NCBI RefSeq assembly: GCF_041435015.1
Contig: NZ_CP107989.1
Coordinates: 992,001 to 1,056,000, forward strand
DNA: 64,000 nt
Direction of reading: 5' to 3'
Source: Streptomyces canus
Lineage (GTDB): Bacteria; Actinomycetota; Actinomycetes; Streptomycetales; Streptomycetaceae
Made by a program: the position numbers and the translations under genes. The notes under the pieces were generated by a model. It ran no database searches and had not been told where the DNA came from. It worked only from the letters and a program-made list of their open reading frames with translations. Positions 1 through 64,000 of the stretch are shown piece after piece. Numbering within the stretch: position 1 is the stretch's first letter; each line of letters starts with the position of its first letter.

Positions 1-2
1 TG

Positions 3-293
3 CTGACGCCAGAGCGCATGGCCTGGGTCGCGGAGTCGGTGGGGCCGACCGGGGCGGGCCGTGTCGAGTTGCGGCTGGTGGAGGCCAGGCTGGACGTGCG
101 GGCGCAGTCGGCGGACGTCCTCGCCGGAATCGCCCGCAAGGTCGCCTCCGACGAGCTGGGCGGCCGCGGCGACGCACGGCTCACCGCGCTGTTGCGCCCG
201 TACATCGATCCGCGATCCGTGTGGGGCGACGCGCCCAGCTGGGCCCGGATGCGTGGGAATGCGGCCAACACGGGCCTGTGCGTGGCTGGTTGA
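3..293 (+). CDS. C-terminal part of an unidentified protein (5' end outside window)
   Basis: An open frame enters from the left edge and stops with TGA at 291-293. The 96 visible residues are helix-rich and soluble, ending in a Trp/Arg/Asn-containing tail (WARMRGNAANTGLCVAG). No signal peptide, membrane segment or metal motif is visible, and I do not recognise the family. Codon use is typical of the neighbouring genes, so the frame is probably real. An internal ATG at 18 lies within the frame and is not a convincing start, because the frame stays open upstream of it. Confidence 0.6.
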   Translation: MTPERMAWVAESVGPTGAGRVELRLVEARLDVRAQSADVLAGIARKVASDELGGRGDARLTALLRPYIDPRSVWGDAPSWARMRGNAANTGLCVAG

Positions 294-306
294 GACGCCT
301 CAGGAG

Positions 307-325
307 GATCCGGCGGCACCGGATC
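307..325 (+). terminator. Possible short hairpin after the first gene
   Basis: A 7-bp perfect inverted repeat (GATCCGG / CCGGATC) with a CGGCA loop lies 14 bp after the stop at 293. There is no U tract, as is common in Streptomyces. The stem is short, so this is only a weak terminator candidate. Confidence 0.3.
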
Positions 326-434
326 ACCGGCTGTCGTGAACGCGCCCGGCCCCGGCCACGTATGCAAGGAGGGCACTCAACGACCGGAGGGCCCTGCGGT
401 GCAGACACCGCATTTTCGGGTTCGGGAGCCATGC

Positions 435-1805
435 ATGAGGCACGCACGACGACGGGTCGTCCGGCGAGTGACACGGCTGGCGGCAGTCGGCGGACTCCTC
501 CTGGGAGGGGTGATGGTCACGCGCGCCGTCGCGAGCGAGACTCCCCCCAACACCGCCGTGCCGCACACCTACGCCATGGAGGCCGGGCAGACGGGGGCGG
601 ATCTGGTGTCGCGGCTCGGCTCCTCCCGTACGGCCGGCACCTGGATCGGCACCGACGGCAAGCCGGTCGTCGCGGTCACCGACGAGCAGGCGGCCGCCGA
701 GGTGCGCGAGGCGGGTGCCAGGGCGAAGGTCGTCGGGCACAGCATGGACGAGCTCAAGTCGGCGGCGAAGACGCTGCGTTCCGCGCCCCGGGTCGCCGGA
801 ACCGCCTGGTCCATGGATTACCGGACCAACGAGGTGGTGGTGCAGGGGGACAGCACGGTCTCGGCGTCCGACTGGTCCGCCATGACCAGGGTCGCGGACG
901 GTATCGGCGGCTTCGTCCGCATGGAGCGCACCGAGGGCACCTTCACTCCCCGCCTGAACGGGGCGCAGCCGATCCTGTCGACCGGCGGACGCTGTTCGGC
1001 GGGCTTCAACGTGACCAACGGCCAGAGCGACTTCATCCTCACGGCCGGGCACTGCGGTCCCGCCGGTTCGATCTGGTTCGCGGACACCGGGGGCAACAAC
1101 CAGCTCGGCAAGACGGTCACCCAGAGCTTCCCGGGCAACGACTTCTCGCTGGTGCAGTACGCCAATGGGAAGGCGGGGGAAGGAGCCGGTGTCGTGTTCA
1201 TCGGCAACGGCAAGGGCGTGCAGATCACCGGCTCGGGCGATCCGTCCATCGGGCAGCGGGTGTTCCGCAGCGGCAGCACCAGCGGGCTGCGCGACGGTCA
1301 GGTGACGGGGGTCAACTCGACGGTGAACTACCCGGAGGGCACGGTCACCGGGCTGATCGAGACGAACGTGTGCGCCGAGCCCGGGGACAGCGGCGGTCCG
1401 ATGTTCTCCGAGGGGATCGCGCTCGGCATCACCTCGGGCGGCAGCGGTGACTGCACCCAGGGCGGTACGACGTTCTTCCAGCCGGTGACGAAGGCGCTGA
1501 CGGCGCTCGGCATGCAGTTGATCGTGTCGAACCCGGCCGCCGGCGGGGCGTCTCCCGCTCCGTCGGCCACCTCGGCGCAGGCGCAGGGCTCGATCGCTCC
1601 CGGTGCGGCCTCTCCCGGCTCCTCGGCGGCGGTGGAGGGTGCACAGGGCACGCCCCTGCTGAGCCGGCTCACGGACACCCGGAATGTCGGGCCCGGTCTG
1701 CTGGTCGTCGGGGGAAGTCTGATCGCGCTGGTGGCGACGCGGTACATCCGCTCGGAACAGGATCGCAAAGCGTATCAGCGGTACTACTCGGCGACTTGGG
1801 GCTGA
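435..1805 (+). CDS. S1 family (streptogrisin-like) serine protease with C-terminal membrane anchor
   Basis: A secreted chymotrypsin-fold serine protease with a pro-region, about 456 aa. The ATG at 435 follows GGGAG and begins an Arg-rich n-region plus hydrophobic core typical of a signal peptide. A GTG at 399, with GGAGGG 8 bp upstream, is an alternative start. A pro-domain of roughly 150 residues precedes the protease domain, which has the catalytic His in TAGHC (about residue 203), Asp in NDFSLVQY and Ser in GDSGGP (about residue 320). A Pro/Ala/Ser-rich linker leads to a hydrophobic segment (GLLVVGGSLIALVATRYI) and a short charged tail, so the enzyme is probably held at the outer membrane face. 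It is a paralogue of the protease at 53281-54740, which has a quite different tail. Substrate unknown. Confidence 0.9.
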   Translation: MRHARRRVVRRVTRLAAVGGLLLGGVMVTRAVASETPPNTAVPHTYAMEAGQTGADLVSRLGSSRTAGTWIGTDGKPVVAVTDEQAAAEVREAGARAKVVGHSMDELKSAAKTLRSAPRVAGTAWSMDYRTNEVVVQGDSTVSASDWSAMTRVADGIGGFVRMERTEGTFTPRLNGAQPILSTGGRCSAGFNVTNGQSDFILTAGHCGPAGSIWFADTGGNNQLGKTVTQSFPGNDFSLVQYANGKAGEGAGVVFIGNGKGVQITGSGDPSIGQRVFRSGSTSGLRDGQVTGVNSTVNYPEGTVTGLIETNVCAEPGDSGGPMFSEGIALGITSGGSGDCTQGGTTFFQPVTKALTALGMQLIVSNPAAGGASPAPSATSAQAQGSIAPGAASPGSSAAVEGAQGTPLLSRLTDTRNVGPGLLVVGGSLIALVATRYIRSEQDRKAYQRYYSATWG

Positions 1806-1818
1806 GCCGCCGGGTGCT

Positions 1819-2640
1819 TCATCCCAGACTCAGTAAGACCGTGGCAACCCCCGCCCCCGCGAGGCCCACCACCTGCTTCCTGTTCAGCCGCTCATGCAGC
1901 AGGGCGAGTCCGAGGATCACGGGGAGGGCCGGGTAGAGGGAGGCCAGGACGACGGCGACGGCCAGCAGCTGCCGCTGGGCGGCGAACAGGAAGAGCAGGA
2001 GTCCGAGGGCCGCGCCCGCTCCGACCAGTACCGCTTGCACGGCTCGTACGGGTGGCAGGCGCAGGCGCCCAGGATTTCGGGCCGCCACGGGCAGCAGGAC
2101 GAGTACGGCGGCCACCCGTCCCGCGGCCACCGGCCACAGTCCGCCGGCGGCACCGGCCTGCGCGAGGGCGATGTACTGGAGCGCGACGCCGACACTGGCG
2201 AGCAGCCCGTCGGGGACTCCTCCGCCGCCGTCCGTACCACCGCCGCAGACCATCCACAGGGCGGGCACCGACAGGACGATTCCCAGCCAGGCCACGGTGG
2301 TCGGCCGGTCACCGAGCAGCACTCCGCACACGACGGAGAGGGCGACCCCGGTGACGGCGCTGACGGGCACGACCACGCTCATCGCACCGTGGCTGAGGCC
2401 GCGGTTGAGGAAGTGCATGGCGGCGCCGCTTCCGACACCGGAGAGCGCGCCCCAAAGGAGGTCGACGGGGCGTACGGCGTCGGCCGGGAGGAAGAGCGCG
2501 GCAGAGGTGGCCAGGAGCAGGCCGCCGATCTGCCCGAGGAAGGTGACGGTGGCGAAGTGGGCGCGGCGGGACAGCAGACCGCCGGTGAAGTCGACGATGC
2601 CGTATAAGACCGCTGAGGCCAGTGCGAGGAGAGGGCCCAT
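1819..2640 (-). CDS. EamA/DMT family transporter
   Basis: A 273-aa integral membrane protein with about ten hydrophobic segments and two EamA-like halves. It is of the drug/metabolite transporter superfamily that moves small metabolites or drugs across the plasma membrane. The N-terminus (MGPLLALASAVLYGIVDFTGG) is the usual first helix and the C-terminus ends in a helix after an LLHERLNRKQ loop, as in many EamA proteins. It converges on the protease gene with only 13 bp between stop codons. No strong ribosome binding site is visible before the ATG. The substrate cannot be told from sequence. Confidence 0.85.
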   Translation of the reverse strand: MGPLLALASAVLYGIVDFTGGLLSRRAHFATVTFLGQIGGLLLATSAALFLPADAVRPVDLLWGALSGVGSGAAMHFLNRGLSHGAMSVVVPVSAVTGVALSVVCGVLLGDRPTTVAWLGIVLSVPALWMVCGGGTDGGGGVPDGLLASVGVALQYIALAQAGAAGGLWPVAAGRVAAVLVLLPVAARNPGRLRLPPVRAVQAVLVGAGAALGLLLFLFAAQRQLLAVAVVLASLYPALPVILGLALLHERLNRKQVVGLAGAGVATVLLSLG

Positions 2641-2694
2641 CCCGTCAGGGGTGCCCAGGGACGGGGCGGTGATGCCCCGCGTCGATCGTCGGGG

Positions 2695-2868
2695 TCAGGC
2701 CGCCCGGACCGGCTGCGGAGCGGCGGCGGCCCACTCCAGGACGAGGCGCTGGTACTCCTCACGCTGCTCGCCGCTCAGTGTCCCGCCCGCCCGGAGCCAC
2801 AGGGCCCGGATCTCCTCGTTGACCTCGTCGGCCGATCGATCGGTCACGGGTTCAACAGTGGTGGACAT
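2695..2868 (-). CDS. Small hypothetical protein (57 aa)
   Basis: Reads as a 57-aa acidic, helix-prone protein. It starts MSTTVEPVTD and has a Glu/Arg-rich middle (EVNEEIRALWLRAGG) and an Ala/Pro-rich end. The frame is open upstream to 2958, but that extension has poor third-position GC and a Cys/Tyr/Arg-rich composition unlike coding sequence, so I chose the ATG at 2868 (ATG at 2877 is possible). No clear ribosome binding site. It lies 54 bp upstream of the DMT gene on the same strand. Function unknown. Confidence 0.5.
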   Translation of the reverse strand: MSTTVEPVTDRSADEVNEEIRALWLRAGGTLSGEQREEYQRLVLEWAAAAPQPVRAA

Positions 2869-2992
2869 GGTGTGAAGCATACGGCTACGGAAGTGAAGGC
2901 GCCGTGAGTAATCACACCAGAAAAGGACATAGCGGACCGTGTTGCTGATCACGTCCATCTGTGAAGGCGCGTGTCAAGGGGCGTGACCCGGT

Positions 2993-4153
2993 TCACACTT
3001 CGGCCACACCCAGGACCAGTACCTGGATCGCCAGCACGGCGGCTCCGCGGGCCCAGTCGTGGAAGTCGGACACCCTGGTCTCCAGGTCGACCGGACCGGC
3101 CAGGGGGTGGCGGTGGGCGCGGATCGTGTCCTCCACGGTCTTGCCCGCCACGTCCATCAGACCGACACCCTCTCCGGCGAGCATGATCTTCTGCGGCATG
3201 GCGAAGTTGGCGATCTGGGCGACCAGGACGCCGAGGGCACGCCCGGCCTCGTCGATGACGCGGGCGGGCATGGGGTCGCCGGCCGCGGCGAGGGCGAGGA
3301 TCTCCTCGTAGGTGTGGTCGCGGCCGGTGGCGGCATGCACCTGGTAGCGGATGTTGGGAATGGTGAGCAGGGAGACGGCACTGCCGCGGTTGCCGTCGGG
3401 CGTGAGGGGCCCGTTGGGGTCGATGATCCAGTGCCGTCCGAAGCCCCGGTCCTCCTCGGCGTAGGGGACGCGCCGGCCGCCCAGGACCAGGCCGTAGCCG
3501 ATGCCGGCGCCGATGGTGAGGACGACGAAGCGGTCGAGGCCGCGGCCGGCGCCGAACCAGGTCTCGGACTCGACGAGGGCGGCGACGTCGTTCTCGACCA
3601 CCACCGGCAACCCCGTGCGCTCCTCGACGAGTTCGCCGAGGGGGACGTCCCGCCAGTGCAGGAACGGGGACTCGCCGACCACGGCACGCTCCTGGACGAA
3701 GCCGCCGACCCCGATGCCGACGCCGGCGAGCCGCGGGTACGCGCGGGCCAGTTCGCGCGTCATCTCCGCGAGCAGGTCGGCGACTTCGGCTGGGTCATGG
3801 CTGACGAGGGGCCGGTCGTGGCGAGCGACGATCTCGCTCCGGAGGGTGGTGACGACGCCGTAGACCATGTCCTCGGTGATCTTGAAGCCGATGAAGGACC
3901 GGGACTCGGTGACCACGTCGAGGGGCTGCGACGGGCGCCCCTGGCGCACCTCGGCCGGGGTGCCCGCCTCGGGGACCTCGATCAGCAGACCCGACTCGAT
4001 GAGCGGCTTGGTCAGCCGGGTGAGGCTGCCCGCGGAGAGGTCGAGGCGGCGGGCGAGTTCGGTGCGTGACAGCGGGCCGTGGACGAGCACCTCGATCGCC
4101 ACCGAGCGCTCGCCGGTGCTCAGGGGTAGCCAGCTGGCGGCAACTGTGGTCAT
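2993..4153 (-). CDS. ROK family transcriptional regulator of the adjacent sugar operon
   Basis: A 386-aa repressor-type ROK protein with an N-terminal winged helix-turn-helix (about residues 15-75; SRTELARRLDLSAGSLTRLTKPL) followed by a sugar-kinase-like ROK domain (GIGVGGFV, VVENDVAALVESETWFGAG). The ATG at 4153 follows GGGAG; the frame extends to 4204 without a better start. The segment matching the usual ROK zinc site keeps the His (GRHWIIDPNGP), but the three expected Cys of CxCGxxGC are replaced (TPDGNRGS), so zinc binding in that form is lost. It is divergent from the ABC uptake operon starting at 4321, with two similar palindromic sites between them. It probably represses that operon and itself until a sugar ligand binds. 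Confidence 0.9.
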   Translation of the reverse strand: MTTVAASWLPLSTGERSVAIEVLVHGPLSRTELARRLDLSAGSLTRLTKPLIESGLLIEVPEAGTPAEVRQGRPSQPLDVVTESRSFIGFKITEDMVYGVVTTLRSEIVARHDRPLVSHDPAEVADLLAEMTRELARAYPRLAGVGIGVGGFVQERAVVGESPFLHWRDVPLGELVEERTGLPVVVENDVAALVESETWFGAGRGLDRFVVLTIGAGIGYGLVLGGRRVPYAEEDRGFGRHWIIDPNGPLTPDGNRGSAVSLLTIPNIRYQVHAATGRDHTYEEILALAAAGDPMPARVIDEAGRALGVLVAQIANFAMPQKIMLAGEGVGLMDVAGKTVEDTIRAHRHPLAGPVDLETRVSDFHDWARGAAVLAIQVLVLGVAEV

Positions 4154-4177
4154 GAAGGTCAGACTCCCACATGATTT

Positions 4178-4192
4178 CTTTCGCCATAAAAG
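4178..4192. promoter_or_regulatory. Putative ROK operator, copy 1
   Basis: CTTTCGCCATAAAAG has CTTT/AAAG inverted symmetry and is repeated in similar form 85 bp away at 4263-4277. It lies 25 bp upstream of the regulator start codon. AT-rich sites like this are rare in the surrounding GC-rich DNA. Assignment to the ROK protein is inferred from position. Confidence 0.5.
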
Positions 4193-4262
4193 CAATGTGA
4201 CCATGCTACGAGGTCCACGGCGGCCCTGAAAAGATGTTCGCAGGCCCCTTGACGCCTGGATT

Positions 4263-4277
4263 CTTCCGCGACAAAAG
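4263..4277. promoter_or_regulatory. Putative ROK operator, copy 2
   Basis: CTTCCGCGACAAAAG resembles copy 1; both are followed by a GTAAGTGG/GCAATGTG-like stretch. A TTGACG hexamer at 4249-4254 lies just upstream, so the site would cover the -10 region of a promoter driving the sugar operon (ATG at 4321). Binding by the ROK regulator would block RNA polymerase. Confidence 0.5.
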
Positions 4278-4320
4278 TAAGTGGCCGAGGACGAGCCACC
4301 GAAGACGAGGGAGTCTCCCG

Positions 4321-5286
4321 ATGACCATCGCCTCCAGCAGCCCTCCGTCGCGTCTGCCGCTCAGCGGCGCCGAGGGGGCACGGACCGAACCGAGCACGAA
4401 ACGGGGCTCAGGCGGGTCGAGCGGGGGCGACGGTCGCCTGGCCGCGGTGTTCATCGCCCCGGCCCTGGTGGGCTTCGTGGTCTTCCTGCTCTGGCCGACG
4501 CTGCGGGGCATCTATCTGAGCTTCACCCGCTTCAACCTTCTGACCCCGGCGGAGTGGGTGGGCCTCGCCAACTACGACCGGATGATCCACGACCCCATCT
4601 TCTGGGAGTCGCTGAAGGTCACCGTCGAGTACGTGGTCATCAACATCGGGGTGCAGACGGTGTCGGCCCTCGCCATCGCCGTCCTGTTGCAGCGCCTGAC
4701 CCAGTCGGCGGTGCTGCGCGGCATCGTGCTCACGCCGTATCTGATGTCGAACGTGGTCGCGGGCCTGGTCTGGCTGTGGATCCTCGACAACCAGCTCGGC
4801 ATCGGCAACGAGATCATCTCCGGGCTCGGCTTCGACCGCATCCCCTTCCTCGCGGACGAGACCTGGGCGATCCCGACGATCGCCCTGATCAACGTGTGGC
4901 GGCACGTCGGCTACACCGCGCTGCTGCTGTTCGCGGGGCTCATGGCCATCCCGAACGACATGTACGAGGCGGCGAAGGTGGACGGCGCGAGCGAGTGGCG
5001 GATGTTCTGGCGGATCACGATGCCGCTGCTGCGGCCGGTCCTGGCGGTCGTCCTGATCATGACGGTGATCGGTTCGTTCCAGGTGTTCGACACGGTCGCC
5101 GTGACGACCGCGGGCGGCCCGGCGAACGCCACCAACGTCCTCCAGTTCTACATCTACCAATCGGCCTTCGGCCGCTTCCAGTTCGGCTACGCCTCCGCGA
5201 TGTCCGTCGCCCTCCTGGTGGTGCTGAGCGCGATCACCGTCCTGCAGTACCGGCTCACCCGGGCCGGCCAGACCGATCTCGGCTGA
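4321..5286 (+). CDS. Carbohydrate ABC transporter permease (MalF/UgpA type)
   Basis: A 321-aa inner-membrane subunit of a sugar uptake ABC transporter. About six membrane helices follow a basic, low-complexity N-terminus. The binding-protein-dependent permease EAA loop (YEAAKVDGASEWRMFWRITMPLLRP) lies near residues 220-245 and contacts the ATPase. The ATG at 4321 is preceded by GGGAG; the open frame further upstream overlaps the operator and is unlikely to be coding. First gene of the operon: second permease, solute-binding lipoprotein, oxidoreductase. No ATPase gene is present, so a shared ATPase such as MsiK is presumably used, as is known for several Streptomyces sugar importers. Confidence 0.92.
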   Translation: MTIASSSPPSRLPLSGAEGARTEPSTKRGSGGSSGGDGRLAAVFIAPALVGFVVFLLWPTLRGIYLSFTRFNLLTPAEWVGLANYDRMIHDPIFWESLKVTVEYVVINIGVQTVSALAIAVLLQRLTQSAVLRGIVLTPYLMSNVVAGLVWLWILDNQLGIGNEIISGLGFDRIPFLADETWAIPTIALINVWRHVGYTALLLFAGLMAIPNDMYEAAKVDGASEWRMFWRITMPLLRPVLAVVLIMTVIGSFQVFDTVAVTTAGGPANATNVLQFYIYQSAFGRFQFGYASAMSVALLVVLSAITVLQYRLTRAGQTDLG

Positions 5287-5302
5287 CCCGGAAGGAGTCG
5301 AC

Positions 5303-6235
5303 ATGGCTGCCGTGACCACCACCACGACCACGACGACACGTGTACGGCCCACCGGGCGCCGCCCCCTCACCCCCGGCCGGGTCCTGGCCTGGACGGCGAT
5401 GGGTGCGATCGTGCTCGTGACCCTGCTGCCGTTCTACTGGATCCTGCGCACCGCGCTGTCCACCAACTCCGGGCTCGCCGCCCACGCGTCCGACCCCCTG
5501 CCGGTGAACCCGACCGGCACCGGGTTCGCCCGCGCCCTGGGCCTGGAGTCCACCAAGGAGGCGATCGCGCAGGGCGGCGCGGGCGGCGGACTGAAGTTCT
5601 GGCGCTATCTGCTCAACTCGGTGATCGTCTCCACCCTGGTGACCGTCTGCCAGATCTTCTTCTCCGCGATGGCCGCGTACGCCTTCGCCCGGCTGCGCTG
5701 GCGGGGCCGCGACAAGGTGTTCGCGCTCTTCCTGGCCGGGCTGATGGTGCCGACCATCTTCACGCTGCTGCCGAACTTCGTGCTCATCAAGGAACTCGGC
5801 CTGATCGACAACCTGTTGGGCATCGCGCTGCCGACGATGTTCATGACGCCGTTCGCGGTGTTCTTCCTCCGGCAGTTCTTCATGAATGTCCCCCGCGAGG
5901 TCGAGGAGGCCGCCCTGCTGGACGGCGCCGGGAAGGTGCGGATCTTCTTCCGGGTCCTGCTGCCGATGGCCTCCACACCGGTCCTCACCCTGGCCGTGCT
6001 GACGTACATCACGTCCTGGAACGACTACTTCTGGCCGCTGATGGTGTCCTACAGCGACAACTCACGGGTGCTGACCGTCGCACTGGCCATCTTCCGCGCG
6101 CAGACCCCGCAGTCCGGCGTCGACTGGTCGGGCCTCATGGCGGCGACGCTCATCGCCGCGCTGCCGATGCTGGTGCTGTTCGGCTTCTTCGCCCGCCGCA
6201 TCGTGTCCACCATCAGCTTCACCGGGATCAAGTGA
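5303..6235 (+). CDS. Carbohydrate ABC transporter permease (MalG/UgpE type)
   Basis: A 310-aa second membrane subunit of the sugar importer. A Thr-rich N-terminus precedes about six helices, and the EAA loop (EEAALLDGAGKVRIFFRVLLPMA) is near residues 205-230. The start at 5303 has GGAAGGAG six bases upstream and lies 16 bp after the previous stop, consistent with one transcript. It pairs with the upstream permease to form the channel. Its C-terminus (RRIVSTISFTGIK) is the usual ending of this family. Confidence 0.92.
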   Translation: MAAVTTTTTTTTRVRPTGRRPLTPGRVLAWTAMGAIVLVTLLPFYWILRTALSTNSGLAAHASDPLPVNPTGTGFARALGLESTKEAIAQGGAGGGLKFWRYLLNSVIVSTLVTVCQIFFSAMAAYAFARLRWRGRDKVFALFLAGLMVPTIFTLLPNFVLIKELGLIDNLLGIALPTMFMTPFAVFFLRQFFMNVPREVEEAALLDGAGKVRIFFRVLLPMASTPVLTLAVLTYITSWNDYFWPLMVSYSDNSRVLTVALAIFRAQTPQSGVDWSGLMAATLIAALPMLVLFGFFARRIVSTISFTGIK

Positions 6236-6245
6236 GGGACTTGTG

Positions 6246-7586
6246 ATGCGACTTCGTACGCTGACCGCGCTGGCCGGCGCACTGGCCCTCTGTCTGACGG
6301 GGTGCGCGGAGGGCGGCTCCGCCGGGTCCTCCTCGAAAACGGTGACGTACTGGCTGTGGGACTCCAACCAGCAGCCCGCCTACCAGGCCTGCGCCAAGGA
6401 CTTCGAGCAGCAGAACCCCGGACTGCACGTGAAGATCACCCAGTTGGGCTGGGACGACTACTGGACCAAGCTCACCGCGAGCTTCATCGCGGGCACCGAG
6501 CCGGACGTGTTCACCGACCACATCCAGAAGTTCGGCCAGTTCGCCGACCTGAAGGTCCTCGAGCCGCTCGACGACGTGGGCATCGACGATTCCGCCTACC
6601 AGCCCGGCCTTGCGGCCAACTGGATGGGCCAGGACGGCCACCGCTACGGCGCCCCCAAGGACTGGGACACCGTCGCCCTTTTCTACAACAAGAAGATGAC
6701 CGACGCGGCCGGGCTCACGCCGGCCCAGCTGAACGATCTGGCCTGGAACCCCCAGGACGGCGGCACCTTCGAGAAGACCGTCGCCCACCTCACCGTCGAC
6801 AAGAACGGCAAGCGGGGCGACGAGCCGGGCTTCGACAAGAACAACGTCAAGGTGTACGGCCTCGCCACCAACGGCGGCGGGGACGGCGACGGCCAGACCC
6901 AGTGGAGCACCTTCACCGCCTCCGCCGGCTGGAGCTACACCGACAAGAAGCGGTGGGGCACGAAGTACCAGTACGACAGCCCCGCCTACCAGTCCGCCGT
7001 CAAGTGGTACTTCGGACTGGCGAAGAAGGGCTACATGGCGCCCTTCACCGACTACAACTCCCAGTCCAACCAGGCCAACACCCAGGTCGCGGCAGGAAAG
7101 GCGGCCACAGCCTTCGACGGCGCCTGGATGATCTCGACGTACGCGGGGTTCAAGGGCCTCGACATGCGCACCGCCGTCACCCCCGAAGGCCCCACCGGCA
7201 AGCGCGCCACCATGATGAACGGCCTCGCCGACTCCATCACCAAGAACGCCCGCAACAAGGACGGCGCCCGCAAGTGGGTGAAGTACCTGTCCTCGGACGA
7301 GTGCCAGAAGACGGTGGGCAGTTACGGCATCGTGTTCCCCGCCACCCCTGACGGCACCGCGGCCGCCGTGGCCGCCTACAAGAAGAAGGGGCTCGACGTC
7401 ACGGCCTTCACCGAGCCGGTCGCCGACAAGAAGGACTTCACGACCTTCTCCTACCCCATCACCAACTACGCCGCCGACGTGTACGCGTTGATGCATCCCG
7501 CCATGCAGGACATCTTCGGCAACGGCAGGTCCGTGACCAGCCTCGACCAGACCAACGACCAGATCAACCTGATCCTCTCGCAGTGA
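6246..7586 (+). CDS. Extracellular sugar-binding lipoprotein of ABC transporter
   Basis: A 446-aa family 1 solute-binding protein. The N-terminus MRLRTLTALAGALALCLTGC is a lipoprotein signal with the lipobox LTGC, so the mature protein is tethered outside the membrane. The ATG at 6246 has GAGGGA six bases upstream; the in-frame GTG at 6243 is less well spaced. The body shows typical features of the family (VTYWLWDSN near the mature N-terminus, TEPDVFTDH, FDGAWMISTYAGFKG). It lies 10 bp after the permease gene. It captures the sugar that the two permeases import. The actual sugar cannot be deduced. Confidence 0.92.
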   Translation: MRLRTLTALAGALALCLTGCAEGGSAGSSSKTVTYWLWDSNQQPAYQACAKDFEQQNPGLHVKITQLGWDDYWTKLTASFIAGTEPDVFTDHIQKFGQFADLKVLEPLDDVGIDDSAYQPGLAANWMGQDGHRYGAPKDWDTVALFYNKKMTDAAGLTPAQLNDLAWNPQDGGTFEKTVAHLTVDKNGKRGDEPGFDKNNVKVYGLATNGGGDGDGQTQWSTFTASAGWSYTDKKRWGTKYQYDSPAYQSAVKWYFGLAKKGYMAPFTDYNSQSNQANTQVAAGKAATAFDGAWMISTYAGFKGLDMRTAVTPEGPTGKRATMMNGLADSITKNARNKDGARKWVKYLSSDECQKTVGSYGIVFPATPDGTAAAVAAYKKKGLDVTAFTEPVADKKDFTTFSYPITNYAADVYALMHPAMQDIFGNGRSVTSLDQTNDQINLILSQ

Positions 7587-7615
7587 TTTCGCGACCAGTG
7601 AAGGGCACGCACGTC

Positions 7616-8818
7616 ATGACGTTCTCCCTCGGCATCGTCGGCGCCGGCCAGTTCTCCGGCCAGTTCGCCACGCTGTTCCAGGCCCACCCCGGTGTCGGCG
7701 ACGTCTACGTCACCGATCTGCTGCCCGAGCGGGCCGAGCAGCTCGCCACGGCGCAGGGACTGGCCGGCACCTTCCCCACGTACGAGGCCATGCTGGAGTC
7801 GAAGGAGGTCGACGCGGTCGCGATCTTCACCCAGCGCTGGACGCACGGCCCCCTGGTGCTCCAGGGCCTGGACGCCGGCAAGCACGTGTACTCCGCGGTG
7901 CCCATGGCCATCACCACCGAGGAGATCTCGGCGATCATCGACGCGGTCCGGGCGACCGGGCTGACGTACATGATGGGCGAGACCAGCCAGTACAACCCGG
8001 CGACCGTGCACGCCCGCAACCAGATCGCCGAGGGCGCCTTCGGGCGGCTCTTCTACGCCGAGGGCGACTACGTCCACGACATGGACCTCGGGTTCTACGA
8101 GGCGTACCAGTACAGCGGCGGCGAGAAGTGGAAGGAGACCGCCAGCTATCCCCCGCTGCTCTACCCCACGCACGCGGTCGGCGGGGTGCTGGGTGCCTGG
8201 CAGACGCACGCGGTGAGCGTGTCGGCGATCGGTGTGGTCGACGACCGCGGGGACGGCGTGTTCGACAAGGAGGTCAGCCAGTTCGGCAACGACTTCTCCA
8301 ACGCGACCGCGCTGTTCGAGGTGGCGGGCGGCGGGTCGTTCCGTACGAACGAGTTCCGGCGGGTGGGCTATCCCTCCCACATCCGGGAGTCGCGTTTCCG
8401 GTTCTTCGGGACCGAGGCGAGCATGGAGCAGCTCGCCACGGTCGCCCTCTGGCAGGACAAGAAGGGTGTGAAGGACATCAGTGAGCTCCTGGAGCCCAAG
8501 CCGACCATGGCTCCTGACGATCCGTCACTCCAGCACATCGCGCCGGACCTGCGGGCGGCGTTCACGTCCGGGTCGGCTCCGGTGCACGACCGGGCGCGGC
8601 TACCGCGGGAGTTCGACCACCTGCACAACGGCCACGAAGGCAGCCACCACTTCCTGGTGGACGACTTCGTGACCGCGGTGAACACCCGCACCCTGCCGTC
8701 GGTGAACGCCTGGGTGGCGGCCCGCTACACCTTGCCGGGCATCATCGCGCACGACTCGGCGCGGCAGGGTGGAGCCAGGCTGGAGATCCCGGACTTCGGG
8801 GACGCGCCCGAGGCGTGA
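7616..8818 (+). CDS. Gfo/Idh/MocA family NAD(P)-dependent oxidoreductase
   Basis: A 400-aa dehydrogenase. The N-terminal Rossmann fold begins LGIVGAGQFSGQFATLF, and the alpha/beta C-terminal domain of the family follows. The ATG at 7616 with GAAGGG upstream is preferred over an upstream GTG at 7583 that overlaps the binding-protein stop. Family members oxidise sugar or cyclitol hydroxyls. Its place as last gene of the ROK-controlled importer operon suggests it acts on the imported sugar or a derivative. The usual catalytic Lys-Pro motif is represented by AGKHVYSAVPMAIT, where the typical EKP is not conserved, so its chemistry may differ. Confidence 0.88.
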   Translation: MTFSLGIVGAGQFSGQFATLFQAHPGVGDVYVTDLLPERAEQLATAQGLAGTFPTYEAMLESKEVDAVAIFTQRWTHGPLVLQGLDAGKHVYSAVPMAITTEEISAIIDAVRATGLTYMMGETSQYNPATVHARNQIAEGAFGRLFYAEGDYVHDMDLGFYEAYQYSGGEKWKETASYPPLLYPTHAVGGVLGAWQTHAVSVSAIGVVDDRGDGVFDKEVSQFGNDFSNATALFEVAGGGSFRTNEFRRVGYPSHIRESRFRFFGTEASMEQLATVALWQDKKGVKDISELLEPKPTMAPDDPSLQHIAPDLRAAFTSGSAPVHDRARLPREFDHLHNGHEGSHHFLVDDFVTAVNTRTLPSVNAWVAARYTLPGIIAHDSARQGGARLEIPDFGDAPEA

Positions 8819-8830
8819 CCATGGCCTCGT

Positions 8831-8860
8831 GCCGGGCGCCTGGTGTCTCAGGTGCCCGGC
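8831..8860. terminator. Bidirectional hairpin between convergent genes
   Basis: A 12-bp stem (GCCGGGCGCCTG / CAGGTGCCCGGC, with one G-U pair) and a 6-nt loop follow the oxidoreductase stop at 8818. The right arm overlaps the last codons of the convergent L,D-transpeptidase gene. It would terminate the sugar operon transcript. Confidence 0.7.
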
Positions 8861-9543
8861 TTGCGGCCGTACACGAAGACGTCGTCGCCGGTCTTGAGCA
8901 AGGACCAGTACTTCTTGGCGTCCTTGGGCGTCATGTTGGTGCAGCCGTGCGAGCCCGGCGGGTTCCACATGCTGAGGTTCACCGAGTGGAAGGCCTGGCC
9001 GCCGTCGAAGAACTGGCTGTAGGGCATCGGCACGTTGTAGATGTTCGACACATGGTCGATGTCACGCCAGTAGATCTTCTTGAGACCGGTGCGGGTCTCG
9101 TAGCCGTTGCGGCCCGTGCGGACCGGGACGGGGCCGTAGACGAGCCGGTCGCCGTCCTGGATCCAGCTCAGCTGGAGGGTGAGGTTGACGCAGGCGATGC
9201 GGCCCTTGTTCGTCGGGCACTTGCCGTCCCTGTTGGGGTTGGTGCCGACGGCCTTCTGCTTGTTCATGAGGTCCATCACGCCCCAGGTGACGGATCCGGC
9301 GTAGCCGATGTTCGGTGTGATGCCGTGCTTGGTCTGGAAGGCCTTGATCGCCTTGCAGTCGGCGGTGGACTGCCTGCCGTCGACCGGGCGGCCGAGGAAC
9401 TTCTCGACCTTCTTCTGGTACGGCCCCGCCTGCGTGGTGCAGCTCGCCGCCTGCGCGGGCGCGGCGCCCAGCGCGATGGTCAGCGGTGCGACGAGTCCGG
9501 TGATCCCGAGTGCGACGGCACCCCGTCTGCGTATGTCCCCCAT
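8848..9543 (-). CDS. L,D-transpeptidase (YkuD) with peptidoglycan-binding domain
   Basis: A 231-aa secreted cell-wall enzyme that forms 3-3 cross-links or exchanges stem-peptide ends. A signal peptide (RRGAVALGITGLVAPLTIALG, ending near AQAAS) is followed by a PGB_1-like domain (residues about 45-115; CKAIKAFQTKHGI, a typical repeat) and a YkuD domain. The catalytic motif is HSVNLS followed by GSHGCTNM, with the nucleophilic Cys in SHGC. A Thr stands where Val or Ile is common after the Cys. The ATG at 9543 has GGGGACAGG upstream. Cys residues in the binding domain may form disulfides. Confidence 0.92.
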   Translation of the reverse strand: MGDIRRRGAVALGITGLVAPLTIALGAAPAQAASCTTQAGPYQKKVEKFLGRPVDGRQSTADCKAIKAFQTKHGITPNIGYAGSVTWGVMDLMNKQKAVGTNPNRDGKCPTNKGRIACVNLTLQLSWIQDGDRLVYGPVPVRTGRNGYETRTGLKKIYWRDIDHVSNIYNVPMPYSQFFDGGQAFHSVNLSMWNPPGSHGCTNMTPKDAKKYWSLLKTGDDVFVYGRKPGT

Positions 9544-9647
9544 GGCCCTGTCCCCTTCGTAAGGTCCTGCGATCTCTACCAGCTAGACGGGTGTGCCTGC
9601 CCGTTCGTTGTACCGCTAGGCACGCTGGGACGGAACGGTGACAATGC

Positions 9648-10451
9648 TCACGACGGAGCGCCCCTGTCCGGATGGACCGCCGCGTGGAATCCGGTGTTGA
9701 CCGCGGTGAGGCCGCCGTCGACGACCAGCGTGGTGCCGGTGATCCACGCCGCGTCGCGGGAGGCGAGGAAGGCGACGGCTGCCGCGATGTCCTCGGGGTC
9801 ACCGACCCGGCCGAGAGGATACAGCCGTCGCATCTCGGTGAGCTCGGCCTCGCGCCCTTCCCAGGCGGAGGTGCGGACCGTGCCCGGGACGACCATGTTG
9901 ACGCGCACCCCGCGGCCGGCCGCGTGCCCGGCGAGGGTGCGGGTCAGGGAGCCGAGACCCGCCTTGGCGGCGCTGTAGGCGTGGTTGCCGAAGTCCTGGA
10001 GGCCGTTGACGGAGCCGATGTTGACGATCGCACCGCGACCGGAGGCGACCAGGTGCGGCAGCGCGGCGCGCGAGCAGCGGTAGGGACCACTGAGGGTGAT
10101 GTCCAGGTCACGCGCCCACTCCTCGTCGGAGTCGTCCTCGAAGAGCGGGGTCTCCGGGGTGCACCGGGCGGCGCTGTTGACCAGGACGTCGAGCGAGCCG
10201 AACGCGTCGGCGGCGTGGGCGACGGCCGCCTCGACGGCCGGGCGATCCGCCACGTCGCACTCCAGGGCCTGTGCGGGAAGACCCTCTTCCCGCAGGCGCG
10301 CGGCCGTCCTCTCCACGGCCGCCCCGTCCCGGTCGGTCAACAGGACCGCGGCTCCCTCCTCGGCGAGGCGGCGGGCCGTCGCCGCACCGATGCCGCGGGC
10401 GGCGCCCGTGACGAGAACTCCGTGTCCCTCAAAGCGCTTGGTGTGCGTCAT
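9648..10451 (-). CDS. SDR family NAD(P)-dependent oxidoreductase
   Basis: A 267-aa classical short-chain dehydrogenase. The cofactor motif TGAARGIG is near the N-terminus, NSAA after strand 4, the catalytic Ser in NIGSVNG, and YSAAK with the catalytic Tyr and Lys. The C-terminus has the DPEDIAAAVAFLASRDAAWITG ending of FabG-like enzymes. I chose the ATG at 10451 (MTHTKRF) because the residues encoded upstream to 10484 are Gly/Thr-rich and precede the normal first strand. Substrate unknown. A second SDR gene lies upstream on the same strand. Confidence 0.88.
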   Translation of the reverse strand: MTHTKRFEGHGVLVTGAARGIGAATARRLAEEGAAVLLTDRDGAAVERTAARLREEGLPAQALECDVADRPAVEAAVAHAADAFGSLDVLVNSAARCTPETPLFEDDSDEEWARDLDITLSGPYRCSRAALPHLVASGRGAIVNIGSVNGLQDFGNHAYSAAKAGLGSLTRTLAGHAAGRGVRVNMVVPGTVRTSAWEGREAELTEMRRLYPLGRVGDPEDIAAAVAFLASRDAAWITGTTLVVDGGLTAVNTGFHAAVHPDRGAPS

Positions 10452-10506
10452 GAGGCCGAAGGTAGTCCCTCCCCCCGCACGCACCGGCGTCGCAGGGCCC
10501 GCCGGA

Positions 10507-11421
10507 TCAGCGGTAGCCGGTCACGTCCGCCGGCTTTCCCGCGTCCTGGACCTCGACCATGTAGCGCCAGGCGTCGGGACGGCTGCCGTCGAGGTCCGTG
10601 AAGCCGTACGTCCGGGCGAGCGAGCCGCTGTCGAGGGACTCGCCGTTCCAGCGGGCGACGTCGGGGTCGGCGGCCAGCGCGGCGACCGCGCGGCCCACGT
10701 AGTGCGGGGTCTCCGAGATGGCGAAGTGGGGGACACGGTCGAGGGCGTCGCGCCAGGTGTCCTCCCGCACCCCGAAGTTGTCGAGCATCATCTCCGAGCG
10801 CAGCCAGCCCGGAGTGAGCGCGACGGCGGTCGCGCCGCGCGGGCCGAGTTCGTGTCCCAGGGCGAAGGCCATGCGGATGACGGACGTCTTGGCGAGGTCG
10901 TAGAAGAAGGAGAGACGGTAGTTCTCTCGGTTGTAGGCGTCGGTCCCGTCGGTCATCTCGACGACCAGGCCACCGGGCCGACGCAGCAGCAGGGGCAGGG
11001 CGAGGTGGTTGGTGATCGCGTGGGTCTCGATCGCGAGCCTGAGCAGGCGCAGGCCGTTGTCGAGGTCGTGCTCCCACACCGGGCTGTCCCACTCGAAGAG
11101 GTGTTCACCGCCCCAGATGTCGTTGACGAGGATGTCGAGACGGTCCTGCTCGTCGGCGATCCGGTCGACGAGCGTGCGGACCTGCGCCGGGTCCAGGTGG
11201 TCGGTGGGTACGGCGATGCCCTGGCCGCCGGCCGCGGTGACGAGGTCGGCGGTGTCCTCGATGGTCTCGGGGCGGTCGTACTCGGAGCGGCGGGCGCGGG
11301 TGCTGCGTCCGGTGACGTACACGGTGGCGCCCGCCACTCCGAGTTCCACGGCGATTCCGCGTCCCGCTCCCCGGGTCGCTCCCGCGACCAGCGCGACCTT
11401 GCCTTGCAACGGCTGTGACAT
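10507..11421 (-). CDS. SDR family oxidoreductase
   Basis: A 304-aa short-chain dehydrogenase. AGATRGAGRGIA forms the cofactor loop, and the active-site region reads YDLAK (Tyr and Lys of YxxxK), followed by GPRGATAVALTPGWLRSEMM. It is longer than classical SDRs because of a C-terminal extension rich in Asp and Arg (GFTDLDGSRPDAWRYM). The ATG at 11421 has GAGAGG upstream. It lies 55 bp upstream of the other SDR on the same strand, so they may be co-transcribed. Substrate not deducible. Confidence 0.87.
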   Translation of the reverse strand: MSQPLQGKVALVAGATRGAGRGIAVELGVAGATVYVTGRSTRARRSEYDRPETIEDTADLVTAAGGQGIAVPTDHLDPAQVRTLVDRIADEQDRLDILVNDIWGGEHLFEWDSPVWEHDLDNGLRLLRLAIETHAITNHLALPLLLRRPGGLVVEMTDGTDAYNRENYRLSFFYDLAKTSVIRMAFALGHELGPRGATAVALTPGWLRSEMMLDNFGVREDTWRDALDRVPHFAISETPHYVGRAVAALAADPDVARWNGESLDSGSLARTYGFTDLDGSRPDAWRYMVEVQDAGKPADVTGYR

Positions 11422-11515
11422 GTCCGACCTCTCGTTGTGCCCGATGTCTCTTCGAGCATGACCGGGAAGCCGGACAACCTCTGTCGTGATTTACGGGCGG
11501 GTCACCCGCTCGGCG

Positions 11516-12145
11516 TCAGTGGCCGCGGTCGATCCATTCCTGGAGGTGCGGGGCCTCGGCGCCGATCGTCGTCGGGTCTCCGTGGCCGGTGAGGACCTTC
11601 GTCTCGGGTGGCAGGGCCAGCAGGCGGTCGCGGATCGAGTCGATGATCGTCGGGAAGTGGGAGTAGGAGCGGCCGGTGGCGCCGGGGCCGCCCTGGAAGA
11701 GGGTGTCGCCGGTGAAGACGGCGGCGAGGCCCGGGTCGTAGAGGCAGACCGCGCCCGGTGCGTGCCCGGGGGTGTGCAGCACCCGGAGGTCGGCGCCCGC
11801 GGCCTCGATGACCTGGCCGTCGCGCAGGTGGGCGTCGGGGTCGCGGTCGGGGTGGGTCTGCTTCCAGAGTGGCAGGTCGTCGGGGTGCAGCCAGATCGTC
11901 GCGCCGGTGCGGTCGGCGAGGGCGGGCGCGGCGTCGATGTGGTCGTTGTGGGCGTGGGTGCAGACGATCGCGGTCAGCCTGCGGTCGCCCACGGCTTCGA
12001 CGATGGCGTCGGCGTCGTGGGCGGCGTCGATGACGATCGCCTCGTGGTCGTCGCCGACGATCCAGACGTTGTTGTCGACGTCCCAGGTGCCGCCGTCGAG
12101 GCTGAACTGCCCGGAGGTGACGAGGCGTTCGATGCGGACGGCCAT
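11516..12145 (-). CDS. MBL-fold metallo-hydrolase, partner of mycothiol-dependent dehydrogenase
   Basis: A 209-aa glyoxalase II-like metallo-beta-lactamase fold hydrolase. The metal motif is THAHNDH (HxHxDH), with further ligands in HTPGHAPG and FTGDTLF. Its start codon overlaps the stop of the upstream dehydrogenase gene (TGATG at 12143-12147), so translation is coupled. In actinobacteria this pair is commonly found together. The hydrolase is thought to act on the S-formyl-mycothiol-type thioester formed by the dehydrogenase, releasing formate and mycothiol. That role is inferred from context. Confidence 0.88.
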   Translation of the reverse strand: MAVRIERLVTSGQFSLDGGTWDVDNNVWIVGDDHEAIVIDAAHDADAIVEAVGDRRLTAIVCTHAHNDHIDAAPALADRTGATIWLHPDDLPLWKQTHPDRDPDAHLRDGQVIEAAGADLRVLHTPGHAPGAVCLYDPGLAAVFTGDTLFQGGPGATGRSYSHFPTIIDSIRDRLLALPPETKVLTGHGDPTTIGAEAPHLQEWIDRGH

Positions 12146-13230
12146 CAGAGCACCACCACCGAGCGCAGGACGTCGCCGTGGTGCATGCGCTCGAACGCCT
12201 TCTCCACCTCGTCGAGCTGGATGGTCTCGGTCACGAACGCCTCCAGGTCCAGGCGGCCTTGCAGATGCAGATCGATCAGCATGGGGAAGTCGCGGGAGGG
12301 CAGGCAGTCGCCGTACCAGGACGACTTGAGCGAGCCACCGCGGCCGAAGACGTCGAGGAGCGGCAGCTCCAGCTTCATCTCGGGCGTGGGCACGCCGACG
12401 AGCACGACCGTGCCGGCGAGGTCGCGGGCGTAGAAGGCCTGCTTGTACGTCTCGGGGCGGCCGACCGCCTCGATGACGACGTCGGCGCCGAAGCCGCCGG
12501 TCAGGTCACGGATCGCCTCGACCGGATCCGCGTCCTTCGAGTTGACGGTGTGGGTCGCGCCCATCGTGCGGGCCTTCTCCAGCTTCCGGTCGTCGATGTC
12601 GACGGCGATGATCTTCGCCGCGCCCGCGAGGTGCGATCCGGCGATCGCCGCGTCGCCGACGCCACCGCAGCCGATGACGGCGACGGTGTCGCCCCGGCCG
12701 ACGTTCCCCGTGTTGATCGCGGCGCCGATTCCGGCCATCACTCCGCAGCCCAGCAGCCCCGCGACCGCAGCCGAAACCGAGGCGTCGACCTTGGTGCACT
12801 GTCCCGCGGCGACCAGCGTCTTCTCCGCGAAGGCGCCGATGCCGAGGGCGGGCGAGAGCTCGGTGCCGTCGGTGAGGGTCATCCTCTGCTTCGCGTTGTG
12901 CGTGTTGAAGCAGTACCAGGGCCGCCCGCGCAGACAGGCGCGGCAGTTCCCGCACACGGCACGCCAGTTGAGGATCACGAAGTCGCCGGGCGCGACATCG
13001 GTCACCCCCTCGCCGACCGACTCCACCACGCCGGCGGCCTCATGGCCCAGCAGGAAGGGGAAGTCGTCGTTGATCCCGCCCTGCTTGTAGTGCAGGTCGG
13101 TGTGACAGACCCCGCAGGCCTGCACCTGGACGACGGCCTCACCCGGCCCCGGGTCCGGAACCACGATCGTCTCCACCCGCACCGGCTCGTCCTTGCCGGG
13201 TGCGATCACTCCGCGTACCTCCTGCGCCAT
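12145..13230 (-). CDS. S-(hydroxymethyl)mycothiol dehydrogenase (zinc-dependent alcohol dehydrogenase family)
   Basis: A 361-aa class III-like alcohol dehydrogenase. The catalytic zinc site is [10 protein letters not shown] with GHEAAG, the four-Cys structural zinc loop is [15 protein letters not shown], and the NAD site is [12 protein letters not shown]. The length and motifs match mycothiol-dependent formaldehyde dehydrogenases of actinobacteria, which oxidise the formaldehyde-mycothiol adduct in the cytosol. The ATG at 13230 has AAGGGG upstream. It is translationally coupled to the MBL hydrolase. A zinc alcohol dehydrogenase of other specificity cannot be fully excluded, but the operon partner supports the assignment. 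Confidence 0.88.
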
Positions 13231-13317
13231 GGCCCTGACCCCTTCTGTCGCCCGGTGTACGTCCCTGCGACCCTACGCGCGACTGATCAGTAACGGCACC
13301 GGTTCCAGGAGGCGAAA

Positions 13318-13333
13318 ATACCCCCCGGGGTAC
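13318..13333. promoter_or_regulatory. CsoR/CstR-type operator, copy 1
   Basis: ATACCCCCCGGGGTAC is a G/C-tract palindrome with ATA/TAC flanks, the form bound by CsoR/CstR family repressors. It lies about 70 bp upstream of the MBL-rhodanese gene and 20 bp upstream of copy 2. Confidence 0.65.
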
Positions 13334-13352
13334 CTCTGCTACGGTGGAACAC

Positions 13353-13368
13353 ATACCCCCGGGGGTAA
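13353..13368. promoter_or_regulatory. CsoR/CstR-type operator, copy 2
   Basis: ATACCCCCGGGGGTAA is a near-perfect palindrome 37 bp upstream of the GTG at 13406. The same form recurs next to the repressor gene at 16425-16440. Two tandem sites suggest tight repression of the sulfur operon by the CstR-like protein. Confidence 0.7.
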
Positions 13369-13405
13369 TTGACCCCGGGGTTGTCGCGAGGAGAGGAGCG
13401 CTGTC

Positions 13406-15373
13406 GTGTACTTCGTCGACACCATCGAGGTGCCCGGCCTGGGCAACCGCGGCTACCTGGCGGGCGGCGCCGGCAGCGCCGTGGTGGTGGATCCGCCGCG
13501 GGACGTGGACCGGGTGATCGGGGCAGCCGCCGGGCGCGGGGTCCGGATCACCCACGTCGTCGAGACGCACGTCCACAACGACTACGTGACCGGCGGCCTG
13601 GAGCTGGCCCGGATCACGGGGGCCGCCTATCTGGTGCCGGCCGGGGCGCGGGTCGCGTTCGATCGGACGCCGGTCGCCGACGGGGACGTGGCGGAGATCG
13701 AGGACGGGCTGGCGCTGCGGGCGCTGGCCACGCCCGGGCACACCCCGCACCACATGGCGTACGTCCTGGAGGCGGCCGGGCGGCCGGTGGCCGTCTTCAG
13801 CGGCGGCTCGCTGCTGATCGGCACGGTGGGGCGGCCCGACCTCGTGGAGCCGGCGCTGACCGGCCGGCTGGCCCGGGCCCAGTACGACTCGGCTCACCGG
13901 CTGGCCGCGGAGCTGCCGGACGAGACGGCGGTGCTGCCCACGCACGGGTTCGGCAGCTTCTGTTCCGCCACGCAGGCGGCCGGTGGCGCGGCCACGACCA
14001 TCGGGCGGGAGCGCGGCTCCAACGAAGCTCTGGTCAAGGACGTCGACACGTTCGTCGCCGAGCTGCTCGCGGGGCTGGACGACGTGCCCGCGTACTACGC
14101 CCACATGGGGCCACTGAACACGCGGGGGCCCGCCCCCGTGGATCTGACCCCGCCCCGCCAGGCGGACGCCGAGGAGATCGCGGCGCGGCTGGCGGCCGGT
14201 GAGTGGGTGGTGGATCTGCGGAACCGGCGCGCGTTCGCCGAGGGGCATGTCGCCGGGGCGTTCAACTTCGAGGCGGAGGGACAGCTCGCCACGTATCTGG
14301 CCTGGCTGGTCCCGTGGGGCAGGCCGGTGACGCTCCTGGCTGCCTCGCCCGCTCAACTCGCCCACGCCCAGCGGGAACTGGTCCGCATCGGCATCGACCG
14401 GCCCGCCGCCGCGGCGACCGGTTCGCCGTCCGAGTGGGTACGGGAGGGGGAGTCGCCGCGCTCGTTCCCGCGTGGCTCGTTCGCCGAGCTGGCCGCCCGG
14501 GGTTCCAACGGAGTCGTGGTGCTGGACGTGCGGAGGGACTCGGAGCGGTCGGGCGGTCACATCCGGGGCTCGCTCCACATTCCGTTGCATCGGCTGCGGG
14601 AGAGGCAGTCGGAGATACCGGACGGCACGGTGTGGGTGCACTGCGCGGGCGGGATGCGGGCGGCCATAGGGGCCTCGATCCTCGACGCGGCAGGACGTGA
14701 CGTGGTCGCCGTCGACGACGCGTTCGCCTCCGCGGCCGCGGCCGGGCTCCCGATGGCGAGGATCACGGCCGAGGAGGCTCACGAGCGGACCGGGGCGGAG
14801 GCGGAGGCCGTACTCCTCGACGTGCGTGAGCAGGCGGAGTGGGCGGCGGGGCACGCGCCCGGGGCTGTCCACGCTCCGCTGTCCGAGCTGGCGTCCGGTG
14901 GCCGACTGCCCGGGGCCGCGGAGGACCGCCCGGTGGTCACGATCTGCCGCTCGGGCAAGCGGTCCCGGGAGGCGGCCGGGCTGCTCGCGGCGCGGGGAGT
15001 GGACGTGGTGGACGTCCTGGGTGGGATGCGGGCCTGGATGGAGGCGGGGCTCGGCGTGGTGGGGGGTTCGTCGGGCGGCCGGTCCGCGCCGGGGAGTCCG
15101 CCCGGCGCGAACGGCGGCTCCGACACGGTTCCCGGGGCGGACGGTACGCCCGCCACTGACGGCGACCACGGCACACTTACGGTGACGGACGGTTCGCCCG
15201 CCGCCGACGGCGACTCCGACAGGCGTACCGGGGCGGACGGTACGCCGGGTACGTCTCGCGCACACTCCTCGGCGAACGGCTCCTCGGCACCCGGCGGCCC
15301 CTCCCCCGCGCCGAGCCCCGTGGCACACGGCACCCCGGCCGCCCGAGCCACGGCCGACGCCCGCCTCACGTGA
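13406..15373 (+). CDS. CstB-like persulfide dioxygenase fused to three rhodanese domains
   Basis: A 655-aa cytosolic enzyme. Residues 1-245 form an ETHE1/CstB-like MBL domain with the ETHVHNDY metal motif (53-60; HxHxD followed by Tyr, as in CstB-type proteins), TPGHTPHH and THGFGSF. Three rhodanese-like domains follow. The first (about 255-340; DLRNRRAFAEGHVAGAFN) has no catalytic Cys. The second has VHCAGGMRA (about 411-419). The third (about 460-555) has TICRSGKRS. The last 100 residues are a Gly/Asp/Thr/Pro-rich disordered tail with repeated GADGTP-like units. It should oxidise low-molecular-weight persulfides and move sulfane sulfur to thiosulfate. The GTG at 13406 has GAGAGGAG upstream. 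The next gene overlaps its stop. Known CstB has one MBL and one active rhodanese domain, so this is a larger form. Confidence 0.88.
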   Translation: MYFVDTIEVPGLGNRGYLAGGAGSAVVVDPPRDVDRVIGAAAGRGVRITHVVETHVHNDYVTGGLELARITGAAYLVPAGARVAFDRTPVADGDVAEIEDGLALRALATPGHTPHHMAYVLEAAGRPVAVFSGGSLLIGTVGRPDLVEPALTGRLARAQYDSAHRLAAELPDETAVLPTHGFGSFCSATQAAGGAATTIGRERGSNEALVKDVDTFVAELLAGLDDVPAYYAHMGPLNTRGPAPVDLTPPRQADAEEIAARLAAGEWVVDLRNRRAFAEGHVAGAFNFEAEGQLATYLAWLVPWGRPVTLLAASPAQLAHAQRELVRIGIDRPAAAATGSPSEWVREGESPRSFPRGSFAELAARGSNGVVVLDVRRDSERSGGHIRGSLHIPLHRLRERQSEIPDGTVWVHCAGGMRAAIGASILDAAGRDVVAVDDAFASAAAAGLPMARITAEEAHERTGAEAEAVLLDVREQAEWAAGHAPGAVHAPLSELASGGRLPGAAEDRPVVTICRSGKRSREAAGLLAARGVDVVDVLGGMRAWMEAGLGVVGGSSGGRSAPGSPPGANGGSDTVPGADGTPATDGDHGTLTVTDGSPAADGDSDRRTGADGTPGTSRAHSSANGSSAPGGPSPAPSPVAHGTPAARATADARLT

Positions 15374-16119
15374 GCATCCTCGTCCTCGCCCTGCTCGCCG
15401 GCGGCCTCACCGGTCTGGCGCTCGGCGCGCTCGGCGGTGGGGGCAGCATGCTCGCCGTGCCCGCGCTGATCTATCTGCTCGGCTTCAGCCCGGCCGCGGC
15501 CACCACCGCCGGACTCGTCGTCGTCACCCTCACCTCCGTGACCGCGCTGGTCACCCACGCCCGCGGGGGCGCGGTGCGCTGGCGCGAGGGCGCCCTGTTC
15601 GCGACGGCGGGACTCGTGCCCGCGGCGATCGGCGGGGCGGTGTCCGGGCGGCTGCCGGCAGGCGTGCTCACGGGCGCGTTCGCCGTGGTCGCCGCCCTCG
15701 CCGCCGTCCGTATGCTCAAGCCGTCGGCATCCGTACGGCCGGACGGTCTGCCGGTGCGCACGAGTCGCGTCGCCCGGGCGGGGGCGGGGCTCGGCGCGGT
15801 GACCGGTCTCCTGGGCGTGGGCGGCGGGTTTCTCGCGGTACCGGCCCTGGTGAATGTCGTCGGACTGCGCATGAGAGCGGCCGTCGGGACCAGCCTCCTG
15901 GTCATCACCGTCAACTCCCTGGCCGCGCTGGCGGCCCGCGGCGGCACGAGCGTGGACGTCGACTGGGGTGCGGTCGCCCCGTTCGCGGCGACCGCGGTGC
16001 TCGGCGCCTGGGACGGCAGGCGCTTGGCCGCCAAGGTGTCGGCAGGCGCACTGCAGCGGACGTTCGCCGTGGCACTGCTGGCCGTGGCCGCGTTCATGCT
16101 GGCGGACGCCGTCCGGTGA
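15370..16119 (+). CDS. TauE/SafE family sulfite/organosulfur exporter
   Basis: A 249-aa membrane protein with about eight helices in two repeats, each starting with the Gly-rich motif of the family (LALGALGGGGSMLAVPAL and VTGLLGVGGGFLAVPALV). The GTG start overlaps the upstream stop (GTGA at 15370-15373), so translation is coupled to the persulfide dioxygenase. Family members export sulfite or related sulfur anions. Here it would remove sulfite or thiosulfate made by the upstream enzyme, as in cst operons of other bacteria. Confidence 0.9.
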   Translation: MSILVLALLAGGLTGLALGALGGGGSMLAVPALIYLLGFSPAAATTAGLVVVTLTSVTALVTHARGGAVRWREGALFATAGLVPAAIGGAVSGRLPAGVLTGAFAVVAALAAVRMLKPSASVRPDGLPVRTSRVARAGAGLGAVTGLLGVGGGFLAVPALVNVVGLRMRAAVGTSLLVITVNSLAALAARGGTSVDVDWGAVAPFAATAVLGAWDGRRLAAKVSAGALQRTFAVALLAVAAFMLADAVR

Positions 16120-16122
16120 ACG

Positions 16123-16470
<348 letters not shown>

Positions 16471-16499
16471 TCAGCCTCTCAGGAAGGATCACGCACGAC

Positions 16500-17063
16500 A
16501 TGACCCCCACCGCTCTCGACGCCTCGCAGGCGGGCGCCCGGCTGGACGAACTGACCGTCCTCGACGTCCGCACCCCGGGCGAGTACGCCTCCGGACATCT
16601 GCCCGGCGCGCTCAACATCCCCCTGGACCAGATCAGGCGGGCCCTGCCCGCGCTCCGGGAGGTACCCGGCGAACTGCTCGTCGTCTGCGCCTCCGGCGCG
16701 CGTGCGCTGAGCGCGTGCGAGGTCCTCTCCGAGCACGGCATACGGGCCCTCTCCCTGACCGGCGGCACACAGGGCTGGGCCGCGGCCGGACAGCGGCTCG
16801 ACCGGCCAGCCGCGGGCGCCCGTGCCGTCTGGGCCATGGAACGCCAGGTCCGCTTCACCGCGGGCACCGTCGTCCTGGCGGGGCTGGGACTCGGACTCCT
16901 GCACCCCGCCTGGCAGTTGCTCTGCGCGGGAATCGCGGGCGGCCTGGTCTTCTCGGCGCTCACCAACACCTGCGGCATGGCCACCCTGTTGGGGAAACTG
17001 CCGCACAACCGGACACGGCCCACCGACCTCGACGCGACCCTGGCCGCGCTCGCACACCGCTGA
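16500..17063 (+). CDS. YgaP-like membrane rhodanese
   Basis: A 187-aa protein with an N-terminal rhodanese domain (LDVRTPGEYASGHLPGALNIP; catalytic Cys in VVCASGARA, about residue 63) and a C-terminal DUF2892-like pair of membrane helices (about 120-165), as in YgaP. It would handle sulfane sulfur at the membrane. The ATG at 16500 has AGGAAGG at 16481-16487 upstream; the frame is open back to 16431, but that part covers the operator. Divergent from the CstR-like repressor. Confidence 0.88.
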   Translation: MTPTALDASQAGARLDELTVLDVRTPGEYASGHLPGALNIPLDQIRRALPALREVPGELLVVCASGARALSACEVLSEHGIRALSLTGGTQGWAAAGQRLDRPAAGARAVWAMERQVRFTAGTVVLAGLGLGLLHPAWQLLCAGIAGGLVFSALTNTCGMATLLGKLPHNRTRPTDLDATLAALAHR

Positions 17064-17131
17064 CCCCGTCAGTGCGGGAAGTCCGGACGTAGCCTGAAGT
17101 CTCCGCACGCCGCCGGGCCCGAAGGAGCACC

Positions 17132-18886
17132 GTGAGCATCACCGAGACGGAGACCGGCCCGCCGACCTGGCGACTGCTCCTCGGATACGTACGGCCGCAC
17201 CGGTGGACCCTGCTGGCGGGTGCCGTTCTCTCGCTGCTGACGGGCGCCACCGGTCTGCTGCTGCCGCTGGTGGCCCGGGAGTTGATCGACGACCTGTCCC
17301 ACGACCGCACGATCACCGGTGCGTTGTTCGTCATGTCGGGGCTGGTGATCACCAACGCGGCGGTGGGCGGGCTGGGTTCGTACGTGCTGCGGCGCACCGC
17401 GGAGTCCGTGGTGCTCGGCGCGCGGCGCGCGCTGTCGTCGTATCTGCTGCGCCTGCGCATCGCGGCCGTGGACCGCACCGAACCGGGCGACCTGATGGCC
17501 CGGATCACCTCGGACACCACCCTGCTGCGCGAGGTCACCACCGACTCGCTCGTGGGCCTGGGCACCGGCGGGCTCACGCTGGTCGCGACCGTCGTGATGA
17601 TGGGCCTCGTCGATCCGGTGCTGCTGGGCGTCACGCTGGCGGTCATCCTGGCCGCGGGCACGGTCCTCGGGGTGATCGTGCCCCGCATCAACCGGGCGAG
17701 CCGGCAGGCGCAGGACGCGGTCGGGGTGATGGGCGCCTCACTGGAACGCATCCTCGGCGCGCTGCGCACGGTGAAGGCGTCCGGCGCCGAGCACCGCGAG
17801 GAACGGACGCTGCACGCGGCGGCCGAGGAGTCGTGGCGGCAGAGCGTGCGGGCCGCCAAGTGGTCGGCGGCGGCAGGCAACACGGCCGGGCTCGCGATGC
17901 AGATCGCGTTCATCACCGTGCTCGCGGTGGGCGGGGCTCGGGTCGCGACCGGGGCGATAGACGTCGGCACGCTGGTCGCGTTCCTGCTGTACGTCTTCTA
18001 TCTGATGTCGCCGATCCAGCAGGTCGTCGGGGCGATCACGCAGTACCAGACGGGGGCCGCGGCTCTCGCCCGCATCCAGGAGGCGCTCCGGCTGCCCGCC
18101 GAACCGGCCGCTCAGCCCGCGCCGTTGCCCACCGACGGGGCGGAGCCGGCTTCCGTCGCCTTCTCGGACGTCCGATTCCGGTATGCCGACGATCTGCCGT
18201 ACGTCCACCACGGGGTGACCTTCGATGTGCCCGCGCGGGGGATGACGGCGTTCGTCGGGCCGTCGGGGGCGGGGAAGACCACGGTGTTCTCGTTGATCGA
18301 GCGGTTCTACGATCCCGAGGCCGGGGTCGTCACGCTGGACGGACGGGATCTCTCGGAGTGGGATCTTCCGCAACTCCGGTCCGCGATCGGCTATGTGGAG
18401 CAGGACGCGCCCGTGCTGTCGGGGTCGCTGCGGGAGAATCTGCTGCTCGGGAATCCCGAGGCGGACGAGGACGCGGTGTCGCGCGTACTGAAGACGACCC
18501 GGCTCGACGGTCTGGTGACCAGGCTGCCCAGGGGGTTGGAGACGCTGGTCGGGCATCGGGGGACCAAGTTGTCGGGTGGGGAGCGGCAGCGGGTGGCGAT
18601 CGCCCGGGCGTTGTTGAGGCGGCCCCGGCTGTTGCTGCTCGACGAGGCCACGTCCCAGTTGGACGCGGTGAACGAGGCGGCGTTGCGGGACACCGTGGCG
18701 GACGTGGCGCGTACGACCACGGTGCTGGTGGTCGCGCACCGGCTGTCCACGGTGACGATGGCGGACCGGATCGTGGTCATGGACGCGGGACGCGTCCGCG
18801 CGGTGGGGACCCACGGGGAACTGGTCGCCGGAGATCCGTTGTACGCGGAGTTGGCCGCCACACAGTTCCTGGCGACCGCTGGTTGA
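17132..18886 (+). CDS. ABC exporter, fused permease and ATPase (type IV, MsbA/LmrA-like)
   Basis: A 584-aa half-transporter that would act as a dimer. Six membrane helices span residues about 20-310, then the ATPase domain has Walker [10 protein letters not shown], a Q-loop, the signature [15 protein letters not shown], Walker [13 protein letters not shown] and the switch His in VVAHRLST. It starts with GTG at 17132, with GAAGGAG upstream, 68 bp after the rhodanese gene. A hairpin ends the transcript at 18922. Substrate unknown; drugs, lipids or peptides are typical for the family. There is no clear link to the sulfur genes. Confidence 0.9.
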
Positions 18887-18921
18887 GACGCGTCCGCGGC
18901 ACCGCTGACGGATGCATGCGT

Positions 18922-18953
18922 CGAGGGCCGCCCGGTCGTCCGGGCGGCCCTCG
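18922..18953. terminator. Strong bidirectional terminator hairpin
   Basis: A perfect 14-bp GC stem (CGAGGGCCGCCCGG and its complement) with a TCGT loop lies between the convergent ABC exporter and small secreted protein genes. Confidence 0.85.
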
Positions 18954-18970
18954 GTCTCCGTGCGGGAGAC

Positions 18971-19267
18971 TCAGCCTCCGACACCCGGCAGCAGCCCGGT
19001 GACGGGGGCGACGAGGTCGGTGAGCTGGTGCAGCTGGTTCAGCTTCTTGACCTGGTCGAGCGCCGCCAGCTGCTCGGAGACGCGCGGGATCTCGTCCTGG
19101 TGCTCCGCGGGGATGTCGCTCACCGCGAGCGAGTCGATCACCGAGATCGGGCTGAGCCGCCCGGCGTCCGGGGCGCCCGCGTCGGCCGCGTGCGCGAGGG
19201 GGGCGGTGAGGCCGGTGACGCCGACGGCGAGACCGACGGCGGCGACGATACGTCGAGTTGAGATCAT
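18971..19267 (-). CDS. Small secreted protein (98 aa), unknown function
   Basis: A signal peptide (RRIVAAVGLAVGVTGLTAP, cleavage probably after AHAA) precedes a mature part of about 70 residues without Cys. It has an amphipathic helical middle (EQLAALDQVKKLNQLHQL) and a C-terminus LVAPVTGLLPGVGG. Starts with ATG at 19267; no clear ribosome binding site, so it may be leaderless. The VAPVTGL stretch resembles VAPVSGL in the exported peptide encoded at 55719. I do not recognise a named family. Confidence 0.75.
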   Translation of the reverse strand: MISTRRIVAAVGLAVGVTGLTAPLAHAADAGAPDAGRLSPISVIDSLAVSDIPAEHQDEIPRVSEQLAALDQVKKLNQLHQLTDLVAPVTGLLPGVGG

Positions 19268-19437
19268 GTCTGCAGCAACGCGGGCGGGGTCTCCACCGAC
19301 ACGGCCGCCCGGCGCCGCTCACCCGTCAGGCGGAGCGCCCGGCCTGCGCTTGCCGTGGCCGCCGGGGCGGAGGAGTCTCGAAGAAAGAGGCCCTACGGCC
19401 CGCTCCTTGTCGGCCGGGGCCTTCGAAGGAGGTCATC

Positions 19438-19803
19438 ATGGGCACCGCGGCACGACCCGGCTTCGACACCGACATCCTGCGCCAGGGCATCGAAGGACAC
19501 ACCGCGGAGACGCTTCTGTCTCTGTACGCGGACGACGCGGAAATACGCCTCGTCAACCGGAACGCCACACCCAGCAACCCCAAGGTCCTGCACGGCCGTG
19601 ACGAGATCGGCGCGATGCTGACCGACGTCTACAGCCGCGACATGACCCACAAGCTGGAAGAGTGCGTGGTCCAGGGCGATCGCGCGGCCTACAGCGAGTC
19701 CTGCCAGTACTCGGACGGCATGCGCGTCCTGTCCGAGTCGATGGTCACCCTGCGCGACGGCAAGATCTCCGAGCAGATCATCGTCGAGGCATGGGACGAG
19801 TAG
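19438..19803 (+). CDS. SnoaL-like / NTF2-fold protein
   Basis: A 121-aa protein with the cone-shaped NTF2-like pattern: an N-terminal helix, LLSLYADDAEIRLVNRN, HGRDEIGAML, then strands ending in MVTLRDGKISEQIIVEAWDE. A very good ribosome binding site, GAAGGAGG, lies five bases before the ATG at 19438; the open frame upstream is non-coding. SnoaL-like proteins can be isomerases, cyclases or simple ligand-binding proteins; no catalytic residues can be assigned here. Confidence 0.85.
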   Translation: MGTAARPGFDTDILRQGIEGHTAETLLSLYADDAEIRLVNRNATPSNPKVLHGRDEIGAMLTDVYSRDMTHKLEECVVQGDRAAYSESCQYSDGMRVLSESMVTLRDGKISEQIIVEAWDE

Positions 19804-19809
19804 GAGCCA

Positions 19810-19859
19810 GAGCCGGGAGGGCCCCGTCACATCACGGCTGACCTGGGCCTTCCCGGCTC
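19810..19859. terminator. Long hairpin between convergent genes
   Basis: 15-bp arms (GAGCCGGGAGGGCCC / GGGCCTTCCCGGCTC, with one G-U pair) enclose a 20-nt loop that contains the end of the convergent MarR gene. It starts 6 bp after the SnoaL-like stop codon. Confidence 0.65.
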
Positions 19860-20354
19860 GTCCGGGGCGGACTCGGCGGCCACGACCAGCTTCCGCAGCA
19901 GGTCCGCGAGTGTTCGCCGCTCTGCCGGGGTGAGTGCCGAGAGCAGTGCGAGCTCACCCGCTTCCTCCGAGGCGACCTGCTGTTCGAACGCGGCGTGCCC
20001 GGCTTCGGTGAGCCGGACCCGCACCCGTCGCCGGTCGTCGTCCTCGTGCGTACGGACGATCAGCCCGGCGTCCTCCAGCGGCGTCAGCCGGGCCGACAGG
20101 GCTCCCCGGGTCAGTCCGAGGTGGTCGGCGAGGAGCGAGGGGCTCCCGGTGTACGGCGGGCCTAGGCGACGCAGGGTGAGCAGCACCTTGTACTGCCAGT
20201 TCCGCAGTCCGTCGGAGTCGAGGGTGTCGCGGCGGGCCTGGGACGCGTACCGGGCCAGGATGGCCAGCCGCGCGAAGATCGCCTCCTTGACGGGATCCAT
20301 CCAGTCGAGTTCCTTCGCCCACACCTCGACGTGCCGGTCGACCGAATCCCGCAT
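19827..20354 (-). CDS. MarR family transcriptional regulator
   Basis: A 175-aa winged-helix regulator. An N-terminal dimerisation helix (KEAIFARLAILARYASQARR) is followed by the DNA-binding part (GSPSLLADHLGLTRGALSARLTPLEDAGLI) and the beta-wing with the typical DDDRRRVRVRLTEAG. The ATG at 20352-20354 is preferred; the open frame to 20537 covers the divergent gene and its promoter. It is divergent from the TPR-like gene at 20416, with only 61 bp between them, so it probably controls that gene and itself. Confidence 0.88.
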   Translation of the reverse strand: MRDSVDRHVEVWAKELDWMDPVKEAIFARLAILARYASQARRDTLDSDGLRNWQYKVLLTLRRLGPPYTGSPSLLADHLGLTRGALSARLTPLEDAGLIVRTHEDDDRRRVRVRLTEAGHAAFEQQVASEEAGELALLSALTPAERRTLADLLRKLVVAAESAPDEPGRPRSAVM

Positions 20355-20369
20355 TACCCGCCCCCTGCA

Positions 20370-20392
20370 ATGGTTTTCTTGTGGATGGTTTT
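20370..20392. promoter_or_regulatory. Direct repeat in MarR/TPR intergenic region
   Basis: ATGGTTTT occurs twice, 15 bp apart (20370-20377 and 20385-20392), in an AT-rich island between the divergent genes. It could be part of the promoters or of a MarR operator. No palindrome typical of MarR sites is clear. Confidence 0.3.
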
Positions 20393-20415
20393 TCGTCTGA
20401 CTACCTTCCCCTGTC

Positions 20416-21255
20416 ATGAAGAACACCACGGGCACAACCGTCGAATTCGACGAACTCCTCGCCTCCGCACGCGAGTTGTCACTGGCGGGACGGTGGGAGC
20501 GGGCACTGCGTCTCCTGGACGCGACGACCTGTGACACCGCCGCGGACCGCGCCCGGCTCGCTCTCGCGGCGGCCGAGGTCGCCCTTCAGAGCGACTGGTT
20601 CGGCGGTACGGATCTCACGGCCGGCCGTGCCGAGCAGGCGGAGAAGATGTCGTCGGGCGCCGACTGGGATCTGGCCTTCGTCCGGCTGCGGCACGCCTAC
20701 TTCCGGCTGCTGCGCAGCGAGGGCCACTTCCGGCCCGGTCCCGAGGGCAAGGACCCCGAGGCACTCGCCGGCCTCCGGCGCATCGCGCACGACCTGCGCG
20801 AGGACGCCCCGGACGAGGTGCGGCGCGGCTGGGCCTCGATGTACCTGGGGCTGATCGCCGACAATCTCTTCGCCGAGCGTACGGCCGCCCCCGCCCACTA
20901 CGAGGCCGCCCTGGGCGCCGGTGAGTCGGGCGGCGACGATCTGCTGGTCCGGGAGGCGCTGCGGCATCTCGGCGACCACGACCACGACGCCGGCGATCAC
21001 GAGGGCGCCCTGGAGCGCTGGCGGCGGGCCACCGCCCTCGGCGCTCGGGCCGGGATGGTCCCCGGCGTGCTCACCCAGCAGATGCTCCTCGCGGTCCTGG
21101 CCCGCGACACCGGTGACGAAGCCGGGGCGACCGCGCTGGCACGGGAGATCGCCCGCTGGGCCAAGGCGATCGGCGCCGATCACGTCCACTCCCAGGCGGC
21201 CGGCTTCCTCGCGGGGGCGGATCCGACGGCTGCGCCCCAGGAGAGCGGGGCGTGA
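20416..21255 (+). CDS. TPR-like helical protein, unknown function
   Basis: A 279-aa cytosolic protein made of repeated helical pairs rich in Ala, Leu, Arg and Trp (LSLAGRWERALRLLDA, DHDHDAGDHEGALERWRRATALG), consistent with a TPR-like solenoid. No catalytic motif is visible. It is divergent from the MarR regulator, an arrangement common in Streptomyces where the protein may be the regulated partner. The riboswitch of folD begins 30 bp after its stop. The ATG at 20416 lacks a strong ribosome binding site. Confidence 0.8.
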   Translation: MKNTTGTTVEFDELLASARELSLAGRWERALRLLDATTCDTAADRARLALAAAEVALQSDWFGGTDLTAGRAEQAEKMSSGADWDLAFVRLRHAYFRLLRSEGHFRPGPEGKDPEALAGLRRIAHDLREDAPDEVRRGWASMYLGLIADNLFAERTAAPAHYEAALGAGESGGDDLLVREALRHLGDHDHDAGDHEGALERWRRATALGARAGMVPGVLTQQMLLAVLARDTGDEAGATALAREIARWAKAIGADHVHSQAAGFLAGADPTAAPQESGA

Positions 21256-21284
21256 CCGCCGTAGCGCGTCGGCTAATCTGAGGT

Positions 21285-21361
21285 ACGGACCGTGACTGGC
21301 GCTGAGGTGGAGCACCACCGGGGAGCGGTCCGCACACCCGATGCCGTGCGCCTGGGCGATT
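21285..21361 (+). ncRNA. ZTP (pfl) riboswitch
   Basis: The stretch before folD matches the pfl/ZTP aptamer. P1 starts GGACCGTGACTGGCG (21287-21301), a P2 hairpin GGTG...CACC follows, then the conserved CCGGGGAGCGGTCC (closing P1 at 21326-21331), and after a linker the second domain ends in GCGCCTGGGCGA (about 21349-21360). It binds ZTP/ZMP, which accumulate when 10-formyl-tetrahydrofolate is low, and turns on one-carbon metabolism genes. folD is a classic target. The ATG follows 26 bp later, with TCAGGAG as ribosome binding site, so control of translation initiation is likely. Confidence 0.92.
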
Positions 21362-21386
21362 CCTTCGATCGGCTCAGGAGTGGATC

Positions 21387-22238
21387 ATGTCTCAGGCACG
21401 GCTCATGGACGGCACCGCGCTCGCCGGGCGCATCCTCGAGGAGACCGCCGAGCGGGCGGCCGACCTCACCGAGCGCACCGGACGGGCACCCTGTCTCGCG
21501 ACGGTGCTGGTGGGCGACGACCCCGCCTCGGTCACCTACGTCCGGATGAAGCGCAACCGCTGCCGCAAGGCGGGTATCGAGTCGCGGCACGTGGAGCTGC
21601 CCGCGGCCACGACCACCGAGGAACTCGTCCGCACACTGCGGGAGTTGTCGGCCGACCCCACCGTGCACGGCATCCTGCTCCAGCACCCGATGGGCCCGCA
21701 CATCGACGAGCGGGCGGCGTTCGAGGCGATCGCTCCGGAGAAGGACGTCGACGGTGTCACCTTCGCGTCCTTCGCGACGATGAGCTTCGGACTGCCGGGC
21801 TTCGTGTCGTGCACGCCCGGCGGGATCATGCGGCTGCTCGACGAGTACGACGTCGACCCGGCCGGCAAGCGGGCCGTGGTCGTGGGCCGCAGCGCGATCC
21901 TCGGCAAGCCGGTCGGCATGCTGCTGCTCGCCCGGGACGCCACGGTGACCTACTGCCACTCCCGTACGGCGGACCTGTCGGCGGCCGTACGGGAGGCGGA
22001 CATCGTGGTCGCCGCGGTGGGCCGGCCCCGGCTGGTCCGGGGCCGGGACATCAAGCCCGGCGCGGTCGTCGTCGACGCCGGGTACAACGCCGGGAACGTC
22101 GGTGACGTCGACTTCGACTCCGCGGTGGAGCGGGCCTCGCTGATCACGCCGGTGCCGGGCGGGGTCGGTCCGATGACCATCGCCACGCTGCTGGAGCAGA
22201 CCGTCGACGCGGCGGTGGCCGCCGCCCGGCAGAGCTAG
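21387..22238 (+). CDS. folD: Bifunctional methylenetetrahydrofolate dehydrogenase / cyclohydrolase
   Basis: A 283-aa FolD. It interconverts 5,10-methylene-, methenyl- and 10-formyl-tetrahydrofolate. The catalytic region has SVTYVRMKRNRCRKAGI (Tyr and Lys) and ILLQHPMGPHID, followed by EKDVDGV and the NADP site VVGRSAILGKPVGMLL. The C-terminus is PGGVGPMTIATLLEQT, a signature of the family. Preceded by a ZTP riboswitch. Normal length. The convergent alpha-galactosidase gene ends 2 bp downstream. Confidence 0.96.
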   Translation: MSQARLMDGTALAGRILEETAERAADLTERTGRAPCLATVLVGDDPASVTYVRMKRNRCRKAGIESRHVELPAATTTEELVRTLRELSADPTVHGILLQHPMGPHIDERAAFEAIAPEKDVDGVTFASFATMSFGLPGFVSCTPGGIMRLLDEYDVDPAGKRAVVVGRSAILGKPVGMLLLARDATVTYCHSRTADLSAAVREADIVVAAVGRPRLVRGRDIKPGAVVVDAGYNAGNVGDVDFDSAVERASLITPVPGGVGPMTIATLLEQTVDAAVAAARQS

Positions 22239-22239
22239 A

Positions 22240-24288
<2,049 letters not shown>

Positions 24289-24393
24289 CTAGAGTCCCCA
24301 GAGGGTGAAGTCAACGGCTGCGACAGGGGTGAACCGGCCGGTGTGAACGGTTCGTTCGCGCGGGACGGTGGGCACGGCGCCATACTGTCCGTC

Positions 24394-24817
24394 GTGCGGG
24401 TCGCGATCATGACAGCGGGTTCCCGGGGCGATGTGGCCCCCTTCACCGGTCTGGGGCACGGCCTGGCGCGGGCCGGACACCAGGTCACCGTGGTGACACA
24501 CGGCCGCTTCGAGCCGCTGGCGGCGCGGGCCGGCATCGGCTTCCACGCGCTGCCGGTCGATCCCCGGGCGGAGTTGGAGTCCTCGCGCGGCCGGGCCCTG
24601 CACCGCAGTACGACCGGCGTGGGCAAGCTGGCGCGGGTGGTCGCGATGGCGCGGGCGCTGGCGGTGGAGATGGCCGACGACCTCGTGGCCGCCGCCCGGG
24701 TGAGCGACGCGCTCCTGCTCTCCGTGTCAGGAGCGGGCACGGACGGTGGGCGCGCAGATCCGAGCGGAGGACGGCATGGTCCCCGTGGTGGAAGCGGTGA
24801 ACCGGCTGGGAAGCTGA
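24394..24817 (+). pseudogene. GT1-type glycosyltransferase remnant with internal deletion
   Basis: The first 115 codons from GTG 24394 read as the N-terminus of a GT1 (sterol-glucosyltransferase-like) enzyme: VAIMTAGSRGDVAPFTGLG then GLARAGHQVTVVTHGRFEPL. After LLLSVSGAG the frame loses similarity. From 24743, in another frame, 24 codons (VGAQIRAEDGM, VVEAVNRLGS) match the usual C-terminus of the same family and end at TGA 24815-24817. The middle, several hundred residues including the donor-sugar domain, is missing, so the gene is dead. The gene ends 27 bp before the convergent TetR gene. Confidence 0.8.
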
Positions 24818-24844
24818 CGACCGCGCGCCTGGCTGGGCGCGGGG

Positions 24845-25507
24845 TCACCCTCGAGCGGGCTCCCACCCGGGCGGCTGCAGAATCCCCAGCAGTTGCCGCA
24901 CCAACTCCTCGACAACCTCGTCCAGGGTCGCGTCCACCCACCCCGCACTCCAGTCGTGCAGCAGCCCGTTCACACTGCCGATGAACCCGGTCGCCGCGAG
25001 CCGATAGTCCCGCAGCGCCGCCTCCCCCCTGACCACGGCCCGGTTCGCCTCGGCGCACACCAGATCGACCCAGAGCGCCCGACGGGCCAGCCGCTGCTCC
25101 TCCAACCGGGCGCTGACGCCGATGATCTCCACGAACGTGATCCGCACGCGCCGCGGATCGGAGGTGACGTTCGCCGCGTAGGCGCGGAAGATCGCGGCCG
25201 CGCGCTCCGCGAGCGGCAGACGGTCCGCATCGGCCACCGCGGCCAGCACGGCAGCCGTCGCCCAGTCGTTGACCTCGAGGTGCAGCTCGGCCAGGACGTC
25301 CTCGAGGGTGCGGAACTCCTCGTAGAACTGGCGGGTGGAGAGGCCCGCGGCCTCGCTGAGGGCAGCGACGGTCGTGGCGCGGTAGCCGGGCGCGTCCCCG
25401 AAGAGCTGGAGTGCCGCGTCCAGGAAACGGCGGCGCCGCTCGGCCTGCCGCTCCTCGGCTGTCTTGCCGCCGTAGCGACCGGTCGGGGCCCTGAGTCTGC
25501 CCGTCAC
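24845..25507 (-). CDS. TetR family transcriptional regulator
   Basis: A 220-aa repressor. A basic N-terminus (KTAEERQAERRRRFLDAALQL) leads into the TetR helix-turn-helix (TTVAALSEAAGLSTRQFYEEF), and a helical ligand domain follows. GTG 25507 with GGGAGG upstream is preferred over the longer frame from 25555. It is divergent from the secreted propeller gene, with 184 bp between, and convergent with the glycosyltransferase remnant, which may once have been a target. Ligand unknown. Confidence 0.88.
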   Translation of the reverse strand: MTGRLRAPTGRYGGKTAEERQAERRRRFLDAALQLFGDAPGYRATTVAALSEAAGLSTRQFYEEFRTLEDVLAELHLEVNDWATAAVLAAVADADRLPLAERAAAIFRAYAANVTSDPRRVRITFVEIIGVSARLEEQRLARRALWVDLVCAEANRAVVRGEAALRDYRLAATGFIGSVNGLLHDWSAGWVDATLDEVVEELVRQLLGILQPPGWEPARG

Positions 25508-25691
25508 CGCACCTCCCACCCGGGCCGGAGCGTCCGGCCTCCCGTAGAGCCCCAATTTTGTCGTGTACGCAGTCTTGTGGAGAAGGGCCCCCCTTCCTTA
25601 CTTTGCAGTAAGTTCAATCTGAAAGCACGCGTCTTCAGTTTTGCCACCTTGGCATGCCCCCGTCACGAGCCGCTCCCGAGGGAGACCCGTC

Positions 25692-26936
25692 ATGCCTGTT
25701 CCGAGAACCAGACACCTGTGGGCCATGGCCGCCGCCGTCGTCCTGACCGTCACCGCCCCCGCGACCACCGCCTCCGCCGCGGACGCCGCCGCCCTGCGCG
25801 AGGTGCTGTTCGTGGCCAACAACTGGGACGGCACGGCCGACGTCATCAAGTCCTCCGGCGACCTGGCGAAGATCGGCCGGGTCAACGTCATCCCCGACAA
25901 GGACGCCCGGATGGCGGCGATCAACGCCGATCCGATCAAGTGGATCTACTTCATGGCGATCCGCAACAGCGTCGGCGAAGGCCACGACCAGTTCGCCGAC
26001 GACATGTACTCCACGCCGGACGGCAAGTCGGTGGTCGTCTCGCGGCCGAGCTTCGCGGACGTGGTGTCGATCGACCTGGCCACCGGAAGCATCAACTGGC
26101 GCTTCCCGGTGTCGGGTTACCGCGCGGACCACATGGCGGTCTCCCCCGACGGCACCCGCGTCGCGGTGTCGGCCTCCACCGCGAACACCGTGCACGTGCT
26201 GAACATCGACACGGGCAAGCAACTCGGCTCCTTCGCCACCGGCGACAAGCCGCACGAGAACATCTTCACCAAGGACGGGAAGTACATCTGGAACATGGGG
26301 ATCGGTGACGTGAACACCGACTCCGACGCGCCCTGGCTGGACTGGACTAAGGGCGACCGGCACATCACGGTGGTGGACGCGACCACCTACAAGCAGGTCA
26401 AGACGATCGACATGCGGGACAAGCTGAACGCGATCGGCCTCACGGACTACTCCGACGCCGTCCGGCCCGCCGTGTTCTCGCCGGACGAGTCCAAGCTGTA
26501 CTTCCAGGTGTCGTTCTTCAACGGCTTCTTCGAGTACGACGTCGCCACCGACAAGATCACCCGGACGAAGACGCTCCCGAAGAACCCCGCGACCAGCGAC
26601 GACCGCACCACCATGGTCAACGACTCGCGCCATCACGGCATTTCGATGAGCCCGGACGGCAGCAAGCTGTGCGTGGCGGGCACGATGGACGACTACGCGA
26701 CCGTCGTGAACCGCACCACCCTCCAGGAGGGCCCGCTCGTCCCCGCCTCGAAGCCCTACTGGGCCACCGTCAGCGGTGACGGCAAGAGCTGTGTCGTCTC
26801 GGAGAGCGGTGCCGACCAGGTCACCGCGATCGACTTCGCGACCGGGCAGAAGACGGTGTCGGTGCCGGTGGGCGACCATCCGCAGCGGGTGCGGCTGGGT
26901 CATGTGGCCGCCGCCTGGACGAGCCCCTCCTCCTAG
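25692..26936 (+). CDS. Secreted beta-propeller protein (YncE/YVTN-like)
   Basis: A 414-aa exported protein. The signal peptide (residues 1-30, ends ASAAD) is followed by repeated blades with the motifs SVVVSRPSFADVVSIDLATG, MAVSPDGTRVAVSAS, AVFSPDESKLYF, ISMSPDGSKLCVAG and CVVSESGADQVTAIDFATG, which form a seven-bladed YVTN-type propeller. No haem-binding or catalytic motif is seen. The ATG at 25692 has GGGAG upstream. It may bind a surface ligand or protein partner; function is not known. A 17-bp terminator follows. Confidence 0.85.
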   Translation: MPVPRTRHLWAMAAAVVLTVTAPATTASAADAAALREVLFVANNWDGTADVIKSSGDLAKIGRVNVIPDKDARMAAINADPIKWIYFMAIRNSVGEGHDQFADDMYSTPDGKSVVVSRPSFADVVSIDLATGSINWRFPVSGYRADHMAVSPDGTRVAVSASTANTVHVLNIDTGKQLGSFATGDKPHENIFTKDGKYIWNMGIGDVNTDSDAPWLDWTKGDRHITVVDATTYKQVKTIDMRDKLNAIGLTDYSDAVRPAVFSPDESKLYFQVSFFNGFFEYDVATDKITRTKTLPKNPATSDDRTTMVNDSRHHGISMSPDGSKLCVAGTMDDYATVVNRTTLQEGPLVPASKPYWATVSGDGKSCVVSESGADQVTAIDFATGQKTVSVPVGDHPQRVRLGHVAAAWTSPSS

Positions 26937-26971
26937 CCGGAACGCGACCCGCGCGGTCCTGGCGGATGACG

Positions 26972-27009
26972 CAGCCGGGCCGGCCTCCTCCCGGAGGCCG
27001 GCCCGGCTG
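26972..27009. terminator. Strong bidirectional terminator hairpin
   Basis: A perfect 17-bp stem (CAGCCGGGCCGGCCTCC and complement) with a TCCC loop lies between the convergent propeller and GH5 genes. Confidence 0.9.
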
Positions 27010-27025
27010 TCCGGGCTGAGCGGGG

Positions 27026-28885
27026 TCAGCCGAACTTCTGCGCCACCCAGGTCGCGAGCTCCGACCTGGCCGCGCTCAGCAGTGACGCGGAGGGCGCGGT
27101 CGTCCGGTTCGTCACCAGCGCGTAGTGCAGGACACCGGAGTCCGAGTCGGTGAGCAGCAGCCGTCGGCTCCCCGTGCCGCCCGGTTCGGGGGCCGCTCCG
27201 ACCGGGGTCGACGAGCCGTACGCCGGAGGGCCGTAGACCGTGCCCAGGTCGGAGACCACCGTGGTCGTCGAGTTCGGGAAGGACGCGGGCAGGTGGAGTT
27301 CGGTGGGCGCGGAGCCGCTTCCCGAGCGCCACACCAGCACCGAGTACTGGCCGGTCCCGACCAGCGACGACATGTTCGGCAGGCTGCTCGGCACCGGGTT
27401 CCAGGTCAGGGTGGTGGAACCGTCGCGTGAGCGGTCCTCGTAGGTGAAGGCGAGGGTCGTCCCCGCGGTGGCACTGGGGTAGATCCGGTCGAGGAGCCGG
27501 GCGTCCTGGCGGAGCACCGGCGTGCCCGAGTCGTCGAGCTTCACGGCCGACAGGTCCTCGTCGTTCCAGGCGTCGCCCGAGGTGAGGACCTTGTCGGGGT
27601 TGTCGTTCATCAACTCGTGGTGGCGGCCGTTGTAGAGGTCCCACTGCCATTGGGTGCCGGAGAGGACCGGCCCCGAACCGGCGGGCGCGGACCACCAGTT
27701 GGCGCCCTTCACCCGGGAGTCCAGAGCCTGGTACATGGCCTTGAGGACGGTCGGGGCCTTGCCGGCGGTCGAGCCGTTCAGCGGGTGCCCGAACTCGCTG
27801 ACCACGGCCGTCGTCCCGGCGGCCGTCGCGCGGTCGCGCACCGTGCCGAAATCGGTGACGTACTGGCCGTCGGAGGCGTTGCCCCACATCAGGATGCCGG
27901 AGATGGCCTTCTGGTCGTAGAAGTGGGTGTTGAAGACATACCCGGAGCCGAGCGTGCCCGCGTCGAGAAGGCCACCCTCCTCCTTGCTGACGTTGCCGTT
28001 CCAGAAGAGGTTCGGCTCGACCATGGCGGGCTTGTCCGTCCAGCCCGCCGCGTCCATCCGGGCCCGGAACTTCACGTAGAACGGCCAGAGCAGGTCGCGT
28101 TCCCAGGTGCGGCTGTTCTGGCCGGAGTCGTAGGTGCCGGCGTAGGGCTCGTTGTAGGGGTCGAAGCCGACCACGCCGGCGAACTCCTCGGTGGCGAGGT
28201 TCGCCTTGAGGTACGCCATGGTCTTCTGGGCGGTGACCAGGAAGGAGTCCTGGAGGCCGTGGTTGTTGTGCCAGAAGTCGTACTGGGCGGCCTTGACCGC
28301 GCCGTTCTGGGTGATGTTCTGGCCCCACAGCAGGCAGATGCCGCAGGACTCGGCGGGGTAGTTGCCGAGTGCCACGGCCCACGCGGGGGCGCCGTCGCCG
28401 GTGTACCAGCTGCCCGAGTTGAACAGCCAGCGGGAGTACAGGTCCTGGTGGAAGTCAGGGTAGACCCGGATGCCCGCGTCGAGGAACGCGCGCATCTGCG
28501 CGGTGGCGTTCGCCAGATACGTGGTGTCGACCTGGCCCTTCACCGGTTCCGCGTAGGCCCAGGACAGCAGGAAGCGCACGGAGTTGCCGCCGCCGAGGGT
28601 TCTCAGCGCGGTCGCCGACTTCTTGGCGTCGGCGACCGAGGCGAAGGGCAGGCCCTTGTTCTCGGCGAGCTTGGTCTCGCCGGAGACGTTGTAGCCACGC
28701 AGCACGACCTCGCGGCCGTTGCCGTCGACGAACCGTCCGTTCTGGACGGTCAGGGGGGTGTCGTCGAAGGAGAGGGAATCGGTGAGGGCGTCGGCGGGGG
28801 CGGGCCGGGCGCCCGCGACCGTCAGGAATCCGCAGAGGACAACCAGAACAACGAGCAGACGTGCGCGTTTATTCGGCATGTCCAT
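27026..28885 (-). CDS. Secreted glycoside hydrolase family 5 (endoglycoceramidase-like)
   Basis: A 619-aa extracellular hydrolase. The signal peptide (RARLLVVLVVLCGFLTVAGA) is followed by a GH5 barrel with LRGYNVSGETK near the start, the acid/base Glu in GFDPYNEPYAG, the nucleophile Glu in VVSEFGHP and WWSAPAG near the end of the barrel. A C-terminal beta domain of about 170 residues completes it. The pattern is like EGCase-type GH5 enzymes, which cleave glycolipids or aryl/alkyl glycosides; exact specificity is not deducible. Start: ATG 28885 or 28879, with no strong ribosome binding site. Confidence 0.88.
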   Translation of the reverse strand: MDMPNKRARLLVVLVVLCGFLTVAGARPAPADALTDSLSFDDTPLTVQNGRFVDGNGREVVLRGYNVSGETKLAENKGLPFASVADAKKSATALRTLGGGNSVRFLLSWAYAEPVKGQVDTTYLANATAQMRAFLDAGIRVYPDFHQDLYSRWLFNSGSWYTGDGAPAWAVALGNYPAESCGICLLWGQNITQNGAVKAAQYDFWHNNHGLQDSFLVTAQKTMAYLKANLATEEFAGVVGFDPYNEPYAGTYDSGQNSRTWERDLLWPFYVKFRARMDAAGWTDKPAMVEPNLFWNGNVSKEEGGLLDAGTLGSGYVFNTHFYDQKAISGILMWGNASDGQYVTDFGTVRDRATAAGTTAVVSEFGHPLNGSTAGKAPTVLKAMYQALDSRVKGANWWSAPAGSGPVLSGTQWQWDLYNGRHHELMNDNPDKVLTSGDAWNDEDLSAVKLDDSGTPVLRQDARLLDRIYPSATAGTTLAFTYEDRSRDGSTTLTWNPVPSSLPNMSSLVGTGQYSVLVWRSGSGSAPTELHLPASFPNSTTTVVSDLGTVYGPPAYGSSTPVGAAPEPGGTGSRRLLLTDSDSGVLHYALVTNRTTAPSASLLSAARSELATWVAQKFG

Positions 28886-28962
28886 TACAGTCCGACCATT
28901 TCGGTACAACGTCAACACCATCTGACTGATGAGTAAGTTTCACTTTCGTCGCATCTGACGCC

Positions 28963-30927
28963 TCACCCGCCGACTCGACGCGTCACGTTCAACAGATACT
29001 CCTTCCGGTTGAGGGGGTTGTGATCACTGCGTGGGCGACGCGGAACGGTTCCGTGGGAGACCGGCGCGTAGTGGTCGAATCCGCTGTCCAACTCCCCCTC
29101 GCCACGGGTGAGTCCGGGCAGGCGCTGCTCCAGTGCGTGCACCCGGGCGGCCGGCACCGCACCCTCCAGGACACAGCGGTCGGCGCGCGTCTCGGTGGTC
29201 TGCGGTACGGCCCGCAGCGCGGCCAGCACCGGCAGCAGCGCCCCGAGGGTGTCGGCCGGGGCCTCGATGCGGAACCGGTGCATCGGTTCGTACACCTGGG
29301 TGCCCGCCCGGCGCAGCGCCTCGACGAGGACCAGCGGGGTCAGGCCCCGGAAGTCGGCTCCGGTGCTGGACATGCTCTTGTCGAAGCCCTGGTGGGCGTG
29401 GCTCTGCCGGGGGCAGTAGCCGGAGTGGGTCATGGTGACCGTGCAGTCGGTGACCTGCCAGCCCTCCAGCCCCTGGTGCAGGGTTTCGCGCACGGTGTCC
29501 TCGACGGCCTTGAAGAAGGCGTACGGCATGGCGCCGAGCTCCACCTCCAGCCGGAAGGCCACGCCCGAGCCGACCGGGGCCGGGTCGACGCGCAGGCCGA
29601 CGGCGGCGAGGAAGGGGTTGGCGTCCTTCTTGATGAACTCGGCGGCCGTTCCCGACCCGGCCGGGCGCTCGATGCACAGGGGCGTGGTCTCGCGGAAGGT
29701 GACGTCGAGACCGAACTCCTCGGCGAGCGTGGCCTGGACGACCTCCTTCTGGACCTCGCCGTAGAGGGAGACGGAGGTCTCCTGGCGGACCTCGTCGTGG
29801 CGCAGGTCGATCAGCGGGTCCTGCTCGGCGAGCTGGGTGAGGGCGAGGTGGAGGGACCTGGCGTCCGTGTCCGGGCCCGGGACGACGACCGTCTCGAGGG
29901 AGGGCGGGGCGAAGAAGTGGCCGTGGGCCTTGCGGGGTTCGCCGAGGGCGTCGCCGATGCGGATGTCGGCCAGGCCCCAGAGCTTGGCGATCCGGTGCGC
30001 CGGGACCGCTTCCCGGCGGGTCTCGGTGCCGCCGTCGAAAACGCTGATCGCGGTGATACGGCCCTCGGTGCGCGCCTCGCCGAACGGCACCCGGTCGCGG
30101 ATGCCGAGCGTGCCGGAGAACAGGCGTGCGTACGCGACCTTCTCCCCCGCCGGGCCCCGGTCGACCTTGAACACGGTGCCGGAGACGGGCCCTTCGGGGT
30201 CGCCGTCGGCGGCGGGCAGCAACTCCTTGATGCCGGTGATCAGTTCGGGCACGCCCGCGCCGGTGACCGCCGATCCGAAGTAGACCGGGTGCACCAGGGC
30301 CTGCCGGGTCTGCGCGACCAGGGCCCGGTGCAGCAGGTCCGCACCGACCCGCCCCTCGACACAGGCCTCCAGCAGGTCGTCGTCATGGTCCGCGAGAACG
30401 TCGTAGGCGCCGATCCCAGGGATGAAGCGGGCCTCCCGCGCGCCGAGTCCGGCGACCGTCCCCATCGGCACGACGGCCGGGGTGAGGCGCTCGGCGATGG
30501 CCCGCAGGACACCGTCGTAGCGGGCGCCCCTCCGGTCGATCTTGTTGACGAAGACGAGGGTCGGGATGCGCAGGCGCTGGAGGGTCCGCATCAGGACGCG
30601 GGTCTGGGCCTGGACGCCCTCGACGGCCGAGACGACGAGCACGGCGCCGTCGAGCACTCCGAGGACGCGCTCCACCTCGGCGATGAAGTCGGGGTGGCCT
30701 GGGGTGTCGATGAGGTTGACGGTCACGTCGTCCACCGCGAAGGAGACGACGGCGGACTTGATGGTGATGCCGCGCCGACGCTCGAGGGCGAGGGTGTCGG
30801 TCTGCGTGCTGCCGGCGTCGACGCTGCCGATCTCGTCGATGACTCCGACCGAGTGCAGGAGCCGCTCGGTCAGGCTGGTCTTACCGGCGTCGACGTGGGC
30901 GAGGATCCCGAGGTTGAGCAGGTGCAC
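28963..30927 (-). CDS. TetM/OtrA-like ribosomal protection GTPase
   Basis: A 654-aa EF-G-like translation factor. GTPase motifs are G1 AHVDAGKTS (10-18), G2 RGITIKSA, G3 DTPGHPDF and G4 NKID; domains II-V follow, with CPRQSHAHQGF and STGADFRGLTPLV in the part that in TetM/OtrA reaches the decoding site. Known members eject tetracycline from the ribosome. In Streptomyces such genes may be intrinsic resistance or housekeeping paralogues; no tetracycline biosynthesis genes are nearby. Starts with GTG 30927, which has only a distant AAAGGA. A short upstream ORF with a good ribosome binding site overlaps the start. Confidence 0.88.
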   Translation of the reverse strand: MHLLNLGILAHVDAGKTSLTERLLHSVGVIDEIGSVDAGSTQTDTLALERRRGITIKSAVVSFAVDDVTVNLIDTPGHPDFIAEVERVLGVLDGAVLVVSAVEGVQAQTRVLMRTLQRLRIPTLVFVNKIDRRGARYDGVLRAIAERLTPAVVPMGTVAGLGAREARFIPGIGAYDVLADHDDDLLEACVEGRVGADLLHRALVAQTRQALVHPVYFGSAVTGAGVPELITGIKELLPAADGDPEGPVSGTVFKVDRGPAGEKVAYARLFSGTLGIRDRVPFGEARTEGRITAISVFDGGTETRREAVPAHRIAKLWGLADIRIGDALGEPRKAHGHFFAPPSLETVVVPGPDTDARSLHLALTQLAEQDPLIDLRHDEVRQETSVSLYGEVQKEVVQATLAEEFGLDVTFRETTPLCIERPAGSGTAAEFIKKDANPFLAAVGLRVDPAPVGSGVAFRLEVELGAMPYAFFKAVEDTVRETLHQGLEGWQVTDCTVTMTHSGYCPRQSHAHQGFDKSMSSTGADFRGLTPLVLVEALRRAGTQVYEPMHRFRIEAPADTLGALLPVLAALRAVPQTTETRADRCVLEGAVPAARVHALEQRLPGLTRGEGELDSGFDHYAPVSHGTVPRRPRSDHNPLNRKEYLLNVTRRVGG

Positions 30928-30991
30928 GAAGCGTCATGTCCTTTGGAGAGAGGGAGATTCCTTCCGGGGTGGACATGGACGCAGTGCGCAT
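30881..30991 (-). CDS. Candidate upstream leader ORF of the TetM-like gene (36 aa)
   Basis: ATG at 30991 is preceded by AGGAG at the ideal distance of five bases. The 36 codons (MRTASMSTPEG..., ending in an Arg run PRPRRRR) stop with TAA at 30881-30883, 46 bp inside the TetM-like gene and in a different frame. The GTG start of the main gene has no good ribosome binding site of its own. This is the layout of a translational leader. Arrest by tetracycline at the ribosome could alter access to the main start; that is inference. Confidence 0.45.
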   Translation of the reverse strand: MRTASMSTPEGISLSPKDMTLRAPAQPRDPRPRRRR

Positions 30992-31078
30992 GACGGCTCC
31001 TGGATCGTGCGACGGCAAAGACACGAGAAGTGCAGCAGGCGCGAGCCCCCGACGGCAACGGATTAACGCTCAACCAGT

Positions 31079-31548
31079 CGCGTCCCCGACCCTCGCCCCC
31101 TCGTGCTCCTCGTGGACGTCCGCGGCTCGATGGCGCCGTACGCCGACGCGCTGCTGCGCTTCGCCCACGAGGCGGCCCATGGCGGCCGCAGCACCCGCAC
31201 CGACGTGTTCACGATCGCCACGCGGCTGACCCGCGTCACCCGCGAGCTCTCGCACCGCGATCCGGACTGACGCGGGGGTACCCGGGTCGGTGAGCTGCTG
31301 CGGGAGTCCTGAACCGCTGGGGCAGCGGGGCGCGGCACGCGGGGCGGTCTGGTGGTGCTGTCGGGCGGCCGGGAGCGTGGCGATCCGATGATGCTCGCGG
31401 CGCAGATGCGACGCTTGCACCGGCTGGCGCACCGGGTGATCCGGACCGTCCGCGCAAGGCTCGTCCCGGTTACGCGCCCCTGGCCGCCGGGATGGCGGCC
31501 GCGCCGGAGCGTCTGACGGCAGTGGTGAAAGGAGCCGACGATGCGTGA
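31079..31548 (+). pseudogene. CoxE-like VWA domain protein, broken
   Basis: In one frame from about 31079 the DNA reads VLLVDVRGSMAPYADALL and then LTRVTRELSHRDPD, a clear VWA MIDAS-type DxxGS motif and CoxE-like sequence (usually DVSGS). A TGA at 31268 follows, then RGGTRVGELLRES and another stop. Further similarity is spread over other frames (RRLHRLAHRV region) and ends with GYAPLAAGMAAAPERL, whose stop overlaps the ATG of xdhC. Several indels and a missing piece show decay. CoxE-like proteins help mature molybdenum hydroxylases. Confidence 0.8.
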
Positions 31549-32641
31549 CATCCTCCCGGTGCTGAACGGCTGGTACACGGCAGGGGTGCCGTTCGGACTG
31601 GCCACGGTGGTCTCGATGAGCCGCAGCGCGCCGCGCGATCCGGGCGCGGCCATGGCCGTGGGTCCGGACGACGAGGTCGTCGGCAGTGTGTCCGGCGGCT
31701 GTGTCGAGGGGGCCGTGTTCGAGCTGGCCCAGGAGGTCGTGGCGAGCGGCGAGGCCCGCCTGGAGACCTTCGGGTACAGCGACGAGGACGCGTTCGCGGT
31801 GGGCCTCACCTGCGGTGGGGAGCTCACGCTGCTCGTACGTCCCGTGACGGCCGCCGTCGATCCCGCGTTCGGCGAGATCGCGGAGTCGGTCGCGGCGGCC
31901 CGCCCGGTGACCGTGGCGACGGTGACCGACGGACCCGCACCCCGCGGAGCCACGCTCGCCGTGTGGCCCGACCGGGTCGCGGGCACCCTCGGCACCACCG
32001 GCCTGGATGTGGCGGTCACCGCCGACGCGCGCGGCGAACTCGCCCTGGGCGCGACGGGGTCGAGGCACTACGGTCCGCACGGAGAGCGGCGCGAGGACGC
32101 GGTCACCGTCTTCCTGCACTCCTTCGCCCCGCCGCCCCGCATGCTGGTCTTCGGCGCGATCGACTACGCGGCCGCGGTCGCCCGGATCGGCGCCTTCCTC
32201 GGCTACCGGGTCACGGTCTGCGATGCCCGCCGGGTCTTCGCCACGCCGAAGCGCTTCCCGGAGGGCGTGGAGGTCGTCGTGGACTGGCCGCACCGCTACC
32301 TCGGCGGCACCGAGACCGACGAACGCACCGTGATCTGCGTCCTGACCCACGACCCGAAGTTCGACGTGCCCCTGCTGGAGGAGGCGCTGCGCCGGCCCGC
32401 GGCGTACATCGGGGCGATGGGCAGTCGGCGTACCCACGACGACCGGATGAAGCGGCTCGCCGAATCGGGGCTGGCCGAGGCCGAGTTGTCCCGGCTGCGC
32501 TCGCCGGTCGGCCTCGACCTCGGTGCCCGTACACCGGAGGAGGTCGCCGTGTCCGTGGCCGCCGAGATCGTCGCGCTGCGCTGGGGCGGCAGCGGCGCCC
32601 CGCTGACGGCGACGGCGGGGGCGATCCATCCGTCTTCGTGA
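31541..32641 (+). CDS. XdhC/CoxI family maturation protein
   Basis: A 366-aa protein. The N-terminal XdhC_CoxI domain contains SVSGGCVEGAVFELA and TCGGELTLLV; the C-terminal Rossmann-like XdhC_C domain contains YRVTVCDARRVFATPKRF and the YIGAMGSRRTHDDRMKRL ending. Family members bring sulfurated molybdenum cofactor to xanthine or CO dehydrogenase-like enzymes. GAAAGGAG lies six bases before the ATG. It is intact although the genes on both sides (CoxE-like and CoxG-like) are destroyed and no hydroxylase gene is in the window, so it may serve an enzyme elsewhere or be on the way to loss. Confidence 0.92.
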   Translation: MRDILPVLNGWYTAGVPFGLATVVSMSRSAPRDPGAAMAVGPDDEVVGSVSGGCVEGAVFELAQEVVASGEARLETFGYSDEDAFAVGLTCGGELTLLVRPVTAAVDPAFGEIAESVAAARPVTVATVTDGPAPRGATLAVWPDRVAGTLGTTGLDVAVTADARGELALGATGSRHYGPHGERREDAVTVFLHSFAPPPRMLVFGAIDYAAAVARIGAFLGYRVTVCDARRVFATPKRFPEGVEVVVDWPHRYLGGTETDERTVICVLTHDPKFDVPLLEEALRRPAAYIGAMGSRRTHDDRMKRLAESGLAEAELSRLRSPVGLDLGARTPEEVAVSVAAEIVALRWGGSGAPLTATAGAIHPSS

Positions 32642-32660
32642 AGCCTGCCTGGAGGAGGAC

Positions 32661-32806
32661 ATGGAACTGCACCACGAGTTCACCGTGCCGGTGTCGAAGA
32701 CTACGACGGCAAGACCGTGACCGGCTCCGTGAAGGTCAAGGTCGAGCCGATCACTGTGACGTACCGGGGGACCGCCGACGGGTGTGAGTCGCGCTCGAAG
32801 GGGTAG
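32661..32806 (+). pseudogene. CoxG-like SRPBCC protein, broken
   Basis: ATG 32661 with GGAGGAGG upstream begins MELHHEFTVPVSK, the usual CoxG N-terminus. After 13 codons the similarity jumps frame to DYDGKTVTGSVKVKVEPITV, then TYRGTA, which belongs about 40 residues further on in CoxG, and then ends at TAG 32806. The start, an internal segment and the whole C-terminal half show deletion. It completes the coxE-xdhC-coxG set typical of molybdenum hydroxylase accessory operons. Confidence 0.82.
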
Positions 32807-32890
32807 GCGACGAGCAACGGGAGAGGGCGTCCGAATCCCTCGCCCCACCTCCGATCGGGAAGGAGGTCCGTGAGAACGCACACTCGTTGC

Positions 32891-32927
32891 GTCCGGGCCG
32901 CTCCCCTGCATTCGGAGCGGCCCGGAC
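32891..32927. terminator. Bidirectional terminator hairpin
   Basis: A perfect 14-bp stem (GTCCGGGCCGCTCC and complement) with a 9-nt loop lies between the CoxG remnant and the convergent MFS remnant. Confidence 0.85.
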
Positions 32928-33903
32928 CTCATGAGCGCCGGTGTGTCGGTGTCAGGGCTCCGGGCAGCAGAGTCAGCGCCGGCACCGCGGCGGCCGCGTA
33001 GAGGCAGGCCGAGCCCAGCGCGACGGCATGGCAGCCCCGCAGGAAAACGCGCCTGGTCGCCGGGCTGCCCCGCGACGGAGCCCGCCACCGCGATGCCGAT
33101 CGCGGCGACCGTGGGGGGGCAGCAGTCCGCAGCCGGTCCCCCACAGCAGGAACGCCGGCAGCAGATCGACGTATCCCGAGTGGGCCTCGGAGCGGGTCAG
33201 CAGTGCGAGCCCGGACGCGGCCACCAGCAGCCCCGCCGCCGCGGGCAGCCGGGGGCCGAACCGGCTGGTGATGCGCCCTCCGACGGGCGCCATGACCGCG
33301 AGCGGGGCGAACAGGGGGACGACGGTCAGGCCCGCGAGCAGGGCCGGGCGGTGCTGCACCGACTGGAGGAACAGCATCAGCACGAACAGCGTGACGAGGG
33401 TGCACAGGTTCATGATCCCCGCGGTGGTGTTGGCCGCGGTGAAGGCGGGACGCCGCAGGAGCGTGGGCGGCAGCATCGCGTCGTCGCCGCGCCGCAGTTC
33501 CGCCGTGGCCAGTACCGCCTGAGCCGCCACGCCGACGGCCGCCGCCGTGAGGACCTGGGGTGAGCCGGCGCCGGAGCGGCCGCCCTCGATGAACGCGTAG
33601 GTCGTGGCGAGCAGCAGCACCCCGCCGGACAGCATCCCGGGCAGGTCGAGGGGCCGAGGGGCCTGGCCCGGCCCTCCCTGCTCTCGCGGACGACCGCCGT
33701 GGACCACAGCAGGGCGAGCAGCACGACCGGCACGTTGATCAGGAAGACGGCCCGTCGGCCGAGTCCGTCGACGAGGGCACCGCCCACGAGGGGTCCGGCG
33801 GGCAGGGCGAGACCGCGGAAGCCCGCCCACACGCCGATCGCCCGGGCCCGGGCCGCGTCGTCGGGGAAGGCCCGGCCGATGAGGGCGAGCCTGCCCGGCA
33901 ACA

Positions 33904-33961
33904 GCGGGGGGTGCTCGTGGCCGCCCTGGACCACCCGGGCGGCCACGAGCACCCCCCGCTC
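33904..33961. repeat. Perfect 24-bp inverted repeat inside the MFS remnant
   Basis: Arms 33904-33927 and 33938-33961 are exact complements with a 10-nt loop. On the minus strand the first arm to be read (33961-33938) encodes GVLVAARVV, as expected in a DHA2 protein. The other arm, read next, encodes GGHEHPPLL where the family has a GVGAALLLP-like segment. One arm thus seems to have been copied from the other. Confidence 0.85.
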
Positions 33962-34100
33962 TGGGCGAGACCGCAGGCCAGGGAGCCGGCGCCGAAGACG
34001 CCGAGGCCGGTCAGCACGACCCGCTTGTGGCCGTACCGGTCCCCGGCCGCGCCGCTGGTAGCACGAGGGAGGCGAGCGCCGGCGCGTATCCGTCGACGAC

Positions 34101-34122
34101 CTCCCCCAGCGGGGGTACCCCC
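34101..34122. repeat. Short GC palindromic element inserted in MFS remnant
   Basis: A 22-bp sequence with GGGGGTACCCCC and an adjacent CTCCCCCAGC interrupts the reading frame between ...DVGGL and VVDGYAPALASLVL. Sequences of this GGGGGTACCCCC type recur in Streptomyces genomes as small intergenic palindromes. Here it lies in former coding DNA and breaks the frame. Confidence 0.6.
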
Positions 34123-34350
34123 AAGCCCGCCGACGTCGGTGCCGAGATCCGAGCCGATGGCCGGCAGGGCGACGTCGACGACGGTGACGTCGAGCAGCAC
34201 CAGGAAGTATCCGGCGCACATCACGGCGAGGACGGTGCGCGGCGACCCGGAGTTCCCGGGGGACACCCCGCGTCGGAGCAGCGTTACCGGTGCAGCAGCC
34301 CTGTTTCCGTCGTATCAGGCGGCACTGACAGTCCCGGGTGCCCGTGAGCC

Positions 34351-34863
34351 CTACGGCGACACGATCCGCGGAGGCAGGCGGTGCAGGGTCACGTCCGTGA
34401 GGCGGCCGTCGGCCGCGGTCGCCGTCATGTAGGTGCAGTGGGGCTGGCGGCGGCGGTCGGTCGGCGAGCCGGGGTTGAGCAGCCGCAGTCCGCCGGGGGC
34501 GGTGGTGTCCCAGGGGATGTGGCTGTGGCCGAAGACCAGGACGTCGGCGTCGGGGTAGCGGGCGGCGCAGCGGGCCTCGCGGCCCTGGGCGGCGCCGGTC
34601 TCGTGGACGACGGCGAAGCGCAGGCCGCCGAGTTCGGCGTACGCCACCTCGGGCAGCCGCGCGCGCAGTTCGGGTCCGTCGTTGTTGCCGTAGACCCCGA
34701 CGAGCCGTGCGCTGCGGCTCTCCAGCAGGTCGAGGGTGGCGGTGTCCACCCAGTCGCCGGCGTGGAGGACGACGTCGGCGTGCGGGAGTTCGGCGAGCAG
34801 CGGGGTCGGGAGCTGCTTGGCGCGCTTGGGCAGGTGGGTGTCGGACATCAGCAGCAGACGCAC
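34351..34863 (-). CDS. YfcE/MJ0936-type metallophosphoesterase
   Basis: A 170-aa cytosolic phosphoesterase. Metal motifs are MSDTHLPKRA (7-16), HAGDWVD, YGNND and GHSHIPW, followed by NPGSPTDRR, all in the order of the calcineurin-like fold. Family enzymes hydrolyse phosphodiesters such as cyclic nucleotides or small substrates. The MFS remnant lies downstream on the same strand. Normal length for the family. Confidence 0.9.
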   Translation of the reverse strand: MRLLLMSDTHLPKRAKQLPTPLLAELPHADVVLHAGDWVDTATLDLLESRSARLVGVYGNNDGPELRARLPEVAYAELGGLRFAVVHETGAAQGREARCAARYPDADVLVFGHSHIPWDTTAPGGLRLLNPGSPTDRRRQPHCTYMTATAADGRLTDVTLHRLPPRIVSP

Positions 34864-34872
34864 GGGATCACC

Positions 34873-35030
34873 CTAGAGCGGCTTGCGGCCCACCCCGCAC
34901 CACATGGGCAGCGCGCCGGGGCCGGAGTCGGCCTCGGGACGCCACTCGGGCAGCTGGACGAATGGACGCGGCGACCTCCTCGGCCCCGATGTCGGCATCC
35001 CGGACCACTCGCCAAGACGGCCTGCTGACG
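34873..35030 (-). pseudogene. Remnant of a conserved gene tail
   Basis: Just upstream of the phosphoesterase, the minus strand reads VRDADIGAEEVAASIRP and then, after a one-frame shift, VQLPEWRPEADSGPGALPMW followed by CGVGRKPL and TAG at 34873. The ending has the look of a conserved C-terminus and good codon use, but no intact upstream part remains. I do not recognise the family with certainty. Confidence 0.45.
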
Positions 35031-35117
35031 CGGGACTTACCCGTCGGCGTTAACATCGGGCCACAAAGCGTCGATCCGTGACGCAAGCCACAAGCCACCC
35101 AAGGAGTCCGGACACCG

Positions 35118-37067
35118 ATGCCGGTCAAGGTCAGCGTCGTCATCCCCGTCTACAACCCGGGGAACTACATCGAGGACTGCATCGCCTCGCTGCTCAGGCA
35201 GTCACTGCCCCCCGACGAGTACGAAGCGATCTTCGTGGACGACGGTTCGACCGACGACACGCCCGCCCGGCTGGACGCGGTGGCCGCCGAGGTCGCGAAC
35301 ATCAAGGTGATCCACCAGGAGGCATCGGGCTGGTCGGGCAAGCCCCGCAACGTCGGGATCGCCGCCGCCCAGGGCGAGTTCGTCATGTTCGTCGACAACG
35401 ACGACTACCTCGGCGACGAGGCCCTCGAGCGGATGTACGACTACGCGGTCGCCAACGGCGCCGACGTGGTCGTGGGCAAGATGGCCGGCAAGGGGCGGGG
35501 GGTGCCGGTGGAGCTGTTCCGCCGCAACCACCCCCGTGCCACCGTCGACAACGCCCCGCTGATCGACAGCCTGACACCGCACAAGATGTTCCGGCGGGCG
35601 TTCCTCGACCGGATCGGCCTGCGCTTCCCCGAGGGCAGGCGCCGGCTGGAGGACCACGTCTTCGTCACGGAGGCGTATCTGCGCGCGGACAACGTCTCCG
35701 TGCTCAGCGACTACGTCTGCTACTACCACCTCAAGCGCGACGACGCCTCCAACGCGGGCTTCCAGCGCTTCGACCCCGTGGGCTACTTCCAGAACCTGCG
35801 TGAGGCGCTCGACGTCGTCGAGAAGTACACCGAGCCGGGGCCGACCCGCGACCGGTTGTTCCGTCGCTGGTTGCGCAACGAGATGGTCGAGCGGATGCGC
35901 GGCAGGCGGCTGCTCGCCGCGCCCGAGGACTACCGCAAGGAGCTCTTCACCGAGATCCGCGGGGTGGTCGTCGAGCGCTTCGGCCCCGGTGTCGCGGCCG
36001 GCCTCCAGCCCACCCAGCAGGTCGTCGCCGCACTGATCGCCGACGGCCGGCTCGACGACCTCGTGGCGTTCGCCGAGTGGGAGGCCGCCGTCGCTTCCCA
36101 GGTCGAGCCGGACGGCGTCGAGTGGGAGAAGGGTGTGCTGCGGGTCGGCCTGTCCGCCGAGCTCGCGTCCCGCGGTACGCCGATGACGTTCCCCGCCGAG
36201 GGCAGCGCCGCCCCGCTCACCGAGCCACCGGCCTCCGTCGAGCAAGCCGTGGACTGGGTCGGCGCCCACAGCATGGCCGGCTTCAAGCGCGCCACGGTCG
36301 ATCTGCTGCTGCGCGAACGCGCCAGCTCCGCCCAGTACTTCCAGCCGGTGGAGTTCACCCGGGAGACCGTTCCTGCCGAGGACGGCAGGGTGCGGCTGGT
36401 GCTGCGGGGCACCGTGGCCGTGGACCCGGCCACCGCGGCCGACGGCGGCCCGCTCGGCGCCGGGCTGTGGGACGTGTTCGTCCGCGTCAAGCTCGGCGGC
36501 TGGACCAAGCAGTCCCGGCTGGGCCCGGTCTCCCTCAAGGGGCGTACGGCCGCGGACGCCGGTGTGGCGGGCTGCCGGGTCGTGCTGCCGTACTGGACGG
36601 CGAAGCAGGGCACGCTCGCGCTCGACGTCGACACGGCGGGCGAGCGTCTGGAGCTCGGGCGGGTCACCCCCGGGGAGGTCACGATCTCCGGCGGGCGCGT
36701 CGAGGTGCCGGTGCCGTTCCACGTGCCCGGTGACACACCGGTGCTGCTGAAGCTCACCCGTGGCTCCGGCGCCGCGTCCGCGGAGGTGCCCGGCACCCTG
36801 CGTCCCCAGGGCTCCGCGGCCCTCCTGGAGGCGGAGCTGCCGGTCGCCGATCTGACCGGAGGGCCCTGGCGGGTCGCGCTGAGCCCGGCACCCGACGCGT
36901 CGGAGCCCCGCTTCCATCCGCTGGCGTTCGCGCTGCGGGTGAAGGCGGGCAGGGTCCAGGTCGTGACCGTGCGCCCGCCCCGGCCCGCTGCCGGAAAGCG
37001 ACTGGTCCGCAGGGCGCGACGGGTGGCCGGGAGGCTGGTCGCCGGGCTCCGGGCACGCGGCAGGTAG
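35118..37067 (+). CDS. Family 2 glycosyltransferase with C-terminal beta-rich domain
   Basis: A 649-aa protein. GT2 domain, residues 1-about 230: VSVVIPVYNPGNYIEDCIAS, FVDDGSTDDTP, the DxD-type FVDNDDYL and EDHVFVTEAYL. A helical region (to about 330) follows, then about 300 residues of beta-rich sequence without membrane segments. The layout resembles wall-teichoic-acid or polysaccharide glycosyltransferases such as TarP/TarS-like enzymes. It would act on the cytoplasmic side on surface polymer precursors. ATG 35118 is preceded by AAGGAG. A methyltransferase and a sugar nucleotidyltransferase gene follow on the other strand. Confidence 0.88.
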   Translation: MPVKVSVVIPVYNPGNYIEDCIASLLRQSLPPDEYEAIFVDDGSTDDTPARLDAVAAEVANIKVIHQEASGWSGKPRNVGIAAAQGEFVMFVDNDDYLGDEALERMYDYAVANGADVVVGKMAGKGRGVPVELFRRNHPRATVDNAPLIDSLTPHKMFRRAFLDRIGLRFPEGRRRLEDHVFVTEAYLRADNVSVLSDYVCYYHLKRDDASNAGFQRFDPVGYFQNLREALDVVEKYTEPGPTRDRLFRRWLRNEMVERMRGRRLLAAPEDYRKELFTEIRGVVVERFGPGVAAGLQPTQQVVAALIADGRLDDLVAFAEWEAAVASQVEPDGVEWEKGVLRVGLSAELASRGTPMTFPAEGSAAPLTEPPASVEQAVDWVGAHSMAGFKRATVDLLLRERASSAQYFQPVEFTRETVPAEDGRVRLVLRGTVAVDPATAADGGPLGAGLWDVFVRVKLGGWTKQSRLGPVSLKGRTAADAGVAGCRVVLPYWTAKQGTLALDVDTAGERLELGRVTPGEVTISGGRVEVPVPFHVPGDTPVLLKLTRGSGAASAEVPGTLRPQGSAALLEAELPVADLTGGPWRVALSPAPDASEPRFHPLAFALRVKAGRVQVVTVRPPRPAAGKRLVRRARRVAGRLVAGLRARGR

Positions 37068-37075
37068 AAACAGAT

Positions 37076-37105
37076 CCGGGGAGGACGCCGACGCGTCCTC
37101 CCCGG
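37076..37105. terminator. Bidirectional terminator hairpin
   Basis: A perfect 13-bp stem (CCGGGGAGGACGC and complement) with a 4-nt loop lies between the convergent glycosyltransferase and methyltransferase genes. Confidence 0.85.
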
Positions 37106-37120
37106 TTCACCGCCGATCGC

Positions 37121-37924
37121 TCAGCCGGCGTCGCTGAGCTGCTTCAGGCTGGTGCGCAGGTGCTCCCAGCTGCGGTCACGCTTGCTGCCGCGGTTGCGGG
37201 CGTTCACCAGGGCCTTCCAGAAGGCCGCGTCGATCAGCGTCTCCGGCTTGATCGCCACCGTCCGGTCCAGGACCGTCTCCGGCACCTTCTGCGGGTCGGG
37301 GACCACGTACTCCGCGATGATCTCGTCGTACTTGTCCTTGAGCACCGTGCTGCTCGGGTCCGCGCCGAAGACCACGAGCTGGCCGGTGGGCTCGGTGTCG
37401 ACCAGGACCGTCACCAGGTCGGGCCGGTAGCGGTTCAGGACCTCGATCACCTTGTAGACGTCACCGGTCCAGGCGTTGGTGTGCCGGTCCCGGGCCGCCT
37501 CGTCCACGTTGCGCGGCAGCATGTCGTCGAAGACGATCACACTGGCCCAGTCCGAGTACTTCTCGACGTTGATGAAGTCGCGGAGCGCGTACTCGAACAG
37601 GTGCATGCCGTCGATGAACGACAGGTCGAGCGTGACGTCCTGCCAGTAGCCGAACGGGCTGCGGTTGCGGACGATGTTGCGCAGCGGGTGACGGCCGCCC
37701 TTGAGGTGCTGCAGCGGGTTTTCGCGCGCGAAGAAGTCGTCGCTGGTGGCCTTGGCCAGGTGGACGTCGCAGCGGATCTCCGAGACCACCTTGAACGCCG
37801 GGTCGATCGCGATGCTCGGTACCCGGGAGAACGTCAGGCTGCGGCCGTCGTTGACGCCGATCTCCAGGTAGTTGCGGTTCGCGCTGGCTTTGTGGAGCCC
37901 CCGCAGGAACTCGTGACGTTTCAC
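37121..37924 (-). CDS. Class I SAM-dependent methyltransferase (Methyltransf_24-like)
   Basis: A 267-aa protein. The start has ANRNYLEIGVNDGRSLTF (SAM-binding motif I, EIGVNxG), then IAIDPAF, and LSFIDGMHLFEYALRDFIN, typical of the family that methylates sugar or O-linked residues. GTG 37924 has AAGGAG eight bases upstream. The frame is open far upstream, but that part lacks similarity. The GTG overlaps the stop of a possible small ORF (37921-38190). It probably modifies a surface sugar together with the adjacent glycosyltransferase; the acceptor is unknown. Confidence 0.85.
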   Translation of the reverse strand: MKRHEFLRGLHKASANRNYLEIGVNDGRSLTFSRVPSIAIDPAFKVVSEIRCDVHLAKATSDDFFARENPLQHLKGGRHPLRNIVRNRSPFGYWQDVTLDLSFIDGMHLFEYALRDFINVEKYSDWASVIVFDDMLPRNVDEAARDRHTNAWTGDVYKVIEVLNRYRPDLVTVLVDTEPTGQLVVFGADPSSTVLKDKYDEIIAEYVVPDPQKVPETVLDRTVAIKPETLIDAAFWKALVNARNRGSKRDRSWEHLRTSLKQLSDAG

Positions 37925-38190
37925 TGGGAAATCTCCTTGCGGATGTGTGACAGTGCTTCGTGCAGGGCGGACCGCCGGTCCCGGCGCGAGGCCGGCGCGG
38001 CCCCCGTCCACCGGTCGTGCCCGAGGGCACCGATGGCGGGGCGTGGTGCGGGCCCGTCGAGGGCCGCGCTGCTGGTGGGGTCGGCCCGGCAGGGGTCGAC
38101 CGAGGTGCCGGAAAGCTCCCCGCAGCGGTCCGTACCGGCTCCCCTGGCCAGAACCGGTTCCGTGGAACATACCTGCTGTGAGCTCCCCAT
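37921..38190 (-). CDS. Candidate small ORF coupled to the methyltransferase (89 aa)
   Basis: ATG 38190 opens an 89-codon frame (MGSSQQVCSTEPVL...) that ends in SALHEALSHIRKEISQ, with its TGA sharing bases with the methyltransferase GTG (GTGA). The C-terminal 30 residues look helical and charged; the rest is low-complexity. Third-position GC is high but no ribosome binding site or family is evident. The 400-bp gap between the methyltransferase and nucleotidyltransferase genes otherwise holds nothing I can name. Confidence 0.3.
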   Translation of the reverse strand: MGSSQQVCSTEPVLARGAGTDRCGELSGTSVDPCRADPTSSAALDGPAPRPAIGALGHDRWTGAAPASRRDRRSALHEALSHIRKEISQ

Positions 38191-38324
38191 GACAGGACTT
38201 CGCGCCGAGGAGCGTGATCCTGAGGGAAAGGGCTTGCAAAGCGCGGGAGGACGGAAGGAGGCCTTCCGGGTGAGGGACGCGGTGCTCGGCCCGCCGGAGC
38301 GGGCGTGGTCGGCGGCGGGAAAGC

Positions 38325-39392
38325 TCATGAATGGATCTGCACCTTGCTGTGGTCTCCGAGCACGAGGCGGTGGGCCCTGGGCACGCTCGGCGCCGGGGTC
38401 ACCTCGACATGGCGGCCGATCAGCGAGGACTCGACCCGGGCCACTCCCTCGATCGAGGCGTCCCGCAGCACGATGGAGTACTCGACCTCGCTGTCCACGA
38501 TCCGGCAGTCCTGCGCGACGGAGGTGAAAGGGCCGACGTAGGAGTCGCGGACCTCGGTTCCGGCGCCGATGACGGCCGGACCGACGATGCGTGAGCCGGT
38601 GACCCGCGCGCCCTTCTCCACGACCACCCGGCCGACCGTCTCGGTCTCCTCGTCGACCTCGCCGTCGATGCGGCGCTCCAGGCCTTCCAGGACCGTCCGG
38701 TTGACCTCCAGCATGTCGGTGACGTTGCCGGTGTCCTTCCAGTAGCCCGCGATGACCGTGGAGCGGACGTCGGCGCGCACGTCGATCAGGTGCTGGAGGG
38801 CGTGGGTGATCTCCAACTCGCCCCGCCAGGACGGCTCGATGGCCCGTACGGCGTCATGGATCGCCGGTGTGAACAGGTACACGCCGACGAGGGCGAGGTC
38901 GCTCTTGGGCTGCTGCGGCTTCTCCTCCAGACCGATCACCTGGCCGTCCGGGCCGAGTTCGGCGACACCGAAGGCGCGCGGGTCGGGCACCTGGGTGAGC
39001 AGGATCTGGGCGTCGGGGCGGCTGCCGCGGAACTCGTCGACCAGGTCGGTGATACCGCCGACGATGAAGTTGTCGCCGAGGTACATCACGAAGTCGTCGT
39101 CGCCGAGCCAGTCCCGTGCGATCAGCACCGCGTGGGCGAGCCCCAGGGGCTGTTCCTGCGGGATGTAGGTGATGTCCAGACCGAACGTGGATCCGTCGCC
39201 GACGGCCTCCTGGATCTCGGCGGCGGTGTCGCCGACGATCATCCCGACCTCGGTGATCCCCGCGTCGGCGAGGGATTCGAGGCCGTAGAACAGGACAGCC
39301 TTGTTGGCGACGGGCACCAGCTGTTTGGCCGAGGTGTGCGTGATCGGCCGCAACCGTGTACCGGCCCCGCCGGACAGCACGAGAGCCTTCAT
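38325..39392 (-). CDS. Glucose-1-phosphate thymidylyltransferase, long (StrD-like) form
   Basis: A 355-aa sugar nucleotidyltransferase. The N-terminus MKALVLSGGAGTRLRPITHT is the nucleotide-binding loop; DNFIVGG and GLEEKPQQPKSD follow, as do WKDTGNVTDMLEVN in the catalytic domain. The last 110 residues form a left-handed beta-helix (VVVEKGARVTGSRIVGPAVI), as in the long RmlA forms of actinomycete deoxysugar pathways. It makes dTDP-glucose from glucose-1-phosphate. ATG 39392 has AAGGTG upstream. No other deoxysugar genes are in the window, so the pathway may be completed elsewhere. Confidence 0.92.
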   Translation of the reverse strand: MKALVLSGGAGTRLRPITHTSAKQLVPVANKAVLFYGLESLADAGITEVGMIVGDTAAEIQEAVGDGSTFGLDITYIPQEQPLGLAHAVLIARDWLGDDDFVMYLGDNFIVGGITDLVDEFRGSRPDAQILLTQVPDPRAFGVAELGPDGQVIGLEEKPQQPKSDLALVGVYLFTPAIHDAVRAIEPSWRGELEITHALQHLIDVRADVRSTVIAGYWKDTGNVTDMLEVNRTVLEGLERRIDGEVDEETETVGRVVVEKGARVTGSRIVGPAVIGAGTEVRDSYVGPFTSVAQDCRIVDSEVEYSIVLRDASIEGVARVESSLIGRHVEVTPAPSVPRAHRLVLGDHSKVQIHS

Positions 39393-39468
39393 CTGCGACA
39401 CCTTAGCCCGGATCCGGAGGAACCGGCCAAGGCAGGGGGGCGACTTGGGAGTGACGCGGCGTGGACGC

Positions 39469-39645
39469 TCAGTCCTCGCCGCGGAAGATGTTGCCCTCCC
39501 CGGTGCTCACCGTGACGGTTGCGCCCCGGTCCTCGATCGCGGGCAGGCAGGTCCGCAGGTCTCCCTTGCCGTGCAGGCGACGGGTCCTGGACCAGCCCGT
39601 CTCGGGCCGGCGTGCGACGGGTTTCTCAACGGTCTGCGAGGTCAC
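39469..39645 (-). CDS. Small hypothetical protein (58 aa)
   Basis: GTG 39645 opens a 58-codon frame with very high third-position GC, ending at TGA 39469. The sequence has a basic middle (WSRTRRLHGKGDLRTCLP), a strand-like GATVTVSTGEG and an acidic end. Weak ribosome binding site (GGAAGGACGG, distant). No membrane segment. Not recognised. Located between the nucleotidyltransferase and the CBS protein. Confidence 0.45.
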   Translation of the reverse strand: MTSQTVEKPVARRPETGWSRTRRLHGKGDLRTCLPAIEDRGATVTVSTGEGNIFRGED

Positions 39646-39801
39646 GGCGGTTCACCGTCCTTCCATGCCGCCCTCCGGGTCCCCGGGCAGGCTCGGGACA
39701 AACGAGCCGGGAGGCCCGTCAGCCCCTCGCCGCCGCACACACATTCGCCGGGGATCGGGCGCACCGGAGCTTGACGGCCGGGCCGAACCGGCCTGCTTGG
39801 C

Positions 39802-40221
39802 TCAGGTGTTGGGCCGCGCGACGCTGATGTCGCCCAGGGCCGATCCCGGATCGCGTTCCATGGCCGCGTCGCCGAGGGCGACGATGCCGACGGGGTGGCC
39901 GTGGTCGACGACCGGGATCCGGCGCACGGCGTGTTCGCGCATGAGCTCGATGGCGTGGTCCAGGTCGTCCTCGGGCGTGACGGTCACCAGATCGTCGCTG
40001 CACGCGCCGACCACGGTGGTCTGCTCCGGATCGCCGCCGCTGGCGAGGGAGCGCACCACGAGGTCACGGTCGGTGACCAGACCGCGCAGTTCGTCGCCGT
40101 CGGTGACCAGGACGGCGCCGAGGTCCTGGTCGCGCATGATCCTGGCAACGGCCGTGACGGAGGTCTGCGGTTCCACGGTGACCGGAGCGCTGGTCATGAT
40201 GTCGCTGACGTGCTGAGTCAT
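39802..40221 (-). CDS. CBS domain-pair protein
   Basis: A 139-aa stand-alone pair of CBS domains: VSDIMTSAPVTVEPQTSVTA with GLVTDRDLV in the first, and VTVTPEDDLDHAIELMREHA with RIPVVDHGHPVGIVALGD in the second. Such pairs bind adenine nucleotides and act as energy or ligand sensors. ATG 40221 has AGAGG upstream. The SpoIIE-type phosphatase gene lies 46 bp upstream on the same strand, so the two may be co-expressed. Confidence 0.92.
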   Translation of the reverse strand: MTQHVSDIMTSAPVTVEPQTSVTAVARIMRDQDLGAVLVTDGDELRGLVTDRDLVVRSLASGGDPEQTTVVGACSDDLVTVTPEDDLDHAIELMREHAVRRIPVVDHGHPVGIVALGDAAMERDPGSALGDISVARPNT

Positions 40222-40266
40222 GACGTACCTCTCTTCTGCGGGGTGATGCGCTCCGGGTACCCCGCC

Positions 40267-42711
40267 TCAGTCGTCCAGTGCGATTTCGCTCCACACCTGC
40301 TTGCCGCCGCTGACGGGGACACTCCCCCAGGCCGCCGACACGGCCTCCACGAGGAGGATGCCGCGGCCTCCCGTGGCCTCCCAGCCGATGTTGGTGGGCT
40401 TGACGGGGGTGCGGGGCGAGGCGTCGGCGACGGAGACGCGCAGCCGGCCGCCGACGAGGGTGAGGGCGAGGCGGACCTGGCCGCCGGTGTGCACGAGGGC
40501 GTTGGTGACGAGCTCGGAGACGACGAGCAGGGCGGTGTCCATCGCGTCCTCGGGGACGCCCCAGACGCGCAGCGTGCGCCGAGTGAAGCGGCGGGCGTGC
40601 CGGGCGGCCTCGGGGACCCGCCAGACGGTCCAGCTCTCCCGGAGCGGATGGGTGTCCATGCCGTCGTAGCGCAGCAGGAGCAGGGCGACGTCGTCGCTGC
40701 GGCGGGCGCCTCCGAGGAGGGCGTCGGCGACGAGGCCGAGGTGGTCGGGGTCGGAGGCGGCCAGCCCGTGGGCGAGGCGGTTCATGCCCTCGTCGATGTC
40801 GGCCTCGGTGGACTCGACCAGGCCGTCGGTGGTCAGGGCGATCAGGGTGCCGGGCTGCAGCCGGAGCGGGGTCATCGGGAAGTCGGCCTGGGCCACCACG
40901 CCGAGCGGGGGGCCGCCGTCCGCCTCGGCGATCTCCGTGGTGCCGTCGGGGTGGCGCAGCACCGGCGGCAGATGTCCGGCACGCACGCACCAGGCGGTGC
41001 CCTCCTCCAGGTCGAGGTCCAGATAGACGCAGGTGACGAAGAGGTCGGTCTCCAGGTCCATCAGGAGGCGGTTGGCGCGGGCGACGACGACGTCCGGCGA
41101 GTGACCCTCGACGGCGTAGGCGCGCAGGGCGGTGCGCATCTGGCCCATGAGGGTCGCGGCGGCGGCGCTGTGGCCCTGGACGTCGCCGATGACCAGGGCG
41201 ACGTGGTTGTCGAGCAGCGGGATCACGTCGTACCAGTCGCCGCCGAGCTCCAGGCCCGCGGTGCTGGGCAGATAGCGGGCGACGGCGATCGCGCCGGGCA
41301 GTTTGGGCAGGCGGCGGGGCAGCAGCTGGCGCTGGAGCATGCCGACGAGTTCGTGCTCGGCGTCCAGGGCGTGGGCGCGCATCAGGGCCTGTCCGGCGAG
41401 GCCTGCGGACGCGGTGAGCAGGGCGCGTTCGTCGGGGCCGAAGTGGTGCGGGGTGTCCCAGCCGATGAGGCAGGCGCCGGCCATGCGGCCCGCGGCCGGC
41501 AGCGGAAGGACCGCGAGGCCGCCGGGGCCGACGTCGGCGAGGGCGGGTTCGAGGACGGTGCCGGCGGGCCAGATCTGGGCGCGGCCCTCCCGCAGGGCCG
41601 TGGCCAGGGTGGGCATGGCCCGCACCGGCGCCTCGGGCCACTCGCTGCGCCACTCCAGGCGCCACAGCTCGGGCCAGGACTCCGGTTCGGGCGGGTCGAG
41701 GACGGTGACGACGAGCCGGTCGTTCTCCAGCTCGGCGAGGGCGATCCGGTCGGCCCTGAGCGGGGCGCGGAGCGCGGAGACGACGGCCTGGCTGACGTCG
41801 CGGACGGTGCCGGCCATGGCGAGGGCGGCGGCCAGGCGCTGCACGCGTGCCACGTCGGTGACGTCGGAGCGCAGCGTGGAGGCGTCGGCGACGGTGCCCA
41901 CGAGCTGGGAGGGACGGCCCTCGTCGCCGGGCAGCATGCGGCCGCGCAGCCTGAGCCACTTGGGTGGCCCCGACAGCTGGAGGATGCGGAACTCCAGCTC
42001 ACGGTCGCCGATGGACATGTGTCCGGCCTCGAACAGGGACATCAGCGAGGGCAGGTCCTCGGGGACGGTCAGGCCGAGCAGGGTCTCGACCTTGCCGTCG
42101 AACGCGGCCCGGCTCATGCCGAACAGCTCCAGGATCCCGTCGCCGACCTCGATGCGACCGGTGTCCATGGCGAGGCTGAAGGCGTTGGAGGGCACTTCCG
42201 TGCCCTCCACGGCGACCGCGGGGGCGGGGCAGACGATCGCGTCGGCGATCAGTTCGAGGCACTTGCGGTCCTCGTCGCCGAAACCGTGCGGGTCCTCGTT
42301 GACGGCGACGAGACAGGCTCGGCCGTCGTCGCCGTGCGCGGGCAGGACGGCCAGGTGGAAGTCCCGCCGGCCCGCCCCGAGGGGCTCCGAGCAGGCGGCG
42401 GCTTCCTGCGGGCCGAGGAAGAGCGGCCGGCCCGAGCGGTGCGCGTCGGCGGGCGGGGAGGCGCCGGAGCTCGGATAGCTGTCACGCAGCCCGTAGACCG
42501 TTCGGGGGACGCCGGCCGACGCGACGAGACCCAGCAGGTCCCCGTCCTCGCCGGGCGTGTACACGGCGGCGAGGGAGGCCCCGGCGAAGACGAGCGCCTG
42601 TTCGAGGACACGGCGCAGCCTTTCGGGCGATCCAGGACCGTCCGTGACCGATGTCAGGGCATTTTCGGCACGCAACGCTCTCGTTCTGCGTCCCGCAGCG
42701 CCCTCACTCAC
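40267..42711 (-). CDS. SpoIIE family phosphatase with GAF/PAS sensors and HATPase domain
   Basis: About 814 aa from the GTG near 42711 (start uncertain; the frame runs to 42918 over the ramC promoter). Sensor part: a GAF-like N-terminus (LVFAGASLAAVYTPGEDGD), a PAS-like segment (GDGILELFGMSRAAFDGKVE) and a second GAF. Then a PP2C SpoIIE domain (LELGGDWYDVIPL, VIGDVQGHSAAAATLMGQ, LTTDGLVE) and a C-terminal RsbW-like HATPase (VSELVTNALVHTGG, GGRGILLVE). Such proteins control anti-sigma/anti-anti-sigma switches. Divergent from ramC, with 200 bp between. Confidence 0.88.
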   Translation of the reverse strand: MSEGAAGRRTRALRAENALTSVTDGPGSPERLRRVLEQALVFAGASLAAVYTPGEDGDLLGLVASAGVPRTVYGLRDSYPSSGASPPADAHRSGRPLFLGPQEAAACSEPLGAGRRDFHLAVLPAHGDDGRACLVAVNEDPHGFGDEDRKCLELIADAIVCPAPAVAVEGTEVPSNAFSLAMDTGRIEVGDGILELFGMSRAAFDGKVETLLGLTVPEDLPSLMSLFEAGHMSIGDRELEFRILQLSGPPKWLRLRGRMLPGDEGRPSQLVGTVADASTLRSDVTDVARVQRLAAALAMAGTVRDVSQAVVSALRAPLRADRIALAELENDRLVVTVLDPPEPESWPELWRLEWRSEWPEAPVRAMPTLATALREGRAQIWPAGTVLEPALADVGPGGLAVLPLPAAGRMAGACLIGWDTPHHFGPDERALLTASAGLAGQALMRAHALDAEHELVGMLQRQLLPRRLPKLPGAIAVARYLPSTAGLELGGDWYDVIPLLDNHVALVIGDVQGHSAAAATLMGQMRTALRAYAVEGHSPDVVVARANRLLMDLETDLFVTCVYLDLDLEEGTAWCVRAGHLPPVLRHPDGTTEIAEADGGPPLGVVAQADFPMTPLRLQPGTLIALTTDGLVESTEADIDEGMNRLAHGLAASDPDHLGLVADALLGGARRSDDVALLLLRYDGMDTHPLRESWTVWRVPEAARHARRFTRRTLRVWGVPEDAMDTALLVVSELVTNALVHTGGQVRLALTLVGGRLRVSVADASPRTPVKPTNIGWEATGGRGILLVEAVSAAWGSVPVSGGKQVWSEIALDD

Positions 42712-42790
42712 CACTTCGCCATTACAGCGCTTATACGGCAGGTGCGCAGCCCCTGTGAGCGTTCCGTGGCGCCTCAGCGGGCAGGCACGC

Positions 42791-42817
42791 TCGAAACCCT
42801 TCGAACACTTCTTGACG
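42791..42817 (+). promoter_or_regulatory. Candidate ramC promoter and regulator site
   Basis: In the 200-bp gap before ramC, TCGAA-ACCC-TTCGA (42791-42804) is an inverted repeat that also forms a 10-bp-spaced TCGAA direct repeat. It is followed by TTGACG (42812-42817), a possible -35 element. RamR of S. coelicolor binds upstream of ramC, so this is a plausible target, but no established RamR consensus could be matched by eye. Confidence 0.3.
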
Positions 42818-42910
42818 CATGCGTTCCGCACGGTGATCTCGTGACAGCCGTGACTGTCCGTGGCCACCGCCCCGCTGGAAGGCTCGTTGGCGGGCCACGG
42901 AAGGGGACGC

Positions 42911-45556
42911 ATGGACAAGCGCTACGAGGTGTACGCGCTCGCCGACAGACACTTCTACGAGACGCCCGACCGGATCTCGGCCGGCGAGGCGCCCGTCTAC
43001 GAGACGGCGCGCCGCGCGGTGCCGGACGGCTGGGACGCGGCACGCATCGGCGACTGGCTGACACTCACGCCGCTCGACCCCGACGGGAAGCTGGTGCCGG
43101 GCCCGTCCCAGGGGTGGAAGATCCACGCCTCGGCCACCCGGGCGAACGCGGAACGGATCGCCGCGATCGTGTGGGACTACTGCGTGCCCCGGCGCATCTC
43201 GTTCAAGTTCGTCCCGGGCCCGCATCTGCTGCACCTGCGCAACACCAAGTACGCGGCCCGCGACACCAGCGGCAAGTTCGTCACCGTCTACCCGGCCGAC
43301 GAGAAGCAGCTGCACGATGTGCTGCGGGAGCTGGGCGAGCTCCTGGAGGGCTTCGAGGGGCCGTACATCCTCACCGATCTGCGCTGGTCCGAGGGTCCGC
43401 TCTACGTCCGCTACGGCGCGTTCGCGCGCACCTTCGTCGTCGACGACCGCGGCTCACTGGTGCCGGCGGTACGGGACGGCGAGGGCAAGCTGGTGCCGGA
43501 CCGCCGGGCGCCGTCCTTCCAGGTGCCCGAGTGGGTGACGCTGCCCGCCTTCCTGGAGCCCCACCTGGAGGCGCGCAACACCACGACGGTCGGCGAGCTG
43601 CCGTACCGCATCGAGAAGGCGCTGCACTTCTCCAACGGCGGCGGGGTCTACACGGGTACCGACACCCGCGACGGGCGCAAGGTCGTCCTCAAGGAGGGCC
43701 GGCCGCACGCGGGACTGGCGGCCGACGGGGCGGACGCGATCGCCCGGCTGGAGCGGGAGAAGGCCGCCCTGGAGCAGGTCGCGGGGACCGGCGTGGTGCC
43801 CGAGGTGCGGGACTGGTTCACGCTCGGCGACCACTGCTTCCTCGTCATGGACTTCCTGGAGGGGCGCCCGCTGAACTCGTTCTTCGCCGAGCGGCATCCG
43901 CTGCTCACCCCGGACCCCGATCCGCGGGCCGTGGCCGACTACACGGCGTGGGCGGTGCGGATCCACGGAGCGGTGGAACGGGCGGTGGAGGCGGTGCACG
44001 CACGCGGGATCGTCTTCAACGACCTGCACGTCTTCAACATCATGGTCGGACCCGACGAGGAGTCGGTCTCCCTGCTCGACTTCGAGGCGGCGGCGCCGGT
44101 CGAGGAGAACGGCCGCCAGGTGGTCGCCCACCCCGGCTTCTTCGCCCCGCCGGACCGCAAGGGCATCGACGTCGACCGCTACGCCCTGGCCTGTCTCAGG
44201 CTCGCCCTGTTCCTGCCGGTGACCACGCTGTTCGTGGTCGACCGGGGCAAGGCGGCCCATCTGGCCGAGGTGATCCTGCGTCAGTTCCCGGACGTGCCGA
44301 AGGAGTTCCTCGACGAGGCGGTCGCGGAGATCACCCGGGACACCGCCACACGGGGCCCGGGAGACGCCGGCGGCGAGCGTGCGGCCTTCCGCGCCGAGAT
44401 CGCGCCGTCCTTCGTCGAGCCCGGCGACTGGCCCTACAGCCGTGACTCCATGGTGAAGGCGCTCCTCGCCTCGGCCACTCCGGAGCGCGAGGACCGGCTC
44501 TTCCCCGGTGACATCACGCAGTTCAACGACGGCGGCGGCCTCGGGCTGGCACACGGCGCGGCCGGGGTCCTGTACGCGCTGGACGCGGTCGGCGCGCAGC
44601 GGTACGAGGAGGGCGAGCGCTGGCTCCTGGCCCGCACCGCACCACCCCCGACGGGCACACCGCTCGGGCTCTACGACGGTCTTGCGGGCATCTCCCACGT
44701 CCTGGACCGGCTCGGCCACCGGCAGCGCGCCCTCGACCTGGTCGAGCGCGTCCTCGCGGAACGCTGGCAGAACCTGTCCTCCGACCTGCACGGCGGCCTC
44801 GCCGGTCTCGGTCTGGTTCTCGGTGAACTGGCCGCCACCACGGGGGAGTCGGAGCTGCGGGAGCGTGCCGCCGAGGCCGCCGACGTCCTCGTACGACGAC
44901 TCGCGCAGCCCCTCGCCGACACTCCCCAGCGGCGCCGGGCCGGGCTGCTGCGGGGGTGGACCGGGCCCGCGCTCTTCCTGCTGCGGCAGTACGAACGCAC
45001 CGGTGAGCCCCTGCTGCTGAGGGCGGCGGAGGTGGCGCTGCGGCGGGACCTCGAGTGCTGCGTGACGCACCCCAGCGGCTCGCTCGAGGTCGACGAGGGC
45101 TGGCGGACCCTGCCCTACCTCGGTGAGGGAAGTGCCGGCATCGGAATGGTCCTGGACGACTACCTCGCCCAAGGGACCGACCCCGACGGGGAGTTCGAAC
45201 GGGCGCGGGCCGGGGTTCTGACCGCCGCCACCAGCCGCTTCTATGTACAGCCCGGTCTCTTCCAGGGCCGCGCCGGGATGATCCTGCACCTGGCGCGCAC
45301 GGACACCCCCGGCGCGACCCGCGAGCGGCTCGCCGAACAGATCGACGGGCTCGGCTGGTTCTCGATGGACTACCAGGGCCAACTGGCCTTCCCCGGCCAC
45401 CAGATGATGCGCCTGTCGATGGACCTGGGCACCGGAACGGCAGGGTGCCTGCTCGCGCTCGGCGCGGCCCACGCGGCCCCCGGCGCTCCGGTCACCGCGC
45501 ACCTGCCGTTCCTGCCGCCACCCGGGCGGCCCCTCCTACGCGGTTCCGCGACCTGA
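42911..45556 (+). CDS. ramC: Class III lanthipeptide synthetase (RamC/AmfT-like LanKC)
   Basis: An 881-aa three-domain enzyme that phosphorylates Ser/Thr of the precursor, eliminates phosphate and cyclises with Cys. N-terminal lyase-like domain, residues 1-about 230 (start MDKRYEVYALADRHFYETPD, as in RamC). Kinase-like domain with VVLKEGRPHAG (Lys about 260), IVFNDLHVFNIMV (about 370) and LLDFEAAAP (DFG equivalent). Cyclase domain from about 530 with GLYDGLAGISH and LHGGLAGLG, which lacks the zinc Cys/His set of LanC, as is usual in class III. ATG 42911 has GGAAGGGG upstream. First gene of the ram operon. Confidence 0.94.
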   Translation: MDKRYEVYALADRHFYETPDRISAGEAPVYETARRAVPDGWDAARIGDWLTLTPLDPDGKLVPGPSQGWKIHASATRANAERIAAIVWDYCVPRRISFKFVPGPHLLHLRNTKYAARDTSGKFVTVYPADEKQLHDVLRELGELLEGFEGPYILTDLRWSEGPLYVRYGAFARTFVVDDRGSLVPAVRDGEGKLVPDRRAPSFQVPEWVTLPAFLEPHLEARNTTTVGELPYRIEKALHFSNGGGVYTGTDTRDGRKVVLKEGRPHAGLAADGADAIARLEREKAALEQVAGTGVVPEVRDWFTLGDHCFLVMDFLEGRPLNSFFAERHPLLTPDPDPRAVADYTAWAVRIHGAVERAVEAVHARGIVFNDLHVFNIMVGPDEESVSLLDFEAAAPVEENGRQVVAHPGFFAPPDRKGIDVDRYALACLRLALFLPVTTLFVVDRGKAAHLAEVILRQFPDVPKEFLDEAVAEITRDTATRGPGDAGGERAAFRAEIAPSFVEPGDWPYSRDSMVKALLASATPEREDRLFPGDITQFNDGGGLGLAHGAAGVLYALDAVGAQRYEEGERWLLARTAPPPTGTPLGLYDGLAGISHVLDRLGHRQRALDLVERVLAERWQNLSSDLHGGLAGLGLVLGELAATTGESELRERAAEAADVLVRRLAQPLADTPQRRRAGLLRGWTGPALFLLRQYERTGEPLLLRAAEVALRRDLECCVTHPSGSLEVDEGWRTLPYLGEGSAGIGMVLDDYLAQGTDPDGEFERARAGVLTAATSRFYVQPGLFQGRAGMILHLARTDTPGATRERLAEQIDGLGWFSMDYQGQLAFPGHQMMRLSMDLGTGTAGCLLALGAAHAAPGAPVTAHLPFLPPPGRPLLRGSAT

Positions 45557-45615
45557 CGGAGCCGTGACCCAACCCCGTCCCCACGGGTGGACGACACCGA
45601 AGAAAGGAAACCGAG

Positions 45616-45732
45616 ATGGCACTTCTCGACCTGCAGACGATGGAGTCCGACGAGCACACCGGCGGCGGCGCGAACAGCACCCTCAGCCTGCTGTCGTGCG
45701 TCAGCGCGGCGAGCGTCACGCTCTGTCTCTGA
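45616..45732 (+). CDS. ramS: SapB-type class III lanthipeptide precursor (RamS/AmfS-like)
   Basis: 38 aa. The leader begins MALLDLQTMES, with the LxLQ-type recognition helix (RamS has LFDLQ). The C-terminal core has S21-x-x-S24-x-x-x-C28 and S30-x-x-S33-x-x-x-C37, the exact Ser-Ser-Cys spacing that RamC-type enzymes turn into lanthionine or labionin rings. In SapB two residues separate the rings; here only Val29 does. Core residues are hydrophobic (Leu, Val, Ala), in line with a surface-active morphogen that helps aerial hyphae to rise. AAAGGAAA lies before the ATG; the gene lies 60 bp after ramC. Confidence 0.95.
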   Translation: MALLDLQTMESDEHTGGGANSTLSLLSCVSAASVTLCL

Positions 45733-45752
45733 CAGGCATCGTGCGCCCATGA

Positions 45753-45793
45753 CTCCGGGCGGTCCACTCCCGCGAGGGAGGGGCCGCCCGGGG
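45753..45793 (+). terminator. Hairpin between ramS and ramA (attenuator)
   Basis: Outer stem CTCCGGGCGGTCC / GGGCCGCCCGGGG (13 bp with two G-U pairs) and inner stem CTCCC-GCGA-GGGAG (a GNRA-like loop), separated by one bulged A. It lies 20 bp after the ramS stop and 26 bp before ramA. It would reduce transcription into the transporter genes and stabilise ramCS mRNA. Confidence 0.8.
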
Positions 45794-45819
45794 TTCTGCA
45801 CATCTCCGGAAGGCGCCGT

Positions 45820-47541
45820 ATGACGACTCCCACCTCGCCGCGCGCCCCGCACGGCCTTCTGGGTCCGGCCCCCGCCCGCTGTCTGGTCCTGTGCCTGGTG
45901 AGCACGGCCGCCACCGGCGCCGGACTGCTGCTGCCGGCCGCCCTCGGCCGCACCCTGGACCTGCTCCTGGCGCAGGCACCGGCGACCTGCTGGGTGCTGT
46001 ACTGCGCCGCACTGGTCCTCCTCATCGCCCTGCTCGACGCGGCGGAGACCGTGCTCGGCGGCGCCATCGACGCCCGCACCACCGCCTGGCTGCGCCGCCG
46101 CCTCACCGGACACGTCCTGGCCGTCGGCCCCCGCGCCACCGCCCGCTTCGGTCCCGGTGACCTCGTCGCCCGCCTCGTCGGCAACGCCGCTCAGGCCGGC
46201 ACGGCACCGACGGCCCGCGCGGCACTGCTCGCCGCGCTCGCCGGACCGGTCGGCGCCGTGGTGGCCCTCGGCCTCGTCTCGCCCTGGCTCGCGGCCGTGT
46301 ACCTGGCCGGAGCGCCGGTCCTCGCCCTGCTGCTGCGCGCCTTCGCCCGTGACACCCGGGAATGCGTGACGCGCTACCAGGAGGTGCAGGGCCGGATCGC
46401 GCAAGCGCTCTCGGAGGCCGTCGGCGGACACCGCACCATCCGGGCCGCGGGCACGGAGGACCGGGAGACGGCCCGCATCCTGCGCCCGCTGCCCGAGCTG
46501 TCGGAGGCCGGTCACCGCATGTGGCAGGTGCAGGGCCGGGCCTCGGGCCAGTCCGTCGCCGTGGCCCCGCTGCTCCAGCTCGGTGTCGTCGCCGTGGCCG
46601 GAGTGCTGCTCGCCCGGCACCGGGTCACGGTGGGCGAGGTCCTCGCCGCCTCCCGGTACGCGGTCCTCGCCACGGGGGTCGGCGCCCTGGTGGGACAGCT
46701 CGCCGGCCTGGCCAGGGCCCGGGCAGCGGCGGGACGTCTGGACGAGGTCCTCGCGGCGTCCCCCCTCGGACACGGCGAACGCCGGCTGCCGCCCGGTCCG
46801 GGGCGGCTGGAACTGCGCGGCGTCACCGCCCTGCGCGGCGCACGTGCCGTGCTCGACGGGGTCGACCTCGTCGTACCGGGCGGGACGACGCTCGCGGTGG
46901 TGGGCCGGTCGGGGGCGGGCAAGTCACTGCTCGCCGCGGTCGCCGGCCGGCTCGCCGAACCGGACGCCGGGGAGGTCCTGCTCGACGGGGTGCCGCTGCG
47001 CGAGCTCACCCACGACGAACTGCGCCGTTCCATCGGGTACGCCTTCGAACGCCCCGCTCTGCTCGGCGGCACCGTCGAGGAGGAGATCGGTCTCGCCCTC
47101 GGGTCCCCCTCCCCCGCCCGTGTCCGGGAGGCCGCCCGCACGGCCCACGCGGACGACTTCGTGCGCCGGCTGCCCGACGGTTACGACACTCTCGTCGCCG
47201 ACGCCCCACGCTCCGGCGGGGAGTCCCAACGGCTCGGTCTCGCTCGGGCGTTCGCGCACGGCGGCCGCCTGCTCATCCTCGACGACGCCCTCTCCAGCCT
47301 CGACACGGTGACGGAGGCCCGCATCGCCGAGGCCCTGGTGAACGGCGGTGCGGGCGGCACCCGCCTGCTCGTCGCCCACCGCACCGCCACGGCGGCCCGC
47401 GCGGATGCGGTGGCCTGGCTGGACGGGGGGCGAGTGCGGGCGGTGGGGCCGCACGAGGAGCTGTGGCGGGCGGCGGAGTACCGCGCGGTGTTCGGGAGCG
47501 GGCCGGAGCGGACGGACGGCTGGGACGGGGGGCCGTCATGA
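45820..47541 (+). CDS. ramA: ABC exporter RamA-like (permease-ATPase)
   Basis: A 573-aa half-transporter. Six membrane helices, about residues 15-310, then an ATPase: Walker A GRSGAGKSLL, signature RSGGESQRLGLARAF (Arg-Ser-Gly-Gly-Glu in place of LSGGQ), Walker B LLILDDALSSLD, and VAHRTATAARAD with the switch His. It works with RamB as a heterodimer to export the lanthipeptide. It begins with ATG 45820 after CCGGAAGG. Confidence 0.93.
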   Translation: MTTPTSPRAPHGLLGPAPARCLVLCLVSTAATGAGLLLPAALGRTLDLLLAQAPATCWVLYCAALVLLIALLDAAETVLGGAIDARTTAWLRRRLTGHVLAVGPRATARFGPGDLVARLVGNAAQAGTAPTARAALLAALAGPVGAVVALGLVSPWLAAVYLAGAPVLALLLRAFARDTRECVTRYQEVQGRIAQALSEAVGGHRTIRAAGTEDRETARILRPLPELSEAGHRMWQVQGRASGQSVAVAPLLQLGVVAVAGVLLARHRVTVGEVLAASRYAVLATGVGALVGQLAGLARARAAAGRLDEVLAASPLGHGERRLPPGPGRLELRGVTALRGARAVLDGVDLVVPGGTTLAVVGRSGAGKSLLAAVAGRLAEPDAGEVLLDGVPLRELTHDELRRSIGYAFERPALLGGTVEEEIGLALGSPSPARVREAARTAHADDFVRRLPDGYDTLVADAPRSGGESQRLGLARAFAHGGRLLILDDALSSLDTVTEARIAEALVNGGAGGTRLLVAHRTATAARADAVAWLDGGRVRAVGPHEELWRAAEYRAVFGSGPERTDGWDGGPS

Positions 47542-47599
47542 GCCACGGCCCGGCAGGGCGCCGCGCCCGAGGTCGGCGGCCCGAAGGAGGCCGGGGACG

Positions 47600-50101
47600 G
47601 TGACCGACGGGATCCACGCACGCGGTCTCCGGTTCCTGCGGGCCCGGTGGCGGGTTCTCGTCCGGCTCGGTGGGTGGTCCGTGCTGGAGACCGCGCAGAC
47701 CTTCCTCACCGGGTACGCGCCCGCCCGCGCCCTGGACGAGGGGTTTCTGGCCGGGCGGCCCGGCGTCGGACTCGCCTGGCTCGGGGTGGCCGGGATCGGG
47801 GTGCTCGTGGGCGCCTGGGGGACGGTACGGGTGTACGCCGCCGTCGCCGCGTTGGTCGAGCCGCTCCGGGACGTCCTGGTCGGGCGGGTGGTCGAGCGCG
47901 GGGTGCGGGAGGCGGACACGGGGGCGCTGTCCGGGCTGACCCAGCAGGTGGAGATCGCGCGGGACACGTTCGCCGGGCTCGTGATGGTGTCGCGTTCGTT
48001 CGTGTTCACGGCCGTCGGCGCCGTCGTCGGACTGGCTTCGCTCGACCCGCTGCTCCTCCTGGTCGTGGTGCCGCCGCTCGCCGCGGGACTGGGCCTGTTC
48101 GCGGCCACGCTGCGTCCGCTGGCCCGCCGCCAGGAGGAATACCTCGTGGCCGACGAGGCGCTGGCCGAGGGTCTCGGCAGGGTCTGCCCGGGGCTGCGGG
48201 ACATCACGGCGGCCGGGGCGGAGGACCGGGTCGCCGCCGGCACGGGCCGACTTGTCGACACCGAGCAGCGAGCCGCGTACTCCCTCGCCCGCTGGTCCGT
48301 CCTGCGCGTGGTCTCCCTCGCCCTCGGCGGCCAGCTCCCGATCGTCCTCCTCCTCGCCTGCGCGCCCTGGCTCCTGACGCGGGGCGTCACCACGGGCGCC
48401 CTGGTCGGCGCCCTCGCCTACGTCACCCAGTCCCTGCTCCCCGCCCTGCGCAACCTGGTCCACGGGCTGGGAACGAGCGGCTCCCGGCTGGTGGTGGTCC
48501 TGCGGCGACTGGTCCGGGAGCCCGCCGCCGAACCGGGCGCCGAGGAGTCGGTCCGGCGGACGGGATCACACGACGCGAACCCTCTGCCCACCCACGCCTG
48601 CACCCCCGGCCCGAACGGCGGGAGGCACCCCCTGGCCCACGACCCCGCCGTCACCGCGGGCGCTACGCCGGAGTCGGACGCGGGTACCGAGGAGTCAGCC
48701 GAGCGGACGGGATCACACGACGCGAACCCTCTGCCCACCCACGCCTGCACCCCCGGCCCGAACGGCGGGAGGCACCCCCTGGCCCACGACCCCGCCGTGA
48801 CCGCGGGCGCTACGCCGGAGTCGGACGCGGGTACCGAGGAGTCAGCCGAGCGGACGGGATCACACGACGCGAACCCTCTGCCCACCCACGCCTGCACCCC
48901 CGGCCCGAACGGCGGGAGGCACCCCCTGGCCCACGACCCCGCCGTGACCGCGGGCGCTACGCCGGAGTCGGACGCGCGCGACGCCGAGACCGACGACGGC
49001 CTCACCGACGCGAGGCCCGCCGACCGGCATGCCGAGCCGGGCCACCGCCTCACCCCGCGCACCCGGGCTCGGGCGGCGGACCACGAGTGCGACACCAGCC
49101 CCACCGAGGCCGCCGCCGCACACACCCCCACACGCGAGGCAGCCCCCGACTCCGACACCAGCCCCACCACAGCAGACACCCCGCACCGCACCGCACCGCA
49201 CCCGACACATCGCACCCCTACCCCCGCCCTCTCCCTCACCTCCGTCTCCTTCGCCTACGGCCCCACCGCCACCCCCGTCGTCGACCGACTCGACCTCGAC
49301 CTCGCACCCGGCGCCCATCTGGCCGTCGTAGGCCCCAGCGGGATCGGGAAGTCCACGCTCACGGCCCTGATCGCAGGGCTCCTGCACCCCACCGGCGGCA
49401 TGATCCGGCTCTGCGGGCACCCCGTCCCCTCCCCCGACGCGGCCGCGCTGCGCGTGCTCATCCCGCAGGAGGCGTACGTCCACACCGGCACCCTCGCCGA
49501 GAATCTCGGGCATCTGCGGCCGGCCCCGGTGCCCGAGCCGGAGCTGCTCGCGGCTGCCCGGGCGGTCGGACTCACCCCGCTGCTCGAAGCCCTCGGCGGA
49601 TCTCGGGCGACCGTCGACCCGGCCGCCCTCTCCGCCGGTGAGCGGCAGCTCGTCGCGCTGACCCGGGCCTATCTCTCGTACTCCCCCCTCGTTCTGCTCG
49701 ACGAGGCCACCTGCCACCTCGACCCGCAGGCCGAGGAACGCGCCGAGCGGGCCTTCGCCGGCCGGCCGGGCACCACGCTGGTCGTCGTCGCCCACCGGAT
49801 CAGCTCCGCCCGCCGCGCCGGGCGCGTGCTGCTGATGGACGGCCCGCGCACGGCGTACGGCACCCACGAGGAGTTGATGCGCGACTCTCCGGCGTACCGC
49901 GAACTCGTGGGCGGCTGGACGGCCGTGGTCCCGAAGCGGTCAGAGCCAGCCCTGCCCCTGGGAGATCCGGATCGCGTCGATGCGGTTGCGGGCCCCGGTC
50001 TTGCGGGTGATCGCGGCCATGTAGTTGCGCACGGTCCCGTGGGACAGGCACAGGCTCCCCGCGATCTCCGCGATGGAGGCCCCCTCGGCCGCGAGGGATA
50101 A
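47600..50101 (+). CDS. ramB: ABC exporter RamB-like with extended repeat linker
   Basis: An 833-aa half-transporter, unusually long (RamB relatives are about 600-640 aa). Six helices, residues about 10-305. Then a hydrophilic linker of about 230 residues containing three near-identical 49-residue repeats (residues 320-459). Then the ATPase with LTSVSFAYGP, Walker A GPSGIGKST, signature LSAGERQLVAL and Walker B LVLLDEATCHLD. The last 54 codons run across the 3' end of the convergent ramR gene; the likely functional ATPase ends near WTAVV. GTG 47600 has GAAGGAGG upstream. Exports the peptide together with RamA. Confidence 0.9.
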   Translation: MTDGIHARGLRFLRARWRVLVRLGGWSVLETAQTFLTGYAPARALDEGFLAGRPGVGLAWLGVAGIGVLVGAWGTVRVYAAVAALVEPLRDVLVGRVVERGVREADTGALSGLTQQVEIARDTFAGLVMVSRSFVFTAVGAVVGLASLDPLLLLVVVPPLAAGLGLFAATLRPLARRQEEYLVADEALAEGLGRVCPGLRDITAAGAEDRVAAGTGRLVDTEQRAAYSLARWSVLRVVSLALGGQLPIVLLLACAPWLLTRGVTTGALVGALAYVTQSLLPALRNLVHGLGTSGSRLVVVLRRLVREPAAEPGAEESVRRTGSHDANPLPTHACTPGPNGGRHPLAHDPAVTAGATPESDAGTEESAERTGSHDANPLPTHACTPGPNGGRHPLAHDPAVTAGATPESDAGTEESAERTGSHDANPLPTHACTPGPNGGRHPLAHDPAVTAGATPESDARDAETDDGLTDARPADRHAEPGHRLTPRTRARAADHECDTSPTEAAAAHTPTREAAPDSDTSPTTADTPHRTAPHPTHRTPTPALSLTSVSFAYGPTATPVVDRLDLDLAPGAHLAVVGPSGIGKSTLTALIAGLLHPTGGMIRLCGHPVPSPDAAALRVLIPQEAYVHTGTLAENLGHLRPAPVPEPELLAAARAVGLTPLLEALGGSRATVDPAALSAGERQLVALTRAYLSYSPLVLLDEATCHLDPQAEERAERAFAGRPGTTLVVVAHRISSARRAGRVLLMDGPRTAYGTHEELMRDSPAYRELVGGWTAVVPKRSEPALPLGDPDRVDAVAGPGLAGDRGHVVAHGPVGQAQAPRDLRDGGPLGREG
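48557..48976 (+). repeat. 147-bp tandem repeat (2.9 copies) in ramB linker
   Basis: Copies start at 48557, 48704 and 48851; the third is cut after 126 bp. The copies are almost identical (I see one silent GTC/GTG difference in the comparable part). 147 is a multiple of three, so the frame is kept. Each unit encodes a Pro/Asp/Thr/His-rich 49-residue block (SHDANPLPTHACTPGPNGG, then HPLAHDPAVTAGATPESD, and so on). Confidence 0.95.
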
Positions 50102-50551
50102 CACGCTCAGCTCCCGTCTGGTCAACGGCATCTCGGCGGCCTGGAGGAAGCCGAAGCCCAGCGAGTCGTCGACGAAACGTTTCCCTTCGGCGACCCTCCG
50201 GATCCCGCGCGCGAGTCGCTCCGGTGCCGCCCCCTCCTTGTCGACGTACCCGAGCGCCCCCGCCTCGACCGCACGCTTCAACAGCCCCGGCCGATTGGCG
50301 CTGGCCATCACGAGCAGGCGCGGCGGACTCCGGTCCGGCTCGCGCAGGGATAACTCGCCCAGCGGCGGAATGCCGTACGCGTCGGAGCAGTCGAGGTCGG
50401 CCGCGCAGACGTCGGGACGTACGGCGCGCAGACGGCCGGACGCGGTGTGCCACGGGGTGTCGAACACCCCGAGGTCCGGTTCCCGGCGGAGCCACTCCGC
50501 CAGGGCCGATCTCACCAGACACGCGTCGTGCACCAGAAGCACCCGGATCAC
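49940..50551 (-). CDS. ramR: RamR-like response regulator (LuxR C-terminus)
   Basis: 203 aa, the length of RamR (202 aa). The receiver domain starts VIRVLLVHDACLVRSALAEWL; the likely phosphoacceptor Asp is in VCAADLDC, where the context differs from a usual DxxMP loop. The LuxR-type helix-turn-helix is at the C-terminus (LTRRELSVLSLAAEG, LSHGTVRNYMAAITRKTGA). GTG 50551 has GAGGGGG upstream. No sensor kinase is adjacent, as in S. coelicolor, where RamR is an orphan regulator activating ramCSAB. It ends inside ramB on the other strand. Confidence 0.93.
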   Translation of the reverse strand: MIRVLLVHDACLVRSALAEWLRREPDLGVFDTPWHTASGRLRAVRPDVCAADLDCSDAYGIPPLGELSLREPDRSPPRLLVMASANRPGLLKRAVEAGALGYVDKEGAAPERLARGIRRVAEGKRFVDDSLGFGFLQAAEMPLTRRELSVLSLAAEGASIAEIAGSLCLSHGTVRNYMAAITRKTGARNRIDAIRISQGQGWL

Positions 50552-50896
50552 TGCTCGTCCCCCTCGACTCGCTGTACTTGTTTCCGTGACATGAACGCGT
50601 GCCCCATTGTTCGGGTCCTGGACCGCCCTCGGGCGCGAAGAACTGGCCATCAGGATGCGCGGGGGCGCACACAGGGCGCCCGTGTACCGTCGCGCGCTTC
50701 CACTGAGGGGGCATGACCCGGGGCCGAGGGGGTAGGCGGTCGCCCTCGCCGTCGCGCGGGCACCCGTGTGTCCGCGCGAGGGAGCGCTCGCCGTGCGGGA
50801 CCCGCCGTGAGGGGGGAGATTTGATCCCTGGGGGCCCGGCACGCGACAGCGGCCCGCGCCCCTTCCGGGACGCGCCCGTGCGAGGAGGTGGTCGGC

Positions 50897-53035
50897 GTGT
50901 CCGACGGGCATAGGTCCGCCCAGGCACCGGCGAGCGCACGGACCCGGGTGGGACGGCCACTGCTCTCCCTCGCGCTGGCGTCGATGATGGACGAGGTGCA
51001 CGCCCACTCCGGCGCGGTGTATCTCGTGGCCGCCGACGAACCCGTGCTGGAGATGGCGGTGATGGCCGGCCTGCCGCGGGCGTTCGCGGCGCCCTGGGAG
51101 CGGGTGGGGCTGAGCGCGCCGATCCCGGTCGCGGAGGCGGTACGGGAGCGGCGGCTGGTGTGGGTGGGCGGCGAGCACGAGATGGCGCGCCGCTTTCCGC
51201 GGATCGCCGTGGTGCTGCCGTATCCCTTCGCGCTGGCCGCGGTGCCGGTGGCGACCTCGGCGAAGGTGTACGGCGCCGTCTTCGTGACCTGGCCCGGTTC
51301 GCACCCGCCGGACCTGTCCGACCGGGAGCGGGAACATCTGATCGCGGCCTGCGGACGGCTCGCGGTGCGGCTGGAGCGGGCGGTGGAGGACAACCTGTCG
51401 CCGCACGCCGAACCGGATCTGCTGGGCGGGGCCCAGGTCGGCAGCCCGGCCGCGACGCTGGGCACGGTGGAGGCGGCGCGGATGGTGGCGAGGCTGCCGT
51501 ACGGGCTGTGTTCGCTCGATCTGCACGGCCGGATCTCCTTCGCCAACGCCGCGGCGGCCGAGCTGATCGGTGTCCCGGTCTCCCAGTTGCTGGGCTCGCA
51601 GCTGTGGGCGGCGGTGCCCTGGCTCAACGACCCGGTCTACGAGGACCGTTACCGGGCCGCGCTGCTCAGCCAGCACAGCACGTCGTTCGTGGCGCTGCGG
51701 CCGCCCGGGGACTGGCTGTCGTTCCGGCTGTACCCGAGCACGACCGGGCTGAGCGTCCGGGTCAGCCGGGCCCGGGCGGTGACGGAGATGAACCGGTCCG
51801 GTCCGCAGCCCGGCGACTCGCCGCCCCGACTGGTCACGATCTCGCAGCTGCTGAGCCTGGCCGGGGCGCTGACCGAGGCGGTGGGCGTGCAGGACGTGGT
51901 GCAGCTGGTGGCGGACGAGATCGCCCCGGCGGTGGGAAGCCAGGCACTGGTCGTGCTCGGTTCACGGGCGGGGCGGCTGCGCGTGCTCGGGCATCGCGGG
52001 TATGCGGACGCGCAGGTCGTGGAGCGGTTCGACGGGCTGCCGCTGTCGGAGCCGACGCCGGGGACGCATGCCCTGACCACCGGGGTGCCGGCGTTCTTCG
52101 ACTCCCGGGAGCAGTTGGAGCGCCTGTATCCGAGGCGGCACGCCACCCCCGACGGGTTCGAGGCCTGGGCCTATCTGCCGCTGATCGCCTCCGGGCGCCC
52201 GGTGGGCACCTGTGTGCTGGCCTACACCGAACGGCACCCCTTCCCCGCGGACGAGCGGGCGGTGCTGACGAGTCTCGGCGGGCTGATCGCGCAGGCCCTG
52301 GAGCGGGCCGTGCTGTACGACGCCAAGCACCAGTTGGCGCACGGCCTGCAGGCGGCCCTGCTGCCGCACAGCCTGCCGTCGCTGCCCGGCATCGACGCGG
52401 CGGCCCGCTATCTGCCGGCCACGCAGGGCATGGACATCGGCGGCGACTTCTACGACCTGGTGCCGGTGGACGCGCTGGCGGCGGCGGTGATCGGGGACGT
52501 GCAGGGACACAACGTGACGGCGGCCGGCCTGATGGGGCAGATCCGGACGGCGGTACGGGCGTACACGACCGTCGGCCAGACACCGGCGGAGGTCATGCGC
52601 TCGACGAACCGGCTCCTGATCGACCTCGGCGCCGAGCTGTTCGCCAGCTGCCTGTATCTGCGGCTCGATCCGCGACGGGGGCGGGCCGTCATGGCCCGGG
52701 CCGGGCATCCGCCCCCGCTGCTCCGACGGCCGGACGGCCGGGTGCGGGTGCTGGACCTGGCCGGGGGCCCGCTGCTGGGCATCGACGGCTCGGCCGTCTA
52801 CCCGACGACGGAGGTGGACCTCGCGCCCGGTTCCGTCCTCGCCCTCTACACCGACGGTCTGATCGAGTCCCCCGGTGTCGACATCGAGGACGCGCTCGCC
52901 GATCTGGGACGGCAGCTCGCCGAGGCCGGTGACCGTCCGCTCGACGAGCTGGCCGACGAACTGGTCCGGCGCAGCGCGGCCGCACGGGAGCGGATCGACG
53001 ACGTGGCGTTGCTGTTGCTGCGGGCCGGCGACTGA
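50897..53035 (+). CDS. SpoIIE family phosphatase with GAF and PAS domains
   Basis: A 712-aa protein: GAF domain (about residues 30-165), PAS (about 190-290; LPYGLCSLDLHGRISFANAA), a second GAF (about 310-470) and a PP2C SpoIIE domain (MDIGGDFYDLVPVD, VIGDVQGHNVTAAGLMGQ, LALYTDGLIESPGVD). Unlike the phosphatase at 40267-42711 it has no HATPase domain. GTG 50897 has AGGAGG eight bases upstream. It would dephosphorylate an anti-sigma-factor antagonist in response to a small ligand. Located right after ramR, so the two phosphatases bracket the ram locus. Confidence 0.88.
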   Translation: MSDGHRSAQAPASARTRVGRPLLSLALASMMDEVHAHSGAVYLVAADEPVLEMAVMAGLPRAFAAPWERVGLSAPIPVAEAVRERRLVWVGGEHEMARRFPRIAVVLPYPFALAAVPVATSAKVYGAVFVTWPGSHPPDLSDREREHLIAACGRLAVRLERAVEDNLSPHAEPDLLGGAQVGSPAATLGTVEAARMVARLPYGLCSLDLHGRISFANAAAAELIGVPVSQLLGSQLWAAVPWLNDPVYEDRYRAALLSQHSTSFVALRPPGDWLSFRLYPSTTGLSVRVSRARAVTEMNRSGPQPGDSPPRLVTISQLLSLAGALTEAVGVQDVVQLVADEIAPAVGSQALVVLGSRAGRLRVLGHRGYADAQVVERFDGLPLSEPTPGTHALTTGVPAFFDSREQLERLYPRRHATPDGFEAWAYLPLIASGRPVGTCVLAYTERHPFPADERAVLTSLGGLIAQALERAVLYDAKHQLAHGLQAALLPHSLPSLPGIDAAARYLPATQGMDIGGDFYDLVPVDALAAAVIGDVQGHNVTAAGLMGQIRTAVRAYTTVGQTPAEVMRSTNRLLIDLGAELFASCLYLRLDPRRGRAVMARAGHPPPLLRRPDGRVRVLDLAGGPLLGIDGSAVYPTTEVDLAPGSVLALYTDGLIESPGVDIEDALADLGRQLAEAGDRPLDELADELVRRSAAARERIDDVALLLLRAGD

Positions 53036-53050
53036 CACGGGCGGAAAGCC

Positions 53051-53138
53051 GACGGCCCGCCCGATGGAAACACGCCGGTCCGGCCCTCCCGCCGGACGGC
53101 CCGCCCGATGGAAACACGCCGGTCCGGCCCTCCCGCCG
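53051..53138. repeat. Two direct copies of a 44-bp sequence
   Basis: The 44-bp unit beginning GACGGCCCGCCCGATGGAAA occurs at 53051-53094 and again at 53095-53138, head to tail, in the 245-bp gap between the convergent phosphatase and protease genes. Each copy carries the hairpin-forming GTCCGGC...GCCGGAC, so the terminator was probably duplicated. Confidence 0.9.
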
Positions 53139-53150
53139 GAGGGCCGGACC
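53121..53150. terminator. Strong bidirectional terminator hairpin
   Basis: A perfect 13-bp stem (GGTCCGGCCCTCC and complement) with a CGCC loop, spanning the end of the second 44-bp repeat. Between convergent genes. Confidence 0.85.
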
Positions 53151-53280
53151 GTTGCACCTCCCGGGCCGGAACCGCGGTGTGGCCGGAAGGTGGTCGTGCG
53201 GGCCGGCGTCGGCAGCGGAGGGTGGGGGGTGGGCCGCTGCCGACGCGGCCGGTTCAAGGTGTGGCGTCAGACCGACGGGG

Positions 53281-54740
53281 TCAGTTGTGCGTCTGGCCCG
53301 CGGCATCACCCGCTGCATCGCCCGCGGCGTCGCCCGCGCCGTTGCCGGTCTGCTGGCCGTTGCCGGCCTCTTCGCCGCCGATCACGTCACCGCCGGCCTG
53401 CTCGCCGCCGACTTCCTGACCGGCGCCGGCCTCCTCACCGGGGCTCGCGCTTGCGTCGCCACCGGCACCGGCCTCTTCGCCCGCACCGGCCCCGGCGTCG
53501 CCACCGGCGCCCGCCTCGTCACCGGCACCGGCACCGGCACCGGCACCGGCACCGGCACCGGCACCGGCCTCCCCGCCGCCGGCCTGGTCGTCGCCCGCGC
53601 CCGCGCCGCCGGCCGCGTCACCCGCGCCGAGCGTGGCGCCGACCGCCTGCAGGGCGGTGGTCACCGGCTGGAAGAAGGTCTCGCCGCCGACGGTGCAGTC
53701 GCCGCTGCCGCCGGAGGTCAGGCCGATCGCCGAGCCGTCCTGGGTGAACAGCGAACCGCCGCTGTCGCCGGGTTCGGCGCAGACGTCGGTCTGGATGAGC
53801 CCGGTGACGGTGCCCTCCGGGTAGTTGACGGTGGCGTCGAGTCCGAGGACCTGGCCGTCGGCGAGGCCCGTGGTGGAGCCCATCCGGAAGACCTGGGCGC
53901 CGACCTCGGCGTCCGCGGCCTGGTTGATCGCGACGGTCTGGCCGCCGCCGACGTTGACCTCGCTGGGTGCCTGGGTCGCCGGGTCGTCGTACTTGACCAG
54001 GGCGAAGTCGCCGTCGCCGGGGAAGGTGGCCTGGTCGACGGTGGCGACCGGCTGGCCGTCCTGGGTGTCCGACCACTGTTCGGCCGCGACCCCGCAGTGA
54101 CCTGCGGTCAGGAAGGCGGGGCTGCCGTCACCCGCGGTGACGTTGAAGCCGAGCGAGCAGCGGGCACCGCCGCCGAAGATCGCGTCACCGCCGGAGACGA
54201 AGGTCTTGAAGGTGCCGGCCGACTTCTTGATGGTCGCCATGTCGGAGCCGAGGCTCTTCACGGTCGACTCGATGGTGTTCCACTTGTCGCCCGTGACCGT
54301 GCTGTCGGCGGTCACGAGAATCTTGTTGGTGCGCGGGTCGACCGCCCAGGACGTGCCCGGGATGGTCGCCTGCTCCTTCAGGGTCTTCGCGCCGGCCGCC
54401 AGTTCGGTGAGGCTGTTGTCGACCTCGCGGACCTTCGCACCGGCCTTCTTCGCCTGCACGACGACGTTCTTGTCGCCGGATATGACGTTCACGACGAGCT
54501 GCCGGCTGTCGGAGTCGTAGTAGGACCCGGCGAAGGCGTCGCCGAGCATCTTCTCCAACTGCGAGGCGAGGTCCGAGGCGTCCGTCGCCTTCAGAGTCTT
54601 CGGCGCGAGGGCCGCCGCGTCGTTCGACGAACCGTCCTGGGACGCGTTGGCGTTGGGCAGCAGAATCGCGGCCGCTCCGAGCGCCACCACAGTGCCTGCC
54701 GCGAACGCGGCCTTGCGCTTCGGAATTCGCTTGTGACTCA
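53281..54740 (-). CDS. S1 family serine protease with Ala/Gly-rich C-terminal tail
   Basis: A 486-aa secreted protease, similar along its length to the protease at 435-1805. The TTG start at 54740 (LSHKRIPKRKAAFAAG...) has AGGAGG eight bases upstream and begins a good signal peptide; the longer frame is not coding. A pro-domain of about 150 residues precedes the catalytic His (TAGHCG), Asp (DFALVKYDD) and Ser (GDSGGS). After the protease domain (ends about residue 370) a 110-residue tail of Gly, Ala, Glu and Asp follows, partly from a hexanucleotide repeat. The tail has no membrane segment. The enzyme is probably released or loosely attached to the cell surface. Natural substrate unknown. Confidence 0.92.
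53521..53568. repeat. Hexanucleotide repeat (ACCGGC)8 in protease tail
   Basis: Eight exact tandem copies of ACCGGC. On the minus strand they encode a Gly-Ala dipeptide run in the C-terminal tail of the protease. Unit length is a multiple of three, so copy-number change would alter tail length but not frame. Confidence 0.95.
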
Positions 54741-54931
54741 AACTTCTCGACCTCCTGGGGGACCGGAGTCTGTAACCGCCGTATGGCAGTTGGTTGTTCG
54801 GGGCGCCTGGATGGCCATGGGTACGCACGGTGCACGCGGTGCGTTCAATGCCGTTTCTTTACGCCCCGATTGCCACGCCGATTCGGCCACCGGCCGTGCC
54901 GGGCGGGCCGCGGGCGGGAAGAATCCCCCAT

Positions 54932-55270
54932 ATGACGATGACGCCCGCCGAAGCCGACAAGGTCCTCGCCGACAACTTCGCCCCTTGGGTCCTCGACCTC
55001 GGCCTGTCGGTCGAGACGCTCGGCGACGACCATGCGGTCCTGCGACTTCCCTGGTCACAGCGATTGGCGCGGGAGGGCGGCGCGTGGTCGGGCCAGGCCC
55101 TGATGGCCGCCGACACCGCCACCGTGATCGCCGTCTCGGCGGCCAGAGGCGCCTGTGGACCGATGACGACAGTGCAGCAGTCCACGAACTTCCAGCGGGC
55201 GGTGTCCGGTTCGATGTCCTGATCAAGGCGGTCGTCACCAAGCCGGGCCGCCGCATGGCGTTCGCCGACA
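54932..55270 (+). pseudogene. PaaI-like hotdog thioesterase, frameshifted
   Basis: ATG 54932 opens a good hotdog N-terminus (ADNFAPWVLDLGLSVETLGD, LMAADTATVIAVSAARG, TTVQQSTNFQRAV), but the frame ends at 55222. The continuation FDVLIKAVVTKPGRRMAFAD is in another frame, from about 55210, and the last strand is missing. The indel near 55200-55210 and the lost end mean there is no complete enzyme. Confidence 0.75.
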
Positions 55271-55718
55271 CGTTCGGCACACGGTCGGCGACGGTCCGTT
55301 GTGAAGAGCGCCCCGAATCCCCCCTCCCGCGAATCTGCACATCGAATGCGCAACCAAGTCACCCCGAGCGGAAGTTCTGCACAAGCACGGACCGGCGCCC
55401 ATGTCATTGGCGAGGTGTGTCGCATTCGCCATGACGACGGCAAGGGTCACTTCACGCCGCCGCAACATCACCTGTGAAGAAGTCGGCACCAAGGCGTGCG
55501 CAAGCCTGCACGGATAGAGGCTTCTGTGACTCAAGTTCCCTGGTGAGACGGGTGGTTAATTGGAAGGGCGGAGCCGCCGCGTGCTTTGATCCATCGCACC
55601 GCAGGGCCGCCGGGGTTTCCGGAAACGGGATCCGGTGCCCTGCGATTGCGGCCGTCATCTGTCCCCAGAGGGGGCCGCTCCCCCCTTGCGAAATACCCAT
55701 ACGAAGGGAAGTTCCATC
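55271..55718 (+). other. 448-bp intergenic region before the exported-peptide gene
   Basis: No gene is supported here. It is less GC-rich than the flanks and contains a 12-bp palindrome GTTTCCGGAAAC (about 55615-55626). The promoter of the peptide gene must lie here; no -35/-10 pair could be chosen with confidence. An open frame at 55474-55722 has poor codon use and is rejected. Confidence 0.5.
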
Positions 55719-55934
55719 ATGAACTCCACCCCCCAGGTTGAGACCGTCGAGATCTCGGACGCCGACCTCGACAACGTCTCCGGCGGCCTGCAGCTGAACG
55801 CCCTCGGCACCGTCACCGGCCTGGTGGACGGCGTTGCCCCGGTTTCCGGCCTGGTCAACACGGTCGTCGGCACGGTCGAGGGTGCGACCGGTCTGAACAC
55901 CGGCGCGGTCACCGGCCTGGTCGCCGGCCTCTGA
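55719..55934 (+). CDS. Double-glycine leader exported peptide precursor (NHLM-type cassette)
   Basis: 71 aa. The leader (1-23) has the EISDADLDNVSGG pattern of C39-processed peptides, with Gly22-Gly23 as cleavage site. The 48-residue core (from Leu24) is built of Gly, Val, Thr, Leu, Ala and Asn with repeated TGLV/SGLV motifs (TVTGLVDG, VAPVSGLVNT, AVTGLVAGL). It has no Cys, Lys, Arg, His, Phe, Tyr, Trp or Met; only one Asp and one Glu are charged. GAAGGGA lies about 9 bases before the ATG. A hairpin and the exporter genes follow. Similar precursors are sometimes annotated as type A2 lantipeptides, but without Cys no lanthionine is possible. Confidence 0.85.
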   Translation: MNSTPQVETVEISDADLDNVSGGLQLNALGTVTGLVDGVAPVSGLVNTVVGTVEGATGLNTGAVTGLVAGL

Positions 55935-55975
55935 TCACCTTTTTCGTGATTTGATCACTATCTTGTGGTCGACCC

Positions 55976-56007
55976 GTCCCGGAGCCGCAAACCGGCGGTT
56001 CCGGGAC
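55976..56007 (+). terminator. Hairpin after the peptide gene (attenuator)
   Basis: GTCCCGGAGCCGC / GCGGTTCCGGGAC: 13-bp stem with one G-U pair and a 6-nt loop, 42 bp after the precursor stop and before the adaptor gene. It would make precursor transcripts more abundant than exporter transcripts. Confidence 0.75.
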
Positions 56008-56094
56008 TCTTGGGTGCCGTAATCAGGCCGGCTCGCGCGAGTCGGTCCTTTCTCATTGGCAGCATTCGCAGCTTTCGCAGGTGAGGGAAGACCC

Positions 56095-56901
56095 GTGCAG
56101 TTCCGCCAACAGGCCCTCGCCAAGCTCCAGTCACCGGAGGAGCTCGACCTTCCGGTGCGCTTCGCCCGTCCGCAGGGCTGGCTGGTGATGTCGGTGACGG
56201 TGGTCGTGATGGCCGCCGCCTCCGTGTGGGCGGTGACCGGTTCGGTGGCCTCCACGGTGAGCGCGCCCGCCATCCTCACGCACGGGCAGGGCAGTTACAT
56301 CCTGCAGAGCCCGGTCGCGGGGCAGGTCACGCAGGTGATCGCCAAGGAGGGCACCCAGCTGCCGGCCAACTCCCCCGTACTGAAGGTCCGTACGTCCGAG
56401 GGCGACACCGTCGTCCGCACGGTCGCCGCGGGTCGGCTCACCGCGCTGGCGGCCACCATCGGGCAGATCATCTCGACCGGCGCTAACGTCGCCGCCGTGG
56501 AGAAGGTCTCCCACGCCTCCGATCCGATGTACGCCACCGTCTATGTGCCCGCCGAGAACGCGGCCTCCATTCCCGAGGACGCCGCCGTGGATCTGACCGT
56601 CTCCTCGGTGCCCAGCCAGGAGTACGGCGTGCTGCGCGGTCATGTGAAGTCGGTGGACCGCTCGGCCCAGTCGGCGCAGCAGATCGCCGCGTTCCTCGGG
56701 GACAGCCAGCTCGGCGAGCAGTTCACCAAGGACGGCCGGCCGGTCGCCGTACTCGTGAGGCTGGACAAGTCCAGGAGCACGAAGAGCGGTTACCGGTGGT
56801 CCTCCGCCGAGGGCCCGCCGTTCGCCCTCACCTCCATGACCGTGGCCTCGGGTTCGATCCGGCTGGCCGATCAGCGTCCCGTCGATTGGCTGCTGCCGTG
56901 A
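56095..56901 (+). CDS. HlyD-like secretion adaptor of NHLM export system
   Basis: A 268-aa protein with a single membrane helix at about residues 29-52 (WLVMSVTVVVMAAASVWAVT). Lipoyl-like halves follow (ILQSPVAGQVTQVIAKEG and RTVAAGRLTALAATIGQIIS), then a beta-barrel part. It is short, with little coiled coil, as in NHLM bacteriocin system secretion proteins. GTG 56095 has GAGGGAAG upstream. Its stop overlaps the next start (GTGA). It joins the ABC exporters to help release the peptide across the thick wall. Confidence 0.88.
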   Translation: MQFRQQALAKLQSPEELDLPVRFARPQGWLVMSVTVVVMAAASVWAVTGSVASTVSAPAILTHGQGSYILQSPVAGQVTQVIAKEGTQLPANSPVLKVRTSEGDTVVRTVAAGRLTALAATIGQIISTGANVAAVEKVSHASDPMYATVYVPAENAASIPEDAAVDLTVSSVPSQEYGVLRGHVKSVDRSAQSAQQIAAFLGDSQLGEQFTKDGRPVAVLVRLDKSRSTKSGYRWSSAEGPPFALTSMTVASGSIRLADQRPVDWLLP

Positions 56902-59120
56902 GCACCGCACAGGACACCCGGAGCAGGCGCCGCTCCGCCCCGCCCAGACGCCCGATCCCCAAGGGGAAGGCGAAGACGGTCCGTACGCCGACCGTCCTCC
57001 AGATGGAGGCCGTGGAATGTGGCGCCGCCTCTCTCGCGATGGTGCTCGGCCACTACGGCAAGCACGTCCCGCTGGAGGAGCTGCGCATCGCCTGCGGTGT
57101 CTCCCGGGACGGCTCGCGCGCCAGCAATCTCCTCAAGGCGGCCCGCAGTTACGGCCTGACGGCCAAGGGCATGCAGATGGACACGGCCGCACTCGCCGAG
57201 GTCAAGACGCCGGCGGTGCTGTTCTGGGAGTTCAACCACTACGTCGTCTACGACGGCATGGGCCGCCGCTTCGGCCGCCGCGGTGTCTACATCAACGACC
57301 CCGGCAAGGGCCGCCGTTTCGTCCCGATGGAGGACTTCGACGGCAGCTTCACCGGCGTCGTGCTGGTGATGGAGCCCGGCGAGGGCTTCACCAGGGGCGG
57401 CCGCAAGCCGGGTGTTCTCGGCGCGATGCCGGCCCGGCTGCGCGGCACCGCGGGCACCATGCCGACGGCGGTGCTGGCGAGCCTGCTGCTGGTGCTGGTC
57501 GGCGCGGCCACTCCCGCGCTGAGCCGCACCTACATCGACATGTTCCTGATCGGCGGGCAGACCTCGCTGCTCGGCGTGCTGTTCGCGTCGATGGGGGCCT
57601 GTGTGGCCCTCACCCTGGCCCTGACCTGGCTCCAGCAGGCGAACCTGCTGCACGGCCGCATCATCTCCTCGACGCTGTCCAGCGCCCGCTTCCTGCGCCA
57701 TCTGCTGCGCCTGCCGGTGACGTTCTTCTCCCAGCGCAGCCCGGCCGACCTGGTGCAGCGCCTCCAGTCCAACGACCAGGTGGCCGAGACCCTGGCCCGT
57801 GACCTCGCTGCGGCCGGCGTCGACGCCGTGGTCGTCGTCCTCTACGCGATCCTGCTCTACACCTACGACCCCCAGCTCACCTATGTCGGCATCGGTGTGG
57901 CCCTGCTGAACGTGGTGGCCATGCGGGTCGTCATCCGCCTGCGGGCGACGCGCACGGCGAAGCTGCGCGCCGACAGCGCCCGCCTCACCAACACCGCCTA
58001 CACCGGCCTGCAGTTGATCGAGACGATGAAGGCGACCGGCGGCGAGGACGGCTACTTCCGCAAGTGGGCCGGGCAGCACGCCACCACCCTGGAGGAGCAG
58101 CAGCGGCTCGGTGTGCCGAGCGCCTGGCTGGGCGTGGTCGCCCCGATGCTGGCCACCTTCAACAGCGCCCTCATCCTCTGGATCGGCGGCATGCGGGCGA
58201 TCGAGGGCGGTATCTCCGTCGGTCTGCTGGTCGCCTTCCAGGCCCTGGTCACCCGCTTCACCGCGCCGATCACCCGCCTCAACGGCGTGGCCGGCCGCAT
58301 CCAGGACTTCGCGGCCGACGTGGCCCGGCTGAAGGACGTGGAGAACTTCAAGGCCGACCCGCTCTACGGCCGCCCCGGCGCCGGCGACTCGACGCGCAGG
58401 CTGCACGGCCATGTCGAGCTGCAGAACATCACCTTCGGCTACAACCCGCTCGACAAGCCCCTGCTGACCGGCTTCGACCTGACCGTAGGACCCGGCCAGC
58501 AGGTGGCGCTGGTCGGCGGCTCCGGCAGCGGCAAGTCGACCGTCTCCCGGCTGATCTCGGGGCTGTACACGCCCTGGGAGGGCGTGATCCGCATCGACGG
58601 ACAGCGCCTGGACGACATTCCGCGCGGCGCGCTCGCGTCCTCGGTGTCCTTCGTCGACCAGGACGTCTTCCTCTTCGAGGGTTCGGTCCGCGACAACGTG
58701 GCGCTGTGGGACCCGTCCATCCCGGACGACGCCGTGGTGGACGCACTGCGGGACGCGGCCCTGTACGACGTGGTGATGCACCGCCCGGGCGGCATCCACA
58801 GCAGGGTCGAGCAGGACGGCCGCAACTTCTCCGGCGGGCAGCGCCAACGTCTTGAGATCGCGCGGGCGTTGGTGCGCCGGCCCAGCATCCTGGTCCTCGA
58901 CGAGGTGACCAGCGCGCTGGACGCGGAGACCGAGCTGGTCGTCATGGACAACCTGCGCAAGCGCGGCTGCGCCTGTGTGGTGATCGCGCACCGGCTCAGC
59001 ACCGTGCGCGACAGCGACGAGATCGTCGTCCTGCAACACGGCACGATCGTGGAACGCGGGCGGCACGAGGAGCTGGTGGCGCGCGGTGGCGCGTACGCGG
59101 CGCTGGTCAAGGAACGGTGA
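56898..59120 (+). CDS. NHLM-type ABC exporter with N-terminal C39 peptidase
   Basis: A 740-aa PCAT-type transporter. C39 peptidase domain, residues about 28-160: Gln35 and Cys41 in LQMEAVECGAAS, His114 in FNHYVVYDG and Asp134 in YINDPGKG, so all catalytic residues are present. Six helices, about 180-440; ATPase with Walker A GGSGSGKST, signature FSGGQRQRLEIARAL, Walker B ILVLDEVTSALD and switch His IAHRLST. It cuts the precursor after the double Gly and exports the core. GTG 56898 overlaps the adaptor stop. Confidence 0.94.
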   Translation: MSTAQDTRSRRRSAPPRRPIPKGKAKTVRTPTVLQMEAVECGAASLAMVLGHYGKHVPLEELRIACGVSRDGSRASNLLKAARSYGLTAKGMQMDTAALAEVKTPAVLFWEFNHYVVYDGMGRRFGRRGVYINDPGKGRRFVPMEDFDGSFTGVVLVMEPGEGFTRGGRKPGVLGAMPARLRGTAGTMPTAVLASLLLVLVGAATPALSRTYIDMFLIGGQTSLLGVLFASMGACVALTLALTWLQQANLLHGRIISSTLSSARFLRHLLRLPVTFFSQRSPADLVQRLQSNDQVAETLARDLAAAGVDAVVVVLYAILLYTYDPQLTYVGIGVALLNVVAMRVVIRLRATRTAKLRADSARLTNTAYTGLQLIETMKATGGEDGYFRKWAGQHATTLEEQQRLGVPSAWLGVVAPMLATFNSALILWIGGMRAIEGGISVGLLVAFQALVTRFTAPITRLNGVAGRIQDFAADVARLKDVENFKADPLYGRPGAGDSTRRLHGHVELQNITFGYNPLDKPLLTGFDLTVGPGQQVALVGGSGSGKSTVSRLISGLYTPWEGVIRIDGQRLDDIPRGALASSVSFVDQDVFLFEGSVRDNVALWDPSIPDDAVVDALRDAALYDVVMHRPGGIHSRVEQDGRNFSGGQRQRLEIARALVRRPSILVLDEVTSALDAETELVVMDNLRKRGCACVVIAHRLSTVRDSDEIVVLQHGTIVERGRHEELVARGGAYAALVKER

Positions 59121-59121
59121 C

Positions 59122-61935
59122 ATGACCTCCCCCCAAGACGGTGACCTGGTCCTCAACGCGCTCGGGCAGATGGGCACGCGGGTCGACTGCGCCGGTTTCA
59201 GCCGTATCGACCTCGAGGGGCCGCAGGTGCTCTGGCTGGTCGTGTCGGGCGCGGTGGACCTGTTCGCGGTCGACGCCGGACAGCAGGGCCACTGGCACCA
59301 CCTGGGCCGTCTGGAGCCGGGCGCGCTGCTGCTCGGGCCGGTGGCGGGGCCGGAGCACACCCTGGTGGCACGGCCCCTCAGGGACTGTGTGGTGCACCGC
59401 ATCGGCCTGCGCGAGCTGTACGAGCCCGCGCACACCCAGACGTGGTCGTACGACGAGTACGGCAACCCCCAGTACGTACCGCCGACGACGAGCCCGCTGG
59501 AGTACGCCCTCGCACTCGGAGTGGGCCGGAGCCTGTCCATCCTCTTCCAGGCGCCGATGGCCGACGAGCGGGCCGCCGCCCCGACCGACGACGACGTGTT
59601 CTGGATGCAGGTGCCGCCGGGCAGCGTGCAGTACGGCTCGCTCTACGGCGCCGAGGCGGCCGCCGACCTGCTGATGGACCCGGCGGTCTGGCAGTCCATG
59701 GTCGACCAGCAGTACCGGCTGCTGACCACGCTGGACCGCTGGATCGAGCAGCTGGAGCGCACCCACGAGACCCGGACGGCCGCGGGTATCAAGGCGGGTG
59801 AGGCCGTGCGCGCCCAGGCCGACCGGACCCTGCTGGCGTCCATCGGCAAGTCGAAGCAGCGCACGACGACGGCCGACGCCGACGCGAGTTACGCGGCCTG
59901 CAAGCTGGCCGCCGACGCGGCCGGGATCCCGCTCGCCGAGAACGCGCACAGCGGCACCGAGAGCGACCGTCTCGATCCGGTCGAGCGAATCGCCCTCGCC
60001 TCCCGCGTCCGGATCAGGTCCGTGCGCCTGGACGGCGGTTGGTGGCGCGACAACGTCGGCCCGCTGGTGGGCCACCGGGCGCTGTCGGGTGCGCCGGTCG
60101 CGCTGCTGTGGCGGCGCGGCGGCTATGTGGCCGTTCATCCGGCGACGGGACGCGAGACGCCGATCGAGAAGGACAACGCGGAGGAGTTCGAGCCGCGCGC
60201 GGTGATGTTCTACCGCCCGCTGCCCGACCGGAGGCTCAGCCCGCTCGGGCTGCTGCGGTTCAGCATGCGCGGGACCAGCGGCGATGTCACGAACCTGCTG
60301 CTCAGCGGTCTGGTGACGGTGGCGATCGGCGCGTTGGTCCCGATCGCGACCGGCAAGGTGCTCGGCGAGTTCGTGCCGAGGGCCCAGACCGCTCTGATCG
60401 TGCAGGTGTGTCTGGCCGTGATGGTCAGCGGGGTGGTGACGGCGGCCTTCATGCTGTTGCAGAACCTCACCATGCTCCGTCTGGAGGGCCGTATCGAGGC
60501 GACCCTCCAACCGGCCGTCTGGGACCGGCTGCTGAGGCTGCCGACGAAGTTCTTCACCGAGCGTTCGACCGGCGAACTGGCCAGCCAGGCCATGGGCATC
60601 AGCTCGATCCGCCGGATGATGGCGGGCATCGGCCCCACCGTCGCCCAGTCGGTGACCGTCGGCGCGATGAACCTGGGACTGCTGTTCTGGTACAGCGTCC
60701 CGATGGCGATGGCGGCGATCGGCATGCTGGTCGTCATCGCCGCCGGCTTCCTCGGCCTCGGGCTCTGGCAGGTGCGCTGGCAACGGCGACTGGTCGTCCT
60801 CAGCAACAAGCTGAACAACCAGGCCTTCCAGACCCTGCGCGGTCTGCCCAAGCTGAGGGTGGCGGCGGCGGAGAACTACGCGTACGCGGCCTGGGCCTCG
60901 GAGTTCGCCCGCAGCCGCGAGCTGCAGCAGAAGGTCGGCCGGATCAAGAACCTCACGTCGGTGATGGGATCGGTCTATCTCCCGCTGTGCACCCTGCTGA
61001 TGTTCATGCTGCTCGCGGGCCCGGCGCGCGGGTCGATGTCGGCGTCCGAGTTCCTCACCTTCAACACCTCGGTGACGATGCTGCTGACCGCGGTCACCCA
61101 GCTCACCGGCGCCTTCGTCTCGGTGGTGGCCGCGCTGCCGTTGTTCGAGGAGATCAAGCCGGTCCTGGACGCGCAGCCGGAGGTGCGCACCGCGAGCACC
61201 CGGCCGGGGCCGCTCACCGGCGCGATGGAGGCCCGCAGGCTGTCCTTCCGCTACTCCGAGGACGGTCCCCTGATCCTGGACGACGTGTCCTTCGAGATCC
61301 GCCCGGGTGAGTTCGTGGCGATCGTCGGCCCGAGCGGCTGCGGCAAGTCGACCCTGCTCCGGCTGCTGATCGGCTTCGACCGGCCGGTCTCCGGGAGTGT
61401 CCTCTACGACGGCCAGGACCTGGCCGCCCTCGACCAGTCGGCGGTGCGCCGGCAGTGCGGTGTCGTCCTCCAGCACGCGCAGCCGTTCACCGGCTCCATC
61501 CTGGACGTCATCTGCGGCACCGAGCCGTACACGCCCGAGGAGGCGATGGCGGCGGCCGCAATGGCAGGGCTCGCGGAGGACATCCAGCGGATGCCGATGG
61601 GGCTGCACACCATCGTCTCGGGCAGCGGGGCGATCTCCGGCGGCCAGCGTCAGCGGCTCATGATCGCCCAGGCGTTGATCCGGCGGCCGCGGATCCTTTT
61701 CTTCGACGAGGCGACCAGCGCCCTGGACAACGACACCCAGCGCACGGTCATCGAGTCCACCAAGGCCCTCAACGCCACCCGGATCGTCATCGCCCACCGG
61801 CTGTCGACGGTGCTGGACGCCGACCGGGTGATCGTGATGGAGAACGGCAAGGTCGCCCAGCAGGGGCCGCCCGCACAGCTCCTCGCGGACACGGGCGGCC
61901 GGCTGCACGAACTGGTGCGGCGGCAGATGGCGTGA
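59122..61935 (+). CDS. NHLM-type ABC exporter, second subunit (no peptidase)
   Basis: 937 aa. A 330-residue N-terminal part starts with a cyclic-nucleotide-binding-like beta fold (VLWLVVSGAVDLFAVDAG, LEPGALLLGPV) and continues with a degenerate peptidase-like region without catalytic Cys. Six helices (about 380-680) and an ATPase with Walker A GPSGCGKST, signature ISGGQRQRLMIAQAL and Walker B ILFFDEATSALD follow. This is the standard partner of the C39 exporter in NHLM systems. It starts 1 bp after the previous stop, so co-translation is likely. Confidence 0.92.
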   Translation: MTSPQDGDLVLNALGQMGTRVDCAGFSRIDLEGPQVLWLVVSGAVDLFAVDAGQQGHWHHLGRLEPGALLLGPVAGPEHTLVARPLRDCVVHRIGLRELYEPAHTQTWSYDEYGNPQYVPPTTSPLEYALALGVGRSLSILFQAPMADERAAAPTDDDVFWMQVPPGSVQYGSLYGAEAAADLLMDPAVWQSMVDQQYRLLTTLDRWIEQLERTHETRTAAGIKAGEAVRAQADRTLLASIGKSKQRTTTADADASYAACKLAADAAGIPLAENAHSGTESDRLDPVERIALASRVRIRSVRLDGGWWRDNVGPLVGHRALSGAPVALLWRRGGYVAVHPATGRETPIEKDNAEEFEPRAVMFYRPLPDRRLSPLGLLRFSMRGTSGDVTNLLLSGLVTVAIGALVPIATGKVLGEFVPRAQTALIVQVCLAVMVSGVVTAAFMLLQNLTMLRLEGRIEATLQPAVWDRLLRLPTKFFTERSTGELASQAMGISSIRRMMAGIGPTVAQSVTVGAMNLGLLFWYSVPMAMAAIGMLVVIAAGFLGLGLWQVRWQRRLVVLSNKLNNQAFQTLRGLPKLRVAAAENYAYAAWASEFARSRELQQKVGRIKNLTSVMGSVYLPLCTLLMFMLLAGPARGSMSASEFLTFNTSVTMLLTAVTQLTGAFVSVVAALPLFEEIKPVLDAQPEVRTASTRPGPLTGAMEARRLSFRYSEDGPLILDDVSFEIRPGEFVAIVGPSGCGKSTLLRLLIGFDRPVSGSVLYDGQDLAALDQSAVRRQCGVVLQHAQPFTGSILDVICGTEPYTPEEAMAAAAMAGLAEDIQRMPMGLHTIVSGSGAISGGQRQRLMIAQALIRRPRILFFDEATSALDNDTQRTVIESTKALNATRIVIAHRLSTVLDADRVIVMENGKVAQQGPPAQLLADTGGRLHELVRRQMA

Positions 61936-61946
61936 GGGGTCGGCCC

Positions 61947-61972
61947 GTCCCCGGTCAGTCCATGCCGGGGAC
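61947..61972. terminator. Hairpin after the export cassette
   Basis: An 8-bp stem (GTCCCCGG / CCGGGGAC) with a 10-nt loop, overlapping the 3' end of the convergent SRPBCC gene. Confidence 0.6.
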
Positions 61973-62464
61973 CGGTGCGCCGGAGGGGACTCCGGCGTCG
62001 ACGTACGCCTGGTAGAGCTCCTTCCACTGCGGCTCTTCGAGGCTCCGGCCGTGGGCCCGCGCGTCGAGGCCGGCGAGGCACACGTCCCAGCCGGCGCCGT
62101 TGCGGGCGGCGGTGTCGGCGGCGCTCAGCACGTTGGTGAGCGTGAAGCGCGTCCGCTTCTCGTCGAGCGGCTCCAGGTCGAAGTGCAGCTCGTCGCCGCC
62201 CCACGCGAAGGAGAGGTGCCGGGGCTCGTCGAGGGCGATGACCCGGCCCGTGGAGTCCTCCATGTGCGGGTCGCCGCTGAACTTGATGGTGCCGCCGGGT
62301 CGCAGCTCGATCTCGGCGCGGGACGGGAACCAGTGGGCGAGCTCGTCGGCGTCGGTCACGAACTGCCACACGCGCGCGACCGGGTGGTCGTAGGTGCGGA
62401 CGAAGCGGACGGCCGGGCCGCCGTCGTCGAGGGTCAGATAGGTGCCGGTGGGGTCTGCGGCCAT
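61955..62464 (-). CDS. SRPBCC family protein (AHSA1/START-like)
   Basis: A 169-aa helix-grip protein. The start VRFVRTYDHPVARVWQFVTD has the typical first strand and helix; LAHWFPSRAEIELRPGGTI, LEPLDEKRTRFTLTNVL and GWDVCLAGLDARAHG follow. Family members bind hydrophobic ligands or act with chaperones. It starts at ATG 62464 with AAGGAC upstream and is divergent from the MFS efflux gene, sharing a 185-bp regulatory region. Confidence 0.88.
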   Translation of the reverse strand: MAADPTGTYLTLDDGGPAVRFVRTYDHPVARVWQFVTDADELAHWFPSRAEIELRPGGTIKFSGDPHMEDSTGRVIALDEPRHLSFAWGGDELHFDLEPLDEKRTRFTLTNVLSAADTAARNGAGWDVCLAGLDARAHGRSLEEPQWKELYQAYVDAGVPSGAPVPGMD

Positions 62465-62547
62465 GGTGGATCAGTCCTTCGGAGCGGTTTCCTCGCGCGT
62501 CCTGCCGTACCTGGACCCAGATTACGCATGCCTGCCCTCCCCTCCTC

Positions 62548-62569
62548 AGCGAAACGTTGCCGTTTCGCT
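62548..62569. promoter_or_regulatory. TetR-type operator, copy 1
   Basis: AGCGAAACG-TTGC-CGTTTCGCT is a perfect 9-bp palindrome between the divergent SRPBCC and MFS genes. Shares GAAAC/GTTTC cores with copy 2. The form is typical of TetR-family sites; no regulator gene lies in the window beside it. Confidence 0.65.
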
Positions 62570-62593
62570 CGAAGTGCTCTAGCCTCCATGTGT

Positions 62594-62608
62594 ACGAAAC
62601 GGTTTCGT
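62594..62608. promoter_or_regulatory. TetR-type operator, copy 2
   Basis: ACGAAAC-G-GTTTCGT is a perfect 7-bp palindrome 42 bp before the MFS start. Together with copy 1 it suggests a repressor controlling the efflux pump, possibly encoded beyond the right edge. Confidence 0.65.
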
Positions 62609-62649
62609 TTATGGGCCGGAGCCCAGCCGACTTTCCCTGGAGTTGTCCC

Positions 62650-64000
62650 ATGTCCCAGAAGACTCTGACCGAGAGCGGACAGGAGGGCGCCGTCGAGGCG
62701 CCGACCGACGCTTCGGCCAAGCGGTGGTGGATTCTCGCCGTCGTCGCGCTCGCCCAGTTGATGGTGGTCCTGGACGCCACCATCGTGAACATCGCCCTGC
62801 CCTCGGCCCAGGCCGACCTCGGTTTCTCCGACGCCAACCGGCAGTGGATCGTCACGGCCTACGCGCTGGCGTTCGCCTCCCTGCTCCTGCTCGGCGGGCG
62901 GATAGCCGACCTCTTCGGCCGCAAGACGGCCTTCCTCATCGGTGTCGTCGGCTTCGCGGCCGTCTCCGCGCTCGGCGGCGCCGCCACCAACTTCGAGATG
63001 CTGGTCACCGCCCGCGCGCTGCAGGGCGCCTTCGGCGCGCTCCTCGCGCCGGCCGCGCTGTCCCTGCTCAACACGACGTTCACCGACGCCCGCGAGCGGG
63101 CCCGGGCGTTCAGCGTGTACGGCGCCATCGCCGGTGCCGGCGGTGCGGTGGGTCTGCTGCTCGGCGGCGTCCTGACCGACGCGCTCGACTGGCGCTGGAC
63201 CCTGTACGTCAACGTCGTCATCGCCGTCGTCGCCTTCGCGGGCGGCTGGCTGCTGCTGCACAACCACCGTGACGCCGCGAACTCCAAGCTGGACGTGCCC
63301 GGCACGCTGCTGGTGGCCGCCGGTCTCTTCTCCCTGGTGTACGGCTTCTCCAACGCCGAGACGCACGACTGGGGTTCTCCCGAGACCTGGGGCTTCCTGG
63401 TCGCGGGCGGAGCGCTGCTGGCCGCCTTCGCCTGGTGGCAGACCCGTGCCGCGCACCCGCTGCTGCCCCTGCGCATCCTGCTGGACCGCAACCGGGCGGC
63501 CTCCTTCCTGGCCGTGCTGATCTCCGGCGGCGGCATGTTCGGTGTCTTCCTCTTCCTCACCTACTACCTCCAGCTGAACCTGGGCTTCAGCCCCACCAAG
63601 ACGGGTGTGGCCTTCCTGCCGATGGTCGCCGCCCTGATGGTGGCGGCCCAGGTCAGCACCACCATGCTGGTCCCCCGGATCGGTCCGAAGGTGGTCATCC
63701 CGCTGGGCTTCGCGGTCGCCGCGGTCGGCATGGCCTGGCTGACCGGGATCGGCGTCGGCTCCAGCTACCTGTCCGCCGTACTGCCGCAGCTGATCGTGAC
63801 CGGCTTCGGCCTCGGCCTGGTCATGCCGCCGGCCATGCAACTGGCCACCGGCGGGGTCGCGGCCGAGGACGCCGGAGTGGCCTCGGCCACCGTCAACGCC
63901 ATGCAGCAGGTGGGCGGTTCGATCGGCACCGCGCTGCTGAACACGCTGGCCGCGAGCGCCGCCACCGACTACCTGGCCGGCAAGGACCCGACGAACAAGC
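62650..64000 (+). CDS. DHA2 family MFS efflux transporter (3' end outside window)
   Basis: 450 residues are visible. The first helix WWILAVVALAQLMVVLDATI and the motif IVNIALPSAQADLGFS are typical of 14-helix EmrB/QacA-type drug exporters. LLLLGGRIADLFGRKTAFLI is motif A and ARALQGAFGALLAPAALSLL motif B/C region. The protein is cut by the window edge after YLAGKDPTNK. It is an intact relative of the broken MFS gene at 32929-34266. Starts at ATG 62650; no strong ribosome binding site. Two palindromic operators precede it. Confidence 0.9.
   Translation, partial: MSQKTLTESGQEGAVEAPTDASAKRWWILAVVALAQLMVVLDATIVNIALPSAQADLGFSDANRQWIVTAYALAFASLLLLGGRIADLFGRKTAFLIGVVGFAAVSALGGAATNFEMLVTARALQGAFGALLAPAALSLLNTTFTDARERARAFSVYGAIAGAGGAVGLLLGGVLTDALDWRWTLYVNVVIAVVAFAGGWLLLHNHRDAANSKLDVPGTLLVAAGLFSLVYGFSNAETHDWGSPETWGFLVAGGALLAAFAWWQTRAAHPLLPLRILLDRNRAASFLAVLISGGGMFGVFLFLTYYLQLNLGFSPTKTGVAFLPMVAALMVAAQVSTTMLVPRIGPKVVIPLGFAVAAVGMAWLTGIGVGSSYLSAVLPQLIVTGFGLGLVMPPAMQLATGGVAAEDAGVASATVNAMQQVGGSIGTALLNTLAASAATDYLAGKDPTNK

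Follow-up and report, generated by a model that had tools for sequence, protein, structure and literature searches.

A locus for a Cys-free, morphology-linked peptide, SCO0753 to SCO0756, has already been published for Streptomyces coelicolor (Arroyo-Perez et al., 2019; PMC6629963). In that paper, SCO0753 is the most raised gene in the dispersed-growth SCO5282-D125G strain, and the cluster is almost silent in the null mutant and depends on the SCO5282/SCO5283 two-component system (PMC6629963). Papers also refer to the cluster as a bacteriocin. The locus analyzed here lies in a window of 64,000 nucleotides of Streptomyces canus DNA and, as far as the published description extends, has the same components in identical order: a small hydrophobic Cys-free precursor, an HlyD-like protein and two ABC proteins. 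The published precursor is given as 77 aa, equal to the 71 aa found here plus the six residues of a longer start given for some homologues. SCO0753 is presumed to be the orthologue of our precursor because the order of the genes, the length and what has been published agree, rather than from a direct comparison of sequences; its link with morphology is one of expression only and may be indirect. The cassette itself is not new, as it matches SCO0753 to SCO0756, a publication missed by an earlier reading of the window made from the letters alone (the sequence-only reading), which also missed the partners sharing the leader and promoter elsewhere in the genome. In contrast to our findings, the accessible description of SCO0753 to SCO0756 concerns the linked peptide only, with no unlinked partners, promoter signature or codon evidence. 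Among the papers listed in literature searches, none dealt with unlinked precursors that share the leader or with the two-box signature in Streptomyces. New here are the failure of the lantipeptide label, the signs of abundance, the occurrence of one C39 peptidase against two genes with the leader, and a two-box upstream signature.

Regulons of the blp, pln and com type consist of a dedicated C39 exporter and scattered GG-leader genes with a common upstream element. The locus described here is alike in these respects but is actinobacterial, has an NHLM-type double ABC set with an adaptor, has boxes about 108 bp apart and, unlike those systems, has no recognized linked sensor, pheromone or immunity gene. 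Such GG-peptide regulons are known in lactic acid bacteria and streptococci (see PMC2714321 and PMC4739728). The cassette also resembles the NHLM/NHLP cassettes (TIGR03794/TIGR03796/TIGR03797) in that its C39 peptidase-ABC exporter (ABC1) and its second ABC protein (ABC2) score above, and its adaptor near, the curated cutoffs, but it differs in having a short GG leader and no recognized modification enzyme. SapB/AmfS and the chaplins are abundant secreted hydrophobic peptides of Streptomyces; SapB is a lanthipeptide, and the chaplins are exported by Sec and have a domain of their own. These peptides are a suggested functional model; lanthipeptide and chaplin-domain features were not found here. 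The sequence-only reading had suggested a role beside such molecules, and the evidence bearing on this possible role is the published expression of the presumed orthologue SCO0753.

Precursor and exporter cassette

The features of the locus are collected in Table 1. The precursor has a leader of 23 residues (residues 1 to 23) ending in the double-Gly motif LDNVSGG, followed by a core of 48 residues that contains no Cys, no Lys, Arg or His and no aromatic residue and has a net charge of −2, which confirms the double-Gly leader and the acidic core without Cys, basic or aromatic residues described by the sequence-only reading. Cys was absent from all 120 precursor homologues listed, as well as from the 22 divergent exporter-linked relatives and the cores of the 31 aligned exporter-linked members, so that the conservation asked about by that reading was found beside the exporters. 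Identity of the precursor to 120 relatives among the matches listed was 83 to 94% over the whole length. The family was present in 196 of the 295 sampled Streptomyces genomes, unlinked relatives included.

Table 1. Positions of the features in the window
Feature	Positions	Strand	Remarks
Box 1 of two-box signature, TGTGAAGAAG	55473..55482	+	Conserved across 110 aligned upstream regions
Box 2, TGCTTTGATCC	55582..55592	+	Conserved across 110 aligned upstream regions
Inverted repeat GCGGCC...GGCCGC, presumed 5′ UTR	55648..55678	+	Conserved
Ribosome-binding-site-like GAAGGGAAG	55703..55711	+	Invariant in 22 sequences
Precursor peptide gene, 71 aa	55719..55934	+	ATG start, 71 codons, read directly
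Hairpin resembling a terminator or attenuator, in the gap from the precursor gene to the exporter genes	55976..56007	+	
HlyD/NHLM-type adaptor	56095..56901	+	TIGR03794, HlyD_3; GTG start picked by comparison
C39 peptidase-ABC exporter (ABC1)	56898..59120	+	TIGR03796, PF03412
Second NHLM ABC permease/ATPase (ABC2), without C39 domain	59122..61935	+	TIGR03797

ABC1 scored 1018.7 bits against TIGR03796 (cutoff, 853.3; Peptidase_C39, E = 4.4e-35) and ABC2 scored 892.2 bits against TIGR03797 (cutoff, 709.4), while the adaptor, at 146.1 bits against TIGR03794, fell under the curated cutoff of 156.2. Inspection of the ABC1 translation by eye revealed VECGAASLAM, which we take to be the C39 motif, together with NHYVVYD and INDPG, whose His and Asp are presumably C39 residues; segments that we take to be the Walker A, signature and Walker B motifs were seen by eye in both ABC proteins. 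The adaptor and ABC1 followed the precursor in 80/80 near loci and ABC2 did so in 79/80 (the contig of L052 stops before ABC2, and L054 and L076 are incomplete). Among divergent loci chosen on precursor similarity alone, all three exporter genes were present in 20/20; these, with 2 of 13 loci from a second set whose other 11 members were unlinked, make up the 22 divergent exporter-linked loci. The NHLM-type exporter set claimed by the sequence-only reading is thus borne out and recurs across relatives beyond what chance would give. Precursor and peptidase co-occurred throughout the genus, a C39 protein being present in 195 of the 196 precursor-bearing Streptomyces genomes; a further 34 genomes had a C39 protein and no precursor match. 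No Nitrile-hydratase or Nif11 leader model appeared among the NCBIfam/Pfam matches of the precursor up to an E value of 10, and in a profile search against solved structures the leader end matched a Nif11 chain at E = 0.69 and an NHLP chain at E = 1.9.

Unlinked genes sharing the leader

The genome of the strain has two genes with this leader, located about 8 Mb apart, as against one C39 peptidase (a single match genome-wide at an E-value threshold of 0.001). The unlinked gene encodes 65 aa (genome position C1:9122874). Leader profile A3 detected exactly these two genes in the genome, at E values of 2.3e-15 and 1.4e-11, with the next match at 1.5, both genes being among the rows of that profile. 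A single-sequence search reached the second gene at E = 0.0056, and a held-out profile built solely from 10 exporter-linked leaders detected it at 2.1e-7 when 38 loci were searched. Several unlinked cores carry a Cys. Inspection of N-termini by eye revealed no modification enzyme common to the surroundings of unlinked genes. These comparisons suggest that the same exporter probably serves further small peptides encoded elsewhere with the same leader and switch, and that the unlinked peptide would be exported by this cassette.

A two-box upstream signature

Boxes 1 and 2 recur at a near-fixed spacing before linked and unlinked precursors, forming a signature of GTGAAG-A, about 108 bp and TGCTTTGATCC; box 2 may represent a promoter element of the extended −10-like kind. 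The genomes were searched with the pattern GTGRAGNAN N{94,103} TGNTTNNATCC, with the backwards pattern as the control. Exactly two matches were obtained in the 10.7 Mb of the genome of the strain and none with the control, the second match being partly circular because the pattern had been loosened after inspection of L147. The pattern was present in 160 of the 295 Streptomyces genomes, with 3 control matches in total. All 160 pattern-positive genomes were precursor bearing and none of the 99 precursor-free genomes had the pattern, which was absent from 36 of the 196 precursor-bearing genomes, from 8 of the 22 divergent linked loci (several of which carry variants) and from 2 of 81 near loci. 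One unlinked pair, L135, was also without the signature.

Further pattern sites were fetched, and a GG-leader open reading frame was found downstream in 23/27, the peptide being absent in 4/27. These 27 sites were chosen by eye among the matches listed, leaving out at least four of uncertain linkage (G098, G119, G129 and G174), the strain's own genome and the unlinked genes known before at L136, L137 and L138. About 21 of the 23 positive sites are unlinked, since at L203 a C39 gene follows after ∼1.6 kb and the core at L188 is of the exporter type. Random positions preceded such a reading frame in 26/3,000 cases, with some control stretches holding true precursors. A held-out score for the two boxes, for which only linked genes served as the training set, gave 21.4 at the correct place for the unlinked gene of the strain, whereas none of 120 shuffled strands exceeded 4.7; two peptide-free sites, L181 (17.0) and L206 (11.8), scored level with some true sites. 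An upstream signature shared by scattered GG-leader genes, as in GG-peptide regulons of the blp and pln type, was found here. We infer that linked and unlinked genes are co-regulated through the two boxes.

Sites resembling GAAGGGAAG also precede unlinked precursors. The stem of the 5′ inverted repeat exhibited almost no variation among the 22 sequences compared. A known riboswitch in the conserved 5′ region was rejected, Rfam matches there being at chance level with none near the gathering score. The sole gathering-level Rfam match in the window falls outside this region.

Signs of an abundant product

The codon index relative to EF-Tu (one EF-Tu gene as the reference) was 0.81 for both peptides and 0.62 to 0.69 for the exporter genes. 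In simulations with exporter-gene codon usage, the index of the precursor was reached by 23/5,000 sequences and that of the unlinked gene by 102/5,000; inclusion of the spoIIE gene in the background gave 4/5,000 for the precursor. Synonymous divergence was 0.15 for the precursor against 0.30 to 0.34 for the exporter genes. The hairpin in the precursor-exporter gap had a score of at least 8 in 108/110 orthologous gaps and in 0/110 when shuffled. Taken together, a codon bias like that of EF-Tu, a synonymous divergence half that of the exporter genes and a hairpin ahead of those genes suggest an abundant product. The cassette peptide, Cys-free and rich in Gly, Val, Thr and Leu, is thus probably made in large amounts.

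Structure and modification of the core

The sequence-only reading had proposed a beta-rich or amyloid-like core, which the modeling did not uphold. The AlphaFold2 model was a helix of low confidence (pLDDT 57), and the mean hydrophobic moment of 31 cores peaked at 110 degrees (mean z, 2.1), with values of −0.9 to 0.2 at 155 to 180 degrees; a family-wide beta alternation was not seen. These weak data favor helix or disorder. An amyloid core is unsupported and is still conceivable because the core of the window alone exhibits a z of 1.8 at 175 degrees. The best match in the profile search of solved structures, at E = 0.18, was not a meaningful relative, and no Chaplin domain matched the precursor in Pfam up to E = 10.

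Public records name the precursor a type A2 lantipeptide, and its leader is of a style reminiscent of LanM substrates. The support for this name comes from the database entries only. Against it, Cys was absent from the cores of the 120 listed and 31 aligned members, a search for the LanM dehydratase domain (PF13575) found none in the genome of the strain, with 33 of 121 Streptomyces genomes being positive, and no curated lantibiotic model was among the precursor matches up to E = 10. The label was, therefore, rejected, in agreement with the sequence-only reading: a lanthionine-bearing form is excluded because the core has no Cys, and a lanthipeptide of any kind is extremely improbable. Nor was a modification enzyme recognized near the cassette, as that reading had also noted, among the 12 of the 19 commonest non-cassette neighbor clusters that could be identified by Pfam; the gene caller, which works heuristically on GC3 and takes no reading frame under 70 codons, under-counts genes and missed many adaptors. 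The exported peptides would, on this evidence, carry no modification.

Proposed explanation and alternatives

We consider it fairly probable that one exporter serves several co-regulated secreted peptides at a locus of the SCO0753 to SCO0756 type, a surface role being the most likely. The C39-ABC exporter, with the adaptor and ABC2, would cut the leader after Gly-Gly and export an unmodified, abundant 48-residue Gly/Val/Thr/Leu-rich peptide, and would also mature and export unlinked leader-sharing peptides (here one, of 65 aa), the two-box signature switching on linked and unlinked genes together. The peptides would then act on the hyphal surface or envelope, most likely influencing hyphal cohesion and morphology. 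The same outline of GG leaders, one C39 exporter and unlinked genes with a common upstream signature would be expected of a regulon of unmodified class II-type bacteriocins, in which one exporter serves several co-regulated antimicrobial peptides as in blp and pln. Four of five unlinked precursors matched bacteriocin models, or models of other RiPPs with a GG leader, weakly and always under the cutoff, and the S. coelicolor cluster carries that label in the accessible literature. We regard this reading as unlikely, since the core is acidic, no immunity-like gene was recognized among conserved neighbors (open reading frames of at least 70 codons; 12 of the 19 commonest clusters identified) and the precursor is highly conserved, unlike that of diversifying bacteriocins. 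The expression of the S. coelicolor cluster is, moreover, linked to morphology in the published text available.

Alternatively, the linked peptide could be a secreted autoinducer acting through a two-component system on the two-box promoter, with the unlinked peptides as effectors. The dependence of SCO0753 to SCO0756 on SCO5282/SCO5283, as described in the accessible text, and the signature on unlinked genes are consistent with such a signal, but the codon bias suggests a bulk product and no linked sensor kinase was recognized among the identified neighbor families, making this explanation improbable. The unlinked genes may also be paralogues whose promoter was retained by descent. That common descent accounts for leader and promoter alike, with many of the peptides not exported by the cassette, is similarly improbable: some unlinked genes do have long 5′ stretches in common, but at 28 unlinked sites the stretch that separates the boxes was largely diverged while boxes and spacing were kept (sites found via the boxes and, hence, partly circular), frames and leaders were intact in 23/27 fetched sites, and 17 of 21 genomes with clearly unlinked genes had a single C39 protein as read by eye. 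A broader version of the one-exporter reading, in which the regulon is genus wide, all its peptides are unmodified and the linked peptide is also the opening signal of an unrecognized developmental or surface system, appears distinctly unlikely.

The one-exporter reading predicts the loss of several peptides with the exporter, which a study of single genes would miss. Through the two-box signature, the locus becomes a regulon that can be tested, in a model genus and with partners whose annotation is poor, and public records give the product a name, lantipeptide, that cannot be right. The formation of pellets in liquid culture is, in addition, a difficulty met in practice when antibiotics are produced by fermentation.

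Genes upstream of the cassette

A divergent S1 protease (53284 to 54828, minus strand) was rejected as a required part: 76 of the 81 near loci have it, as against 0 of the 22 divergent linked loci. In 18 near loci, a LuxR-type response-regulator-like gene is located several kb upstream.

The cassette and its known counterpart

The sequence-only reading had described a precursor followed by an adaptor, a C39 exporter and a second exporter, and this description was borne out by the coordinates, the core composition and the NCBIfam scores, with the adaptor alone under its cut-off. Cys, Lys, Arg, His and aromatic residues are all absent from the 48-residue core, whose net charge is -2.

Features of the window, in order of position
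Feature	Position	Strand	Remarks
ZMP/ZTP riboswitch aptamer	21282-21364	+	RF01750; 62.4 bits (gathering 39)
PAS-GAF-SpoIIE phosphatase gene	50888-53035	+	
Alpha-lytic/trypsin-like serine protease	53284-54828	-	Gly/Ala/Glu-rich tail; divergent from cassette
Frame resembling a thioesterase-like gene	54872-55219	+	
Precursor gene, 71 aa	55719-55934		leader MNSTPQVETVEISDADLDNVSGG and 48-residue core
Adaptor	56095-56901		downstream of precursor; ten bits below NCBIfam cut-off
C39-ABC exporter	56898-59120		NCBIfam cut-off exceeded widely
Second ABC protein	59122-61935		NCBIfam cut-off exceeded widely

The gene order is the same as that of SCO0753-0756 of Streptomyces coelicolor and, on the basis of gene order, length and the published description, the cassette is this known locus. 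The finding is real but partly published already, which limits its novelty. In the passages of Arroyo-Perez et al. (2019, PMC6629963) that concern the locus, SCO0753 rises more than any other gene in a SCO5282-D125G strain of dispersed growth, and the SCO0753-0756 cluster is almost silent in the null mutant. SCO5282/5283 are listed as an OmpR-type pair in PMC9739842, and SCO0756 is mentioned in PMC5882110 and PMC6414726.

When about 5.8 billion proteins were searched with the precursor, 662 matched up to an E value of 10. The best 120 of these were 83-94% identical, the organism names shown being Streptomyces, and none of the 120 contained Cys. Cores were also Cys-free at 22/22 divergent loci with adjoining exporter genes (divergent linked loci), confirming the absence of Cys across exporter-linked homologues; among the 21 such cores in an alignment of related linked precursors, aromatic residues occurred in two, His in four and Lys or Arg in none. 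Precursor matches at an E value of 0.001 were present in 196 of 295 Streptomyces genomes, a count that takes in genomes with unlinked relatives only, and in 121 of 197 genomes of an order-level sample, spread over two of six genera. A C39 protein was detected in 195 of the 196 precursor-bearing genomes, the lone exception being a 79% complete assembly, and in 34 genomes with no precursor match. The adaptor and C39-ABC exporter genes lay downstream of the precursor in 80/80 loci with near precursors, and the second ABC gene in 79/80; these loci include two records not named Streptomyces (one Kitasatospora and one 'Actinobacteria bacterium'). Exporter genes were present at 20/20 divergent loci, chosen by precursor similarity (about 46-66% identity), and in 2/13 weaker-match regions, the remaining 11 being unlinked.

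Nature and production of the peptide

Public records name the precursor family a type A2 lantipeptide. This label is wrong here, as the core has no Cys for rings and a model search found no LanM dehydratase in the genome; the same model was positive in 33/121 Streptomyces genomes. The earlier statement that the peptide cannot be a lanthipeptide was, hence, upheld. A proposed amyloid-like character was unsupported: over 31 related cores, hydrophobicity repeated weakly at a helical angle (mean z of 2.1 at 110 degrees, the best of 21 angles tried), no repeat at a beta angle was found on average and an AlphaFold2 model consisted of helices at low confidence, but the window core alone had a z of 1.8 at 175 degrees. 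From the hydrophobicity repeat and the predicted structure, we read the core as disordered or as helix-forming on a surface; they do not suggest an amyloid, though the core may still form one.

Several features hint that the peptide is made in bulk. Codon usage of the precursor was EF-Tu-like, with an index of 0.81 versus 0.62-0.69 for the exporter genes, and only 23 of 5,000 simulated precursors with exporter-gene codon usage reached this value. Across the same 80 loci, synonymous divergence was 0.15 for the precursor and about twice as high for the exporter genes (0.30-0.34). The leader had a non-synonymous divergence of 0.04 and the core one of 0.08, indicating that the core is constrained yet drifting; the high pN/pS of the core (0.55) results from the very low pS. 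A terminator-like hairpin was detected between the precursor and exporter genes in 108/110 orthologues versus 0/110 shuffled gaps, and would favour the production of many precursors per exporter.

Unlinked peptide genes sharing the leader and upstream boxes

A single-sequence search of the genome gave a weak second match (E value of 0.0056) at C1:9122874, a gene for a 65-aa peptide whose leader is related but whose core differs and contains one Cys. No exporter genes were found within a 14-kb region around it, and the cassette's C39 peptidase was the only one in the genome at an E value of 0.001. A leader profile detected the precursor and this gene and nothing else below an E value of 1, both being rows of that profile; another profile, built solely from ten exporter-linked leaders, gave 2.1e-7 for the gene and 1.3e-5 or better for the unlinked genes that it found in the loci searched. 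Its product had 15 homologues up to an E value of 1, hypothetical or uncharacterized where named. Its codon index was also 0.81 but, as 102/5000 simulations reached this value, the bias is suggestive only. A single C39 protein was listed for 17/21 genomes with clearly unlinked genes (counted by eye) and would have to serve both linked and unlinked peptides, if a C39 enzyme cuts the unlinked leader at all. A separate family of unlinked cores with a VGPVSGQAGFSGG-like C-terminus was observed in three fetched loci (L202, L180 and L142), and neighbouring pairs of unlinked leader-sharing precursors in two others (L141:6123-6956 and L135:4661-5397).

Conserved islands in 110 aligned upstream regions reached to about 390 bp upstream. 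Two boxes, TGTGAAGAAG and TGCTTTGATCC, occurred at a near-fixed distance (106-111 bp) before many divergent linked and most unlinked precursors. A relaxed pattern was present at 79/81 near, 14/22 divergent linked and 28/30 unlinked loci, many of the last having been found through the pattern itself. There were exactly two matches in the 10.7 Mb of this genome, one before each of its two leader genes, and none for a backwards control. Among 295 genomes, the pattern occurred in 160 (about 197 matches, versus three in total for the backwards control). All 160 carried the precursor, none of the 99 others matched and 36 precursor-bearing genomes were without the pattern. A small GG-leader ORF lay downstream of 23/27 further fetched sites versus 26/3000 random positions; the other four are probably chance matches. 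When a two-box score was trained solely on linked genes, the best site around C1:9122874 was 167 bp before the unlinked gene and scored 21.4, while 120 shuffled strands reached at most 4.7. The remaining unlinked genes, apart from the L135 pair, also had upstream sites by this score, and two peptide-less sites (17.0 and 11.8) overlapped the low end of the true sites. In the stretch from one box to the other, the unlinked sites have largely lost similarity, which suggests that use, and not recent copying, maintains the boxes.

Proposed working and neighbouring genes

These observations suggest a larger pattern, in which several unlinked peptides are regulated together and share one exporter; it did not appear in the papers listed by literature searches. 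Judging by expression data published for S. coelicolor, the operon would be raised by a two-component signal; strong translation, indirectly supported, would then yield much precursor and less exporter. As known for the family, the C39 domain would cut after GG during export, and unlinked peptides with the same leader may take the same route. Most tentatively, the unmodified peptides might cover or perturb the surface of the hyphae and change how they cohere; SCO0753 is described in PMC6629963 as hydrophobic, without cysteines and possibly changing the hyphal surface. In the part of PMC5733086 concerned, SCO0753 is raised in an aor1 mutant and listed as a bacteriocin-cluster gene. Less probably, the peptides may be bacteriocins or signals.

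The serine protease cluster was present in 76/81 near loci versus 0/22 divergent linked loci. The frame at its side resembles a thioesterase-like gene (4HBT; L078:7018-7521) that some relatives carry immediately before the precursor; the frame is shorter, gave no match in a Pfam search and may be a degraded copy. A mixed-strand cluster containing the SpoIIE gene was observed in 69 near loci.
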